The position numbers were made by a program, and so were the translations under genes. 64,000 bases of DNA from Prochlorococcus sp. scB241_528O2 (GTDB taxonomy: Bacteria; Cyanobacteriota; Cyanobacteriia; PCC-6307; Cyanobiaceae): assembly GCA_000634115.1 (NCBI GenBank), contig JFLJ01000137.1, positions 1 through 64,000 of the forward strand, written 5' to 3'. Below, piece after piece: positions 1 through 64,000 of the stretch (position 1 is its first letter; each line of letters starts with the position of its first letter). The notes beneath the pieces were generated by a model that saw nothing but the letters and a program-made list of their open reading frames with translations, had not been told where the DNA came from and did no database searches.

Positions 1-179
1 TGAAAATTTTGTTATCAACTATATATTAATTCCATAAAAGTTTTGATCAATAATTTTTATAATTTAATTTCCTAAAAATCCAAAAATATATTTTTATTTT
101 TTATTAATATTCAACACGTTACATTTTGTGGACTTACTAAAGTTAGTTTGTAATGATATATCTAATAAATTAAGTCTTA

Positions 180-1550
180 ATGGTTTGCGGAAGCAAAAAG
201 AAGTCATATCTTAAATCCCAAAATTTAAAGATTTTTGGCCAAGGTAAAGTAAATGGAATAGTTGAAATAAGTGGCGCAAAAAATTCGGCCTTAGTATTAC
301 TAGTAGCAACATTACTAACTAATGAAAGAATAATTCTTGAGAATGTTCCTCGTCTTACTGATATTGAAAAAATGGAAAATATCCTTAAGAATTTAGGAGT
401 TAATTTAGTAGATAAAAATAACAAATTAGAGATAGATTCAAAAAATATTTCTTTTAAAGAACTTCCATATGAACTTGTTAATGGACTAAGAGCTAGTTTC
501 TTTTGCATCGGTGCACTTTTGAGTAAATTTGGAGAGGCTACAGTTCCCTTACCTGGAGGGTGCAAAATTGGCTCAAGACCAATAGATGAACACATTAATG
601 GACTTAAAGCATTAGGGGCGGAAATTATTATTGAAGAAGGAATTGTCAAAGCAAAAATAAAGGGAAAGAAAAATAAACTTCATGGTACCAATATCAAATT
701 AAAATGCCCAAGCGTAGGTGCAACGGAAACACTCATAATGGCTGCATCATTAGCAGAAGGAAGAACTATTATTGAGAATGCTGCAAGAGAACCTGAAGTT
801 CAAGATTTATGCCACATGCTTAATAAAATGGGGGCAAAAATTTACAACTCTGGTAAACAAAATATAATTATCGATGGAGTTAACAAGCTTGGTGGATGTA
901 CTCATAAAGTAATTCCAGATCGAATAGAAGCTGGAACTTTTCTAATAGCTGCTGCTGCAACTTCTTCTACAATAAGAATTTCTCCTGTTATTCCTAATCA
1001 TCTTAAAGCTGTTATCAATAAGCTTCAAGAGAGTGGGAGTGAAATTACGATCAAAGATAATTCAATTACAATCAAAGGTAAAGAGATAAAAGGAGTAGAT
1101 ATTAATACAGCTCCCTTTCCAGGATTTCCTACTGATTTGCAGGCACCATTTACAGCTCTTATGACTATCGCCAATGGTGAATCTAAGATAACTGAAACAA
1201 TTTTCGAAAACAGAATGAATCACATTCATTTACTTAATAAAATGGGTGCCAACATAAAATTAAATAAAAATGTAGCGCATATTAAAGGTGTTAAAACAAT
1301 TAAGGGTATGAATCTAGTTGGCTCAGATTTAAGATCATCAGCTGCATTAATAATTGCTGGGATTATCGCTAAAGGCATTAGTAGGGTATATGGTTTAGAA
1401 CATTTGGATAGAGGCTATGAAAATTTTGAATCAAAACTAAAAACATTAGGTATTGAAATAACTAGAGAATTGAGTATAGAAAACCTTTCGGAGAAAGAAT
1501 ATAAAATTAATCCAGAATTAGAGGAAATCCGACATATTAAAGCAGCCTAA
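180..1550 (+). CDS. murA: UDP-N-acetylglucosamine 1-carboxyvinyltransferase
   Basis: 456 aa; EPSP-synthase-like family; motifs ISGAKNSAL, LPGGCKIGSRPID, PTDLQAPF typical of MurA. Confidence 0.96.
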   Translation: MVCGSKKKSYLKSQNLKIFGQGKVNGIVEISGAKNSALVLLVATLLTNERIILENVPRLTDIEKMENILKNLGVNLVDKNNKLEIDSKNISFKELPYELVNGLRASFFCIGALLSKFGEATVPLPGGCKIGSRPIDEHINGLKALGAEIIIEEGIVKAKIKGKKNKLHGTNIKLKCPSVGATETLIMAASLAEGRTIIENAAREPEVQDLCHMLNKMGAKIYNSGKQNIIIDGVNKLGGCTHKVIPDRIEAGTFLIAAAATSSTIRISPVIPNHLKAVINKLQESGSEITIKDNSITIKGKEIKGVDINTAPFPGFPTDLQAPFTALMTIANGESKITETIFENRMNHIHLLNKMGANIKLNKNVAHIKGVKTIKGMNLVGSDLRSSAALIIAGIIAKGISRVYGLEHLDRGYENFESKLKTLGIEITRELSIENLSEKEYKINPELEEIRHIKAA

Positions 1551-1584
1551 AAAATCAAATATATTTCAATGCTGAATAAATCAA

Positions 1585-1695
1585 TTAAATATAAGCAATA
1601 TTAATTAAAGAAATACAACCAAAAAACAAAAGTAACATCACTAAAAAACGATTAGACCAAATTTTACTTAAACCATTAAATTGAAAGTTATTCAT
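1585..1695 (-). CDS. Putative 36-aa single-pass membrane peptide (not in ORF track)
   Basis: Hand translation of minus strand: MNNFQFNGLSKIWSNRFLVMLLLFFGCISLINIAYI*; one hydrophobic segment; start overlaps the stop of the preceding mini-ORF. Confidence 0.45.
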   Translation of the reverse strand: MNNFQFNGLSKIWSNRFLVMLLLFFGCISLINIAYI

Positions 1696-1796
1696 ACCCA
1701 AGTTCCGCCATTATTTCCAAAAGCTGTAAGTATAGTTACTGCAAGAAAAAGATAAGGCGCAAATTTTAAAGACAATTTTTTTTGAGTTTTAGACAT
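1692..1796 (-). CDS. Putative 34-aa single-pass membrane peptide (not in ORF track)
   Basis: Hand translation of minus strand: MSKTQKKLSLKFAPYLFLAVTILTAFGNNGGTWV*; basic N-terminus then a TM-like segment; ATGA overlap with next mini-ORF. Confidence 0.5.
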   Translation of the reverse strand: MSKTQKKLSLKFAPYLFLAVTILTAFGNNGGTWV

Positions 1797-2082
1797 TAAT
1801 TTTTTTTATTTAATATAGCATAATATTACTTAATATGAAGCTTTTCTTTAAAAGTAATAGGTTTATGTCTTACTTAGCTACATAAATGTATCATATATGT
1901 TTAGCTATAGGTTTTTCTCGTATTATTTGTTATCAAATCCAATGAAAGATTCTACCTTTTTAGTTGCAAAACATTATTTGAGTCCACAAGTAATCTTGAT
2001 CACTTACTTTTAACCGCAAAATGCATAGTCAATAAAATCATTTTTGTTATAATAAAAAAGTTCATTATTTTTCAAAAACCTT

Positions 2083-2164
2083 GGGAGCGTGGTGGAATTG
2101 GTAGACGCACCGCACTCAAAATGCGGCACCTTCGGGTATGTCGGTTCAAGTCCGACCGCTCCCA
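2083..2164 (+). tRNA. tRNA-Leu (anticodon CAA)
   Basis: Acceptor GGGAGCG/CGCTCCC pairs; anticodon loop CTCAAAA; long variable arm typical of tRNA-Leu; GGTTCAAGTCC T-arm. Confidence 0.95.
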
Positions 2165-2169
2165 CTTTG

Positions 2170-3345
2170 ATGAATACTTATAGTCGATTCGATATATCTT
2201 TCAAAAAAGGAAAAGGTTGTTGGCTTTGGGATAAAAAAGGTAAAAAGTATCTTGATGCAGTCGCAGGGATAGCTACTTGTAGTCTTGGTCATAGCGATAG
2301 AGTTTTAAGAAGAAAGTTATCAAATCAACTAAAAAAGATTCAACACATTTCAAATCTCTACAACATTGAAGAACAAGAGCAATTAAGTAGAACTTTAATA
2401 AATATTAGTTGTGCTGAAAGCGTTTTTTTCTGCAATAGTGGAGCGGAAGCAAATGAATCAGCCATTAAATTAATTAAGAAATATGGAAATGCAACAAATG
2501 AAAGTAAAGAGTCAATTATTCTCGCAGCTGAATCTAGTTTTCATGGCAGAACACTAGCCGCCTTGAGTGCTACTGGTCAACCTAAATACCAAAAAGGTTT
2601 CGAACCAATGATTAAAGGGTTCAAATTTTTTAAATTTAACAATTTTGATTCTGTAAAAAAATTATTTGATGAATGTGAAAATAATGATCAAAAAATTTCT
2701 GGCGTTTTAGTTGAACCAATACAAGGAGAAGGTGGAGTAATACCTGGAAGTAAAAGATTTTTTAAAAGCTTAAGAGAAATATGCGATAAACATAATTCTC
2801 TTCTCATTTTTGATGAAGTCCAAAGTGGGGTAGGTCGAACTGGGAAAATGTGGGGCTATCAGAATTTAGGAATTGAACCTGATGGATTTACTCTCGCCAA
2901 AGGATTAGGTGGAGGTCACGCAATTGGAGCATTATTGGTAAAAGAAAAAGCTAATATTTTTTCTCCTGGAGACCATGCAAGTACTTTTGGAGGAAATCCG
3001 TTCGCCTGTAAGGCTGCCTTAACTGTATTGGAAGAAATCAATAAAAGAAATCTTGTCAATAATGTTTATTTAAGAGGGAAACAATTAAGTACTGGCTTTG
3101 AAGAATTATCAAAAAAATTTCCTAATATTATCAACAGTAAAAGGGGTTTAGGTTTAATACAAGGTCTTGTTATTAATGATAATTATACAGATGCAAAAAA
3201 AATCACATTAAAAGCTTTTGAAAAAGGATTACTTGTAGTCCCCGCAGGTGGAAACGTTGTTAGGATTGTCCCGCCATTAATTATATCTAGACGAGAAATT
3301 AGCATCCTTTTAGATAAACTAAATTCTATTTTTGAAGAGATATAG
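2170..3345 (+). CDS. argD: Acetylornithine aminotransferase
   Basis: Class-III PLP aminotransferase motifs (NSGAEANE, FDEVQSGVGRTG, TLAKGLGGG). The ORF-track start at 2089 lies inside the tRNA; first ATG after the tRNA is at 2170. Confidence 0.93.
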   Translation: MNTYSRFDISFKKGKGCWLWDKKGKKYLDAVAGIATCSLGHSDRVLRRKLSNQLKKIQHISNLYNIEEQEQLSRTLINISCAESVFFCNSGAEANESAIKLIKKYGNATNESKESIILAAESSFHGRTLAALSATGQPKYQKGFEPMIKGFKFFKFNNFDSVKKLFDECENNDQKISGVLVEPIQGEGGVIPGSKRFFKSLREICDKHNSLLIFDEVQSGVGRTGKMWGYQNLGIEPDGFTLAKGLGGGHAIGALLVKEKANIFSPGDHASTFGGNPFACKAALTVLEEINKRNLVNNVYLRGKQLSTGFEELSKKFPNIINSKRGLGLIQGLVINDNYTDAKKITLKAFEKGLLVVPAGGNVVRIVPPLIISRREISILLDKLNSIFEEI

Positions 3346-3359
3346 ACCTTTAAAAAATT

Positions 3360-4592
3360 GTGAAAAATACTAATTTAAAACCTTTTGAATTAATATCGCC
3401 TAAATCCGAAAGGGATAATATCAAGTTAGGTTTATCTAGGATTAGAAATGTTCTGCGAGAACTTGGTAATCCTTGCGGGAATATTCCCGCAATACAAATT
3501 ATTGGAACTAATGGGAAAGGCTCTATTGCAGCATTTTTAGAGAGTATACTTTTTGAAGCTAAAAAGAATTTTGGTGTAACTACTTCTCCTCACCTTTTTG
3601 ATATATCTGAGAGAATTAGAATTAATAAAAAAAATATTAACAAAAATGATTTTGAAAAAATTTATAGAGTAATTGAAGAAAAATTTTCAAAATATGAATT
3701 AACTCCTTTTGAAAAAATTATATGCTGTGCACTAAATTTTTTTAATAGCAAGCAAGTTGAATTGCTGATTCTTGAAGCTGGATTAGGAGGGCGATTAGAC
3801 GCTACAACAGCTCATCAATTAAGGCCAATAATAGCTATTGGGAACATTGGCTTAGACCATAAAGAATTTCTTGGAGATACTATTGAAAAAATTACAATTG
3901 AAAAATTAGCAGTTATTGAAAAGAACTCAATTGTTATCTCGTGCAATCAAAACAGTAAAGTTGAAAATTTAATAAACAATAAAATTGAAGAGGTTGGAGC
4001 GGAAATTATCTGGAAAAATTCAATTTCAGATAGATATCAGCTTGGATTGAAAGGAATTTTCCAAAAGCAAAATGCTTCAGTCGCGATTGGGGCGATTGAG
4101 GCTTTAAATAAATTGGGATTCAATATTAAAGAAAAACATATTTATGAAGGTCTTAAAAAAACAACTTGGAAAGGAAGGCTTGAAATAATAAATTATTTAA
4201 ACAAAAAAATACTTGTAGATTGTGCGCATAACCTTCCTGCGGCAAAAGCACTTTCAAATGAGCGAAACAACTGGGTGTATGAAGAAGAGGGCATTTATTG
4301 GATTTTAGGTGTTCAAAAACAAAAAGATATATATGCAATATTAAAAATACTTCTAAAGAAAAATGATCACTTATTACTTGTGCCAGTTCCAAATCAACCT
4401 AGTTGGAAGTTAAAAGAACTCTACGAAATTAAAGGCATTGACTTGCAACAAATAACTGAGTTTGAGACCTTTGAATTAGCTATTGAGTATTTATTTGCCC
4501 TTAAAAAATGGCCACTTAATCTTCCTGTTTTAACAGGTTCAATTTTTTTAGTTGCAGAGTTTATGAAGTTTGCAAATAAACAGAAATATTAA
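3360..4592 (+). CDS. folC: Bifunctional folylpolyglutamate/dihydrofolate synthase
   Basis: GTG start; IIGTNGKGS P-loop, LEAGLGGRLDATT motif. Confidence 0.93.
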   Translation: MKNTNLKPFELISPKSERDNIKLGLSRIRNVLRELGNPCGNIPAIQIIGTNGKGSIAAFLESILFEAKKNFGVTTSPHLFDISERIRINKKNINKNDFEKIYRVIEEKFSKYELTPFEKIICCALNFFNSKQVELLILEAGLGGRLDATTAHQLRPIIAIGNIGLDHKEFLGDTIEKITIEKLAVIEKNSIVISCNQNSKVENLINNKIEEVGAEIIWKNSISDRYQLGLKGIFQKQNASVAIGAIEALNKLGFNIKEKHIYEGLKKTTWKGRLEIINYLNKKILVDCAHNLPAAKALSNERNNWVYEEEGIYWILGVQKQKDIYAILKILLKKNDHLLLVPVPNQPSWKLKELYEIKGIDLQQITEFETFELAIEYLFALKKWPLNLPVLTGSIFLVAEFMKFANKQKY

Positions 4593-5944
4593 ATATTAAA
4601 TTGTTCTTTTATTTCCCAACCCTCTAATTTACCTGGATTCAATAGTCCTTTAGGATCAAATTTTAGTTTCGCTTTTACTTGATCAGCATCCACCACTCCA
4701 AGGCCTCCGCCTTCGACAGTTAAAACATGGGGATTAAAAATAAACGCTCCCAGATTCTTACAATCATCCATTATTTCATTTAATTCTTCTACTCCATTCC
4801 ACTTTAATACTGGCAAAGCAGCTAATCGAGGTGATCCTTGCTGTGAGACTGCCTCTATATGCCATAGTACTTTTTTATTCCATTTTTTTCTTATAACACT
4901 AATCAACTCTAGTTCATTATTCAATGGCAAAAGCATCTGTAAATATGTCCAATTTTTATCCCTAGATCTCATATGAAGAGTTGTATGATTCCATACGACT
5001 TCAGAAATTCCATTAACGAGTTTTTCTTCTTCTCCAAGAAGAGAAAATTCAACATTGAATTTTTTACATATCGGCTCGATTGTTCTTATCCCTCCGAGAG
5101 TAGTTTGAATTAATATCTTGTGGCTTCTAGCTTTACTTTTAAACCATGTTGGCATTTGATCTACAATTTCTCCTTCAAGAATTGCCCCTAGTTTCAGATC
5201 AATTGCCGCACTAGTAAGAGTTTTTAATATTTCTATTGTTTTTTTAAATTCAATACAGTCTATAACTATTGAATACCACCTACGTTTGATATCAGTAGCA
5301 AGTAATAAAGAAGTAATGATTCCATTAGTCCCGTAAGCATGATTTAAAGGTTCTGATTCTTCAGCATTGAATTTTAATAATTCAGGTTTTTCATTCATTG
5401 TCACTGCTTCTAAACCTATAAGATTGCCAGGATCTCTTAAGAATCCCCACCTAATTGATCCAATCCCTCCTGATCCTCCTGCAATAAAGCCTCCAATTGT
5501 AGCGGTTTTCCAAGTACTAGGAAGCAACCTTAATTCCCTACCATATTTCTCTAATTGTTTGTTCAAATCTCCCATTACACAGCCAGACTGGACTTTTACA
5601 AAACCTGTATCTGGATCAAAGTCTTCTAGCTTATCAAAGCGATTCATATGCATAACAACTCCCTTAAACAAAGGGACTGCTTGTCCATAATTACCAGTAC
5701 CTGAACCCCTTAAAGTAAGTGGGATAGAAAATTCCCAACAAATTTCTGCTACTTTCATTAATGCATTATGGTCACTAGGTCTTACCACCAAATCAGCAAA
5801 ACAACCATCTAATTTTTCGGTAAGAACAGGAGAATAGTTATAAAAATCTTTTGAAAGTCTTTTTACGTCAGATTGGCTTTCTATAATTTCTAAGTTATTA
5901 ACTTGTCTAAAGTTTTCTATAAATTTTAGATTATTTGATGACAT
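4589..5944 (-). CDS. FAD-binding oxidase (GlcD/PCMH-type FAD domain)
   Basis: PCMH FAD-binding signature (LRGSGTGNYGQAVPL, GGFIAGGSGGIGSIRWG) and C-terminal FNPHVLTVEGGG. Confidence 0.85.
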   Translation of the reverse strand: MSSNNLKFIENFRQVNNLEIIESQSDVKRLSKDFYNYSPVLTEKLDGCFADLVVRPSDHNALMKVAEICWEFSIPLTLRGSGTGNYGQAVPLFKGVVMHMNRFDKLEDFDPDTGFVKVQSGCVMGDLNKQLEKYGRELRLLPSTWKTATIGGFIAGGSGGIGSIRWGFLRDPGNLIGLEAVTMNEKPELLKFNAEESEPLNHAYGTNGIITSLLLATDIKRRWYSIVIDCIEFKKTIEILKTLTSAAIDLKLGAILEGEIVDQMPTWFKSKARSHKILIQTTLGGIRTIEPICKKFNVEFSLLGEEEKLVNGISEVVWNHTTLHMRSRDKNWTYLQMLLPLNNELELISVIRKKWNKKVLWHIEAVSQQGSPRLAALPVLKWNGVEELNEIMDDCKNLGAFIFNPHVLTVEGGGLGVVDADQVKAKLKFDPKGLLNPGKLEGWEIKEQFNI

Positions 5945-5983
5945 TAAGAATTTTTTCTATATTTTGTATTTAAATCTAGTCGA

Positions 5984-7216
5984 TTAGTAAAGTAAATCGC
6001 CTTTTATAAAAACTTTTCTTTTTAAAGTGCTCGAAAAAACATCTGCCCACCTTTGTGCATCTAAAATCACGAAGTCAGCAGGACAACCCTTTTTGATTAA
6101 ACCATCCCATTTTAAATTTAATAATCTGCTTGGAGCTAAAAAAATAGAAGACAGAGTCATTCTCTCCCAAGGATTTAGCTGAAGCATAGGTATTGAGCAA
6201 GACATCATATAAAAGGGATCAAAATTACCAAATGGATACCAAGGATCCTGAACGTTATCACTACCAATAGATACATCCACATGTAATTGTTGTAATTGTT
6301 TTATTGGCGCAACTGGTCTATTTAAAGAGGTAGTTTTATTATTTCGATTGAGTAGCCAAAAATTTGTCAAAGGTAAAGCGATAACTTTAATATTTTTCTC
6401 AGCGATTTTTTTTCCTAAATCTAGAATCTCACTATCTTTTAGTGAAATAAGACTGCTCAAATGACTACAAGTAATCGGAATGCTAATTTTTAGATTTTCG
6501 ATTGTTTCTAATAAAACTTTTATTCCTGCTCCAGGTTCAATAGTTGACTCATCTATGTGTAAATCAATTTCTAATTTGTATTTACTCGCGAGAAGTAGCA
6601 TCTTTGCGAGAAATTTGCTTGTATCTTTTTTATTAAAAGGGGGAACAATAACACCTCCTAAAATACCTCCATGAGAGGATAATAATTTTGCTAACTCTTC
6701 TCCATTTGAAGTATCCCAGAATTCTAGTGGTGCTAAAGCAACGAATTGTAATGTCAACTCAGATAAATATTTTTTTTGTAATTTAAAAAGCTGAATCCAA
6801 ATATCAATCGATTGACTTTTGTATGTATCAATATGACTTCTAATAGCTCGGTATCCATTTTTTATGGCAAGTTTCAATGATTTCTCAACTCTCTCTATGA
6901 CTTTATCTGTAGTTCTAGTTTTATGTTCTTCGAGATTTACTGATAATGCACCTCCATAGTTTGATTCCAGATTAGGAAAATCCGCCCATGTAAAAGATTT
7001 ATCAAAATGTGAATGCGTCTCAACAAATCTTGGGAGTAAAATATTTTTTGGTTTTTTATCTGTATTTCTTAAAGGCTTTAATTCAGAAACAAATCCATTC
7101 TCCCAAGCTATGGCAACAGAACATAAATCTTCTACATCAATATTGAGGTTATCAAAATCTTCTATAAAAAAAAGGCTTCTGGGAATAAGAACCTCAGCTG
7201 TGCCGGAATTACTCAA
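5984..7216 (-). CDS. Amidohydrolase, cytosine-deaminase-like
   Basis: Metal-binding HSHFDK, DLHIDE, TCSHLSSL, SIGSDNVQDPW motifs as in the CodA/AtzC family. Confidence 0.8.
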   Translation of the reverse strand: MSNSGTAEVLIPRSLFFIEDFDNLNIDVEDLCSVAIAWENGFVSELKPLRNTDKKPKNILLPRFVETHSHFDKSFTWADFPNLESNYGGALSVNLEEHKTRTTDKVIERVEKSLKLAIKNGYRAIRSHIDTYKSQSIDIWIQLFKLQKKYLSELTLQFVALAPLEFWDTSNGEELAKLLSSHGGILGGVIVPPFNKKDTSKFLAKMLLLASKYKLEIDLHIDESTIEPGAGIKVLLETIENLKISIPITCSHLSSLISLKDSEILDLGKKIAEKNIKVIALPLTNFWLLNRNNKTTSLNRPVAPIKQLQQLHVDVSIGSDNVQDPWYPFGNFDPFYMMSCSIPMLQLNPWERMTLSSIFLAPSRLLNLKWDGLIKKGCPADFVILDAQRWADVFSSTLKRKVFIKGDLLY

Positions 7217-7344
7217 AATTTTAAATTTTCTTTTATCTTAAAACATTAGAAAACATTACTGAAAAAGAAAATAATTCAAATTGCGCTTAAAGATAAAAAT
7301 AACTATGAAAAATTACCCTTGAGTTGGTAAATTTATATATGTAA

Positions 7345-7418
7345 GGCGGGCGTCGCCAATTGGTTAAGGCAGCGGCTTGTGGCGCCGCTATTCGGGGGTT
7401 CGAATCCCCTCGCTCGCC
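7345..7418 (+). tRNA. tRNA-His (anticodon GTG)
   Basis: Acceptor GCGGGCG/CGCTCGC, anticodon GTG, T-arm GGTTCGAATCC; G-1 (7345) opposite C73 (7418) encoded, characteristic of tRNA-His. Confidence 0.94.
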
Positions 7419-7489
7419 CTCAAAAAATTGCATCAAGATTATTTAATTTGTAATTTTGAATTAAAGAATCATAAAAAATTCCTAGCAAA

Positions 7490-8884
7490 GTGCTAACAAA
7501 AACAAAACAAGAAGAAAAAAAAATTCCAAATAATCCAACTAATGGTAGTTATTGGATAACAACATTTGGATGCCAAATGAACAAAGCCGATTCTGAGAGA
7601 ATGGCTGGAACATTAGAGAAAATGGGATACATCAGAGCAGATCATGAATTAAATGCCGATTTGGTCTTATACAATACGTGTACAATCAGAGATAATGCAG
7701 AACAAAAAGTTTATAGCTTTCTAGGAAGACAAGCAAAAAGAAAGCACAAAACCCCTAACTTAAAACTCGTTGTTGCTGGTTGCCTTGCTCAGCAAGAGGG
7801 AGAGTCCTTACTTAGAAGGGTGCCAGAATTAGATCTAGTAATGGGGCCTCAACACGTTAATAACCTTGAGAACTTATTGGTTAAGGTTGATTTAGGTAAT
7901 CAAGTCGCTGCTACAGAGGAAACCTTCATTTCTGAAGACATAACAAGTGCGAGAAGAGAAAGCTCTATTTGTGGTTGGGTGAATATCATATATGGATGCA
8001 ATGAAAGATGTTCATATTGTGTAGTTCCCTCTGTAAGAGGTAAAGAGCAATCAAGATATCCAAATGCGATAAAAAGTGAGATACAAAAATTAGCGGATGA
8101 TAATTTTAAAGAAATTACTCTTTTAGGGCAGAATATTGATGCGTATGGAAGAGATCTTCCAGGAACGACAAAAGAGGGAAGAAAAGAAAATACTCTAACT
8201 GATCTTTTATATTACATTCATGATGTTAATGGGATTAGTAGAATTAGATTTGCTACTAGTCATCCAAGATATTTTTCAAAAAGATTGATTCACGCTTGTT
8301 ATCATTTGGATAAAGTTTGTGAACATTTCCATATTCCCTTCCAAAGTGGGAATGATGAAATCTTAAAGCAAATGTCTAGAGGATACACTATCAAAAAGTA
8401 TAAAAATATCATTGAGAATATAAGATCATTAATGCCAAATGCATCAATCACAGCTGATGCTATAGTTGCTTTCCCAGGAGAAACAGAACAACAATATCAA
8501 GATACATTGAGACTTGTATCAGATATTGGTTTTGACCAAGTAAACACAGCAGCATACTCTCCAAGACCAAATACTCCTGCGGCAGTTTGGAGTAATCAAA
8601 TTCCTGAAGAAGTAAAAAAAGCAAGATTGCAAGAAATAAATGCTTTGGTCGAGACTACTGCTAGAAGCAGAAATCAAAGATACATTAACAATATTGAAGG
8701 TGTCTTAATTGAGGGTATAAATCCAAAAAATTCATCACAAATTATGGGTAGAACAAGAACAAATAGATTAACTTTCGTAAAGATTCCCAAAAACATTAAA
8801 TTTAATTTTTCATTAGGAGACGAGATAGATGTCAGAATAAATGAAGCAAGACCTTTTTCTTTGACAGGTGAACTTTGCATATAA
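7490..8884 (+). CDS. miaB: tRNA-2-methylthio-N6-dimethylallyladenosine synthase
   Basis: [11 protein letters not shown]-terminus, radical [15 protein letters not shown] domain; GTG start. Confidence 0.96.
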
Positions 8885-8896
8885 TTTTTATAAATA

Positions 8897-9961
8897 ATGA
8901 TGGGTAAGGAAAAATGCATTGGACTGATATTTGGTGGTTATTCCAATGAACATGATGTATCGATCTCCTCTGCAAAGACTGTTTTTCAAGCCTTAAATTC
9001 AAAAATAATTAAACAACGCTTTAAAGTTAAGGCCTTTTTCATAAACAGAGATGGAGATTGGCTTGATAGTGATCTTTCTGAAAAGATCCTAATTGGTGAA
9101 ATTGAAAGAGATACAATAAAAAAACAAGAAACTGTATGTCAAAAAAAAATAAACTTCCTAGACGGAATTGATTTCCAAAATGTTGATATTTGGTTTCCTC
9201 TGCTGCATGGATTTAATGGAGAAGACGGCTCAATTCATGGATTACTAAAATTTACTAAGAAACCCTTAGTAGGATGTGGGATTTTAGGCTCTGCACTTGG
9301 AATGGACAAAATATTGACGAAAACAATTTTCTCAAATCTTAAAATTCCACAAGTTAATTATCTAGTTTTTGAAAATGAAGATCTAAATGATAAAGAAGTA
9401 AAAAAAAAGTTAATTGATGAGATATCAAAAAAATTAAATTTCCCTGTTTTTGTAAAACCTTCTAACTCTGGATCCTCCCTTGGTATTTCAAAGGTTATAA
9501 ATGAATCAGAATTATTACAAGCCCTAGAAAAGGCTTGGGAAATAGATTCAAGAATTTTAGTAGAGGAAGGCTTAGAGGTAAGAGAGATTGAATGCGGAAT
9601 AATTGGGACTTCAAAACTTTTAACCTCTGAGATAGGCGAAGTAAAGTATGAAAGTGATTGGTATGATTACGATTCAAAATACAACTCAAATAATAAGATA
9701 ACTATCCCAGCCGAAATAGATTCTAAAATAACCAAACAAATTAAAGAAATTGCTATTCAAAGTTGTAGAGCACTAAATATTTTTGGTTTTGCAAGGGTCG
9801 ATTTCTTTTTAGAAAAATCTTCAAATAAAATTTTGTTAAATGAAATAAATACAATTCCTGGTTTTACAAAAAACAGTATGTTTCCAATGCTTTGGAAAGC
9901 TTCAGGTTTAAATATTGAACAACTTGTGGCTAAACTAATAGATATATCTTTAGATTCATAA
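8897..9961 (+). CDS. ddl: D-alanine--D-alanine ligase
   Basis: FGGYSNEHDVSISSA, VKPSNSGSSLGISKV, INTIPGFTKNSMFP ATP-grasp motifs. Confidence 0.95.
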   Translation: MMGKEKCIGLIFGGYSNEHDVSISSAKTVFQALNSKIIKQRFKVKAFFINRDGDWLDSDLSEKILIGEIERDTIKKQETVCQKKINFLDGIDFQNVDIWFPLLHGFNGEDGSIHGLLKFTKKPLVGCGILGSALGMDKILTKTIFSNLKIPQVNYLVFENEDLNDKEVKKKLIDEISKKLNFPVFVKPSNSGSSLGISKVINESELLQALEKAWEIDSRILVEEGLEVREIECGIIGTSKLLTSEIGEVKYESDWYDYDSKYNSNNKITIPAEIDSKITKQIKEIAIQSCRALNIFGFARVDFFLEKSSNKILLNEINTIPGFTKNSMFPMLWKASGLNIEQLVAKLIDISLDS

Positions 9962-9971
9962 TTCAAATCAA

Positions 9972-10382
9972 ATGTTGCATGGACTTCTTTGGTTACCATT
10001 ACTGTTAATCTTCATATTATTGACTGCTTTAGGATGGTTAGAAAGAAGAAGGCAAAACCTTTTTAGGAGCTGGGCTAATGGTTCTGAACTTTGCAAGTTA
10101 GATAGTTCAGGTGCAGCGTCCTTAAAAGATGGGGAATTAAGATGGAGCGCATTTGAAGCTGGAAAATTTGAAGAAAAAGATAGTTTCACAATCAAGACAC
10201 TCGAATTAGTTGAATTAATGGCCCTAACATCAGGAGAAGCTCCTCTGACAAGTGAATCTCAAGGGAAGTGCAGGCTTAGACTAGTCGGCAATGGGAAAGA
10301 GATGGATGTACCATTTTCAGACGCAGAAAAGGCGAGAGAATGGATGGAGCAATTGATGGAAAAAGCTCGATGTGACTTGTGA
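9972..10382 (+). CDS. Conserved cyanobacterial hypothetical protein, N-terminal TM
   Basis: 136 aa, hydrophobic N-terminus, sits between ddl and ftsQ and overlaps ftsQ start by 4 nt. Confidence 0.75.
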   Translation: MLHGLLWLPLLLIFILLTALGWLERRRQNLFRSWANGSELCKLDSSGAASLKDGELRWSAFEAGKFEEKDSFTIKTLELVELMALTSGEAPLTSESQGKCRLRLVGNGKEMDVPFSDAEKAREWMEQLMEKARCDL

Positions 10383-11104
10383 AAAAACCTAAAATTTTTA
10401 ACAATAGAAGCTTTTTATTTCTAATAATATTTTTATTTTCAACAAGTTTACTGAGCCTAAGAACCCTTAAAAAGGTCAATGTTCAAGACATCAGAATTTC
10501 TGGTAGTAAATTATTTTCACAGAATGATTTAGTAAGTAATTCATCTTTAAAATTTCCAATCCGGTTAATTTTTATTAAAACAAATTTATTAGAAAAAGAG
10601 TTAAAGCAAAATTTATCGCTCAAGAATGTTTCAATAAGTAGACAAATATTTCCTTTTGGTTTGAAAGTTCATGTTAATACAAGAACTCCAATAGCTTTAG
10701 GTGAAAAAATATTAAATGACAAAAAAATATCAGGCTTTATAGATAAAGATGGATTTTTTATATATAAACAACATGCAGAAGGCAAAAAATTAGACAAATT
10801 AACCATACAAGTTTTTGGATGGAGAGAAAAATTTAAAAAAATATTATCTGAAATTTTAATTACCCAAGATAATTATGAATTTGAATTAGTTAAAGTGACT
10901 TTCTCACCAAATGGTTTTCTAACTGTTGAGGAAAAGGATTTAAAGAAAATATTCCTTGGATTTAATCCCAACTTAATCAACTATCAATTACAAATAATCA
11001 ATAAGCTTAAAAATGAATTTAAAAAAAATGAATTCCCTAAAAAAATAGATAATATTGATCTTACTGATCCAAATAAACCAAAAATAAAAGTGTTCAAACC
11101 CTAA
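10379..11104 (+). CDS. ftsQ: FtsQ-type POTRA cell-division protein
   Basis: N-terminal TM, POTRA-like VQDIRISGSKLFSQNDL; immediately upstream of ftsZ. Confidence 0.8.
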   Translation: MKKPKIFNNRSFLFLIIFLFSTSLLSLRTLKKVNVQDIRISGSKLFSQNDLVSNSSLKFPIRLIFIKTNLLEKELKQNLSLKNVSISRQIFPFGLKVHVNTRTPIALGEKILNDKKISGFIDKDGFFIYKQHAEGKKLDKLTIQVFGWREKFKKILSEILITQDNYEFELVKVTFSPNGFLTVEEKDLKKIFLGFNPNLINYQLQIINKLKNEFKKNEFPKKIDNIDLTDPNKPKIKVFKP

Positions 11105-11282
11105 TATTTGAGAATACATTTAAAATTATTTTTTTTTATTAATGTAGTGTTTAAAAGGGTTTAGCATTTAAAACAAAATATTTATTAAATAAATATTTAA
11201 GGACTTTCCTCAACAAATTCCTACAGATCAGTTTAGTGAGTTCATAATGCACCCAATACTAGTATTAGATCCTTATTAAGAG

Positions 11283-12410
11283 ATGAGCTTCGGTAACAAT
11301 CCAAACTTTGATCAATCGAAAGAAATCTTTCCAAGCCAAAACGCCAAAATAGAAGTTATAGGTGTTGGAGGTGGTGGAAGTAACGCAGTTAACAGGATGA
11401 TAGACAGCGATCTCGGTGGTGTATCATTCCGCGTACTTAATACTGATGCTCAAGCACTATTACAATCTTCCGCAGAACTAAGAGTTCAACTAGGTCAAAA
11501 CCTAACAAGAGGTCTCGGAGCTGGAGGTAATCCAAGTATCGGCCAAAAAGCAGCTGAAGAATCAAAAGAAGAACTTCAACAAGCTTTAGAAGGTTCAGAT
11601 CTTGTTTTTATTGCTGCTGGCATGGGTGGAGGTACTGGGACAGGCGCTGCTCCAGTGGTTGCGGAGGTAGCGAAGCAGAGTGGTGCTTTAACTGTAGGAA
11701 TAGTAACCAAGCCATTTTCTTTTGAAGGGAAAAGAAGGATGCGTCAAGCTGAGGAAGGGATTGCAAGATTAGCTGAAAATGTCGATACTTTAATTGTTAT
11801 TCCCAATGATCGTTTAAAAGAAGTGGCTTCTGGCGCTTCAATTCAAGAAGCATTTAGAAATGCTGATGATGTGCTAAGAATGGGAGTGAAAGGTATCAGT
11901 GAAATAATTACCTGCCCAGGTCAAATTAATGTTGATTTTGCTGATGTAAGATCAGTAATGACTGAAGCTGGTACTGCTCTTCTTGGCATGGGTATTGGAT
12001 CTGGGCGATCTAGAGCCATAGAAGCGGCTCAAGCTGCAATTAATAGTCCGTTGTTAGAAGCAGGCAGAATTGATGGAGCAAAAGGTTGTGTTGTTAATAT
12101 CACTGGTGGGAAAGACTTGACTTTGGATGATGTAAACGCAGTTGGAGAAATTATTAGTGAGGTAGTAGATCAAGACGCAAATATAATTTTAGGTACAGCA
12201 ATCAACGAATCAATGGAAGGTGAAGTACAAGTTACTATGATTGCGACTGGTTTTGAGACCAATCAACCACTCATGCAGCAAAGATTAAAAAACAGATTAT
12301 CTAATACACCTCTTTATAATTTTTCTGATAATAAAGATAAAGATAGTGGAACAAAAGCAAACATTCCAGAATTTTTGAGATTAAGGCAGAACAAAAAAAA
12401 TATAGATTAA
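11283..12410 (+). CDS. ftsZ: Cell division protein FtsZ
   Basis: [11 protein letters not shown], tubulin signature [13 protein letters not shown]. Confidence 0.98.
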
Positions 12411-12423
12411 TAGGTAAAATAGA

Positions 12424-12520
12424 GTGACTCGGTTATCTCGCCTGCCTCAAGCATCCCTTGTGGCTGCTACCTTCCGGTCCTGACCAGGTTTAGGCGTTAA
12501 AACCGCGAAAGGCCGAGTCA
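12424..12520 (-). ncRNA. ffs: Signal recognition particle RNA (4.5S type)
   Basis: Minus-strand sequence carries GGTCAGGACCGGAAGGTAGCAGCC signature, closed by complementary GACTCGG/CCGAGTC ends. Confidence 0.93.
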
Positions 12521-12563
12521 TGAACATCTTAGCAATTCTTGTCAAAAAAAGATACCTTGTTTT

Positions 12564-13337
12564 ATGTTGCCTTCAGAACTCGTTCAGTATAAAAAAAACT
12601 CTCGAAAAATTATTGCACTAACTGCATGGGACTCTATTTCTGGTTCTTTGGCAGAGGAATCAGATGCAGATCTTGTTTTAGTAGGAGATTCTCTAGCGAT
12701 GGTTTGTTTGGGATACAAATCCACGTTACCGATAACATTAGAAAATATGATTTATCATACTAATGCTGTTTCAAGAGGATTTAAAAAGAGAATTGAAGAA
12801 CAACCTTTATTAGTTTCCGACATGCCTTTTCTTACTTATCAATGTGGAGAGGATAAAGCTGTAGAGTATGCAGGAAAAATAATTCAAAGCACTTATGCAA
12901 AAGCTGTAAAGGTTGAAGGTGCTGAACCAGAAATACAAAAAGTTATTTCTAGAATTATAAGGATGGGAATCCCTGTTATGGGTCATCTAGGACTTACACC
13001 ACAAAGTTATTTAAATCTAGGATTAAAGAAACAAGGCGAAAGTTTAGAAAGCCAAGAAAAAATTAAAAGAGAGGCTTCCATTCTTGAAAAATTAGGATGT
13101 TTTTCAATAGTTCTTGAACATATTCCTGAGTTGCTTGCTAAAGAAATACAAAGTAACTTAAAAATTCCGACAATAGGTATTGGTGCAGGTAACTATTGCG
13201 ATGGACAAGTAAGAGTTACTGCTGATCTGTTAGGCCTTAATGATGATCAACCACCATTTTGCAAACCGATCATTCAAGGGAAGAAATTATTTAAGGATAA
13301 ATTAAAAGAATGGGTAGCATCGGAAAGACTTAATTAA
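12564..13337 (+). CDS. panB: 3-methyl-2-oxobutanoate hydroxymethyltransferase
   Basis: ALTAWDSIS, LVGDSLAMVCLGYKST, VMGHLGLTPQS, IGIGAG motifs. Confidence 0.96.
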   Translation: MLPSELVQYKKNSRKIIALTAWDSISGSLAEESDADLVLVGDSLAMVCLGYKSTLPITLENMIYHTNAVSRGFKKRIEEQPLLVSDMPFLTYQCGEDKAVEYAGKIIQSTYAKAVKVEGAEPEIQKVISRIIRMGIPVMGHLGLTPQSYLNLGLKKQGESLESQEKIKREASILEKLGCFSIVLEHIPELLAKEIQSNLKIPTIGIGAGNYCDGQVRVTADLLGLNDDQPPFCKPIIQGKKLFKDKLKEWVASERLN

Positions 13338-14553
13338 TATCATCCCACCACTTAAACATGGAAATAAGAACTTGATTGCTAAGCTCAAAACCTTTTGGAT
13401 CACTTAAAAAGAATCTATTCCCTTTTCTTTGTAATAGTCCACTTTCAAGAAATCTTTCCCATTCTTCAAGCAATTTTCTTAAATTATTCCTAAATTTTTT
13501 GTTTTCCCAATTTTGTTCTTTAAATAGTTTGTAGATATCTACACCCTCTTTAAGCCTTAATCCAAGCATTATTTTCTCATCTAATTCTTTATAAACAAAA
13601 TTTTTATTAATAAGGGACGAATCTAAATTAAGTTCGTGTTGCCTAATGACCCATTCTTTATATCCTTTACTAACTCTTGGCCTAGTTAGTTTTTCCCCCC
13701 AGGGTGAACTAGTAGAACCTTGACCAAAACTCCACCATCCTAGACCTCTCCAATAAACTCTATTATGCCTAGATTGATGCCTTGGGAGACAATAGTTTGA
13801 AATTTCATATCTTGAGTAGCCTGAGCTTTTTAAAATTAAATGAGTTGATTCACTATTTTTAAAAGCCTCTTCATCACTTGGTAGTTGTAATTTTCCTAAA
13901 TTAAATAATTTTTGAAAAACAGTTCCATTTTCAATATTTAAATCGTAAATAGATATGTGCGGTGGTGAAAATGTTATTGCTTTTTTTAAATCCTCTTCCC
14001 ATTCTCTAAATCCACTAAGTGGCAAGTTTTGAATCAAATCTAAGCTCCAGCTTTTTATTAGCCCAGAACTATAGACTTTCTTCAACCATATACAAGATTT
14101 TTCAGCATTTTCTCTTAAATGCCTCCTCCCCGAATTTTGAAGTATTTGATTATTAAAACTTTGCACTCCTAGACTAAATCTATTTATCCCAGCATTTATG
14201 AACCCATAAAGATCATCTTGATTAAAACTGGCTGGATCTACCTCCATAGTGATTTCAGCACCATAGTCAACCCCATAGTTTTCTTTAAAAAGATCAATTA
14301 ATTCTTTAATTTGTTGAGGGTCCAGAATTGATGGTGTACCACCACCTACATAAATTGTCGAAAGAGATGATTTATGCTTAATTGACAAAATCTCCTTGTA
14401 TAAAAAGTGCAAATAATCCTTAACAGTTTTGCTTCCATAACCTTGCAAAGTTTCAACTTTGTTTCCTAATGGAATAACTGCGAAATCACAATAAAAGCAC
14501 CTTCTATGGCAAAAAGGGATGTGTACATAAGCACTTCTTGGAAAATGGTTCAT
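13330..14553 (-). CDS. hemW: HemW-like radical SAM protein (coproporphyrinogen oxidase-like)
   Basis: YVHIPFCHRRCFYCDF, YVGGGTPS, LGVQSFN, RYEISNYC. Confidence 0.92.
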   Translation of the reverse strand: MNHFPRSAYVHIPFCHRRCFYCDFAVIPLGNKVETLQGYGSKTVKDYLHFLYKEILSIKHKSSLSTIYVGGGTPSILDPQQIKELIDLFKENYGVDYGAEITMEVDPASFNQDDLYGFINAGINRFSLGVQSFNNQILQNSGRRHLRENAEKSCIWLKKVYSSGLIKSWSLDLIQNLPLSGFREWEEDLKKAITFSPPHISIYDLNIENGTVFQKLFNLGKLQLPSDEEAFKNSESTHLILKSSGYSRYEISNYCLPRHQSRHNRVYWRGLGWWSFGQGSTSSPWGEKLTRPRVSKGYKEWVIRQHELNLDSSLINKNFVYKELDEKIMLGLRLKEGVDIYKLFKEQNWENKKFRNNLRKLLEEWERFLESGLLQRKGNRFFLSDPKGFELSNQVLISMFKWWDDIN

Positions 14554-14648
14554 AATCTAAATACCGTTTTAAGCTCCAAAACCTATTAAGGATTGGGAAA
14601 AACAAAATCCGTATTTACTCAATTAGTAAATCCTAGTAGATTAGATAT

Positions 14649-15758
14649 ATGACAGATATCTTAGTATTAATTTTATTTGTATTGTCTGGGGCTGCTTCAG
14701 GTTGGCTTGGAGTTGATTTATTACCAGTAGACATACTCAAACAGGTGTCTAATGTTGAAGGTTTTAGAATCGTTTTAGCAATCATAGGGTTTTTTATAGG
14801 TTTAGCTGCTGGTTTTGTATTCTTACAACTTAGAAAGACTTTTCTTGCTCAAATCAGGACAATGCCTACAGATTTATTAATTAGTAGGTCAATTGGGTTG
14901 ATTTTAGGATTATTAGTTGCGAACCTCCTTCTTGCTCCAATTCTTTTAATTCCTTTCCCAAGAGAAGTCTTTTTTGCAAAACCATTAGCTGCTATATTAA
15001 GCAATATTTTCTTTGGAGTACTTGGTTATAAGTTAGCCGATACACATGGCAGGACATTATTAAGATTATTTAATCCAAATAATACTGATGCATATCTAGT
15101 TAATGAGGGGATACTTCCTGCTGCAAGTCCAAAAATTCTAGATACTAGTGTAATTATTGACGGAAGAATAAATGGCCTATTAAATTGCGGCTTGTTGGAG
15201 GGACAATTAATAGTTGCTCAAAGTGTGATTGATGAATTACAAACTTTAGCTGACTCAAGCAGTAATGAAAAAAGGTCAAGGGGGAGAAGAGGACTAAAGT
15301 TGTTAAAAGAATTAAGAGATTTATACGGGAGAAGACTTGTAATAAACCCAACAAAATATGAAGGCAATGGAGTAGATGAAAAACTTCTGAAGATTACTGA
15401 GGATATGACAGGAACATTAATTACAGCAGATTATAATCTCTCTCAGATTGCAGAAGTTAAAGAATTAAAAGTTATGAATTTGAGTGATTTAGTTATTGCT
15501 TTAAGACCAGAGGTACAGCCAGGAGAATCGCTTAATATAAAAATTGTAAGAGAGGGCAAAGAAAAAATGCAAGGTATTGGATATTTAGATGATGGAACAA
15601 TGGTTGTTATCGATGAAGCAAAGGATTTTGTTGGAAGCAGGTTAGATATTGTTATCACAGGAGCACTACAAACTCCCACCGGAAGAATGGTCTTTGGAAA
15701 ACTATTAAATAATCCTGAGTCAAACAAATCTTTTAATTCACCAGCGACACAGGGCTAA
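14649..15758 (+). CDS. PIN/TRAM domain membrane protein (YacL-like)
   Basis: N-terminal TM helices, PIN domain KILDTSVIIDGRI..., C-terminal TRAM domain. Confidence 0.9.
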   Translation: MTDILVLILFVLSGAASGWLGVDLLPVDILKQVSNVEGFRIVLAIIGFFIGLAAGFVFLQLRKTFLAQIRTMPTDLLISRSIGLILGLLVANLLLAPILLIPFPREVFFAKPLAAILSNIFFGVLGYKLADTHGRTLLRLFNPNNTDAYLVNEGILPAASPKILDTSVIIDGRINGLLNCGLLEGQLIVAQSVIDELQTLADSSSNEKRSRGRRGLKLLKELRDLYGRRLVINPTKYEGNGVDEKLLKITEDMTGTLITADYNLSQIAEVKELKVMNLSDLVIALRPEVQPGESLNIKIVREGKEKMQGIGYLDDGTMVVIDEAKDFVGSRLDIVITGALQTPTGRMVFGKLLNNPESNKSFNSPATQG

Positions 15759-15790
15759 ATATAGCTAGAATCAAAACAATCTTAATTATT

Positions 15791-16462
15791 GTGATACATA
15801 TGACTGTATCTGCTCCTTATTACGGCGAAAACACCGTCATGAGGACTCCTCCCCCTGATCTACCCTCTCTTTTACTGAAAGAGAGAATTGTCTACCTTGG
15901 TTTACCATTATTTTCAGATGATGATGCTAAAAGACAACTAGGTATGGATGTTACTGAACTAATTATTGCTCAGCTTCTTTATCTAGAGTTTGAGGATCCT
16001 GAAAAACCTATCTTTTTTTATATAAATTCAACAGGGACAAGTTGGTACACTGGCGACGCAGTTGGTTTCGAAACAGAAGCTTTTGCTATCTGCGATACTA
16101 TAAGCTACATTAAGCCCCCAGTCCATACAATCTGTATCGGACAAGCTATGGGAACTGCTGCTGTTATTCTTTCATCAGGCACAAAGGGGCATAGAGCAGC
16201 TCTACCACATGCATCCATTGTTTTACATCAGCCTATAAGCGGAGCAAGAGGACAAGCAACCGATATTCAAATAAGAGCTGAAGAAGTTTTGAAAAATAAA
16301 AAATCAATGTTGGAAATCCTATCTCGTAATACTGGTAAGACTATTGAAGAACTTTCAAAAGACTCAGACAGGATGAGTTATCTCAACCCTCAAGAAGCCT
16401 TAAATTATGGAGTTATCGATAGAATACTCACAAGTCAAAAAGATTTCCCAAATAAAATCTAA
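15791..16462 (+). CDS. clpR: ClpR, ClpP-like subunit lacking the catalytic serine
   Basis: ClpP fold sequence; serine region reads [10 protein letters not shown] (Ala at the catalytic position) and an insertion [18 protein letters not shown] is present. Confidence 0.9.
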
Positions 16463-16488
16463 CTCTCACAAACAACAACTTTAAAATC

Positions 16489-17100
16489 ATGCCAATAGGA
16501 ACTCCAAGTGTGCCTTACAGACTTCCAGGAAGTCAATACGAAAGATGGGTTGACATATATACAAGACTGGGTGTTGAAAGAATTCTTTTTCTGGGACAAG
16601 AAGTTAATGATGGAATTGCTAATAGTCTTGTTGCGCAAATGCTTTACCTTGATTCTGATGACAACTCCAAACCTATCTATTTATACATAAACAGTCCTGG
16701 AGGCTCAGTGACGGCTGGCTTAGCTATATACGACACTATCAAATACGTTAAAAGTGATGTAGTAACCATATGTGTAGGCCTTGCTGCCTCAATGGGTGCA
16801 TTCTTATTGGCTGCTGGAACAAAAGGTAAAAGAGTTGCTTTGCCTCACAGCAGAATAATGATTCATCAACCCCTTGGAGGAACATCTCAACGTCAAGCAA
16901 GTGATATTGAAATAGAAGCTAAGGAAATTTTAAGAATTAAAGATATGTTAAACATGTCTATGGCTGATATGACAGGTCAATCATTTGAAAAAATTGAAAA
17001 GGATACTGATAGAGATTATTTTCTTAGTGCAGAAGAGGCAAAAAACTATGGCCTAATTGATAGAGTAATTACACATCCAAGCGAAGCAAATCAGTCTTAA
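16489..17100 (+). CDS. clpP: ATP-dependent Clp protease proteolytic subunit
   Basis: [19 protein letters not shown] (catalytic Ser), [10 protein letters not shown] (catalytic His). Confidence 0.96.
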
Positions 17101-17182
17101 ATTTCCTAAATATTATTTTAATTTTCATTTTTAAATTAATAATTTATTGGTTTATTTACACATTTAATGTCTAAAATATTAA

Positions 17183-19212
<2,030 letters not shown>

Positions 19213-19256
19213 TAATAAATTAGTTTTAAAATTATTAATATAGACATAAAGAATCT

Positions 19257-19502
19257 ATGCAAGAACAAAACTCTCCAATCGAAAATCATAATAATGATTT
19301 TACTCAGACATCAGAACCCAATAATGAATACTCTAAGTGGGTAGATAATCAGGGCGATGAAGTAAAGAAAGTTTTTGGATTTAATAGTAGTGCTGAGCTT
19401 GTTAATGGTAGAGCCGCAATGATAGGTTTCTTAATGCTCATTTTAACCGAATGGGTATTTAGTGGTAGACCCGTGACATCTTCAATCTTTGGTATTAATT
19501 AA
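19257..19502 (+). CDS. hli: High-light-inducible protein (Hli/CAB/ELIP family)
   Basis: AELVNGRAAMIGFLMLILTEWVFSG: ExxNGRxAMxGF chlorophyll-binding helix. Confidence 0.94.
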   Translation: MQEQNSPIENHNNDFTQTSEPNNEYSKWVDNQGDEVKKVFGFNSSAELVNGRAAMIGFLMLILTEWVFSGRPVTSSIFGIN

Positions 19503-19504
19503 AA

Positions 19505-19717
19505 ATGGAAGAAAAAAAATCTAATCCAATCAAAGTATTCTTATACATATCTGTATGGGTAATAATTTGGGGTACCTTAGGCTCTTTAATAGACTATCCT
19601 CTATATAAAAATAAAATTTATTTAGAAGGAAGCATATATCAATTTCTTACTTTCACAATTACAGCGATAATTTCCATTATATGCGCAAAATTGATTTACA
19701 AAAAAATTGATTTATAA
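19505..19717 (+). CDS. Small two-TM hypothetical protein
   Basis: 70 aa, two hydrophobic segments; starts 2 nt after the hli stop. Confidence 0.65.
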   Translation: MEEKKSNPIKVFLYISVWVIIWGTLGSLIDYPLYKNKIYLEGSIYQFLTFTITAIISIICAKLIYKKIDL

Positions 19718-19969
19718 AAACTTATACCTAAATTTCTTAATAATTGTAGCTGGTTCTTTGTTGTCATTTGACTCATAAAGTATCCACTGATGTGTTTCAG
19801 TATCATGATCACAACCATAATTACCAGAAAGATTATCGTAACTTGACAGATATGAATGACAATATTGATCTGCTTCAAAAGCAGAGTCATAACCTGTTAA
19901 AAAATATATCAAAAATAGAACAAGAACTAGCAAAAATAATAGTTGAGTAACTAAATTAACAACCTTCAT
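19712..19969 (-). CDS. Small membrane-anchored or secreted hypothetical protein
   Basis: 85 aa with N-terminal TM and extracytoplasmic-looking Cys-containing tail; preferred over the overlapping plus-strand ORF. Confidence 0.55.
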   Translation of the reverse strand: MKVVNLVTQLLFLLVLVLFLIYFLTGYDSAFEADQYCHSYLSSYDNLSGNYGCDHDTETHQWILYESNDNKEPATIIKKFRYKFL

Positions 19970-20026
19970 AAGAATTTCTAAAATTTAAATATATCATCTT
20001 AAAAATTCTTTTGATCTAAAGAATAG

Positions 20027-20272
20027 TTAACGGCCAATATTAAAAAGGAAGTCACGAAATTCTTGATTATTTAAATATAAGAAAACTAACAGTATTAAAA
20101 TTAAGTTCGATCCAATGACAATTGATCCTATAATATTTATTTGTTTTTTCCCAGGTAGGGTATAAGTAATTTTCTTGTCTTTAAGAAAAGAAGCCAAGCC
20201 TTTTATTTCTTTTTTTGAATCTTTTATTTGATCACCATTGTTAAGTTCATTATCAGAGAATCCTTTTACCAT
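20027..20272 (-). CDS. Small hypothetical protein with C-terminal TM
   Basis: 81 aa; charged N-terminus, hydrophobic NIIGSIVIGSNLILILLVFLYL. Confidence 0.55.
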   Translation of the reverse strand: MVKGFSDNELNNGDQIKDSKKEIKGLASFLKDKKITYTLPGKKQINIIGSIVIGSNLILILLVFLYLNNQEFRDFLFNIGR

Positions 20273-20326
20273 TACTAAAAAAATAACAATTTTATATTAT
20301 TCCATAAAAAGAAATTATTTTAATTA

Positions 20327-20638
20327 TTAACAATTTTTAATCACATATGGAATCATAAATGAAATTTTCTCAATAGAAAAATTTTTTAAAAAATGAGTTT
20401 CAACAAGTCCCGACTGCAAGCCCAATAAACTAGATTGACATTTGAATCTGTTTTGATCTAATCCTACTAATAGAAACTTTTCTATCTGATCAATTAATTC
20501 TCTACAAGCTTGCCCTTGAGAATTTTTAGTACATTCACTGGTTTGTTTTAAAATCTTGGACTTTGTTGGTAATGTTTCTGCCATAAGAAAGTTAGATATC
20601 AATAAAGATTTGAGAAATAAAATTATTAAAAATTTCAT
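20327..20638 (-). CDS. Secreted Cys-containing hypothetical protein
   Basis: 103 aa; signal-peptide-like N-terminus ending near LMAE; four Cys in the mature part. Confidence 0.65.
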   Translation of the reverse strand: MKFLIILFLKSLLISNFLMAETLPTKSKILKQTSECTKNSQGQACRELIDQIEKFLLVGLDQNRFKCQSSLLGLQSGLVETHFLKNFSIEKISFMIPYVIKNC

Positions 20639-20713
20639 TACTTTTTAAGAATTAAAAATTTGGGTTACCTTGTTAAAGTTTTCAGTGATTAATCTAATAG
20701 TATTTATTGCAAT

Positions 20714-20742
20714 TAAAAAAAAAAGATGCTCTAAAGAGCACC
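20714..20742 (-). terminator. Intrinsic terminator downstream of hupB
   Basis: TGCTCT/AGAGCA palindrome followed on the minus strand by a run of 10 T. Confidence 0.75.
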
Positions 20743-20775
20743 TCAGTATTTAAGGAAGAATTAGATTTAAAAAAA

Positions 20776-21051
20776 TTATCCTTGAACTCTATCCTTAAAA
20801 AGTTTACCCGCTGAGAATGTAGGCACTCTTTTAGCAGGTATTGCTATTTTTTCGCCTGTCTTAGGGTTTAATCCCTGTCTTGCAGAACGATCTCTTGGCT
20901 CAAAAGAACCAAATCCTAGTATGGAGACTTTTTTGCCTTCCACGACTGAATCAACAATAGTTTCAATAGTCGTATCAACTATTGAAGAGACAACAGTTTT
21001 TGTTTCTCCTGTTGCAGCGGACACCAGGTTTACTAAATCAGCTTTGTTCAT
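20776..21051 (-). CDS. hupB: HU-family DNA-binding protein
   Basis: MNKADLVNLVSAATG, FGSFEPRDRSARQGLNPKTGE. Confidence 0.97.
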   Translation of the reverse strand: MNKADLVNLVSAATGETKTVVSSIVDTTIETIVDSVVEGKKVSILGFGSFEPRDRSARQGLNPKTGEKIAIPAKRVPTFSAGKLFKDRVQG

Positions 21052-21677
21052 TGAATTTTAAAGTAAAGCAGAGATTAATTAGACAAGAGTTTTAATCAAG
21101 TCCAAAAAACTCCGAACTTGCACATCATATGGAGCAAATACGAATACGGCAACCGAAAATGCTAGCGGCGCAAAGCTTTATACAAATTTTATGGACATTT
21201 TTAGCTATGTTTCTTGTTTTTATAGCTACACATTTTTCTTATTTTAGAAAAAATCTTTGCGTCTTAAAAACAGGTAAATCCATTGGAATCACTAGATTTA
21301 GCATTGAAAAATCTAACTTTAATTATTAAAAGGTTAAAAATCTAAAGGTAATGAAGTTAAGAATCTGAACTATTTATTATATTTTATTAATTTCTAGATA
21401 TATTTTCTTCTCATCACATGGAACAGCTTAAGTTGTATTTTGAAATCAAGAAAAATCTGGTTTTCTAAAGATTAATCTTTATCTCTAAATCGTTTATTCA
21501 CTGACCAGATAGATGGATAAATTGCAATAAGTTAAAAATTTATATCCTCTAAGATTTAATTAACTTGATTAGTGAAACCTTAAATTTGAGTTTTTTTTTA
21601 ATTTTGCATATATTATTCAAATAGCAGTAATTTGAATAAATTATCTAAATATTTAACTAATCAATGATAAAGAGACA

Positions 21678-23714
21678 GTGACTCATATCAATAAAGGTAA
21701 CCCATTTCCTTTGGGAAGTTCTCTTACTACAAGAGGAGTTAATTTCTCCTTAGTAGCTACAAATGCAGAATATGTAGAAATCTTATTATTTGAGAAAGAG
21801 GACTCTATTTCCCCAAAAACCATATTGAGACTAGATCAGAATCATAATAATACAGGTCCCTACTGGCATGCCGAAATAAGCAATTTAAATGAAGGTTGTA
21901 TTTATGCTTTTAGAGTAAAACAAAAAAATAATGGAATTAATAATAACTACGAAAAAAAAGTTTTACTGGATCCATGTTCAAGGGGTATTACTGGATGGGC
22001 AAGTTACAAAAGAGAAAATGCATCAAAAACGCATGAAAATACCAATTCTTGTCTTAAAAGTGTAGTTTGCGATAGAAAATTATTTAATTTTAAAGATTAT
22101 CCAAGACCGAAGCATTCTTGGGAAGAAACAATTATTTATGAACTTCATATCAAGGCATTTACTGAATCAACTGATAAAGATGAAAGTTCTTTTAAGAAAT
22201 TTTTAAAAAAAATTCCATATCTCAAAGAACTTGGTATTACAACAATTGAATTACTTCCAATTTTTTGTTTTGATCCAACTGATGCACCTAATGGCTTAGG
22301 AAATTTTTGGGGTTATAGTCCAATTAATTGGTTTACTCCGCATTTTGAATATCTTTCGAATGAATCCCCCGAAAAAAATAGAGAAGAATTTAGGAAATTA
22401 GTAGAGGAATGTCATAAGGCAGACATTGAAGTTATCTTAGATGTTGTGTACAATCACACATCTGAAGGGGATTCTAAAGGGCCTGTAATATCTTGGAAAG
22501 GTATAGATGAAAATCTGTATTACTTCATAGGAAAAGATAAAATTTATCAGGACGTCTCTGGTTGTGGTAATACTATTGCAGCTAACAGAGGATTAGTTAG
22601 AAAACTAATAATTGAATCATTAAAATGTTGGGCGACTGAATTAGGAGTTGATGGTTTTAGATTTGATTTAGGAATTGCCCTATCAAGAGGAGAAAATCTC
22701 TCGCCACTCGATAATCCTCCAATTTTTGAAGATATAGAATGTGAACCAGAACTTATTGATATTAAGTTGATAAGTGAACCTTGGGATTGTGGTGGTTTAT
22801 ATAAATTAGGTAATTTCCCATCTAAGAATACTTTCACTTGGAATGGCCATTTTAGAGATGACTTGCGAAGATTTTGGAAGGGCGATAAAGATACTGCTTG
22901 GAACATGAGCGATAAAATAAAAGGGAGTCCATCAATATATAAAGAAAGTAATATTTTTCCAAAATCTATAAATTTCATTACTTCACATGATGGATTCACC
23001 CTAAAAGATTTAGTTTCATATAATAGAAAGCATAATTTTGCTAATAACGAACAAAATAAAGATGGCGATAACCATAACAATTCTTGGAATCACGGAATAG
23101 AGGGTCCAACTAGAAACTTATTTATCAATGATTTAAGAAAAAGACAACAAAAAAATCTTCTTCTAAGTTTACTTATCTCTAGAGGTGTTCCAATGGTACT
23201 TATGGGTGATGAGATAGGAAGGTCCCAAGGAGGAAACAATAATACTTGGTGCCAAAATAATTTATTGGGTTGGATGAATTGGGATAATAGTAAACAAGAT
23301 TTGGAATTACTAAACTATTTTAAATACGTTATTCATATTCGAAAACAACTTATAAATATTTTTAATCCATCATTATTATCTAACAATCAAGACACCGGGA
23401 ACATGCCAAGATATCATTGGCACGGAACAAAGTTAGATAGCCCCGATTGGAGTAGCTGGTCTCACACAGTTGCCTTTAGCATTAACAAAGGTGAAACTAA
23501 TCCTCTAATCTGGATAGGTTTAAATGCATATTCAAAAAGTATCGAATTCCCATTGCCAAAATGTAAATATAACTGGTTAAAAGTGATTGATACTAGCATG
23601 TCTGAAATTTTTGAACCCTTAACTGTTAATGAAAAATCTATTTTAATAAACAATAGAAGTTCTATATTAATTGTTTCAGAAGAAGTATTTGGAGGGAAAA
23701 ATAAAATATTCTAA
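21678..23714 (+). CDS. glgX: Isoamylase-type glycogen debranching enzyme
   Basis: GH13 motifs DVVYNHTSEG, DGFRFDLG, SHDGFTLKDLVSYNRKHN; GNPFPLGSSLTTRGVNFSL N-terminal domain. Confidence 0.93.
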   Translation: MTHINKGNPFPLGSSLTTRGVNFSLVATNAEYVEILLFEKEDSISPKTILRLDQNHNNTGPYWHAEISNLNEGCIYAFRVKQKNNGINNNYEKKVLLDPCSRGITGWASYKRENASKTHENTNSCLKSVVCDRKLFNFKDYPRPKHSWEETIIYELHIKAFTESTDKDESSFKKFLKKIPYLKELGITTIELLPIFCFDPTDAPNGLGNFWGYSPINWFTPHFEYLSNESPEKNREEFRKLVEECHKADIEVILDVVYNHTSEGDSKGPVISWKGIDENLYYFIGKDKIYQDVSGCGNTIAANRGLVRKLIIESLKCWATELGVDGFRFDLGIALSRGENLSPLDNPPIFEDIECEPELIDIKLISEPWDCGGLYKLGNFPSKNTFTWNGHFRDDLRRFWKGDKDTAWNMSDKIKGSPSIYKESNIFPKSINFITSHDGFTLKDLVSYNRKHNFANNEQNKDGDNHNNSWNHGIEGPTRNLFINDLRKRQQKNLLLSLLISRGVPMVLMGDEIGRSQGGNNNTWCQNNLLGWMNWDNSKQDLELLNYFKYVIHIRKQLINIFNPSLLSNNQDTGNMPRYHWHGTKLDSPDWSSWSHTVAFSINKGETNPLIWIGLNAYSKSIEFPLPKCKYNWLKVIDTSMSEIFEPLTVNEKSILINNRSSILIVSEEVFGGKNKIF

Positions 23715-23715
23715 A

Positions 23716-23786
23716 AGCGGGCGGCGGGAATCGAACCCGCATCTTCAGCTTGGAAGGCTGAGGTTTTACCACTAAACCACGCCCGC
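23716..23786 (-). tRNA. tRNA-Gly (anticodon TCC)
   Basis: Minus strand GCGGGCGTGGTTTAGTGGTAAAACCTCAGCCTTCCAAGCTGAAGATGCGGGTTCGATTCCCGCCGCCCGC; acceptor pairs. Confidence 0.96.
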
Positions 23787-23846
23787 GATAAGTAATAGAA
23801 TTACCATTGCAATAATACATTATCAAACAATCAAAAAGGAAAAAGA

Positions 23847-25220
23847 TTGGAAAATTCACACTCAAAAAATATATTGAGATCTAGAACAAGATTAATGCTT
23901 TCCTACGGGCTTGGAGATGCAGGAACAGGGCTTGCTAATGCTCAATTTGGTTTTTACCTCTTCCCATTCTTTACTTGTGCGGCTGGATTACCCCCTTGGA
24001 TAGCGAGTTCTATATTGATGATAATCAAGCTCTGGGATGCAATTAATGATCCTTTGATTGGTTGGATGAGCGACCATACCCAATCAAGATGGGGGCCGCG
24101 ACTACCTTGGATGATTGGAGCATCACTTCCTCTGGGAATTTTTTTAGCTGCAATGTGGTGGATACCCAATGATTACAGCCTCAAAGAAAAAACTTTTTAT
24201 TACATATGCACATCAATTTTGTATATGACAGCGTATACATCTGTAAATCTTCCTTATGGAGCATTATCCACAGAAATTAGTGAAGATGAAAATATAAGAA
24301 CTAGACTTAACGCCGCCAGATTTACTGGCTCAATACTTGCTTCTTTAACAGGATTAACTCTTGGTGCAATATTTCTAACAAAAGGAGATGCTGGTTACCT
24401 CACTATGGGAAGAATATCTGGCACGATCGTTACACTAATAACTTTACTTTCTACTTGGGGCCTAGCTCCATATGCAAAGATCGCAAGAAAACCTATCAAT
24501 AAAATACAGCCAATAAAAAATCAATTCAAGCGAATTTTAAAGAATAAAATTTTTATAAAGGTGATATATCTTTATTTACTTCTATGGTGTGGACTTCAAT
24601 TAATGCAAACAGTTTCTTTAATATATTTGCAACAAGTCATGAATGTACCAAGAGGAATATCCTTTTGGATTATCATTCCTTTTCAAATAAGTGCTCTGTT
24701 TGGATTGCAAATATGGAGCTTTTATTCTAATAAATATGGGAGAGTTAAAGCATTAAAAATAGGTGGACTTATATGGATTGGAGGTTGCTTAATTGCAATG
24801 ATATTACCTCCATTGTCAAATAATTTCGAAATTAGTAATTTCAATATAGATTCTATAAAAATGTTAGCTTTATTTCTAACAATATTATTTGTTGGTTTTG
24901 GTGCATCAACAGCATATTTAATACCTTGGTCTTTATTGCCAGACGCTATTGATCATGACCCACAAAAGGCAGCAGGAATTTATACTGCTTGGATGGTACT
25001 ATGCCAAAAATTAGGTATTGCTTTAAGCGTAGGATTATTTGGTTATCTTCTCACTCTTACTGGATTCAAGCAAGCAGCCTGTCAGGGAATTATTGATATC
25101 ACTCAACCAGATTCTGCATTAATAACAGTAAGGATTTGCATGGGTTTAATACCTTCTATACTTGTCTGCTGGGGTCTATTAATTATGAGAAAATGGGATC
25201 AAGAATTAATTAAGAACTAA
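23847..25220 (+). CDS. glcH: GPH-family (MelB-like) sugar:cation symporter; probable ortholog of the Prochlorococcus glucose transporter
   Basis: MelB-like GLGDAGTGLANAQFGFYLFPFFT, WDAINDPLIGWMSDHTQSRWGPRLPWM; gene order relative to kaiC matches my recollection of SS120 Pro1404. Confidence 0.75.
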   Translation: MENSHSKNILRSRTRLMLSYGLGDAGTGLANAQFGFYLFPFFTCAAGLPPWIASSILMIIKLWDAINDPLIGWMSDHTQSRWGPRLPWMIGASLPLGIFLAAMWWIPNDYSLKEKTFYYICTSILYMTAYTSVNLPYGALSTEISEDENIRTRLNAARFTGSILASLTGLTLGAIFLTKGDAGYLTMGRISGTIVTLITLLSTWGLAPYAKIARKPINKIQPIKNQFKRILKNKIFIKVIYLYLLLWCGLQLMQTVSLIYLQQVMNVPRGISFWIIIPFQISALFGLQIWSFYSNKYGRVKALKIGGLIWIGGCLIAMILPPLSNNFEISNFNIDSIKMLALFLTILFVGFGASTAYLIPWSLLPDAIDHDPQKAAGIYTAWMVLCQKLGIALSVGLFGYLLTLTGFKQAACQGIIDITQPDSALITVRICMGLIPSILVCWGLLIMRKWDQELIKN

Positions 25221-25229
25221 TATAGAAAT

Positions 25230-25985
25230 ATGTATTATCCTAAGTTTTTCAGAAGACTCCTGAGCAGCCTAATCATTGGCGGGCAAGCACTAAATTTTAT
25301 CTTTAAAGGTAAAATTTCCAAAAATGATCTCTTTGATCAACTAATGGAGTCAGGTCCAGGAAGTTTGTTAATTATATTAATTACAGGAATTGCTGCGGGT
25401 ACAGTATTTAATATTCAAGTTGCATCACAACTTACAAGTATGGGTGTTTCAAGTGAAATAGGAGGTTTATTAGCAGTAGGAATGGCTAGAGAGATGGCTC
25501 CTCTTCTAACCGCTACCTTAATGACTGGGAAGGTTGCCACGGCTTATGCTGCTCAACTAGGTACTATGAAAGTTACTGAACAAATTGAAGCAATAACAAT
25601 GTTAAGAACCGAACCAGTCCAATATTTGGTAGTTCCAAGGTTGCTATCAATGGTAATAATGTCTCCGATACAGTGTCTTTTATTTTTATCTGTGTCTTTG
25701 TGGAGTGGACAAATTTGGAGCACAATTTTTTATAAAGTTCCTCCAATAGTGTTTTGGACATCTGTAAGATCAGGTAATGTAAGCTTAACCAGTACAGACT
25801 TAACTTCAATGTTAATAAAATCTGTAGTGTTCGGATTTCTTATTTCAATTATTGCTTGTGGATATGGACTTTCCACTAAAGGTGGTCCAAAAGAAGTTGG
25901 GAAAAGTACAACAGGAGCGGTCGTAATGACTCTTGTTACTGTATCTTTAATGGATGTATTACTAACACACATTTTATTTGGATGA
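25230..25985 (+). CDS. MlaE-type ABC transporter permease
   Basis: MlaE/DUF140 family: GGLLAVGMAREMAPLLTATLMTGKVATAYAAQLGTMKVTEQIEAI. Confidence 0.92.
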   Translation: MYYPKFFRRLLSSLIIGGQALNFIFKGKISKNDLFDQLMESGPGSLLIILITGIAAGTVFNIQVASQLTSMGVSSEIGGLLAVGMAREMAPLLTATLMTGKVATAYAAQLGTMKVTEQIEAITMLRTEPVQYLVVPRLLSMVIMSPIQCLLFLSVSLWSGQIWSTIFYKVPPIVFWTSVRSGNVSLTSTDLTSMLIKSVVFGFLISIIACGYGLSTKGGPKEVGKSTTGAVVMTLVTVSLMDVLLTHILFG

Positions 25986-26394
25986 GTCTATGTTTAACAC
26001 TAAATCAAAAAAGGAAGAATCGGTAATAATATCACCATCATTTCAACTCCCAATCATTGTAATAATTTTAAGTTTTATGCTTTTATTTCTGAATATTGGT
26101 TCTTTGCCAACAATAGTTTCTGCATCTTTTAGCTTTTTTTTATTACTTCAAGCATTTACATTAAGAATAAAAATAACAAGTGATGATTTTATCGTTTTAC
26201 AATTAGGGAAAGAGATTAGAACTTTTCCATTCAAGAACTGGATATCTTGGAAATTCTTTTTTCCTATAATCCCAGGTATTTTTTATTTTAGAGAAAAGTC
26301 AAGTCCTCATTTATTACCAATATTATTTAATCCAAAACAATTAAAAGATGAACTTTTAAAAAAAGTTGACTCGCTGGAAATTAAAAAATCCTAA
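25978..26394 (+). CDS. DUF3119-like cyanobacterial membrane protein
   Basis: Two TM segments, conserved position after the MlaE-type permease; family name from recall. Confidence 0.65.
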   Translation: MDESMFNTKSKKEESVIISPSFQLPIIVIILSFMLLFLNIGSLPTIVSASFSFFLLLQAFTLRIKITSDDFIVLQLGKEIRTFPFKNWISWKFFFPIIPGIFYFREKSSPHLLPILFNPKQLKDELLKKVDSLEIKKS

Positions 26395-26431
26395 AATTTA
26401 GTGTTTTCTTAATCATCAAAAAATTATTTAA

Positions 26432-27442
26432 ATGACCAATAAAGAAATTTCAAACAGTAATCCTGAGAAGGAATTAATACGAGATAAGTCAATTTCAGAT
26501 CATAAAACCAAACAAATTGCTAAACAAGATACAACGCAAAATAAAAAGATTGCTTCAAGAAACGACAAATCAAACAAATCATTTGATGAAATTTCTAATG
26601 ATATTTTTAGAGATCTCGTTTCAAAAAAAGACTCTTTAGTTAAAGAAATATCAGAATTAGAAACAAAAAAAAATGAATTAGAAAAAGATATTGAATCAAA
26701 TTTTAAAGGACAGTCAGATAATATCGCTAAAAGAGTTAAAGGCTTTCAAGAGTACCTAACTGGTGCTTTGCAGAATCTTTCACAAAACGTGGAGAAACTT
26801 GAATTAGTCTCTCAACCAATAATCGTGAAGCCATCTCCACTTGATGAGAAAAAAGAAGAAAACAGCACAAATAATATAGTTAATGTTCCTGCTCTTTCTG
26901 AAACATTTAAGCCAGATGAACAGATTATAAAAAACTGCTTTTCAACTTTTACAGAACAGCCTGATTTTTATGCTGAACCTTGGAAATTAAGACGAAGTCT
27001 TGATTCATCAGATATAGAAATAATGGATGATTGGTTTTTCAACATGGGTGGAAGAGGTTCACTTGAAAGTAGAGGTTCTCGACAAAAAAATGCCTTATTA
27101 TCTGCGGGTCTAATATCTATTCTTGGAGAATTATATGGAGATCAGTTTCAGACTCTTATCTTAGCTTCGCAGCCTGAAAGATTAGGAGAATGGAGAAGAA
27201 TTCTTCAAGATTCATTGGGTCTCACAAGAGATGACTTTGGACCTAATAGTGGGATTGTTCTTTTTGAAAGACCTTCGGGAGTTATCGAAAGAGCTGATAG
27301 ATTAGAAGCCAACGAAGAATTACCATTTATTATTATTGATGCAGCAGAAACATCTGTTGAAATTCCAATACTTCAATTCCCATTATGGCTTGCATTCGCT
27401 GGTTCAGATAATGAAATTTATGATGATCTTGAACTAAACTAA
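26432..27442 (+). CDS. DUF3086-like cyanobacterial protein
   Basis: Coiled-coil N-terminus and conserved C-terminal domain ([28 protein letters not shown]); family name from recall. Confidence 0.7.
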
Positions 27443-27447
27443 TCTTT

Positions 27448-28038
27448 ATGAATATTTTAATAATCATTGTAAGCTATCTTTTAGGATCACTGCCCACAGG
27501 TTTTTTAGTAGGGAAATATCTTAAAAATATAGATATAAGAACTATAGGTTCTGGATCTACAGGTGCTACAAATGTACTAAGAAATGTAGGGAAATGGCCG
27601 GCACTTCTTGTGTTTATTTTTGATGTTGGCAAGGGTCTTTTTGCAGTAAAAATTGCTCAATATTATTCAGATCAAGGCTTAATTGAAGTAATCGCAGGCA
27701 TATCGGCAATTGCAGGTCACATTTGGCCAATATGGCTTAGAGGGAAAGGAGGAAAAGCTGTAGCGACTGGATTAGGTATGTTTTTAGCTCTTTCCTGGAA
27801 AGTTGGACTAGCCTCCCTTGGAATTTTTTTAATAGTATTAGCAAAAACTAAATTTGTATCTTTATCCAGTATTTCAGCTGCAATCTTACTTCCTTTTTTT
27901 ATGTTTTTTTACATTGGTAATTTTATTCACTCGTACTTTTTTATAAGTTTTATTGTCTCATTATTAGTTATCTGGAAACATAGAACAAATATAAGAAGAT
28001 TGCTCAAAGGGGAAGAATCCAAAATTAACCAGAATTAA
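27448..28038 (+). CDS. plsY: Glycerol-3-phosphate acyltransferase
   Basis: [57 protein letters not shown]. Confidence 0.96.
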
Positions 28039-28753
28039 TAGATTCCAATATTTCTATGAGAGCTTTATTAGGATCTTTAGCTTTTGATATTGATCTCCCG
28101 ATAACCAATTTAGAAGCACCATTTTCTATTGCTTCATTGGGAGTCATAATTCTATTTTGATCATCTTTATTTTCAATTTTTAATCTAATACCCGGTGTAA
28201 TTAGTTCAAAATTTTTCTTATAAATTGATCTCAATATTTTCACCTCCCAAGGGGAACAGACACATCCATCTAATCCAGAATCAAAAGACAACTTTGCGAG
28301 TCTCAATACATTTTCCTCAATCGAACTATTCCTATCAAGATCAGTTTGAAAATCTTTAAGAGAAAAGCTTGTTAATACAGTTATGCCTACAACTAGTGGA
28401 GGTTTTACGTTAGTTACTACTGCACCTTCTAAAGATGCCTTTTTTGAATTTTTGAGAGCTTTAATACCTGATGAAGCATGTACAGAAATTATATCAACCC
28501 CTAATTGAGAAACTTGGTAACAAGCTGCACTCATGGTATTTGGAATATCATGAAATTTTAAATCTAAAAAAATTTTTTTATTTAAACCTTTCAATATTTC
28601 TATAACTCTTGGACCTTCCCTAACGAAAAGCTCCAAACCAATTTTCACCCACTTAATATTAGGACATTTTTCTAGAAGTAATATTGCTTGACTTAGATCT
28701 AGTCCATCAATTGCCAATATTATTTTATCTTCTGAATTAAATATGTTATTCAT
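28025..28753 (-). CDS. pyrF: Orotidine 5'-phosphate decarboxylase
   Basis: [25 protein letters not shown] motifs. Confidence 0.95.
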
Positions 28754-28759
28754 TTATTT

Positions 28760-29998
28760 TTATTTTTCAAACCTCTTAATTATTTTTTTCCCAATTTGCA
28801 AAATCTTACCTTCTAAATCTTTTTTTGAGTCAAAAACCAGATCCGGATTTATTACTTTTTGACTATCAATCTTTACACCCCCACCTTTAATAGATCTTTT
28901 TGACTCACTGCTAGATTTAAATAAATTTAAAGCACTTAGCAAGTAAAAAAATTTAACTGGGAAAACAATCTCTTTTAATGAAATCTCTGGGATTTCTCCA
29001 ACTTTCTCTTTATGTCCAAGGAATAATTTTTCGCAGTTTGATTGTGCTTTTAATGCTTCTTCATAGCCGTGGAATAAAGTTGTAACTTCTAAAGCCATTC
29101 TTCTCTGCAACTCACGGGGATTTGCGTCGTTGAGAAGACCTAAATCTAATTCAGTAAGCAATTCAAAATAGGTAGGTATTGAATTATCGGGCACTTTTTC
29201 TAATTTTGAATACATTGAAAGAGGATCTTCGGTCAGACCTACAGTATTAAATTCAGATTTACTCATCTTCTTAATTCCATCTAAACCTGTCAAAATAGGC
29301 AATAAAACACCATATTGAGGTTCTTGTTTAAAATGCCTTTGAAGATCCCTTCCTATTGCAATATTAAATTTCTGATCTGTTCCCCCAAGCTCAATATCTG
29401 ATTGAACTGCAACCGAATCATAACCTTGCAATAGTGGATATAAAAATTCATGCAAAGCAATAGGCACTTGTGAAGTATACCTTTTGCCAAATTCCTCCTT
29501 AGCTAGCATTTGACTAACTGTTGCACTCCCCATTAATTCAATTATCGAATTAAGATTTAAGTTTTTTAACCATTCACTGTTATATCTAATTTCTATTCTA
29601 TCTTTTGAATCAAAATCTAAAATAGATTCATTAGGTGGCTTACCCATTCCTAGTTGGGTTAAGTATGTTTTTGCATTATCCTTAACTTGTTTTTCGGATA
29701 ACTGCACTCTTGTTTTGTTTTTCCCAGTTGGGTCTCCTATTTGAGCAGTAAAATCACCAATAATTAAAACTGCAATATGTCCATTATCTTGAAATGCCCT
29801 CAGTTTTTTAAACAATATGCTGTGCCCAAGGTGAATATCAGTTCCAGTGGGATCGATTCCGAGTTTAACCCTTAATTTTCTATTATTTTTTTTCGCACTA
29901 TCAATTTTTTCTACAAAAGTTTGGTCAGTCCCCTTAATTGGAAAATATTCCTCGATTCCTCTTGAGAGCCATGATGGCAATATTAATTTATCTGACAT
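28760..29998 (-). CDS. tyrS: Tyrosyl-tRNA synthetase
   Basis: [20 protein letters not shown] motif, C-terminal S4-like domain. Confidence 0.97.
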
Positions 29999-30017
29999 AA
30001 AATTTTAACTATTAAAT

Positions 30018-30377
30018 TTAAGAACTTTTATCAAGTTCATCCTTCATTCTTATTAAGGTTTTATTCATCTGATCGAACATTTGATCTGGAGTAATACCAA
30101 ATTGGCTTAACTGTGTCTTCAATTGCTCTACTGTCATTTTTGCTTGAAAATCTTCAGACAATTCAAATCTTTTCATAAAAACCTTATAACGATCCATGAG
30201 TGATTCCATTTTTTTTATAAACATTTTTTTACCTTCTCTATCAAATTTTCCATAATCAGACCCAAGCTTCATAAGTTCTTGATAATCTGTAAAAAGCTTT
30301 TTAGCTTCTTCTTGTACTATGTCAGACTCAAAAAATCCCATTTCTATTTTCTTTGACTTCTCAAGATTAAGGCTCAC
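30018..30377 (-). CDS. DUF1825-like cyanobacterial protein
   Basis: 119 aa, MGFFESDIVQEEAKKLFTDYQELMKLGSDYGKFDREGK; family name from recall. Confidence 0.75.
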   Translation of the reverse strand: MSLNLEKSKKIEMGFFESDIVQEEAKKLFTDYQELMKLGSDYGKFDREGKKMFIKKMESLMDRYKVFMKRFELSEDFQAKMTVEQLKTQLSQFGITPDQMFDQMNKTLIRMKDELDKSS

Positions 30378-30494
30378 TTACAAGATAACAAGAATCTTTT
30401 GAATTGATTAGAACATTAATAAAATTTTAGTTTATAAATAATTCTCTTACTTTTTATTTATTGAAATTAAATTTAGTAGAGATAATTTATAGTT

Positions 30495-31106
30495 TTGGAA
30501 AACTTCAGCATAAATAATATTTCAAACCAAAATAGGCAATTTGAATTATTTGGTTCAAAAACAAATACATCCACTAATTTGCAACATGCGAATAATCTAA
30601 AAATCAAAGGAGAAACCCTAACTGAATGGCGAAATAAAATACATAATCACCAACGAAAAATTTCAGAAGATAGTCAAAATAAAAATTTCCAACAAACACT
30701 TCTTCCTGTTATGAAATCTTTCAATGAAAAAAAAATTGATCCTTTTGCCTTACAACCTTTATCACTAAACTTTTGGAGAACTAATCAACATATACATAGT
30801 GGTCCAGCAATGTATTTCGTAATTGACAATATGAAAAGTTCTAAAATAATTCTCTATATAGGAGAAACAAATTCCGCCAATAAAAGATGGAAGGGGGAGC
30901 ATGACTGTAAAAATTATCTCACAAACTATAAAGAGGCCCTAGCTTATAACAATATGTCAAGTCACCAAGATATACGTTTCTACCTAGATGTACCCAAAGA
31001 AGTAAAATTAAGACGTAAATTAGAGCAGCAACTGATATATTTATGGTTACCACCTTTTAATAAAGAAACCCGAGATAGGTGGAAAACCACTTTCACTACA
31101 AACTAA
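30495..31106 (+). CDS. Cyanobacterial GIY-YIG-like protein
   Basis: AMYFVIDNMKSSKIILYIGETNSANKRWKGEH resembles the GIY-YIG nuclease core; start probably TTG. Confidence 0.65.
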   Translation: MENFSINNISNQNRQFELFGSKTNTSTNLQHANNLKIKGETLTEWRNKIHNHQRKISEDSQNKNFQQTLLPVMKSFNEKKIDPFALQPLSLNFWRTNQHIHSGPAMYFVIDNMKSSKIILYIGETNSANKRWKGEHDCKNYLTNYKEALAYNNMSSHQDIRFYLDVPKEVKLRRKLEQQLIYLWLPPFNKETRDRWKTTFTTN

Positions 31107-31130
31107 AAGTTAATTCAATCCATTTTTAAG

Positions 31131-32603
31131 ATGCAATTTTCCACTTTCCAAAAGAATCTAAATGAATGGCAAGGTGCTTCATTAATATTTGGAGTTGTAG
31201 AAGAAGAAATCGAAAGCCAATTAGAAAACATAAGATTTATTGTTGACCCAAAATTATTACTAAAAAAATTTACCACAAAGAAATTCAAAGGAGAAAAAGG
31301 GAAGTGTTTGAATTTTGAATTTTTAGATCAAAAATTAGAAACTATAATAATAATTGGTCTTGGCAAATCAAAAGACCTTAATAAAGATGACATTAAAAAC
31401 TCCTTAGGGGATCTAATTAGGAAGATTCTTGATAAAAATGAAAAAATTAGCATCCTCTTGCCTTGGGAATTAATAAATTCAAAACTAGAAATACATCACT
31501 TAGCAGAGTCAGTAAGATTATCTGCTTATAAGGACAATAGATTTAATAAGAAAAAAGATGAACATAAGGTTCTTAAAGAAATAGAGTTTTTGACTTCAAA
31601 TAAATTTGAGAATATTACTTTCGACGAGACAGAAAAAATATGTGAAGGTGTGGAACTAGCTAGAAGACTTGTAGCTGCTCCTCCAAATAGTCTTACTCCA
31701 AAAGAAATGTCTATACAAGCCAAACAAATAGCAAAAGATCATGGTTTAGGAGTAAAGATTTTAGATGCGAAACAATGTGAAGATTTAGGCATGGGTGCAT
31801 ATTTAGCGGTAGCGAAAGGTTCTGATCTAGAACCTAAATTTATACACCTAACTCTAAAGTCAGAGGGGCCTATTAAAGAAAAGATTGCACTAGTTGGTAA
31901 GGGTTTAACCTTTGATTCCGGAGGATACAATCTAAAAGTAGGAGCATCTCAAATTGAAATGATGAAATATGATATGGGCGGAAGCGCTGCCGTCTTAGGA
32001 GCAGCAAAAGCACTGGGAGCTATTAAACCAAAGGGATTAGAAATACATTTTATTGTGGCAGCTTGCGAAAACATGATAAATGGATCTGCAGTTCATCCAG
32101 GTGACGTCGTTACAGCATCCAATGGGAAAACAATTGAAATAAATAATACAGATGCAGAGGGTAGGCTTACATTAGCTGATGCTTTAACTTACGCATCAAA
32201 TTTAAAACCGGACTCAATAATAGATCTTGCCACGTTAACAGGGGCGATTGTTGTTGCGTTAGGGAATGATGTGGCAGGATTCTGGAGTAATGATAATGAT
32301 CTAGCAAATGATCTGAAAACGGCATCAACCGTGGTCGGAGAGGGATTATGGCAAATGCCTTTACAAAAATCCTATAAAGAGGGTTTAAAGTCTCATATAG
32401 CTGACATGAAAAATACCGGGCCAAGAGCAGGTGGTTCAATAACTGCTGCTTTATTTTTAGAAGAATTCTTTAATGAAGAGATTAAGTGGGCTCATATTGA
32501 TATAGCTGGCACTTGTTGGACTGATAAAAATAATGGGCTTAACCCATCAGGAGCAACTGGTTTTGGAGTCAGAACTCTTGTGCAATGGATTAAGAATAAA
32601 TAA
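31131..32603 (+). CDS. pepA: Leucyl aminopeptidase
   Basis: [29 protein letters not shown]17 signatures. Confidence 0.97.
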
Positions 32604-32615
32604 ATCAATTTGGAA

Positions 32616-33218
32616 TCATTCAGACCAAATATTTGTTGAACGGGCGTTTTCTCCCCATAACTTATCCAATTTCTGATCCCTCCCGCACGAGAATCTATAA
32701 AACTTATATTTTAATTCATTTCTCTCAGCAAAATTTTGATGATAGGCTTCAGCCAACCAGAATTGTCCTCTTAATTTTAGTTCTACTGATATTTTTTCTA
32801 ATGGTAACCTTAATTCATGGGAGGCGGAAATAAGTGCGCTTTTTGCAAAACTTTCCTCAATTCCGTCTTTAAAAAAGATCACTGGCCTATAAGAATCTCC
32901 CCTATCACAAAATTGACCCTTCCCGTCAAGAGGGTCAATATTTCTTAAATAGAGTCTGAGTATTTCAGGTAAATTTACCAAATTGGGATCATAATTAACC
33001 AGAACCACTTCCTGATGACCATCATGATTTTCATAGGTAGGATTTTGCAAACTTCCTCCCGAGTATCCACTTTCTACAGAATTAACACCTTTCAAAGACT
33101 CTAAGTCATGTTCTAAACACCAAAAACAACCTCCAGCGAGAATCAATTCCTCTGCAAGAGTGTTTATAGGGTTTATTAATATTGAAAAAGCGATTAATAG
33201 AGGTAAGAAATATTTCAT
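32616..33218 (-). CDS. msrA: Peptide methionine sulfoxide reductase, exported
   Basis: GGCFWCLEHDLESLKGV, signal-peptide-like N-terminus. Confidence 0.93.
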   Translation of the reverse strand: MKYFLPLLIAFSILINPINTLAEELILAGGCFWCLEHDLESLKGVNSVESGYSGGSLQNPTYENHDGHQEVVLVNYDPNLVNLPEILRLYLRNIDPLDGKGQFCDRGDSYRPVIFFKDGIEESFAKSALISASHELRLPLEKISVELKLRGQFWLAEAYHQNFAERNELKYKFYRFSCGRDQKLDKLWGENARSTNIWSE

Positions 33219-33234
33219 TTATTTATTATAAAGT

Positions 33235-34413
33235 TCAAATAATAGAATTAATAATCTCTTTAGCAGCTCTTTTGACTACACCCTCTTCTCCTAATTCTTT
33301 TTTTAAAAAAGCATAACCTTTTTTAATTTTTATTTTTTCTGACTTACCGTCAATGATCCTACATGATTTATAGAAAATTTTCTTGTCGTCAAACTCTCCC
33401 TGTACAAATTCAGGGATTATGAACTTATTAACTAACAAATTCACTGGGGAAATAAATCTTACTTTAAAATTAAGGATATATTTTGCAATAAAAGCTGTCA
33501 CTCTACTCACTCTATAACCAACAATTTGTGGTATTCCATATAAAGCTAATTCCATATTGACTGTGCCAGATTTGCAAAGAGCAATTTTAGTAAGCGAATA
33601 AATATAAGGCTTTAATCTTGAATTATCTTTTTGAGAAATCACTTGTCCTAAAACTTGATATTTTTTGAAGGCCTTTTTGAATCTCTCATCAAAAATTTCC
33701 CTACAGGAGGGAATATAGACAACCAAATTTGGATATTTTTGTTGTAATTTTCTAGCCGCCTTCATAAAAGTAGGTAATATATATTTCAATTCTTGAGGTC
33801 TTGAAGCTGGCATTAAAAGTAGGATGTTTTGATTTGGCCTAAGGTTCAGAATAGTTCGGGCATCTTTCTTTAAAGGAAGTTTTTTTGTCAAATCAATCAT
33901 TGGATGCCCAACCCATAAAACATTTCCACCCATCTTTTTATAAAATTCTGCTTCTTTCTTGAAAATCGCAAAAATTTTATCTGAAAAATTTATTAAATTT
34001 GTCGAAGTATTATTCCCAACCCTCCAGGCCCACTCTTGAGGAGCAATATAGTAGAAAATTGGAATTTTAATCTTCGATCTTTTTAATTTAATTCCAATTT
34101 TTATATTAGGACCCATATAGTCAATCAAAATTAAGCAATCTGGAGGATATTTTTTTAGTAACTTGTATAATCTTTTTTGGATTCTTATTGTTGGGATAAT
34201 AAGAGGCAAAGCCTCCCAAATTCCAATTGCACTAATGGATGTAGTATCTTGAAGAATTTTCACACCTTCTCTTTTCATCCTTTCACCACCTAATCCACAG
34301 ATTTCTAAATCTATAGATTTATTTTTGGCTTCATCTAATAATGCTTTTGATAACAAACTTCCGTGCAAATCTCCAGATACTTCTCCAGTACTTATAAATA
34401 TCTTTTTATTCAT
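33235..34413 (-). CDS. lpxB: Lipid-A-disaccharide synthase
   Basis: STGEVSGDLHGSLL, YIAPQEWAWR, CKSGTVNMELAL. Confidence 0.96.
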   Translation of the reverse strand: MNKKIFISTGEVSGDLHGSLLSKALLDEAKNKSIDLEICGLGGERMKREGVKILQDTTSISAIGIWEALPLIIPTIRIQKRLYKLLKKYPPDCLILIDYMGPNIKIGIKLKRSKIKIPIFYYIAPQEWAWRVGNNTSTNLINFSDKIFAIFKKEAEFYKKMGGNVLWVGHPMIDLTKKLPLKKDARTILNLRPNQNILLLMPASRPQELKYILPTFMKAARKLQQKYPNLVVYIPSCREIFDERFKKAFKKYQVLGQVISQKDNSRLKPYIYSLTKIALCKSGTVNMELALYGIPQIVGYRVSRVTAFIAKYILNFKVRFISPVNLLVNKFIIPEFVQGEFDDKKIFYKSCRIIDGKSEKIKIKKGYAFLKKELGEEGVVKRAAKEIINSII

Positions 34414-35264
34414 AAATTCACAACAGGCATTGGTCCTCGTCTTTCTTTAGATATTGATTCTTTTAAAAAACTACATAATTTTGAAGATGAAAGATCTAAT
34501 TCTCCTTTCATTGCTTTTTCTAATGAATTTGAAATTGCATCATTAGATTTAAAGAGTAGATTCCAAGTACTTTGAAGTAATTTTAAATCAAAATCATTAT
34601 TTTCCATCAAGCCACTTCTTTTGATTCCAATCCTATTTAAACCTCTTAGTCTTCCTGGATGTCCTTCTGCTATACAAAAAGGTGGTACGTCTCTATCTAC
34701 CCTAGTCATTCCTCCGATCATTGCTAAAAATCCAATATGTACAAATTGATGTATCCCTAAACATCCACCAATAATAGCTTTATCTTCAACCATTACATGG
34801 CCTGCCACTTGAACACTATTTGATAAAACTATCCCATTCCCAAGTTCACAATTGTGGCCTATATGACTATAAGCCATTAACAAGTTATTATTACCAATAA
34901 TAGTTTTTTCTCCTTCATTAGTTGCCTTATTTATAGTTACACATTCTCTAAAAGTATTATTATCTCCAATAATCACCTCTGTAGGAGCTCCTTTATATTT
35001 TAGATCTTGGGGATCCTGGCCTATAAAAACATTTGGAAACACTTTATTGTTTCTACCAATGTTAGTCCGTCCGCTAATTACAGCATTAGGTCCTATTTCG
35101 GTCCCTTCCCCTATGGTTACATTAGGTCCGATAATTGCTCCTTGAGAAATAATAACTCCATCATGCAATTCCGCATTTGAGTCAACAAAAGCATTTGGGT
35201 GTACTTTTACGCCTTCAAAGGCTTCCCTTAATTCATTATTTTTATTATTCATATTACTAATCAA
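34410..35264 (-). CDS. lpxA: UDP-N-acetylglucosamine acyltransferase
   Basis: Left-handed beta-helix hexapeptide repeats; [22 protein letters not shown]. Confidence 0.96.
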
Positions 35265-35719
35265 TCAACCAACGAAAACATTAATTCTCCAGCACAAGCC
35301 AATTTCCCATCAACGTGTGCCTCTCCTTTTACCTTGCCAAATCGTTTTCTTTTAATACTCAACAATTCACAAGTAATTATCAATTGATCTCCTGGTACAA
35401 CAGGTTTTCTGAATTTAACATTATTTATTCCTGCGAAGACGAAAAGTCCTTTAGGGAGATCGGGCATTTGAGTTACTATTATTCCTCCAACTTGAGCCAT
35501 AGATTCTACAATCAGTACTCCAGGCATTAAGGGTCTGTCAGGAAAGTGTCCCTGAAATTGAGGCTCATTTATAGTTACATTTTTTACTGCGACTGCGCGC
35601 TTTCCAGGGGTATGCTCTATGACTTTATCCACAAGAGCAAAGGGATATCTGTGAGGTAATAAGCCTAGTATTTTCTCAGAGGAGAGTTGATTATTTTCAC
35701 TGGATAATTTCTTTTCCAA
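35261..35719 (-). CDS. fabZ: (3R)-hydroxyacyl-ACP dehydratase
   Basis: [32 protein letters not shown]. Confidence 0.97.
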
Positions 35720-35736
35720 AACAAATAAAGATAAAG

Positions 35737-36573
35737 TTAATTTTTTAGTGATGAGGCCAATAAAGCATTTAAAGAATGTGATCCTTTATAAACTAAAATT
35801 TGAGCCTTAGGTAACCCTACCAAAGCCAAGTCCCCAATTAAGTCCAAAATTTTATGTCTTATTGGTTCATTATCAAATCTTAATGGTGGATTTACCCATC
35901 CATCACCATCACAAACAAGGGCATTTTCCAAACTTCCACCCTTTATTAATCCAAGTTCATTTAATTCTTGAAATTGATCCTTAAAACCAAATGTTCTTGC
36001 TGGAGCAATCATTTCAACAAAACTTTTTGGATTCAAATCAATCACAAAAGTTTGATTTCCAATTGCTTTATAGGAAAAACTTATAGTTGATATAATTGTA
36101 ATTTTATCAGAGGGAGTTACTGCTATAACTGAGCTTTCTTTATTTAAAATTATTGATTTATTGATCTCTCGAAAAAAATTATCTGGTGTTGGGGCCTTTT
36201 TTATCCCCACTTCTTCAAATTCTCTAACCCACTGAATTGCCGATCCGTCTAAAAGTGGGATCTCCTTCCCATCAACCTCGATATGTATATAACTTAAACC
36301 ACACCCAGCCATTGAAGATAATAAATGTTCAATAGTGTATAAATTTCTTCCTCCTAATTTAACAGCAGTACAAAGCATAGTACTTCCTATTAGTTCTTGA
36401 GTTAGCTTAAAAATCTCGTTTGGTTTATCCCTAAAAGAAACATAATATCCTTCTTTTTCGTAAGAAGAAATTTTTACTCTAGTTGTTTCTCCACTATGAA
36501 GACCTATACCTTCTATGGAGATAACCCCAGCCAAGGTATAGCAATATTGATAATTAGTAGGCCAAGAAAACAC
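35737..36573 (-). CDS. lpxC: UDP-3-O-acyl-N-acetylglucosamine deacetylase
   Basis: [35 protein letters not shown]. Confidence 0.96.
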
Positions 36574-38706
36574 TTAAAACTTCCATCCAACTCCAAGTGT
36601 ATATCTCCAATCTCCACTTAGCTCCTTACTGGCAACATCTAATCTTAATGGACCAATTGGCGTTTTAATTCCAACTGACCCTCCAAGTGAATAGCCAGAA
36701 CCCGATTTATTCAATAATTTACCAGGTTTTCCTGGGACATTCTTTTGAGAGCCTAAATCACTTCCTGCGTCAGCGAATAAGGCTCCTGTTATCATTCTCC
36801 AAACAGGGAATCTATACTCTACTGTACCCTCAACAAAACTTTTACTCACAGCCAAGTCACAAGTTCCCCACCCTCTAACAGATGATGATCCTCCCATACA
36901 AAATGCTTCATAAGGGGGCAATTCCCCAAGAATAGTTCCAGCCATAAATTGAAACCCAATAGCTTGAGGACAATCTTCAGTAGTTTCATTACTAGATTTG
37001 CATCCTTTCGTTAAATTGATCAATTTTGTTGGTATAAAAAATGAATAGGAAGCCTTCATTCTATTGAAAGTTGGAGAGTTTTCACCCATTGATACAAACT
37101 GTTCAGTCCCAAGGGTTAATTTATTACCTGAAGTTGGGTTTACAGAATTATTCAAATTATTTCTAGATGTACTTGCAATAACACTTACCAATGTATTTTC
37201 TGCAGGGCATGAGCCATCGTCCGGAGAAAATCCAATACAGATAATATCGCTTATATTACCCGTTGTTGGGGTCTTATCACCATAAGGTTTTTTGTTCCCA
37301 TCACCATCAATCATATTTACTTTCTTAAAATTCATACCTGCGAGAACTCTCCATTTAGCGACCTTAAATGGATCCCCACCATTAAGAGGCCTTGAGAAAG
37401 AAAATCCACCCCCTGTTTTTTCTAGAACTATTGATGAAAATGCATCAGCAGTTGAAGTATTTTTATCATCTACGGCATAGATACGACCATTATCTTCACT
37501 TTTAAATTCTTGTGGATAATCTCTACTTAGAAAAACATTTGTTCTAAAAGAAGTTTTATATTTATCTCCTTTAATCCATGGATCAGATAAAGAAAAACTA
37601 TAGGTGTTTGAATATTCTCCAAAATTAAGGTTGAATTTTGAAGTCCAAGCTCTTCCTAATGCATTCGTTTCCTGCAAACCAATTGTGGCAAAGATACCTG
37701 CGCCATTACTATAACCAATGCCACCGGTTAATGAGCCTGTTCTTTGCTCGCTCAAATCTAGAAAAATTATTACTTGGCCAGGATTTAAATTATCAGAACC
37801 AAGAGATACCTTGACATCATCAAATAATGATGTGGCATAAAGTCGGCCAATATCAGCTTCTAAAATTTTTCTATTAAATATGGTTCCAGGTTTTGTTTTT
37901 AACTGTCTTTTTATGACCCAGTCTTTTGTTTTCCCTTTTCTAGGTTTCCCATCGATAATAGATTCACCATCAGATCCCAAGAATCTTAACTCTACATCAG
38001 AAATTATGCCTTCAGAAACATTAAGTGTTACTATCCCGTTTTCAGAAATTCTATCTGGGCCATTAATTCTAGCTAAAGAATAACCTTCACTTTCATAATA
38101 CTTTTTTAGTGTTTCTATCTTATTTTGCAATTCATTTAAGTTAAGAGTTGTACCATAAAAATTTTTAAAAATATCATCTACGTATGCATCAGAGACTAAA
38201 GCGTTTGTAGGTTTAAGCTCAACTTTCTTCAAAATAGGATTAGGCACTACATTTACAATTAGCCTCACTCCTAATGGCCCATCTTGAGGATTTATTTTAA
38301 CTCCTGAGAACCAACCACTAGCATAAATTGCTTTTAGGTCTTTATTTAAAATTCGATTATCAACAACACTACCTGGCTTTATACTCATAGAATCATATGC
38401 AGCCAATTCAAGTTTTCTTCCATCAGGATGATTTTCCCAACCTTGGATAATTATTTCTGAAATAAGTACAGTTTCTGGATTCATATTGTTTTCATTTTCT
38501 GCGATCAAGAAATCTTTTTCTTTTTTAATATCAAACCCTTGAATTAAACCATCGTTAATGTTTTTTATTTCTGAAGTTGTTTTTGATTGCTCAATATCAT
38601 TTAACAAATACTGAGCCGCTAGTTCTGAATTATTTGATATTAAAATCAATGGAGAAAAAGCAATATTTGTGAAAACGTTTCTAAATTTTAAAAAATGTTT
38701 TTGCAT
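36574..38706 (-). CDS. bamA: Omp85/BamA-family outer membrane assembly protein
   Basis: POTRA repeats then beta-barrel; GGSSSVRGWGTCDL, C-terminal phenylalanine. Confidence 0.93.
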   Translation of the reverse strand: MQKHFLKFRNVFTNIAFSPLILISNNSELAAQYLLNDIEQSKTTSEIKNINDGLIQGFDIKKEKDFLIAENENNMNPETVLISEIIIQGWENHPDGRKLELAAYDSMSIKPGSVVDNRILNKDLKAIYASGWFSGVKINPQDGPLGVRLIVNVVPNPILKKVELKPTNALVSDAYVDDIFKNFYGTTLNLNELQNKIETLKKYYESEGYSLARINGPDRISENGIVTLNVSEGIISDVELRFLGSDGESIIDGKPRKGKTKDWVIKRQLKTKPGTIFNRKILEADIGRLYATSLFDDVKVSLGSDNLNPGQVIIFLDLSEQRTGSLTGGIGYSNGAGIFATIGLQETNALGRAWTSKFNLNFGEYSNTYSFSLSDPWIKGDKYKTSFRTNVFLSRDYPQEFKSEDNGRIYAVDDKNTSTADAFSSIVLEKTGGGFSFSRPLNGGDPFKVAKWRVLAGMNFKKVNMIDGDGNKKPYGDKTPTTGNISDIICIGFSPDDGSCPAENTLVSVIASTSRNNLNNSVNPTSGNKLTLGTEQFVSMGENSPTFNRMKASYSFFIPTKLINLTKGCKSSNETTEDCPQAIGFQFMAGTILGELPPYEAFCMGGSSSVRGWGTCDLAVSKSFVEGTVEYRFPVWRMITGALFADAGSDLGSQKNVPGKPGKLLNKSGSGYSLGGSVGIKTPIGPLRLDVASKELSGDWRYTLGVGWKF

Positions 38707-38750
38707 AGTATTTTTAATTATCGAAATAAATCATTTTTCATTGAATGGAG

Positions 38751-39479
38751 TTAAGTGAGTTTGTTTATTCTTCGGTTAATTTCGCTGTAAGCTTCAATTA
38801 GACCACCTAAATCATTTCTAAATATGTCTTTATCTAGGCTTACAATTGTATCATTTTTCTGATTTAGATCCCATAATCTACAATTATCGGGACTTATTTC
38901 ATCCCCAAGAAGTATATCATTTTTAAAATCATAGCCAAACTCCAACTTAAAATCTACAAGTTGAAGCTGAATATTTTTAAAAAAACTTTTCATGATTCCA
39001 TTAATTTTTATAGTTAAATTTATTATTAAATCTAAATCCTTAGAGCTTAGTATATTCATTAGTTCGATTCTATCTTTAGTAAGAAGGGGATCATTAAGTT
39101 CATCATTTTTAAGATAAATATCAATTAATGGTTTTACCAAGACAGTGCCGGGTTTAATAGTCGTTTGTTTACACAAAGAACCATAAGCAGTATTTCTTAA
39201 AACAATTTCTAAGGGAATTACTTTTATTTTCTTTGCAATCATTGTATTTTCATTTTTCAATTCAATAAAATGAGTTGGAATATTATTCTTTATAAGCAGT
39301 TCAAAAATTCTTGCACTTATTAGGCAATTAAGTTTTCCCTTCCCCTCAAATCTAGCTTTTTTTAAGGCATTAAAAGCTGTAGCATCATCTTTAAATTCAA
39401 TTATTACTTTATCTGAATCATTATGAGAAAAAACTTTTTTTGCTTTACCTTCATAAATCAACTCATATTTATTATTCAT
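38751..39479 (-). CDS. purC: Phosphoribosylaminoimidazole-succinocarboxamide synthase
   Basis: YEGKAKKVF, DFKLEFG, DEISPDNCRLWD. Confidence 0.97.
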   Translation of the reverse strand: MNNKYELIYEGKAKKVFSHNDSDKVIIEFKDDATAFNALKKARFEGKGKLNCLISARIFELLIKNNIPTHFIELKNENTMIAKKIKVIPLEIVLRNTAYGSLCKQTTIKPGTVLVKPLIDIYLKNDELNDPLLTKDRIELMNILSSKDLDLIINLTIKINGIMKSFFKNIQLQLVDFKLEFGYDFKNDILLGDEISPDNCRLWDLNQKNDTIVSLDKDIFRNDLGGLIEAYSEINRRINKLT

Positions 39480-39618
39480 TAATCTAAAAACCTCAATTGA
39501 TTACTAAAAGTACGATTTATAACTAACATATTTATTAGAGATCAACTTTTCAAAATAGTTTATTTCATTTTACCTGATTATTCATCGAAACCTCATAACC
39601 TTCAGAAAACCAAATTTT

Positions 39619-40950
39619 ATGAGTATTAATTCAACAAGTTCTAAGAACTTAAATAGTTTAGAAAATATTTTAATAATTGGGAATGGCGGGAGAGAAAATT
39701 CTTTAGCTTGGGCTATTCAAAAAAATGAATTAGTTAAAAAAGTATATTTAATCCCTGGCAATGCTGGATCAGAAAGGATAAATAAGTGTAAAAGAATAAA
39801 AATTGACATAAACAATAAAAATGAATTAGTAGAAAAGCTTAATTTTTTCAATATAAATCTAGTTGTAATAGGACCTGAAATACCTTTAGCAAATGGATTA
39901 GCTGATTTCCTTCGCGAAAAAGACTTCAAAGTATTTGGACCAGGCAAAGATGGAGCAAAATTGGAATATAGCAAATCTTGGGCAAAGGAATTTATGCAAA
40001 ACGCAAAAATTCCAACTGCAAACTTTTGGAAAGTCAATTCTTTAGAAGAAGCAAAAAAAATCATCCAATCATCATCTTTCCCACTGGTTGTAAAAGCGGA
40101 TGGTCTAGCTTCAGGAAAAGGTGTTTTTATTCCTGACTCAAAAGATGAATGTTTAAGTGCAGCAGAATCAATCTTCAATGGAAAGTTTGGCCAAGCTGGT
40201 AATGTGGTGGTTCTAGAAGAAAAAATTCAAGGGCCAGAAGTTTCAGTTTTTGCTCTATGTGATGGAGAGAAATATGTATTACTTCCAACCGCACAAGATC
40301 ACAAACGTCTCAAGGAGAATGATAAAGGTCCAAATACTGGAGGTATGGGAGCTTATTCTCCTGCCCCACTTTTAACAGAAGATTACCTTGATAAAATCAT
40401 CAAAGAGATCATTAAACCTACAATAGTTGAACTAAATAAAAAAAATATTGACTATAAAGGCGTAATTTATTTTGGATTAATGATCACAGAATCTGGGCCC
40501 AAAGTTATAGAATATAATTGTAGATTTGGTGATCCAGAATGCCAAACGATAATGCCTTTGATGGATAAAAATTTTGTATTTCTTTTAGAAAAATGCTCAA
40601 TGGGGAATTTAACTGGCGATGAAAAAATTGATACTTTTGATAAAGTAAGTGGTTGTGTAATAGCAACCTCAAAGGGTTACCCTCAAGAGTATAAAACTGG
40701 CTTTCCAATAAAAATAGGAAAGGTTGACTCAGATGCTTGTCAAATTTTCGATTCTGGTACTTCTCTAAGTAAAAATGGGGAGTTATTAACTGATGGAGGA
40801 AGAGTTTTAAGTATTGTCTGTCAAGATAAAGATTTCGATATGGTTTTTGAAAAAGCATATAAAAATTTAAAAGAAATCAATTTTGATGGTATTTACTATA
40901 GAAGTGATATTGGTCATCAAGTTAGAAAAAACTTTATAAAAGAGAATTAA
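39619..40950 (+). CDS. purD: Phosphoribosylamine--glycine ligase
   Basis: IIGNGGRENSLAW, ADGLASGKGV, RFGDPECQ. Confidence 0.97.
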   Translation: MSINSTSSKNLNSLENILIIGNGGRENSLAWAIQKNELVKKVYLIPGNAGSERINKCKRIKIDINNKNELVEKLNFFNINLVVIGPEIPLANGLADFLREKDFKVFGPGKDGAKLEYSKSWAKEFMQNAKIPTANFWKVNSLEEAKKIIQSSSFPLVVKADGLASGKGVFIPDSKDECLSAAESIFNGKFGQAGNVVVLEEKIQGPEVSVFALCDGEKYVLLPTAQDHKRLKENDKGPNTGGMGAYSPAPLLTEDYLDKIIKEIIKPTIVELNKKNIDYKGVIYFGLMITESGPKVIEYNCRFGDPECQTIMPLMDKNFVFLLEKCSMGNLTGDEKIDTFDKVSGCVIATSKGYPQEYKTGFPIKIGKVDSDACQIFDSGTSLSKNGELLTDGGRVLSIVCQDKDFDMVFEKAYKNLKEINFDGIYYRSDIGHQVRKNFIKEN

Positions 40951-40954
40951 GTTT

Positions 40955-43012
40955 ATGGTAGATAACAATAATCAAGAAAGTAAAGAATATAACAACGTCG
41001 ATAATGAAGATATTAATAACTACTATTGGATTAACAGACTTCTTGCTTGGTGGAGTGGATTTAGCTTAAGAACAAAATTATTAGCAATAGCAACTCTCGT
41101 TGTAAGTCTCCTAATGACAGGAATAACATTTTTTGCATTAAATAGTATTCAAAGAGATGCAGGAATGAATGACACAAGATATGCTCGAGATCTTGGATTA
41201 TTGCTATCGGGGAATGTCACAGAATTAGTTGCTAATAATCAAAAAAAAGAAATTTCAAATGTAGCTGAAAAGTTTTGGAGATCAAGTCGAAATTTACGGT
41301 ATATTTTTTTTACTGATGCTGAAGATATAGTTCAACTTGGAATACCCATTAGTGCCACTCCTACAAGTTCAGATAGTCAACTTCAGCTAACTAGAAGATT
41401 AAAACTACCATCAGAATTAAAGAAAAGGCCCCAATTCCCACTAGTCAGGCAGCATGTTACACCTCAGGGGCAAGTAACAGATGTATTTGTCCCAATGCTT
41501 TGGAAAGGCAAGTATCTTGGGACTTTAGCATTAGGAGTTACACCTAATAAAAAAGCCTTAGCCAGTGCCGCTTTAACAAGAGAAGTTACAATTGCAGTTT
41601 TTATCTCGATTTGGGTTTTAGTAATACTTGGAGCTGTATTCAATGCACTTACAATTACTAGACCTGTAAGGGAGCTAGTAAGAGGTGTTAGAGAAATTTC
41701 AAAAGGAAACTTTAAATCCAGAATTTCTTTACCTATGACAGGAGATCTAGGAGAACTTTTAAATGGATTTAACAGAATGGCCACTCAGTTAGAAAATTAT
41801 GACGAAGCTAACATTGAAGAACTTAAAGCCGCTCAAATAAAGCAGCAATCACTAATAGCTACCATGGCTGACGGTGCAATATTATTAGATTCTCAAGGAA
41901 AGATTGTACTTACTAATCCAACAGCAAAAAGATTATTCCGTTGGGAAGGAAGATTCTTAGAAGGAAAATATTTTTTAAATGAGATTCCCGAAATTTTATC
42001 CAATGACTTACATACAAATATAGAATCTCTCCTTAACAGAGAAAAAGAGAAAGATGATTTAAGGTTTAGTTTAGGAGAAACGGCTAGAACTTTAAGGATT
42101 GTCTTTCAATCAGTATTTGATACAAACAAAGTTGAATTAAAAGGAATTGCAGTCACAATTCAAGATCTGACAAGAGAGGTAGAACTCAATGCTGCACAAA
42201 ACAGATTTATTAGTAACGTTTCGCATGAATTAAGGACACCACTTTTTAACATTAAAAGTTACGTAGAAACCTTATATGATTTAAAAGATCAGCTCTCTAA
42301 TGAAGAACAACTCGAATTTCTCGGCATAGCAAATTCAGAGACTGATAGGCTGACACGACTTGTAAATGATGTACTAGATTTATCAAGATTGGAGTCAGGG
42401 AAAATAATTCAACTAGAGGAAATGGATATAAAACAAGCAATTGAACAGACTCTCAGAAATTACAAACTTAATGCTATAGAAAAAAATGTGGCATTAGCAC
42501 ATGAAATAGAGGAAACTATACCTTCAATTCTTGGAAATTTCGATTTACTTTTACAAGTTTTTGATAATTTGCTGGGTAATGGATTGAAATTTAGTCCCAA
42601 AAACAGCAGCCTGATGATAAGAGCTTATACATGGCCAGATTCCTGTCCTGCCTTACCCCCAAGTAATAGTTATGATGGAGCTCCTCAATGTGAGTTAGTT
42701 TCACCATTACCGAAAGTTAGAATTGAGATTGCTGATACAGGTTCAGGAATATCTCAAACAGATCAAGAAAAGATATTTGACCGTTTTTATAGAGTAGAGA
42801 ATGCCGTGCACACTGAACAAGGGACCGGTTTAGGTTTATCTATAGTGCGAGGGATAATTGAAAAACATGGTGGAGAAATTCGTATGGCTAGTGAATTGGG
42901 AGTTGGAACAACGTTTTGGTTTGATTTAGCCTTGGCACAATCTGACAAAGATGAATTATTGACTCAAACAATTAATAATACAGATACTTTTTCAAGCTCT
43001 GAAATTAGCTAA
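40955..43012 (+). CDS. nblS: Membrane sensor histidine kinase NblS/DspA (Hik33)
   Basis: TM-sensor-TM, HAMP, PAS, HisKA FISNVSHELRTPLFNIKSY, HATPase; located between purD and kaiC. Confidence 0.93.
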   Translation: MVDNNNQESKEYNNVDNEDINNYYWINRLLAWWSGFSLRTKLLAIATLVVSLLMTGITFFALNSIQRDAGMNDTRYARDLGLLLSGNVTELVANNQKKEISNVAEKFWRSSRNLRYIFFTDAEDIVQLGIPISATPTSSDSQLQLTRRLKLPSELKKRPQFPLVRQHVTPQGQVTDVFVPMLWKGKYLGTLALGVTPNKKALASAALTREVTIAVFISIWVLVILGAVFNALTITRPVRELVRGVREISKGNFKSRISLPMTGDLGELLNGFNRMATQLENYDEANIEELKAAQIKQQSLIATMADGAILLDSQGKIVLTNPTAKRLFRWEGRFLEGKYFLNEIPEILSNDLHTNIESLLNREKEKDDLRFSLGETARTLRIVFQSVFDTNKVELKGIAVTIQDLTREVELNAAQNRFISNVSHELRTPLFNIKSYVETLYDLKDQLSNEEQLEFLGIANSETDRLTRLVNDVLDLSRLESGKIIQLEEMDIKQAIEQTLRNYKLNAIEKNVALAHEIEETIPSILGNFDLLLQVFDNLLGNGLKFSPKNSSLMIRAYTWPDSCPALPPSNSYDGAPQCELVSPLPKVRIEIADTGSGISQTDQEKIFDRFYRVENAVHTEQGTGLGLSIVRGIIEKHGGEIRMASELGVGTTFWFDLALAQSDKDELLTQTINNTDTFSSSEIS

Positions 43013-43017
43013 ATTAT

Positions 43018-44547
43018 CTAATTATTATCTACCCCTTTAAAGATATTTTGAACATTTTGATCAGGAACAACTCTATGAGGGGCTCCACTAAATATTTGTT
43101 CAAAGTTAGAAAAAGAATCTTTTATTTCGGGACCTTTATTAGTGATAACAAATTCTCTTATTCGTTTATCATGCCATGATCCTCGCATTTTAAAGACATT
43201 TAAAGCTCTAGCCATCTCTCCTTTTATCTCAACATATTGAAGTAATAAAATAGTATCTGTAATAGTTGAGATGTGAGAGTCAGTAATAGAGTGACTTCCC
43301 ATAAATTCTTCTGCTGTATTTGTAAAAAAGCCCGCTATCTCTTCTTGTTTTGTATAACCGGTAACTGCAATTACAAACTGTCTAAATGCATTCAAGCTTA
43401 CACCTCTGGCTAATGCCGAGAGAGAATCTATCGCCATTCTCTTAGGTTTAAATTGATTAATTTGCGTTTTTATTATTTGTAAGTGATCTTCCAAGCCAGT
43501 TGATTCTGGATATGCACAAATAATTTTTAATAACCCATCACTTTCCATCTTTTCAAAGTCTATTCCCCAACTAGTGGCATTCCTAAGTAATTGCGCCCTA
43601 GATTCTTCGTATGCGAAAAGTATTGCTCTTTCACTATTGTTATAAGCATCTTCTACGAATTTAGATACAAGCATTGTCTTACCTGTACCAGTAGCACCCG
43701 TAGCAAGGATAATGGAATCTTGAAAATAACCTCCGCCACACATATCATCAAGATCCTTAACTCCAGAACTAATCCTAATATTCGAGGATCTTTGCGTAAG
43801 TCTCATTGCCCCGAGAGCGAACACACTTATACCATCTATACCCATAGTGAATGGGTATTCCCCTTTCATATGTACAGTACCTCTTAACTTCAAAACTTCT
43901 AAGGTTCTTCTTCTCTTCTCTGACTCTAAAACATTTCTTAATAAGACAACATTATCAGAAACAAATTCTTCTACTCCATATCTAGCAATAGGTCCGTAGT
44001 CATCAACCCTTTCTGTGGTCATAACTGTGGTTACTCCTATTTCTTTTAATCTTGCTATTAGTCTGAATATTTCTCTTCTAACAACGTAAAGAGCATCATA
44101 TTGTTGAAAAACAGCAGTTATTGAATCTATTGCAACTCTTTTAGCTTTATATTTTCTTATCGCGTAACTAATTCTTTCAATAAGACCAGACAAGTCAAAA
44201 TTACCAGCGACATCTTGACCGTCAGGATCCGGAGACGCATCTAATATAAATAACTTATTTTGATCAATTAATTCTTGTAAATCCCATCCGAAGCTAGAAG
44301 CATTTCTTATTATGTCTAAAGGTGACTCTTCAAATGTAACGAAGATACCAGGCTCATCAAAATTGCAAACTCCATGATGTAAGTATTGAATCGAAAAAAC
44401 AGTTTTACCAGTCCCTGAAGTACCACTAACGAGCGTACTTCGAGATACAGGCAAACCACCTCTACAAACATCATCAAACCCTTCTATACCTGTTGGCAAC
44501 TTTTGTACTTGCATTTTATTTGATTTGCTAAATTTCTTATCTTTCAT
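43018..44547 (-). CDS. kaiC: Circadian clock ATPase/kinase KaiC
   Basis: Duplicated RecA-like domains with GTSGTGKT and GATGTGKT P-loops, TFEES/AYEES, SHISTITDT phosphosite region. Confidence 0.98.
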   Translation of the reverse strand: MKDKKFSKSNKMQVQKLPTGIEGFDDVCRGGLPVSRSTLVSGTSGTGKTVFSIQYLHHGVCNFDEPGIFVTFEESPLDIIRNASSFGWDLQELIDQNKLFILDASPDPDGQDVAGNFDLSGLIERISYAIRKYKAKRVAIDSITAVFQQYDALYVVRREIFRLIARLKEIGVTTVMTTERVDDYGPIARYGVEEFVSDNVVLLRNVLESEKRRRTLEVLKLRGTVHMKGEYPFTMGIDGISVFALGAMRLTQRSSNIRISSGVKDLDDMCGGGYFQDSIILATGATGTGKTMLVSKFVEDAYNNSERAILFAYEESRAQLLRNATSWGIDFEKMESDGLLKIICAYPESTGLEDHLQIIKTQINQFKPKRMAIDSLSALARGVSLNAFRQFVIAVTGYTKQEEIAGFFTNTAEEFMGSHSITDSHISTITDTILLLQYVEIKGEMARALNVFKMRGSWHDKRIREFVITNKGPEIKDSFSNFEQIFSGAPHRVVPDQNVQNIFKGVDNN

Positions 44548-44619
44548 AGTTTTGTAATAAAGAAACTTAAACTAAAAATAAAAATGAAACTTACTTTTAG
44601 AATAAAAGTTTTCTAGGTA

Positions 44620-44937
44620 TTATTTATCTCCACTATATTCAGTTTCTGTTAATTCATCAAAAAGTAGATCTAAACCGATTAAAACTTTTTCTCTATCTGA
44701 GAGGTCACCAATTATTCTTCTTACTGGCGGAGGTAAAATTTTAGCTAAAGTTGGTGTAGCCAAAATCTTATCTTCCTCAGCAAGTTGTGGTTGCTTTAGT
44801 ACATCAATAACCTTTAGGGCATAAACTCCTTTGAATTCATTTTCTAAAATTTCTCTTAAAGTATTCAAAGCTCGCATTGAATTAGGAGTATTTCCTGCAA
44901 CATATAGTTTTAGAATATATGTTTTTCTTGCTGCCAT
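44620..44937 (-). CDS. kaiB: Circadian clock protein KaiB
   Basis: [24 protein letters not shown]; upstream of kaiC. Confidence 0.98.
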
Positions 44938-45081
44938 TGTTTTGGTTCCTCAAATTGATATAAAAGATTTAAAACAACCCTTGACTTATTACACTACAAA
45001 ATAAGAAAATAGACAAACTATAATGATTGTTAATTTGGCTTAATCAAATTCTAAATTTGAGCCTAATAGCGTCTTTAAAAT

Positions 45082-45522
45082 ATGACAAATTCTAAAACTT
45101 CCTCAAACAATTCCTCTAAAAATAATGAATTGTACGCGATAGCAGAAACTTCAGGTCAACAATTTTGGTTCGAAGTTGATAGGTACTATGATATTGATAG
45201 ATTAAATGCTAAAGAGAAAGAGAAAATAACACTAGAAAAAGTTTTACTTATAAAAGATAAAAAATCTATTTCTATAGGAAAACCTTATGTTAAAGATGCA
45301 AAAATTGAATTAGAAGTTGTTTCGCACAAAAGAGATAGGAAAATTCTTGTTTATAAGATGCGTCCTAAAAAAAAGACTAGAAGAAAAATGGGTCACAGGC
45401 AAGAACTCACAAGAGTTATGGTAAAATCTATTTCAATAGGTAAAACTTCCACTAAGTCATCTTCTAAAAAAGAGTCTGTCAAAAAGGAAACTAAACCAAA
45501 ATCTGAAAAATCTAAAAATTAA
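45082..45522 (+). CDS. rplU: 50S ribosomal protein L21
   Basis: YAIAETSGQQFWFEVDRYYD... KMRPKKKTRRKMGHRQ; Lys-rich C-terminal tail. Confidence 0.95.
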   Translation: MTNSKTSSNNSSKNNELYAIAETSGQQFWFEVDRYYDIDRLNAKEKEKITLEKVLLIKDKKSISIGKPYVKDAKIELEVVSHKRDRKILVYKMRPKKKTRRKMGHRQELTRVMVKSISIGKTSTKSSSKKESVKKETKPKSEKSKN

Positions 45523-45531
45523 ACATTTCTA

Positions 45532-45792
45532 ATGGCACATAAAAAAGGAACAGGTTCAACAAGAAACGGACGAGATTCAAACTCAAAAAGATTGGGAGTA
45601 AAAGCTTATGGTGGAGAGAAAGTTAGTGCTGGATCAATTTTAATTCGTCAAAGGGGTACTTCCTTTTTGCCAGGGATCAACGTTGGGAAAGGTAAAGATG
45701 ACACACTTTTTGCACTTAAAGAAGGAACGGTAAGCTTTGAAAGCATAAAAAGAAATTTAAGAAATAGAAAAAGAGTTAATATACTTATCTGA
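45532..45792 (+). CDS. rpmA: 50S ribosomal protein L27
   Basis: [29 protein letters not shown]. Confidence 0.98.
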
Positions 45793-46525
45793 TTTTCTTA
45801 TAAGCTCTTGTAGTTATAAGAATAGGATGAAAAACTTCTAAAAAATTTGATTGAAGCGTTTTGAAAAACTTTTCAATAATTTTACTATCGTCGACATGGA
45901 AAGGATATTCATTTTTTTCTCCTTTAAAGAAATACCAATTAAATAAAGCAATAGAATTTGAATTCATAATCTCACTGAAAATCTCGATTTGAGCAGCAGG
46001 ATTGTCAAGATGCTCCAAAACATCAAGACAAACTATAGTATCAAATTTAGATATTTGTGTATCTTTAATTGTCTTGCAAAAAGTAAGTTTTTTTTCGACT
46101 CCTAATTCCTTAGCCCTGTATTCAACAAAATTTCTATTTGTTTCATTTATATCTACAAAGAAAACTTGCTCAACTTTTTTAGACATGGCATTAGCTAAAG
46201 CATGCGTTCCGATACCTCCTCCAAAATCTAAAACCAAATTTGTAGAAAATCTCTGCTGTAGTTTTAAAGTATCAGCAATGTAATCCTTGCTTGAAATATG
46301 CCAAGCAGCTAAATCTGCTACATGACGATCTCCAACAATATCACTATAAAAATCTGAAGCATCACTTAGAGCATCTCCAGGATGTAAATTTGCTAAATTA
46401 ATTTTTGCATTTGAAAGAAATCCATCTAAATCCGATTCTTGCATTGAAAAGAATTCCATTAAATGTGATTTCAAATTGAAGGCATTATCTAAAAACTCTT
46501 TTAATATAAAACTATTGTCTTTCAA
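45785..46525 (-). CDS. SAM-dependent methyltransferase
   Basis: [24 protein letters not shown] class-I methyltransferase motifs. Confidence 0.85.
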
Positions 46526-46601
46526 TTACTTACTTTTAATTTTCAATATAAAAATCATAGGATGGTAATAAATCTTTCTCAAAGTATTCTTAATATTAAA
46601 A

Positions 46602-47519
46602 ATGGAAACTAAAGATGGATTCTTAGTAATTAATAAAGATAAAGGCTGTACTTCTCATGATTGTGTTAAAAAGATAAGAAAGTTACTAAATACAAAGAAA
46701 GTTGGGCACACAGGAACTCTTGATCCAGAAGTTAAAGGAACATTACCAATTGCAATTGGTAATGCAACAAGATTTATTCAATATCTACCTCAGGGGAAAA
46801 CTTACTTAGGACAAATTAAATTAGGTATTAGAACAAGCACTGATGATATTCACGGCAAAATAATTAATCAAAAAGATTGGCCCAAAATTTCTAATGAGCA
46901 ATTAGATCAATATTTAAATAACTTTAGAGGAATCATTAAACAAATCCCACCAAAAGTATCTAGCGTTCACGTTAATGGTGAGAGAGCTTATAAAAAATTT
47001 TTTAATAATGAAAGTTTTGAATTAACGCCAAGAGAAGTAAAAATAGACTATCTAGAATTAATGAATTGGGACCAAATAAAAGGAATCATAGAAATAAAAA
47101 TCAAATGTTCCGCAGGTACATATATAAGAGCAATTGCCAGAGATTTAGGGACAGTTCTTAATTCCGAGGGGTGCCTCTTAACATTAAAAAGAATTTCAGC
47201 TTGTGGATTTCATGAAAAAAATTCCATAAAAATATCAGATATAGAAAAAAGTATAAATAATCCTACAAATTTTATTATTCCAACAATTTCTGCTCTCAAT
47301 CACATTCCAACATTAGTTTTAAATAAAGAAGAAGAAATCAATTTTTGGCAAACTGGAAGAACAATTAAAGTTAATATTAATTACTTAAATAAAAGCAACA
47401 CTTTTGATTATAAAAAACCTATAAAGGTAATAGATAAAAGAAAAACTCTTCTTGGTATAGGCTTTTTAAATGAGCAACAAACTAATATAAATCCCAAATT
47501 AGTCCTTAATGCAAAATGA
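46602..47519 (+). CDS. truB: tRNA pseudouridine-55 synthase
   Basis: [35 protein letters not shown]. Confidence 0.96.
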
Positions 47520-47522
47520 TTA

Positions 47523-48908
47523 TTATAAAAAATACCTTTTAAAAGGTTTTATTTTAACCCCTCTATAAAAATGTTTTAATATTTCCTCAGCTTTTGCTCC
47601 TTTAATAGCCAAATATCTTGCGCCCCATTGACTCATTCCTACACCATGACCAGAACCATATCCTGAAACTACTAAAATCTTTTCTATGGAAGGAACATGA
47701 TTAAAGTGGTTTCTTGGGATTAATAATTTTTGATTTATATTTATTATTGATGGATCTTTAATATTATTTAGTCTAACTATTTCATCAAAATTTACGTTAT
47801 ATCGATAAGAAATATCAGATAAGCTATCACCCGCTTTAACAATATAGGTTATGGGTTTATCTTCTAATGTTTTAGTTGATAATAGTTCAGGTTTCTCATT
47901 ATCAGACTTAGTTTCATTATTTTCAATTAATTTAAATCTTACTAAAGTACTTTTAAGATCCATCCTTTTTCGAATATCTATTCCTGAAATTTGATCCGAT
48001 CCATAATCACCTTGAATTTTTACATTTTTTACTCTTCCTGTATTGGTTATATTTAAAATCTCAATTTGTTTTATGCCTCCAATCCTTGGAAATAATTTTT
48101 GCAATTGATCATTTGAAAATCTTTTCTGCCATCTAAGTTTAGGGTTTTTTTTATCAAAGTCTTTAACACTGGATAAATATGGAAATTCATTTTCCCATAC
48201 ATCTTGACTATTTTCGGTCATGCCAGCTGAACTACTATGAAATACAGCATTAATTAATTTATTTTTATATGTCAAAACTAAAGATCTTGTACTGCTAACG
48301 GCTTTTTTAGTTTCATAAGTACTTGACTCTAAGCCATTGTAGACTTGATTTCTATCAGTAGAATCGATATCAAATAGACTATTGCCCTTTTGCTTTAAAG
48401 CATAAGTTCTAGAAGCTATTGCTTGTGCTTTCAATGCTTCCATAGGCCATTTACTTGGCATCTCTGAACCAACGACACTGCTCAGATAATTTTCAACTCC
48501 GAGAATATTAACTACCAATATCTCATTATCAAGTACAAAAATCTTTAATTTTCCTGAGTATCTTTTCTGACCAACCCAAATACCTCTAACATCTGAAGTT
48601 TTCACTAAAAATTGATCTTTAGTCTTAAGATCATAAATTTTTTGTTTATTTTTATCAAACAACATAGTTTTTCTATTATTTGCCAGTTTTAAAGTTAAAC
48701 CTTTAAATTTTTTATTAGAAAATCCGTGCCCTTCAAAAGTTAATGGTATTGATCTATCAGCTCTAATCCTGATTTTTTGATTTTTTACAATTAAAACCTT
48801 TATAGTTGGTATTCTTGAGGCCTGTATGGGTCTTGTATTGAAAACACAAAAATTTATAATGAATATTAAAAAGTAATTATGAGTAATTTTTATGAATTTA
48901 AATGTCAC
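47523..48908 (-). CDS. SpoIID/LytB-domain exported protein with internal LysM
   Basis: LSSVVGSEMPSKWPMEALKAQAIASRTYAL; LysM YIVKAGDSLSDISYRYNVNFDEIVRLN; GYGSGHGVGMSQWGA. Confidence 0.9.
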   Translation of the reverse strand: MTFKFIKITHNYFLIFIINFCVFNTRPIQASRIPTIKVLIVKNQKIRIRADRSIPLTFEGHGFSNKKFKGLTLKLANNRKTMLFDKNKQKIYDLKTKDQFLVKTSDVRGIWVGQKRYSGKLKIFVLDNEILVVNILGVENYLSSVVGSEMPSKWPMEALKAQAIASRTYALKQKGNSLFDIDSTDRNQVYNGLESSTYETKKAVSSTRSLVLTYKNKLINAVFHSSSAGMTENSQDVWENEFPYLSSVKDFDKKNPKLRWQKRFSNDQLQKLFPRIGGIKQIEILNITNTGRVKNVKIQGDYGSDQISGIDIRKRMDLKSTLVRFKLIENNETKSDNEKPELLSTKTLEDKPITYIVKAGDSLSDISYRYNVNFDEIVRLNNIKDPSIININQKLLIPRNHFNHVPSIEKILVVSGYGSGHGVGMSQWGARYLAIKGAKAEEILKHFYRGVKIKPFKRYFL

Positions 48909-48997
48909 TATGTTTGAGAAACGAACACTTAATTTGCCTAAGTTTGACTAAATGTCTAGATTTAATCCAGATATAAAAATAAAAATATCATAAATAA

Positions 48998-49936
48998 GTG
49001 AATATAACCTTCTTAGGAACGAGTTCAGGAGTCCCTTCCTTAACAAGAAATGTTTCTTCATTAGCTCTTAAATTATCTCAATCTTCAGAGGTTTGGCTTT
49101 TTGACTGTGGAGAGGGAACACAACATCAAATAATGAAAAGCAATATTAAATCTTCGCAAATCAAAAAAATATTTATTACGCATATGCATGGAGACCATAT
49201 TTATGGTTTACCTGGTCTTTTGGCTACCTTAGGTTTATCAGGTAATAGTAAGGGTATTGAAATTTATGGTCCTTCAGAACTACAAAGTTTTATAAGTTCT
49301 GCGCTGAGTAATAGTTTTTGCAAATTATCGTTTCCATTGCATTTTGTAGCAGTTGAAAATTTTGCATCCCAAAATAAAACTTTATTCGAAAACAATACAA
49401 TAAAAGTAAATTGCGCCTGCCTTAAACATAAAATACCTGCTTATGGTTATCGAGTTAGCGAGAAAGACAAGCCAGGCATATTTGATATCAAGAAAGCAGA
49501 GTCTTTGAAAATAGCACGTGGACCAATATATTCAGAACTGCAACAGGGTAAAACAGTCGTATTAGCGGATGGGAGGACATTTGATGGGAAAGAGTTTTGC
49601 GGACCTCCTAGGGAGGGTGAAAGTTTTGTTTATTGCACAGATACTGTCTTTAGCGAATCAGCGGTATCATTATCAAAAAATGCCGATTTACTCGTACATG
49701 AATCTACATTTTCCCAAGAGGATGAGAGCATGGCCTATGAAAAATTACATTCGACAACTATCATGGCTGCGAAAACAGCATTATTATCAAATGCAAAAAA
49801 ATTAATTATTACTCATTTTAGTCCAAGATACACAAATAAAAATTCAATCACCCCAAGCGATTTGCTTAAAGAAGCGCAAAAAGTTTTCCCCAATACTCAC
49901 CTTGCAAAAGATTTCCTAACTGCAGAAATTAAATAA
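48998..49936 (+). CDS. rnz: Ribonuclease Z
   Basis: FLGTSSGVPSLTRN, THMHGDHIYGLPGLL; GTG start. Confidence 0.95.
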   Translation: MNITFLGTSSGVPSLTRNVSSLALKLSQSSEVWLFDCGEGTQHQIMKSNIKSSQIKKIFITHMHGDHIYGLPGLLATLGLSGNSKGIEIYGPSELQSFISSALSNSFCKLSFPLHFVAVENFASQNKTLFENNTIKVNCACLKHKIPAYGYRVSEKDKPGIFDIKKAESLKIARGPIYSELQQGKTVVLADGRTFDGKEFCGPPREGESFVYCTDTVFSESAVSLSKNADLLVHESTFSQEDESMAYEKLHSTTIMAAKTALLSNAKKLIITHFSPRYTNKNSITPSDLLKEAQKVFPNTHLAKDFLTAEIK

Positions 49937-49957
49937 ACTGCAACAGTTCGTGAGCAG

Positions 49958-49988
49958 GAGGGTTGTAAATGACCAACCCATGAAATAA
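49958..49988 (+). promoter_or_regulatory. Hairpin-containing leader element of unknown function (copy A)
   Basis: GGGTTG-TAAATGAC-CAACCC hairpin; similar element on the minus strand at 62735-62762. Confidence 0.35.
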
Positions 49989-50007
49989 TAGTCATAGATT
50001 TATCTAT

Positions 50008-50571
50008 TTGATGTCGATCGAAATGGTTACTTTTTTTTCGTTCCTTAATAAGTCTCTGAAAAGACTTTTAATTTTTCTACCTTTGTTTTTGGGTTTATTA
50101 TTTAATCCAATTTCTGCCAACGCACTCTATCCAAGTGATCCTTCTTCAGTAGATGTATTGAAAGGTAATCTTCATGGAGAAGATCTTCAGAATACTGAAT
50201 ATGTAAAATATGACTTATCTGGACAAGACTTAGGTGAGACTAATCTTCAAGGTGCATATATGAGTGTTACAACTGCAAAAAATGCCAGTTTTAAAGGTGC
50301 CAATATGGATGGTCTAATTGCATATGCAACTCGTTTTGATAATGCCGACCTTTCAGATGCAGTTCTTACTAATGCCGATCTATTGAAAAGCTTTTTTGAT
50401 GGAGCAAATATAGATGGAACAGATTTTACTGATTCAAATCTTGATCTTTCTCAGAGAAAAGCACTATGTTCAAGAGCAACAGGAACAAATCCAAAAACTG
50501 GTGTAGATACTCTAGACAGCCTTGAATGTACAGGATTAAGAGGTTATGTACCTGCCACACCAGAAGCTTAA
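50008..50571 (+). CDS. Exported pentapeptide-repeat protein
   Basis: Signal-peptide-like N-terminus; repeats LQGAYMSVTTAKNASFKGANMDGLIAYATRFDNADLSDAVLTNADLLKSFFDGANIDG; start may be ATG at 50011. Confidence 0.88.
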   Translation: MMSIEMVTFFSFLNKSLKRLLIFLPLFLGLLFNPISANALYPSDPSSVDVLKGNLHGEDLQNTEYVKYDLSGQDLGETNLQGAYMSVTTAKNASFKGANMDGLIAYATRFDNADLSDAVLTNADLLKSFFDGANIDGTDFTDSNLDLSQRKALCSRATGTNPKTGVDTLDSLECTGLRGYVPATPEA

Positions 50572-50586
50572 GCCTAATACATAATA

Positions 50587-50955
50587 TTAACTAGCTTCAG
50601 CTGGATAAATATTACCAGGCTCTTTTGAGCCTGGTTTTTTGCTATACCACCATTCTTGTATATCAGAAGAAAACTTCTTTGAAAAAAGAGTAATTACAGT
50701 TTCAACAGGTTTTGATCCAGGCTCCAAAATCTGAACCGAGTAAGAGGGGCATTTTCTTGAAGCCATATCTGCAACAAATCTAGAACCTATTCTTCTCCAA
50801 CTAGGCTCCTTACTTCTCCAAGCAAGCCTTGAACATGGCCATGGTAACTCTTCCCTATCATAAAGTCTGCAACATGGTCCAATGACCTTATAACTATATT
50901 GGCCACCATAACTTGATTGAACACTTCCATTCTTAAAAAATTCAAAGTTATTCAT
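50587..50955 (-). CDS. Conserved cyanobacterial hypothetical protein
   Basis: 122 aa, Cys/Trp-containing conserved-looking sequence (GPCCRLYDREELPWPCSRLAWRSKEPSW). Confidence 0.75.
   Translation of the reverse strand: MNNFEFFKNGSVQSSYGGQYSYKVIGPCCRLYDREELPWPCSRLAWRSKEPSWRRIGSRFVADMASRKCPSYSVQILEPGSKPVETVITLFSKKFSSDIQEWWYSKKPGSKEPGNIYPAEAS
50614..50640 (+). terminator. Intrinsic terminator for the pentapeptide-repeat gene
   Basis: Perfect 9-bp stem ACCAGGCTC/GAGCCTGGT, TTTT loop, T-run; lies inside the 3' coding end of the opposite-strand gene. Confidence 0.85.
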
Positions 50956-50959
50956 TACA

Positions 50960-50991
50960 CAAAAAAAAAGCCACTTTTAATAAAGAGTGGC
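50960..50991 (-). terminator. Intrinsic terminator downstream of petF
   Basis: GCCACT/AGTGGC stem followed on the minus strand by a T-run. Confidence 0.8.
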
Positions 50992-51036
50992 AGAAAAATA
51001 ATAAATTATCAACTTAAAAAAGTTAAATTTTTATAA

Positions 51037-51336
51037 TTAGTACAATTCTTCCTCAGCATGGGTTGTAATTGTTACATCAGACGTTGGATAAGCTACACAA
51101 GTGAGGACAAAACCAGCTTCTAATTGATCATCATCCAAGAAACTTTGGTCTGATTGATCAACACTACCTGAAGTAACCTTGCCTGCGCATGTTGAACAAG
51201 CTCCTGCTCTGCATGAATAGGGAAGATCAATTCCCTGCTCTTCAGCAGCATCGAGGATATATTGATCATCAGGTACTTCAATAGTTGAATTGAGTCCTTC
51301 ACTTTCGCTGATGAGTGTAACTTTGTAAGAAGCCAT
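51037..51336 (-). CDS. petF: [2Fe-2S] plant-type ferredoxin
   Basis: [16 protein letters not shown] 2Fe-2S motif, [10 protein letters not shown]. Confidence 0.97.
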
Positions 51337-51470
51337 TTAATTAAAAAATTGTTGGTAGTTAATACCTATCAAATACATTTTTAACATTGATTAGGTCGAT
51401 ATGTGAGATTTTGAAGTAAAAAATGACACAATAAAATGTATTAAAGAGTATTTATAAGAAAAACTTATAC

Positions 51471-52394
51471 TTAGGTTATATCGCTGGCCTTTTTCGCCAA
51501 GATACAAACCCAATCTTTTCTAGATGATATATCCAATAATTTCAAGTTATTTTGAATTAATATTCTTACAATTTCATCTTTTTGTGAATTCAGGATTCCA
51601 CTAAAAACGACTTCCCCATTATTTCTTAAACACTTATAAATATTTGGAATCATTTCTTTTATTACTTCAGCAAGAATATTACATAAAACAAAATCGAATT
51701 TTTTGAGTTGATATTTGAAAATAACCTCATTAAAAGATCCCAAATATGTATTTAAGCTGTTTAAACTTCCGAAATTTAACTGAAAATTAGAGTTAGTAGA
51801 ATTTATCGCTAAATAATCATTATCAATTGCAGAAACCTCTTTAGCTCCTAGTAATCTTGCAGCAATGCTCAAAATCCCGCTACCACTTCCAATATCTAAT
51901 ACTTTTTTTTCAGGAAATAACATTTTCTCCATTTTTTCTAAACATAAATACGTCGAGGGGTGACTGCCAGTACCAAAGGCTGCTCCAGGGTCAATTTTTA
52001 TGATTTGCTTATCCTTAAATTTTTCATTTAAATTTATCCAACAAGGCAATATTAAAAAATAATTTCCTACTAATTCAGGTAACCAATATTTCTTCCAGCT
52101 TGTTAACCAATCCTCCTCTTTAATAATACTCCAGTTAAACAATTGATTTTTATAGTCATTAATGTTGAGAAGTTTGCTAATTATTTCTTCAAAATCATTT
52201 CTTGAACTATCGTCCCATTCATCAATTGGAAGCCATATATTCACTGCTTTTTTATTTTCAGTTTTTATCAAATATTCAAATGAAAAACTAAAAATTCCGA
52301 GCTCATTTAATTTCCAAACAATAATCTCTTCTGAATCACTTTCTATCTGAAAGGTTAGTTTATACCATTCTTTAATTGCCATTATGTGGAGCAA
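51471..52394 (-). CDS. prmA: Ribosomal protein L11 methyltransferase
   Basis: [41 protein letters not shown]. Confidence 0.95.
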
Positions 52395-52399
52395 GAAAT

Positions 52400-53986
52400 T
52401 TATAAAGTAACTGGATTAGCGCTTGTAATTCCCTCTACTTCAATAATGGTATCAAGTAACTTATTAGGTATTGGATCATCAATACTTAGAACCATAACAG
52501 CTTCACCCCTAACAATTTTGCGTCCAACTTGCATGGAGGCAATATTTACATTGTTGCTACCCAATAAAGATCCCAGCTTGCCAATAATACCAGGCATATC
52601 TCTATGCCTAGTAACTAGCATATATCTACTCGGCGATACGTTAACTGGATATTGATCAATGCTAATAATTCTTAATTCTCCATCTGCAAAGATGCTTCCT
52701 GCTACGCTATGGTCACCATTATCGCCATATGTACTTAACTGAAGCGATCCACTAGCGAATTCAGGTCTTGCCTCATCTTTACTCTCAACCACTGAAATAC
52801 CTCTTGAATCTGCTTCAAGAGAAGCATTAACATAATTGATCCTATCTCCCAAAGCCTTGCTAAGAAGTCCCTTTAGACTTGCTATTATTAATGGCTGGGA
52901 AGGATGTTGAACAAATTCACCTTGGAGTTTTACCTCTAGTTTTTGAATCTGTCCCCCTGATAGCTGACTTATGAGAAGACCCATTGTTTCAGCTAACTGT
53001 AAATGAGGTTTTAAGCTATCCATAATATCAGGACTTAAACCAGGAATATTAACGGCTGTTCTAGCAGACAAACCGAGCAAGACGTCTCTTATTTGTTCAG
53101 CGACGTCAACAGATACATTTTCTTGCGCCTCTTGTGTAGATGCTCCTAAATGAGGGGTAAGAATAAGATTCTTTTGAACTTTCAGAAGCGGCGAATTAGA
53201 TTCCAAAGGTTCTTTAGAAAATACATCTATTGCTGCTCCTCCAATCAAGGATTTATTTAAAGCTTCTGCTAATGCTTCTTCTTCAATTAAACCTCCTCGA
53301 GCACAATTAATTAATTTTGCGCTACTTTTCATACTTTTCAGCACCTGCGCATTTACTAAATTCTCTGTCTCTGGTGTACGAGGCAAATGCAAAGTTACAT
53401 AATCGGATTGTTGGAATAAGTCATCTAGTTCGGAAAGTTTAACTTGTATTTGTTGAGCTCTTTCACTTGAGACAAAGGGATCATATCCGTAAACTTCCAT
53501 TCCTAATGCATTAGCAACTTTCGCTACATGAGCACCAATTTTCCCTAAACCTACAACTCCTAACTTTTTCTTATAAAGTTCATTACCAACAAACTTCTTT
53601 CTCTCCCATTTACCTAACAAAGTACTACTATTGGCTATTGGAATATGTCTAGATAAGGCCAACATCATAGCTATAGTGTGTTCAGCAGCAGCTATAGTAT
53701 TTCCCCCTGGAGAATTAACAACAAGAACTCCTTTTTGTGTAGCAGCCTTAACGTCTACATTATCAACTCCTACTCCTGCTCTTCCAATAATTCTCAATTT
53801 ATTTGAAGAGTTAATAATTTCTTCAGTCACTTGTGTGCCTGATCGTATCATTAGGGCATCATATTCTTTGATAATTGAAGCTAACTCAGAATTTGAGATC
53901 CCTAGCCTCTGATCAACCTGAGCAACTTGTGAAAGTATATCGATTCCTGTTTGATCAATTGGATCGGTAATGAGAACTTTTGTCAT
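52400..53986 (-). CDS. serA: D-3-phosphoglycerate dehydrogenase
   Basis: [30 protein letters not shown]-terminal ACT domain. Confidence 0.97.
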
Positions 53987-54085
53987 TTAAGATTGGTTCT
54001 TTAATCTTTTACTTTAACTTAATCTATAGTGTATCTATCTTATTTTATTAATTTGAATAACACACAAACATTTGAGGATTGAAAT

Positions 54086-54652
54086 TTGACTAAAAGTATT
54101 GTGATATTTGAAGACATGGATAAATGTATCCAGCTATTTAATGCTTTCAAAGAAAAATCAGTAATGCTCTCTGAAGCTATTTTGATACCGCCATTAACTG
54201 AAACAATATCTTCAGAAGAAAACGAATTGATAAATGCAAACGCGAATATCTTATTTAAATCTCAAAAATTTGAAGATATTAGAATCTTAAATCCTAAACT
54301 TGATAGAAAGATGAGACAAAAAGATATGAGTAGATGGCTGATGCCATTTGGTTTTATAGCTGGAATTGCTTTTTCTAATATGACCAATTTATCTACTTTC
54401 AGCTTTCTAGGTTTAAATAACATTGGTGAATCCTTAATAGGAGGTCTTTTAGGAATGGGTTCAGGATATTTAGGAAGCTTGTTTGCTGCTGCGAGTATCA
54501 ACATTAATAGAAATAAAGAGTTGAGATCAATTATTAACCTACATAAAGAAGGTAAATGGCTTGTTCTGATTGAAAATCAAATTGGGTTTGAATTACCTTG
54601 GGCTTTAATAAAACAATCAGAAGCAAAAGATATAATTTTTTTGGAAGGTTAA
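54086..54652 (+). CDS. Conserved cyanobacterial membrane hypothetical protein
   Basis: 188 aa; hydrophobic Gly-rich central region; stop followed directly by the next start. Confidence 0.7.
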   Translation: MTKSIVIFEDMDKCIQLFNAFKEKSVMLSEAILIPPLTETISSEENELINANANILFKSQKFEDIRILNPKLDRKMRQKDMSRWLMPFGFIAGIAFSNMTNLSTFSFLGLNNIGESLIGGLLGMGSGYLGSLFAAASININRNKELRSIINLHKEGKWLVLIENQIGFELPWALIKQSEAKDIIFLEG

Positions 54653-55444
54653 ATGATTGACTTAAAAGAAATCTTAATAAATTCAAAATATAAAAAAGAA
54701 ACTGAGGAATTAATAAATATTGCTAACTTAGCTTACAAGCACTGGGAAACTTATTGGACTGGATTTAATTCAACTTATGTTTGCGAAGAGATTTTAAAAG
54801 ATTTTGAAAATTTAAATGATTTCAAATTTTTTATTTATGGAGGATTCGCCTCTTCTCAAAGATCTAGAATAGCTTGCTACAGAGGAGATAATATTCCTGA
54901 AGAGGATGCGCTAAAAAGTAATTTTCCAGCTCAAGGGATAAAAATTAATGGCAATTTTTTATTTGATAATGCTACACAAGACGACTTTAGATCCCTCTTA
55001 AATGAAAATGGGTTAAATAAAACAAAAGTAGGTGATATATGGACTATTGGCGATAGGGGGGCACAAGGGATAATTGATAATTTAGATATTGAGCATCTAA
55101 ATGAAAAGTTTTTTTATTTGAGAGACGTAAAAGTGAAAATTAATTTAGTTGGTATAGATGAATTACAAATACCTTCTGGAAGATCAAAAAAACTTGTTAA
55201 TACAGTAGAAGCGTCAACAAGATTAGACGCTATAGCCTCAGCAGGTTTTAGGATATCACGAACAAAAATTATTGAAAGGATAGAAAATGGAATGCTTAGA
55301 TTAAATGGGAGCAAAGTTATCAAGCCAACTATTAATCTTAAAATTGGTGACAAACTCCAACTAGAAAACAAAGGATTTATCGAAATTCTAAATTTAGAAA
55401 TCACCAAAAGAGAACGATGGAAAGTTAAATTACTTAGAAAATGA
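54653..55444 (+). CDS. S4-domain RNA-binding protein (YlmH-like)
   Basis: C-terminal S4 domain (STRLDAIASAGFRISRTKIIERIENGMLRLNG); IGDIWTIGDRG-type YlmH core. Confidence 0.88.
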   Translation: MIDLKEILINSKYKKETEELINIANLAYKHWETYWTGFNSTYVCEEILKDFENLNDFKFFIYGGFASSQRSRIACYRGDNIPEEDALKSNFPAQGIKINGNFLFDNATQDDFRSLLNENGLNKTKVGDIWTIGDRGAQGIIDNLDIEHLNEKFFYLRDVKVKINLVGIDELQIPSGRSKKLVNTVEASTRLDAIASAGFRISRTKIIERIENGMLRLNGSKVIKPTINLKIGDKLQLENKGFIEILNLEITKRERWKVKLLRK

Positions 55445-55493
55445 AACGCAACCTGCTATTTTCTTATAAGGGGGATTAAATATTCTTCAATTT

Positions 55494-55565
55494 GGGCGAT
55501 TAGCTCAGTGGTAGAGCACTACCTCGACACGGTAGTGGCCACTGGTTCGAATCCAGTATCGCCCA
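55494..55565 (+). tRNA. tRNA-Val (anticodon GAC)
   Basis: Acceptor GGGCGAT/ATCGCCC; anticodon loop TCGACAC; T-arm GGTTCGAATCC. Confidence 0.96.
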
Positions 55566-55632
55566 TTAAAATTTTTAATGGTCTAATTTTTATCCACAGA
55601 AAATAATTTCATTTTTTAGATTATTAAAAAAA

Positions 55633-56250
55633 ATGAAACTTAATCAAATAATTAATCTCCATAAGGGTCTAACTGCATTTGTAGTGATTGGACTTATGAT
55701 ATTTTTTGATAATTTTACAATTGCTCCCTACGTTTATTTAGCTCTGCATGGTACTTATGGATTACTTTGGCTACTCAAAGAAAAGATATTTCCGGATCCC
55801 TATTTTAAAGAAGAAATCAATTTTTTAACTTCAATTACTGGTTTTATTTTCCTTGGAAGTTACTGGATAGCTCCTTATATTCTTATCTCATCTCAGAAGT
55901 CAGTTCCAAATTTAGTAATAGCGGCATCTATATCTATAAATGTAATTGGTGTGTTTTTACACTTTGCTAGTGATGCCCAAAAATATTTTTCTCTTAAATT
56001 AAAAAAAGATCTAATTAAAGAGGGATTTTTCAAAAATATAAGGAATACAAATTATCTAGGAGAAATACTTATTTATCTATCATTTGCACTCCTTTCAATG
56101 AGTCTCATCCCATTTTTAATTCTTGCAATATTTTTCTTTATAGTTTTTCTACCAAGAATGATAAAAAAAGACAAATCACTCACAAAATATGATTCATTTA
56201 AAGAATACAAGAAAAAAACGGGTCTAATTTTACCCAAATTAAATGTTTGA
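55633..56250 (+). CDS. Membrane protein, isoprenylcysteine methyltransferase/steroid-reductase-like
   Basis: Multiple TM; GFFKNIRNTNYLGEILIYLSFALL resembles the ICMT/DUF1295 C-terminal motif. Confidence 0.65.
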   Translation: MKLNQIINLHKGLTAFVVIGLMIFFDNFTIAPYVYLALHGTYGLLWLLKEKIFPDPYFKEEINFLTSITGFIFLGSYWIAPYILISSQKSVPNLVIAASISINVIGVFLHFASDAQKYFSLKLKKDLIKEGFFKNIRNTNYLGEILIYLSFALLSMSLIPFLILAIFFFIVFLPRMIKKDKSLTKYDSFKEYKKKTGLILPKLNV

Positions 56251-56794
56251 AAACAATTTACCAAGTTGGAGGCAAGATTTAAAATCTTCTCGAAATAAAG
56301 AGGGTAAATCACCTTCTAATAGATGGGTTCAACTTGCAACAATTAGCGAAAGGAATAAGCCTAGGTTAAGAACAGTAGTGTTCAGAGGATGGAATAAAGA
56401 TAGTTCAATGATTATTTTTACCGATAGAAGAAGTGAAAAAATTGAGCATTTAAAATCTAACCCTAATGCAGAAATATTATGGTTTTTTTTTAAAACCAAT
56501 TCACAATTTAGATTCAAAGGGAAAATAATTGAGTTAACTGATAACAAAGATTATTGGGATACATTATCTGAAAAATCAAAATCTACTTGGTTTTGGGGAT
56601 CTCCTGGAAAGAAAATAAACCCAAACTTGCAATCTGCTTATAAAACATTACCCAATCTACCTAAGTCAGAAAATTTTGTAGTTCTAAACTTTGAAATCGA
56701 TTCAGTAGATCTTCTTAAATTAGAACAACCTATTCATAAAAGATATATATGGGAAAAGAAGAAGAAATGGAAAAAAACAGAAATTAATCCATAA
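56243..56794 (+). CDS. FMN-binding pyridoxamine-5'-phosphate-oxidase-like protein
   Basis: WVQLATISERNKPRLRTVVFRGW, FTDRRSEKIEHLKSNPNAEILWFF. Confidence 0.85.
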   Translation: MFENNLPSWRQDLKSSRNKEGKSPSNRWVQLATISERNKPRLRTVVFRGWNKDSSMIIFTDRRSEKIEHLKSNPNAEILWFFFKTNSQFRFKGKIIELTDNKDYWDTLSEKSKSTWFWGSPGKKINPNLQSAYKTLPNLPKSENFVVLNFEIDSVDLLKLEQPIHKRYIWEKKKKWKKTEINP

Positions 56795-56868
56795 ATATTT
56801 CTAAATTGTATAGTTAGGTTGAAAAAGATATAATCATCGGTCAATTTTAAAAAAGAAGCATTATTCAT

Positions 56869-57042
56869 ATGAATTTCTCAGAAATTCCAGAAAACCCTTT
56901 TATCTTTTTATCATGGGTAACTGCTATAGGTCTTTTTATAAGTCTTTCTGAAGCAACAATTAAGATTAAGCTAGAGAAGAAAAACTCTTATCGTAAAAGG
57001 ATAGAAATGATTAAAAGTCTTTACCCTAATAAATTAGTTTGA
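56869..57042 (+). CDS. Small 57-aa hypothetical protein (not in ORF track)
   Basis: Hand translation: MNFSEIPENPFIFLSWVTAIGLFISLSEATIKIKLEKKNSYRKRIEMIKSLYPNKLV*; one TM segment, basic C-terminus. Confidence 0.55.
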   Translation: MNFSEIPENPFIFLSWVTAIGLFISLSEATIKIKLEKKNSYRKRIEMIKSLYPNKLV

Positions 57043-57585
57043 GGTATCCGAAAGAATATTTTCTTGAAGATATTGGAAAAAACCACCTTTGCTTTGTTTT
57101 TCTTTAATTTCAGAATCCTTAGAAGATTTTGATTTTTTTGAAGATATAGTTTCTTCTACAACTTCTGATTTAAGGATTCTAATTATAACTTCATCTAAAG
57201 AAAAATTACCAGGCCCTGTTAAAGCAATTGAAGTTGCTGAAGCAAAATATAGAAGTAAAAGTTCGAGTAAGAAAATATTAAATCCTGATGTAACAAGTGC
57301 GTGGTATATAGCGACAGAAATTGTTCCAACAATAGCTAGAGCGCCGAATCTTGTAGCTAAACCGATGATTAATAACCAACTCCCACCAATTTCTGAGAAT
57401 GCTGCCAAATATGATAAAAATATTGGAAATGGAAGATGTAATGGTCTTACAAAAGCATCAGCAAAGTTTTCTATATTGGCCAATTTCTCATAACCGTGGT
57501 GAATAAGAACTGTTCCGGTTATAACTCTAAGAATTAATAAAGCTGTATCTTTGCTGAACGACTTAGTAAGAATTGTTGAAAGCAC
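57034..57585 (-). CDS. DoxX-family membrane protein
   Basis: LRVITGTVLIHHGYEKLANIENFADAF, four TM; charged C-terminal extension. Confidence 0.88.
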   Translation of the reverse strand: MLSTILTKSFSKDTALLILRVITGTVLIHHGYEKLANIENFADAFVRPLHLPFPIFLSYLAAFSEIGGSWLLIIGLATRFGALAIVGTISVAIYHALVTSGFNIFLLELLLLYFASATSIALTGPGNFSLDEVIIRILKSEVVEETISSKKSKSSKDSEIKEKQSKGGFFQYLQENILSDTSN

Positions 57586-57721
57586 TATAAAAAAATTATC
57601 CTTAAGTAAAAATAACTAGTCACAGATTCCATCGTGGATTAAACAGTGAAAGTCGTACCTATTTAAGTATTTATACTTAGCTAACTAGGGAATTCTTTTT
57701 CTGGTTCAGAATTTACCTAAG

Positions 57722-58876
57722 TTAAAAATTATTTTTTGAATGATTCTCCAATATTCTTTGATTTATTTTGGGTATATTTTCTTTAAATTTAAAAAACCCT
57801 TTCTTGGCGAACTGCCACGCAAATAAATCTTCATCTCTCACTAGATTAAATATATTTTTATTGTGTAAATTCTTAAATTTAATTATAAAGTCATAATTTT
57901 CTCCCACTCCAGGGTAAATAATGTCTATTTGATTAATATTTCTAAAAGTAACTTCCAGTAAATTAGGATCAATCTGTTCAACATTATCAAATTTCTCTAC
58001 GAATTCAGATACCAATTCTTGTTTAAATTTAAAAACAGAGGCAGACAATTGGATTTGTCTTTGTTCATTCTTTAAAAGGATAATGTAAATCTTTTTATAG
58101 CTTGGAAGTAAATCTTTTAGAGTTGCAAAGTGCAGGTCATTTTCAAACATAATCAGATTATCTGATTTAGGATTCATATCATTTTTATAAATCTCATCTT
58201 CTAATGTTATTTGATTAGATTCTTCAAGAAAAATTTGTTGATTACTTATTTTTTCTGAATTAAATCTATTATTTGAAAATTTTCTGAGGTTTGATGATGA
58301 AAAAAGATATTGCTTTCCCTTCGTTTGCAATCCTCCGACCCATCTCCAGCTAAGGAGATTAGAGGCAGCATCACCATCAAAAAGATATTTAAAGAAAAAC
58401 TTTGCTCCCAATTGCCATGGGAGGCCTAAATTAAATATCCAAGTACTCGCAAACCACATTCTTGTATGATTATGCAAATAGTTGTACTGCTTTAATTCAT
58501 GGACCCAAGAATTAAAAAAATCTATTTCTGTATTGCCATTAGTTGCTCTTTCATATAGCTCATAATCAAAATCGAGGTTGTTTTCTGAAATAAAATTTCG
58601 CCAAACTTTAGGTCTATTTTCCATCCACCCTTTCCAGTAAACTCTCCAAAATATTTCTTCAACAAATTTAGTTGAATTTTTGATTTTGTACTTACTTTTA
58701 ATATCATGAATCAGATCATATTCCGATAATATTCTATGAGTAATGAAAGGTGATAATTTTGAAACTGATCCTTCATTATTTGGCCCAAAATCAAAATTTC
58801 TTAACTTTGCATAATCATTAATTTTGTATTTCGCAAAATTTTCCCAAAGATTTTGAGCTTTTAATAAAAATGACAT
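57722..58876 (-). CDS. Photolyase/cryptochrome-like FAD-binding protein, apparently permuted domain order
   Basis: YLHNHTRMWFASTWIFNLGLPWQLGAKFFFKYLFDGDAASNLLSWRWVGGLQTKGKQYLF matches the photolyase FAD-binding domain, located N-terminally. Confidence 0.8.
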   Translation of the reverse strand: MSFLLKAQNLWENFAKYKINDYAKLRNFDFGPNNEGSVSKLSPFITHRILSEYDLIHDIKSKYKIKNSTKFVEEIFWRVYWKGWMENRPKVWRNFISENNLDFDYELYERATNGNTEIDFFNSWVHELKQYNYLHNHTRMWFASTWIFNLGLPWQLGAKFFFKYLFDGDAASNLLSWRWVGGLQTKGKQYLFSSSNLRKFSNNRFNSEKISNQQIFLEESNQITLEDEIYKNDMNPKSDNLIMFENDLHFATLKDLLPSYKKIYIILLKNEQRQIQLSASVFKFKQELVSEFVEKFDNVEQIDPNLLEVTFRNINQIDIIYPGVGENYDFIIKFKNLHNKNIFNLVRDEDLFAWQFAKKGFFKFKENIPKINQRILENHSKNNF

Positions 58877-59150
58877 TTTCTGATTACTTTAAAAAATTTT
58901 TGTATTGATAGAAATTTCAAAATTAATCTAAAAATCAAGTCTTGAAATTTTCTATTTCACTTTTAAGTAAATATGTTTGATTGAAGTATTTAATATAAAC
59001 TCCTAATCAGTACATTTTATACTTATAAATCTCTCTCTGCGTAGGAAGATATTTAGTTGTCAATTATTTTTAAATCTAGTTTGATTTTTTAAATTTTTAT
59101 TGAAGATGAAAATTTTTATTGAAGATTTTTAATTATTTATCAGAATTACT

Positions 59151-59901
59151 ATGAATACTTTATTAGAGAAAAATGTTAAGTATTTAGATGAGCAATATAG
59201 AATAGGTGAAGGTATAACTTCTGATGAGGCATTTAAGCAACTTGAGAAGCTCTTAAGACCTGCTGATCAAGAATTTGACTACTTTAATCAAATAAATAAT
59301 AGACTCTTGCCAAAATTAGCTAAAGAAAATTATAAAGATTTTTTGGGAAGTTTATTAACAAAAACAAGACTAAGCATTCAACCCAAAATTAATGGTTGCG
59401 CTATTGCAATTAGATATGTAAATGGCAGCTTTAATAAAGCTATTACAAAAAAAAGGATTTGATGTCTCAAGCAAAATTAAACAAATTAAAAATGTCCCCG
59501 ATTGTATTCCTATCAAACGAGATTTTCAAATTAGAGGTGAACTATACGCTACAAATCAAGTTGCAGGAATTTCTCAAAGAATTGCAAGAAAATACCTGAA
59601 ATATAAGAAAGGAATTGCAGAAAGTCTCAGCTTTTGTTGTTTCCAAATACTTAATGGAAGACTTAACCAATATGAAACCCTTAACTATCTTAAAAAATGT
59701 GGCTTTAGCACCCCTCACAGTTACTTCACAAATCTTACAAGCAAAGTCGAAATATATAAAAAAAATTGGTTAGAGAGAAAAATATTTGTGAAATATCCAA
59801 CTGATGGGATAGTTATTAAAATAAATAGTCGGAAACTACAGTTAATTAGAGAGAGAAGCTTATCTCAAAATAAAGAATGGCAATATGCAATTGAAAAATA
59901 A
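59151..59901 (+). pseudogene. Frameshifted NAD-dependent DNA-ligase-like adenylation domain
   Basis: ORFs 59151-59462 and 59422-59901 join across an A8 run (59447-59454) to give continuous LigA-like sequence (LSIQPKINGCAIAIRY...ITKKGFDVSSKIKQ...IRGELYA...YPTDGIVIKIN). Confidence 0.75.
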
Positions 59902-60010
59902 TATTAACTAGTACCTTCAAAAAAGAGCTCACGATACTGACTTCCATTATTTACAGTATGAAAGTAATTAATTTTTGGTTAAATTCCAAAGCAATTTGCA
60001 GGATTACAAA

Positions 60011-60940
60011 ATGACTGCCACTATTTCTAGACCTAAAATTTCAAATTGGGAAACATCTAATATCCCTAACCTTGTTGGCAAAACAGCACTAATTACTGGT
60101 GCAAATAGTGGGCTTGGATACTTTACGGCAAAGGCCTTAGCAGAAAAAAATGCTCATGTAATCATTGCATGTAGAACCCTTGAAAAGGCTAATCAATCTA
60201 TCAAAAAGATTAAAGCAGATAATCCTGAAGGAATATTTACACCTTTAGAATTAGATTTATCAGATTTAAAAAATGTTGTTGATGTTCAGTACAAAATTTT
60301 TGATAATTTTCAAAATCTGGATTTACTAATCAATAATGCAGGCATAATGCATCCACCTAAAACACTTAGTGCCCAAGGATACGAAATACAATTTGCAGTT
60401 AATCACCTAGCTCATATGCTTTTGACCCTAAAGCTTCTTCCAATTATTGAAAAAAAAGAGGAATCGAGAATAGTCACGGTTACTTCTGGTGCACAATTTT
60501 TTGGCAAAGTTGGTTGGAAAAATCTGAAAGCAGAGAACTATTACAACAAATGGGAATCTTACGCCAATAGCAAATTGGCAAATGTAATGTTTGCTTTGGA
60601 ACTAAATGAGAACTTAAAGCACAAAAAAATACTTTCTTTAGCAGCTCACCCAGGAATAGCAAAAACAAATCTTTTTACTGCTCAAAAACCTAAACCTAGT
60701 CCAATAGAAACTTTCTCCATGGAATTATTTAGCCCTATTTTTCAATCTGCTGAGATGGGTGCTTTACCTCAACTTTTTGCAGCTACTTCACCAGATGCAA
60801 GAGGCGGTGATCATTATGGTCCTAAATTTAATTTCAGAGGTCATCCAAAACTATCTCCTACTTCTCCTTTTGCAATTAATAAAATAGAAAGAAAAAATTT
60901 ATGGGTGAAAAGTCTTGAAATATTAAGTAATTTCTTATAG
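60011..60940 (+). CDS. Short-chain dehydrogenase/reductase (protochlorophyllide-reductase-like)
   Basis: ALITGANSGLGYFTAKALA, LLINNAGIM, SYANSKLANVMFALEL; ATG at 60011 preferred over TTG at 59975. Confidence 0.88.
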   Translation: MTATISRPKISNWETSNIPNLVGKTALITGANSGLGYFTAKALAEKNAHVIIACRTLEKANQSIKKIKADNPEGIFTPLELDLSDLKNVVDVQYKIFDNFQNLDLLINNAGIMHPPKTLSAQGYEIQFAVNHLAHMLLTLKLLPIIEKKEESRIVTVTSGAQFFGKVGWKNLKAENYYNKWESYANSKLANVMFALELNENLKHKKILSLAAHPGIAKTNLFTAQKPKPSPIETFSMELFSPIFQSAEMGALPQLFAATSPDARGGDHYGPKFNFRGHPKLSPTSPFAINKIERKNLWVKSLEILSNFL

Positions 60941-61201
60941 ATTTTTCATTTTTACTAACTTTAGAAAATACTTCAAGATATGTAATTCACTCTCTGAGAG
61001 TTTCATGAATTCCATTAAGGAATCATAATTTTTTTCATCAATTTTTTTTGATAATTGAATTAAACTATGATGGTTTTCATTAACAAAGCGCTCAGCAATT
61101 TGAGATGGGGTTAAACCCTTTTCTATTAATTGACCTGGAGCATTTTTCTCCCACTTTTCATAAAACCAAGAGAACCAATATTTTGCAGTATTATCTTCCA
61201 T
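60935..61201 (-). CDS. Small conserved hypothetical protein
   Basis: 88 aa, YWFSWFYEKWEKNAPGQLIEKGLTPSQIAERFV; clean reading frame. Confidence 0.6.
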   Translation of the reverse strand: MEDNTAKYWFSWFYEKWEKNAPGQLIEKGLTPSQIAERFVNENHHSLIQLSKKIDEKNYDSLMEFMKLSESELHILKYFLKLVKMKNL

Positions 61202-61300
61202 TAAAAAAATTTTATTCAGAGAATTTATAAATATTTAAGAATGATCTTATGATTGAATTAACCCTCAAACACCTTTAATATAAATTCAATTATAAATTTA

Positions 61301-62707
61301 ATGATAGATAATAATCATTTATGTAAAAGAAAAAATATTAATCTTGTAATTGGATTAGGTAAATCTGGATTTTGGGCTGCCAAGTATTTGAGAAGCATCG
61401 ATAAGAGAGTAATTGTTTGGGAAAGCAAAGATGGGGAAGAATTCTTAAAAACAAAAACAGAATTGGAGGAACTTAATATAGATGTTTCTCTGAATCAAGA
61501 ATTTGTGTTTGAAGAAATTAATCCCTTTGTAAAAGATATTGAATCTGTTGTTGTAAGTCCATCAATACCATATGACCATGAAACTATTATTAAATTAAAA
61601 AAAGAGGGAATTAAAGTAATTGGAGAAATTAATATTGCATGGGGAATTTTAGAAGACACAAATTGGATAGGTATTACTGGCACTAATGGTAAGACTACTG
61701 TTACTCATTTACTAAGCCATATACTCTGCGAGACTGAATTAAATGCTCCTTTTGCTGGAAATATTGGTACACCTTTATGTAAATATGCTTACTATAAGAA
61801 ACAAGAAAAAATTGACTGGGTTGTAGCTGAATTAAGCAGTTATCAAATAGAAATATCTCCTGAAGTAAAACCTAATATTGGAATCTGGACAACCTTCACA
61901 GAAGATCATCTTGAAAGACATAAAACACTTGAAAACTATTTCAACATAAAAAAAAGCTTGCTAGAAAAATCAGGTTTTAGAATTTATAATTATGACGATA
62001 AAAATCTAAGAAATCACTATAGTTCACTATCAAAAGGGATTTGGATAACAACTAGTTTCGATAAATCAAATTTCATTAAATGCGATTATTGGATAGATGA
62101 TCAAGCATTCATTGTTGAGAGAGGGAAGAGACTATTCAAACTTGAACATTTTTCTTTAAAAGGAATGCATAATCTTCAAAATCTTTTATTGGTAATAGCA
62201 GCAGCAAGAAAAGTTGGATTATCTGGGAATAAGATTAAAGATTCTTTATCTAATTACAAACAATTACCGCATAGGATGGAAACAATTTATAAAAATAATG
62301 ATCTGGAAATAATTAATGATAGTAAAGCTACAAATTTTGATTCATCTATTGCAGGAATAAGTTCAATAGAAGGTCAAATAATTATTATTGCTGGAGGTAG
62401 ATTAAAAGGCAATGAATATAGTGAGTGGATAAAAGTTTTAAAGAAAAAAGTTAAATGTGTTTTCCTTTTTGGCGAAAGCTCAAAAGCCCTAAAAATAGCG
62501 CTTATTAATGAAGGATTTAAAAAAGATATTTTTGAATTTTCAGAACTCAAAGAGCTTTTAAATTTTGTTTTTAATTATTTGCAAAATAACAGTTTTGAAA
62601 CATTATTATTCTCACCTGCTTGCTCTAGTTTTGATCAATTTAAAAATTATGAAGAGCGTGGAGATTATTTCAAGAAACTAATAAGTGAAAAATTAAGGGT
62701 TCATTAA
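61301..62707 (+). CDS. murD: UDP-N-acetylmuramoylalanine--D-glutamate ligase
   Basis: [36 protein letters not shown]. Confidence 0.97.
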
Positions 62708-62734
62708 TCCATTTTTTGTTCAAATATCATTAAG

Positions 62735-62762
62735 TTATTTCAGGTCGGTCATCACAACCCTC
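62735..62762 (-). promoter_or_regulatory. Hairpin-containing intergenic element of unknown function (copy B)
   Basis: Minus strand GAGGGTTGTGATGACCGACCTGAAATAA, similar to 49958-49988. Confidence 0.3.
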
Positions 62763-62822
62763 TCCCCCCTAGCAAATATTCACTTAATTGGTTAGATTTT
62801 GATTATAAATTTACTACCAACA

Positions 62823-63137
62823 ATGAGTGAATCTAACAATTTACCTCAAGCAATAAGTCATAAAAAATTAAGTTACTTGATGATTAAGGCACAAAAAGAT
62901 TCTCATTTTTCTGATGAATTAGCAGAAATAGAAAGTCCCGAAAAAAGAGAATTTGAAGAGTTAATAAACAATTGGGAAGCTTCAACTAAAAAAGTAGTTA
63001 ATGAGCTATCAAAAAGAAAAGAAAATTTACTAAAAGATAAATCACCAGATTCTTTAATTGCTCTTGGTGCTATGGAAGTTCACCTTAACATGGCTTTGCA
63101 AGCCTTAAATGCATTTAATAAAGGAATTGATGGGTAA
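62823..63137 (+). CDS. Conserved cyanobacterial hypothetical protein
   Basis: MSESNNLPQAISHKKLSYLMIKAQ...; ATG at 62823 preferred over TTG at 62799. Confidence 0.7.
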   Translation: MSESNNLPQAISHKKLSYLMIKAQKDSHFSDELAEIESPEKREFEELINNWEASTKKVVNELSKRKENLLKDKSPDSLIALGAMEVHLNMALQALNAFNKGIDG

Positions 63138-63151
63138 AAGTAACGTATAAA

Positions 63152-63886
63152 TTACAAGGAAGGCATCGAAAATAAGAGAAAATCTAGTTCTTTTTCAGTA
63201 TCTATAGAGACATCATCATAATAATTAACTTCAAAACCCAAGCCATCACCCGATTCGAGACATATATTTGAATTGGAGTCTTTACTTTTTAATAAAAGAT
63301 TACCTTCTATTATTTGTATCCAATTATATTTATCAATTTTTAATGGCAATTTTTTTTCTTTAATTGGCTTATATTTACAACGCCATAAAGAGATACTTTG
63401 ATTTAGAGAAAGCTTATTATTTTTAGCGTCTTTGTAATTATAAATAAGATTGTCCCAGAACTTTTCATTTAATGAAATTTGATCATATCGAGGTTTGATA
63501 TTTTCTTTTTGAGGGTATATCCAAATCTGGAACAACTTACAGGTCTCATTTTCTTCATTCTTCTCGCTATGAGAGATTCCAGTACCTGCAGACATAACTT
63601 GTACTTCATCTTTGTGAATTTTTCCAAGATTGTTTAACGAGTCTCTATGAGTTATTGCTCCTTTTGTTACGACAGTAATAATTTCCATATTTGCATGAGA
63701 ATGTGTATTAAATCCTGCATTAGGAGAAATAATATCTTCGTTTATAACTCTAATTTTCCCAAAATTATCCCATTTTGGATCTCTATGCTCTGCGAAAGAA
63801 AATGAATGCATTGAATGCAGCCAATCTCTTCTTGATAAAAATCTATCATCGGATTTTCTTATTTTAATAATATTAAAAACCATCAA
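63152..63886 (-). CDS. Pirin-family cupin protein
   Basis: GFNTHSHANMEIITVVTKGAITHRDSLNN, VQVMSAGTGISHSEKN. Confidence 0.93.
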   Translation of the reverse strand: MMVFNIIKIRKSDDRFLSRRDWLHSMHSFSFAEHRDPKWDNFGKIRVINEDIISPNAGFNTHSHANMEIITVVTKGAITHRDSLNNLGKIHKDEVQVMSAGTGISHSEKNEENETCKLFQIWIYPQKENIKPRYDQISLNEKFWDNLIYNYKDAKNNKLSLNQSISLWRCKYKPIKEKKLPLKIDKYNWIQIIEGNLLLKSKDSNSNICLESGDGLGFEVNYYDDVSIDTEKELDFLLFSMPSL

Positions 63887-64000
63887 AATTAAATAGAATA
63901 AAAAAATTCTAAATAATTAGAAAAATATTTGTAAAATTTTTTGATAAATTATTCCTAAAAAAAAGCAAATATCAAATTTAAAAACTTATTTTACTCTGAG

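Follow-up and report, generated by a model that had tools for sequence, protein, structure and literature searches.

The gene at positions 57722..58876 on the minus strand of the window, the stretch of 64,000 nucleotides of Prochlorococcus DNA that was analysed as a whole, is with high confidence best explained as phr7 of high-light-type Prochlorococcus, encoding a photolyase of the NewPHL class. Its product carries two domains in inverted order, with the FAD domain first and the other domain second, and it is most likely a single-strand CPD photolyase. Phr7/NewPHL proteins are relevant to the origin of photolyases, because short forms and inverted forms have been proposed to be close to the ancestor, and to the survival of a very abundant ocean phototroph in sunlight. 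The phr7 gene studied here touches one question, namely the possible descent of its C-terminal domain from the antenna domain.

Reading frame and domain order of phr7

The phr7 CDS (57722..58876, minus strand; 384 aa plus stop) starts with ATG and contains no internal stop codon, and its assignment rests on the ORF, the Prochlorococcus orthologs, the tree and PMC9426592. The frame opens four codons 5' of the Met, leaving no room for an upstream alpha/beta domain, which agrees with the first-pass annotation that no antenna domain lies ahead of the FAD domain. The same annotation had assigned residues about 1-205 to the C-terminal catalytic FAD domain of photolyases, and Pfam, hhalign and PDB matches bore this out (residues 1-205, 58262..58876, minus strand). 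PF03441 (FAD_binding_7) was the sole Pfam family in the protein, matching residues 71-194 above cut-off (55 bits, E 8e-15), and in phmmer, residues from about 13 to 201 aligned with solved photolyases, such as that of A. nidulans (1tez/1owl), in their C-terminal catalytic half. When the FAD-domain profile was compared with the catalytic domain of canonical photolyases, an hhalign probability of 99.8 was obtained. Since the only Pfam match lies on the N-terminal side, where the phmmer alignment also falls, and the tail matches no Pfam family above cut-off, the inverted domain order was confirmed.

The FAD domain is followed by a variable linker (residues 206-239, 58160..58261, minus strand), delimited by poor conservation and varying length in the alignment, and by a C-terminal alpha/beta 'Z-domain' (residues 240-384, 57725..58159, minus strand), delimited by an AlphaFold2 model, fold matches and invariant residues. 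Pfam, NCBIfam and PADLOC searches gave no name above cut-off for this C-terminal domain; a sub-threshold match to CoaD was found at residues 258-336. PF00875 matched neither the phr7 protein nor 13 relatives in Pfam, so the class I order of an N-terminal PF00875 and then the FAD domain does not apply. Class I CPD photolyases (A. nidulans, E. coli PhrB) share the catalytic FAD domain and the CPD-site residues with phr7, but they have the antenna domain first, a longer FAD domain and a Trp triad, where phr7 may have a dyad. A promoter scan yielded no more sites than were found in shuffles.

Class membership and distribution

In a survey of 81 picocyanobacterial genomes, Haney et al. 2022 (PMC9426592) named the gene phr7 and described Phr7 as an N-terminal FAD domain plus a C-terminal "Z-domain", present in all HL and LLI Prochlorococcus, with MIT9302 as an example. 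That report equates Phr7 with NewPHL, a class of CPD photolyases that act on single strands and are known from Dinoroseobacter shibae and Methylobacterium mesophilicum (Emmerich et al. 2020, via PMC9426592). Inverted domain topology and CPD repair in single-stranded DNA were ascribed to NewPHLs in a 2026 paper (PMC13274461), and a Trp dyad was reported for the D. shibae NewPHL (PMC8948257).

In the FAD-domain tree all 22 inverted proteins clustered together (support 100/99), separated from canonical proteins and from those of the Phr4 type. The 22 were the window protein, orthologs of it from Prochlorococcus and alphaproteobacterial proteins other than the D. shibae and M. mesophilicum reference NewPHLs. 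The gene, its domain order, its conservation and the identity of its residues were directly established, and sequence and tree assign phr7 to the NewPHL class, membership being judged through relatives in the same bacterial class (Alphaproteobacteria) and secondary citations. The first-pass reader had rediscovered the published domain inversion from sequence alone and without tools, and had implied that the swapped-domain protein was novel. The observation is real but not new, because the inverted class has already been published as Phr7/NewPHL, Prochlorococcus included (PMC9426592), and phr7 adds no new class.

Compared with the Phr7 of Prochlorococcus (PMC9426592), the window protein showed the same genus, the same order of FAD domain and Z-domain, the same lack of Fe-S cysteines, and the same occurrence in HL and LLI lineages with absence elsewhere in the family; only ordinary sequence divergence separates them, the MIT9302 ortholog being 85% identical. 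With the NewPHLs of D. shibae and M. mesophilicum, as described in PMC9426592, PMC13274461 and PMC8948257, phr7 shares the inverted topology and the conserved CPD site; a Trp dyad instead of a triad is also listed as common, which for phr7 rests on a loose alignment at the distal Trp. The difference lies in the identity of about 29-35% between phr7 and the alphaproteobacterial members compared here. Outside the NewPHL class, marine Synechococcus and Cyanobium had the FAD domains closest to that of phr7, in Phr4/Phr5 and Phr6, which share the reverse domain order (PMC9426592). Phr4/Phr6-type proteins have four Fe-S cysteines, and Phr4/5 are two genes in most strains (PMC9426592), whereas the phr7 protein contains zero cysteines, so that Fe-S cluster ligands, including the four conserved cysteines of the Phr4/Phr6 type, are absent.

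Full-length phr7 protein was found in dozens of Prochlorococcus genomes at 85-92% identity, with the gene order kept (DoxX family, phr7, ligase-like gene, short-chain dehydrogenase, murD). Across 80 loci from other genomes the protein was nearly always full length; most copies were 85-92% identical, and four were 68-71% identical. Homologs at 40-43% identity occurred in a second lineage of the Prochlorococcus family, and a close copy was absent from the remainder of the sampled family. This distribution agrees with the published HL and LLI pattern of Phr7 (PMC9426592). Full-length homologs (29-35% identity, 91-95% query coverage) were also encoded on alphaproteobacterial plasmids of Ruegeria, Niveispirillum, Peteryoungia, Asticcacaulis and Novosphingobium.

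These results bear on whether the gene could be an artefact, in which faulty assembly or gene calling joined a truncated photolyase to downstream sequence unrelated to it. The source assembly is indeed fragmented (231 contigs, 88% complete), and a neighbouring gene contains a frameshift. However, the same full-length ORF and gene order recur across dozens of independent genomes, and the protein also occurs in the second lineage and, at full length, in alphaproteobacteria; such an error was therefore excluded, its probability being negligible. The domain order noted in the first-pass annotation was upheld in this respect.

The ligase-like gene adjoining phr7 is small and encodes the adenylation domain of an NAD-dependent DNA ligase (PF01653; 59151-59901, plus strand); it is split by the frameshift near an A run. 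Of 89 related loci, 72 had it as one ORF. It was not found in 14, MIT9302 included, some of these 14 loci being short.

Positions 1-126 of an IMG/VR 'viral' contig hold the last part of a phr7 gene from Prochlorococcus, and the host DoxX-type gene comes next. Since the same contig bears this flanking host gene, the 126-bp hit looks like host DNA labelled viral and not a viral gene. Further viral scans gave no viral relatives of phr7. The matches in phage records were partial, confined to the FAD domain and 24-26% identical, and those with an annotation were phrB.

Catalytic residues and putative reaction

In the phmmer alignment, E74, W77, N136, M140 and W179 of phr7 fell on E283, W286, N349, M353 and W392 of the A. 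nidulans photolyase, its CPD-binding residues. N173 fell on N386, the N5 asparagine, and W177 and W154 fell on W390 and W367, the electron-relay tryptophans. All of these phr7 residues were invariant in 22/22 aligned class members. R350 of canonical CPD photolyases is replaced by His137 in the phr7 product, and the distal relay Trp appears to be absent, as would fit the dyad of the D. shibae NewPHL (PMC8948257): phmmer aligned Ser97 with it, though loosely in this region, and a second alignment put the column elsewhere.

Light-driven CPD repair is the best inference on account of the invariant CPD-site, N5-Asn and relay residues, the putative Trp dyad and the lack of cysteine. For FAD binding, CPD repair and single-strand preference, we reason from the characterised NewPHLs. 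The all-helical N-terminal domain would bind FAD, and photoreduced FADH-, on absorbing blue or UV-A light, would donate an electron to a cyclobutane pyrimidine dimer that has flipped out and is gripped by E74, W77, N136, M140 and W179, after which the dimer would split and the electron would go back. W177 and W154 may act as a short electron relay reducing the flavin, and the preferred substrate would be a CPD in single-stranded DNA. The C-terminal alpha/beta domain may pack on the catalytic domain and close the FAD pocket, rather than being a proven antenna; Emmerich et al. reportedly proposed that the NewPHL C-terminal domain closes this pocket.

Proteins of the photolyase superfamily have repeatedly lost repair and gained a sensor role, and the phr7 product could likewise be a light sensor (cryptochrome) without repair activity, a view that His137 in place of the DNA-contacting Arg would fit. 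However, no variation was seen at the N5 asparagine or at any of the other CPD-site positions examined, the conserved neighbours (DoxX, SDR, ligase-like, murD) include no signalling partner, and the characterised class members repair CPDs according to PMC9426592. A sensor without repair activity was thus considered very improbable, and a CPD photolyase is preferred.

Fold and origin of the Z-domain

AlphaFold2 predicted residues 232-384 to form a compact alpha/beta domain (pLDDT 82, pTM 0.69) with five strands at fragment positions 9-13, 31-35, 68-71, 85-89 and 110-114. The full-length model, built from 29 Prochlorococcus sequences with the more diverse alphaproteobacterial ones left out, had a mean pLDDT of 50 and was unusable for the FAD domain. 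The Z-domain is conserved in the alphaproteobacterial homologs and ends in an R..D...W.....GF motif, and D247, G325, R347, D350, W354, G360 and F361 were invariant in the class alignment. In Foldseek, where no Z-domain match reached E 0.001, phosphopantetheine adenylyltransferases (PPAT) came top by E-value with a query TM of about 0.45; the Fe-S photolyase PhrB stood lower by E-value and had the highest query TM among the matches listed (0.53), the matched part of PhrB being unstated in the output. Against viral structures, weak matches only were obtained, including a fowlpox photolyase (query TM 0.51). The predicted structure supports a Rossmann-like fold for the Z-domain.

The first-pass annotation had likened the tail to the photolyase N-terminal domain and proposed that the antenna domain had moved to the C-terminus. 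The predicted alpha/beta domain agrees with the likeness, but the VWFRxDLRxxDN resemblance was seen by no profile for the Prochlorococcus protein. The proposed move was supported in part: it is consistent with the inverted order, the Rossmann-like fold and the fold matches to PhrB and HUP-type adenylyltransferases; on the other side, the photolyase N-domain families PF00875 and DPRP had no Pfam match in 14 class members. The class-wide C-domain profile, Prochlorococcus included, gave an hhalign probability of 0.1 against canonical N-domains, which is noise level. Phr5, a stand-alone antenna-type domain of Synechococcus, scored 95.5 in the same test, keeping a recognisable similarity to the canonical N-domain that the Z-domain of phr7 does not. 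A profile of alphaproteobacterial C-domains only gave weak probabilities of 22.7 against Phr5 and 5.4 against canonical N-domains, both above 60/60 column shuffles. Canonical and PhrB N-domains also failed to match each other, so this profile test has low power for antenna-domain homology. Descent of the Z-domain from an antenna domain is plausible, and an antenna chromophore on it is unsupported.

A further reading is that phr7 encodes a circularly permuted photolyase: the canonical PF00875 antenna domain, along with an antenna chromophore, would have been relocated to the C-terminus and would still harvest light. The predicted five strands, the query TM of PhrB and the alphaproteobacterial scores above all shuffles speak for it, but 0/14 members matched PF00875 or DPRP, hhalign probabilities were 0.1 with the profile containing Prochlorococcus and 5 to 23 with that of the alphaproteobacteria, PPAT enzymes outranked photolyases by E-value, and no antenna-binding site was identified. 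We regard this reading as unlikely. That the Z-domain of Prochlorococcus is a true relocated antenna domain with a light-harvesting cofactor, which would make Phr7 a permuted two-chromophore rather than a single-chromophore photolyase, appears more doubtful still, and the NewPHL-class photolyase remains our preferred explanation.

As for other photolyase genes, the source assembly had just one of the Phr2 type besides phr7 and lacked any with PF00875; PF00875 genes were present in 21/21 near-complete congeners, and the missing gene is probably a gap in the 88% complete assembly. Many cyanobacteria carried FAD-domain genes that stand alone, are about 280 aa long and have their cysteines in clusters. 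Three such loci were examined in full and showed no obvious antenna-type gene adjoining, and these genes probably represent the published SPL type.
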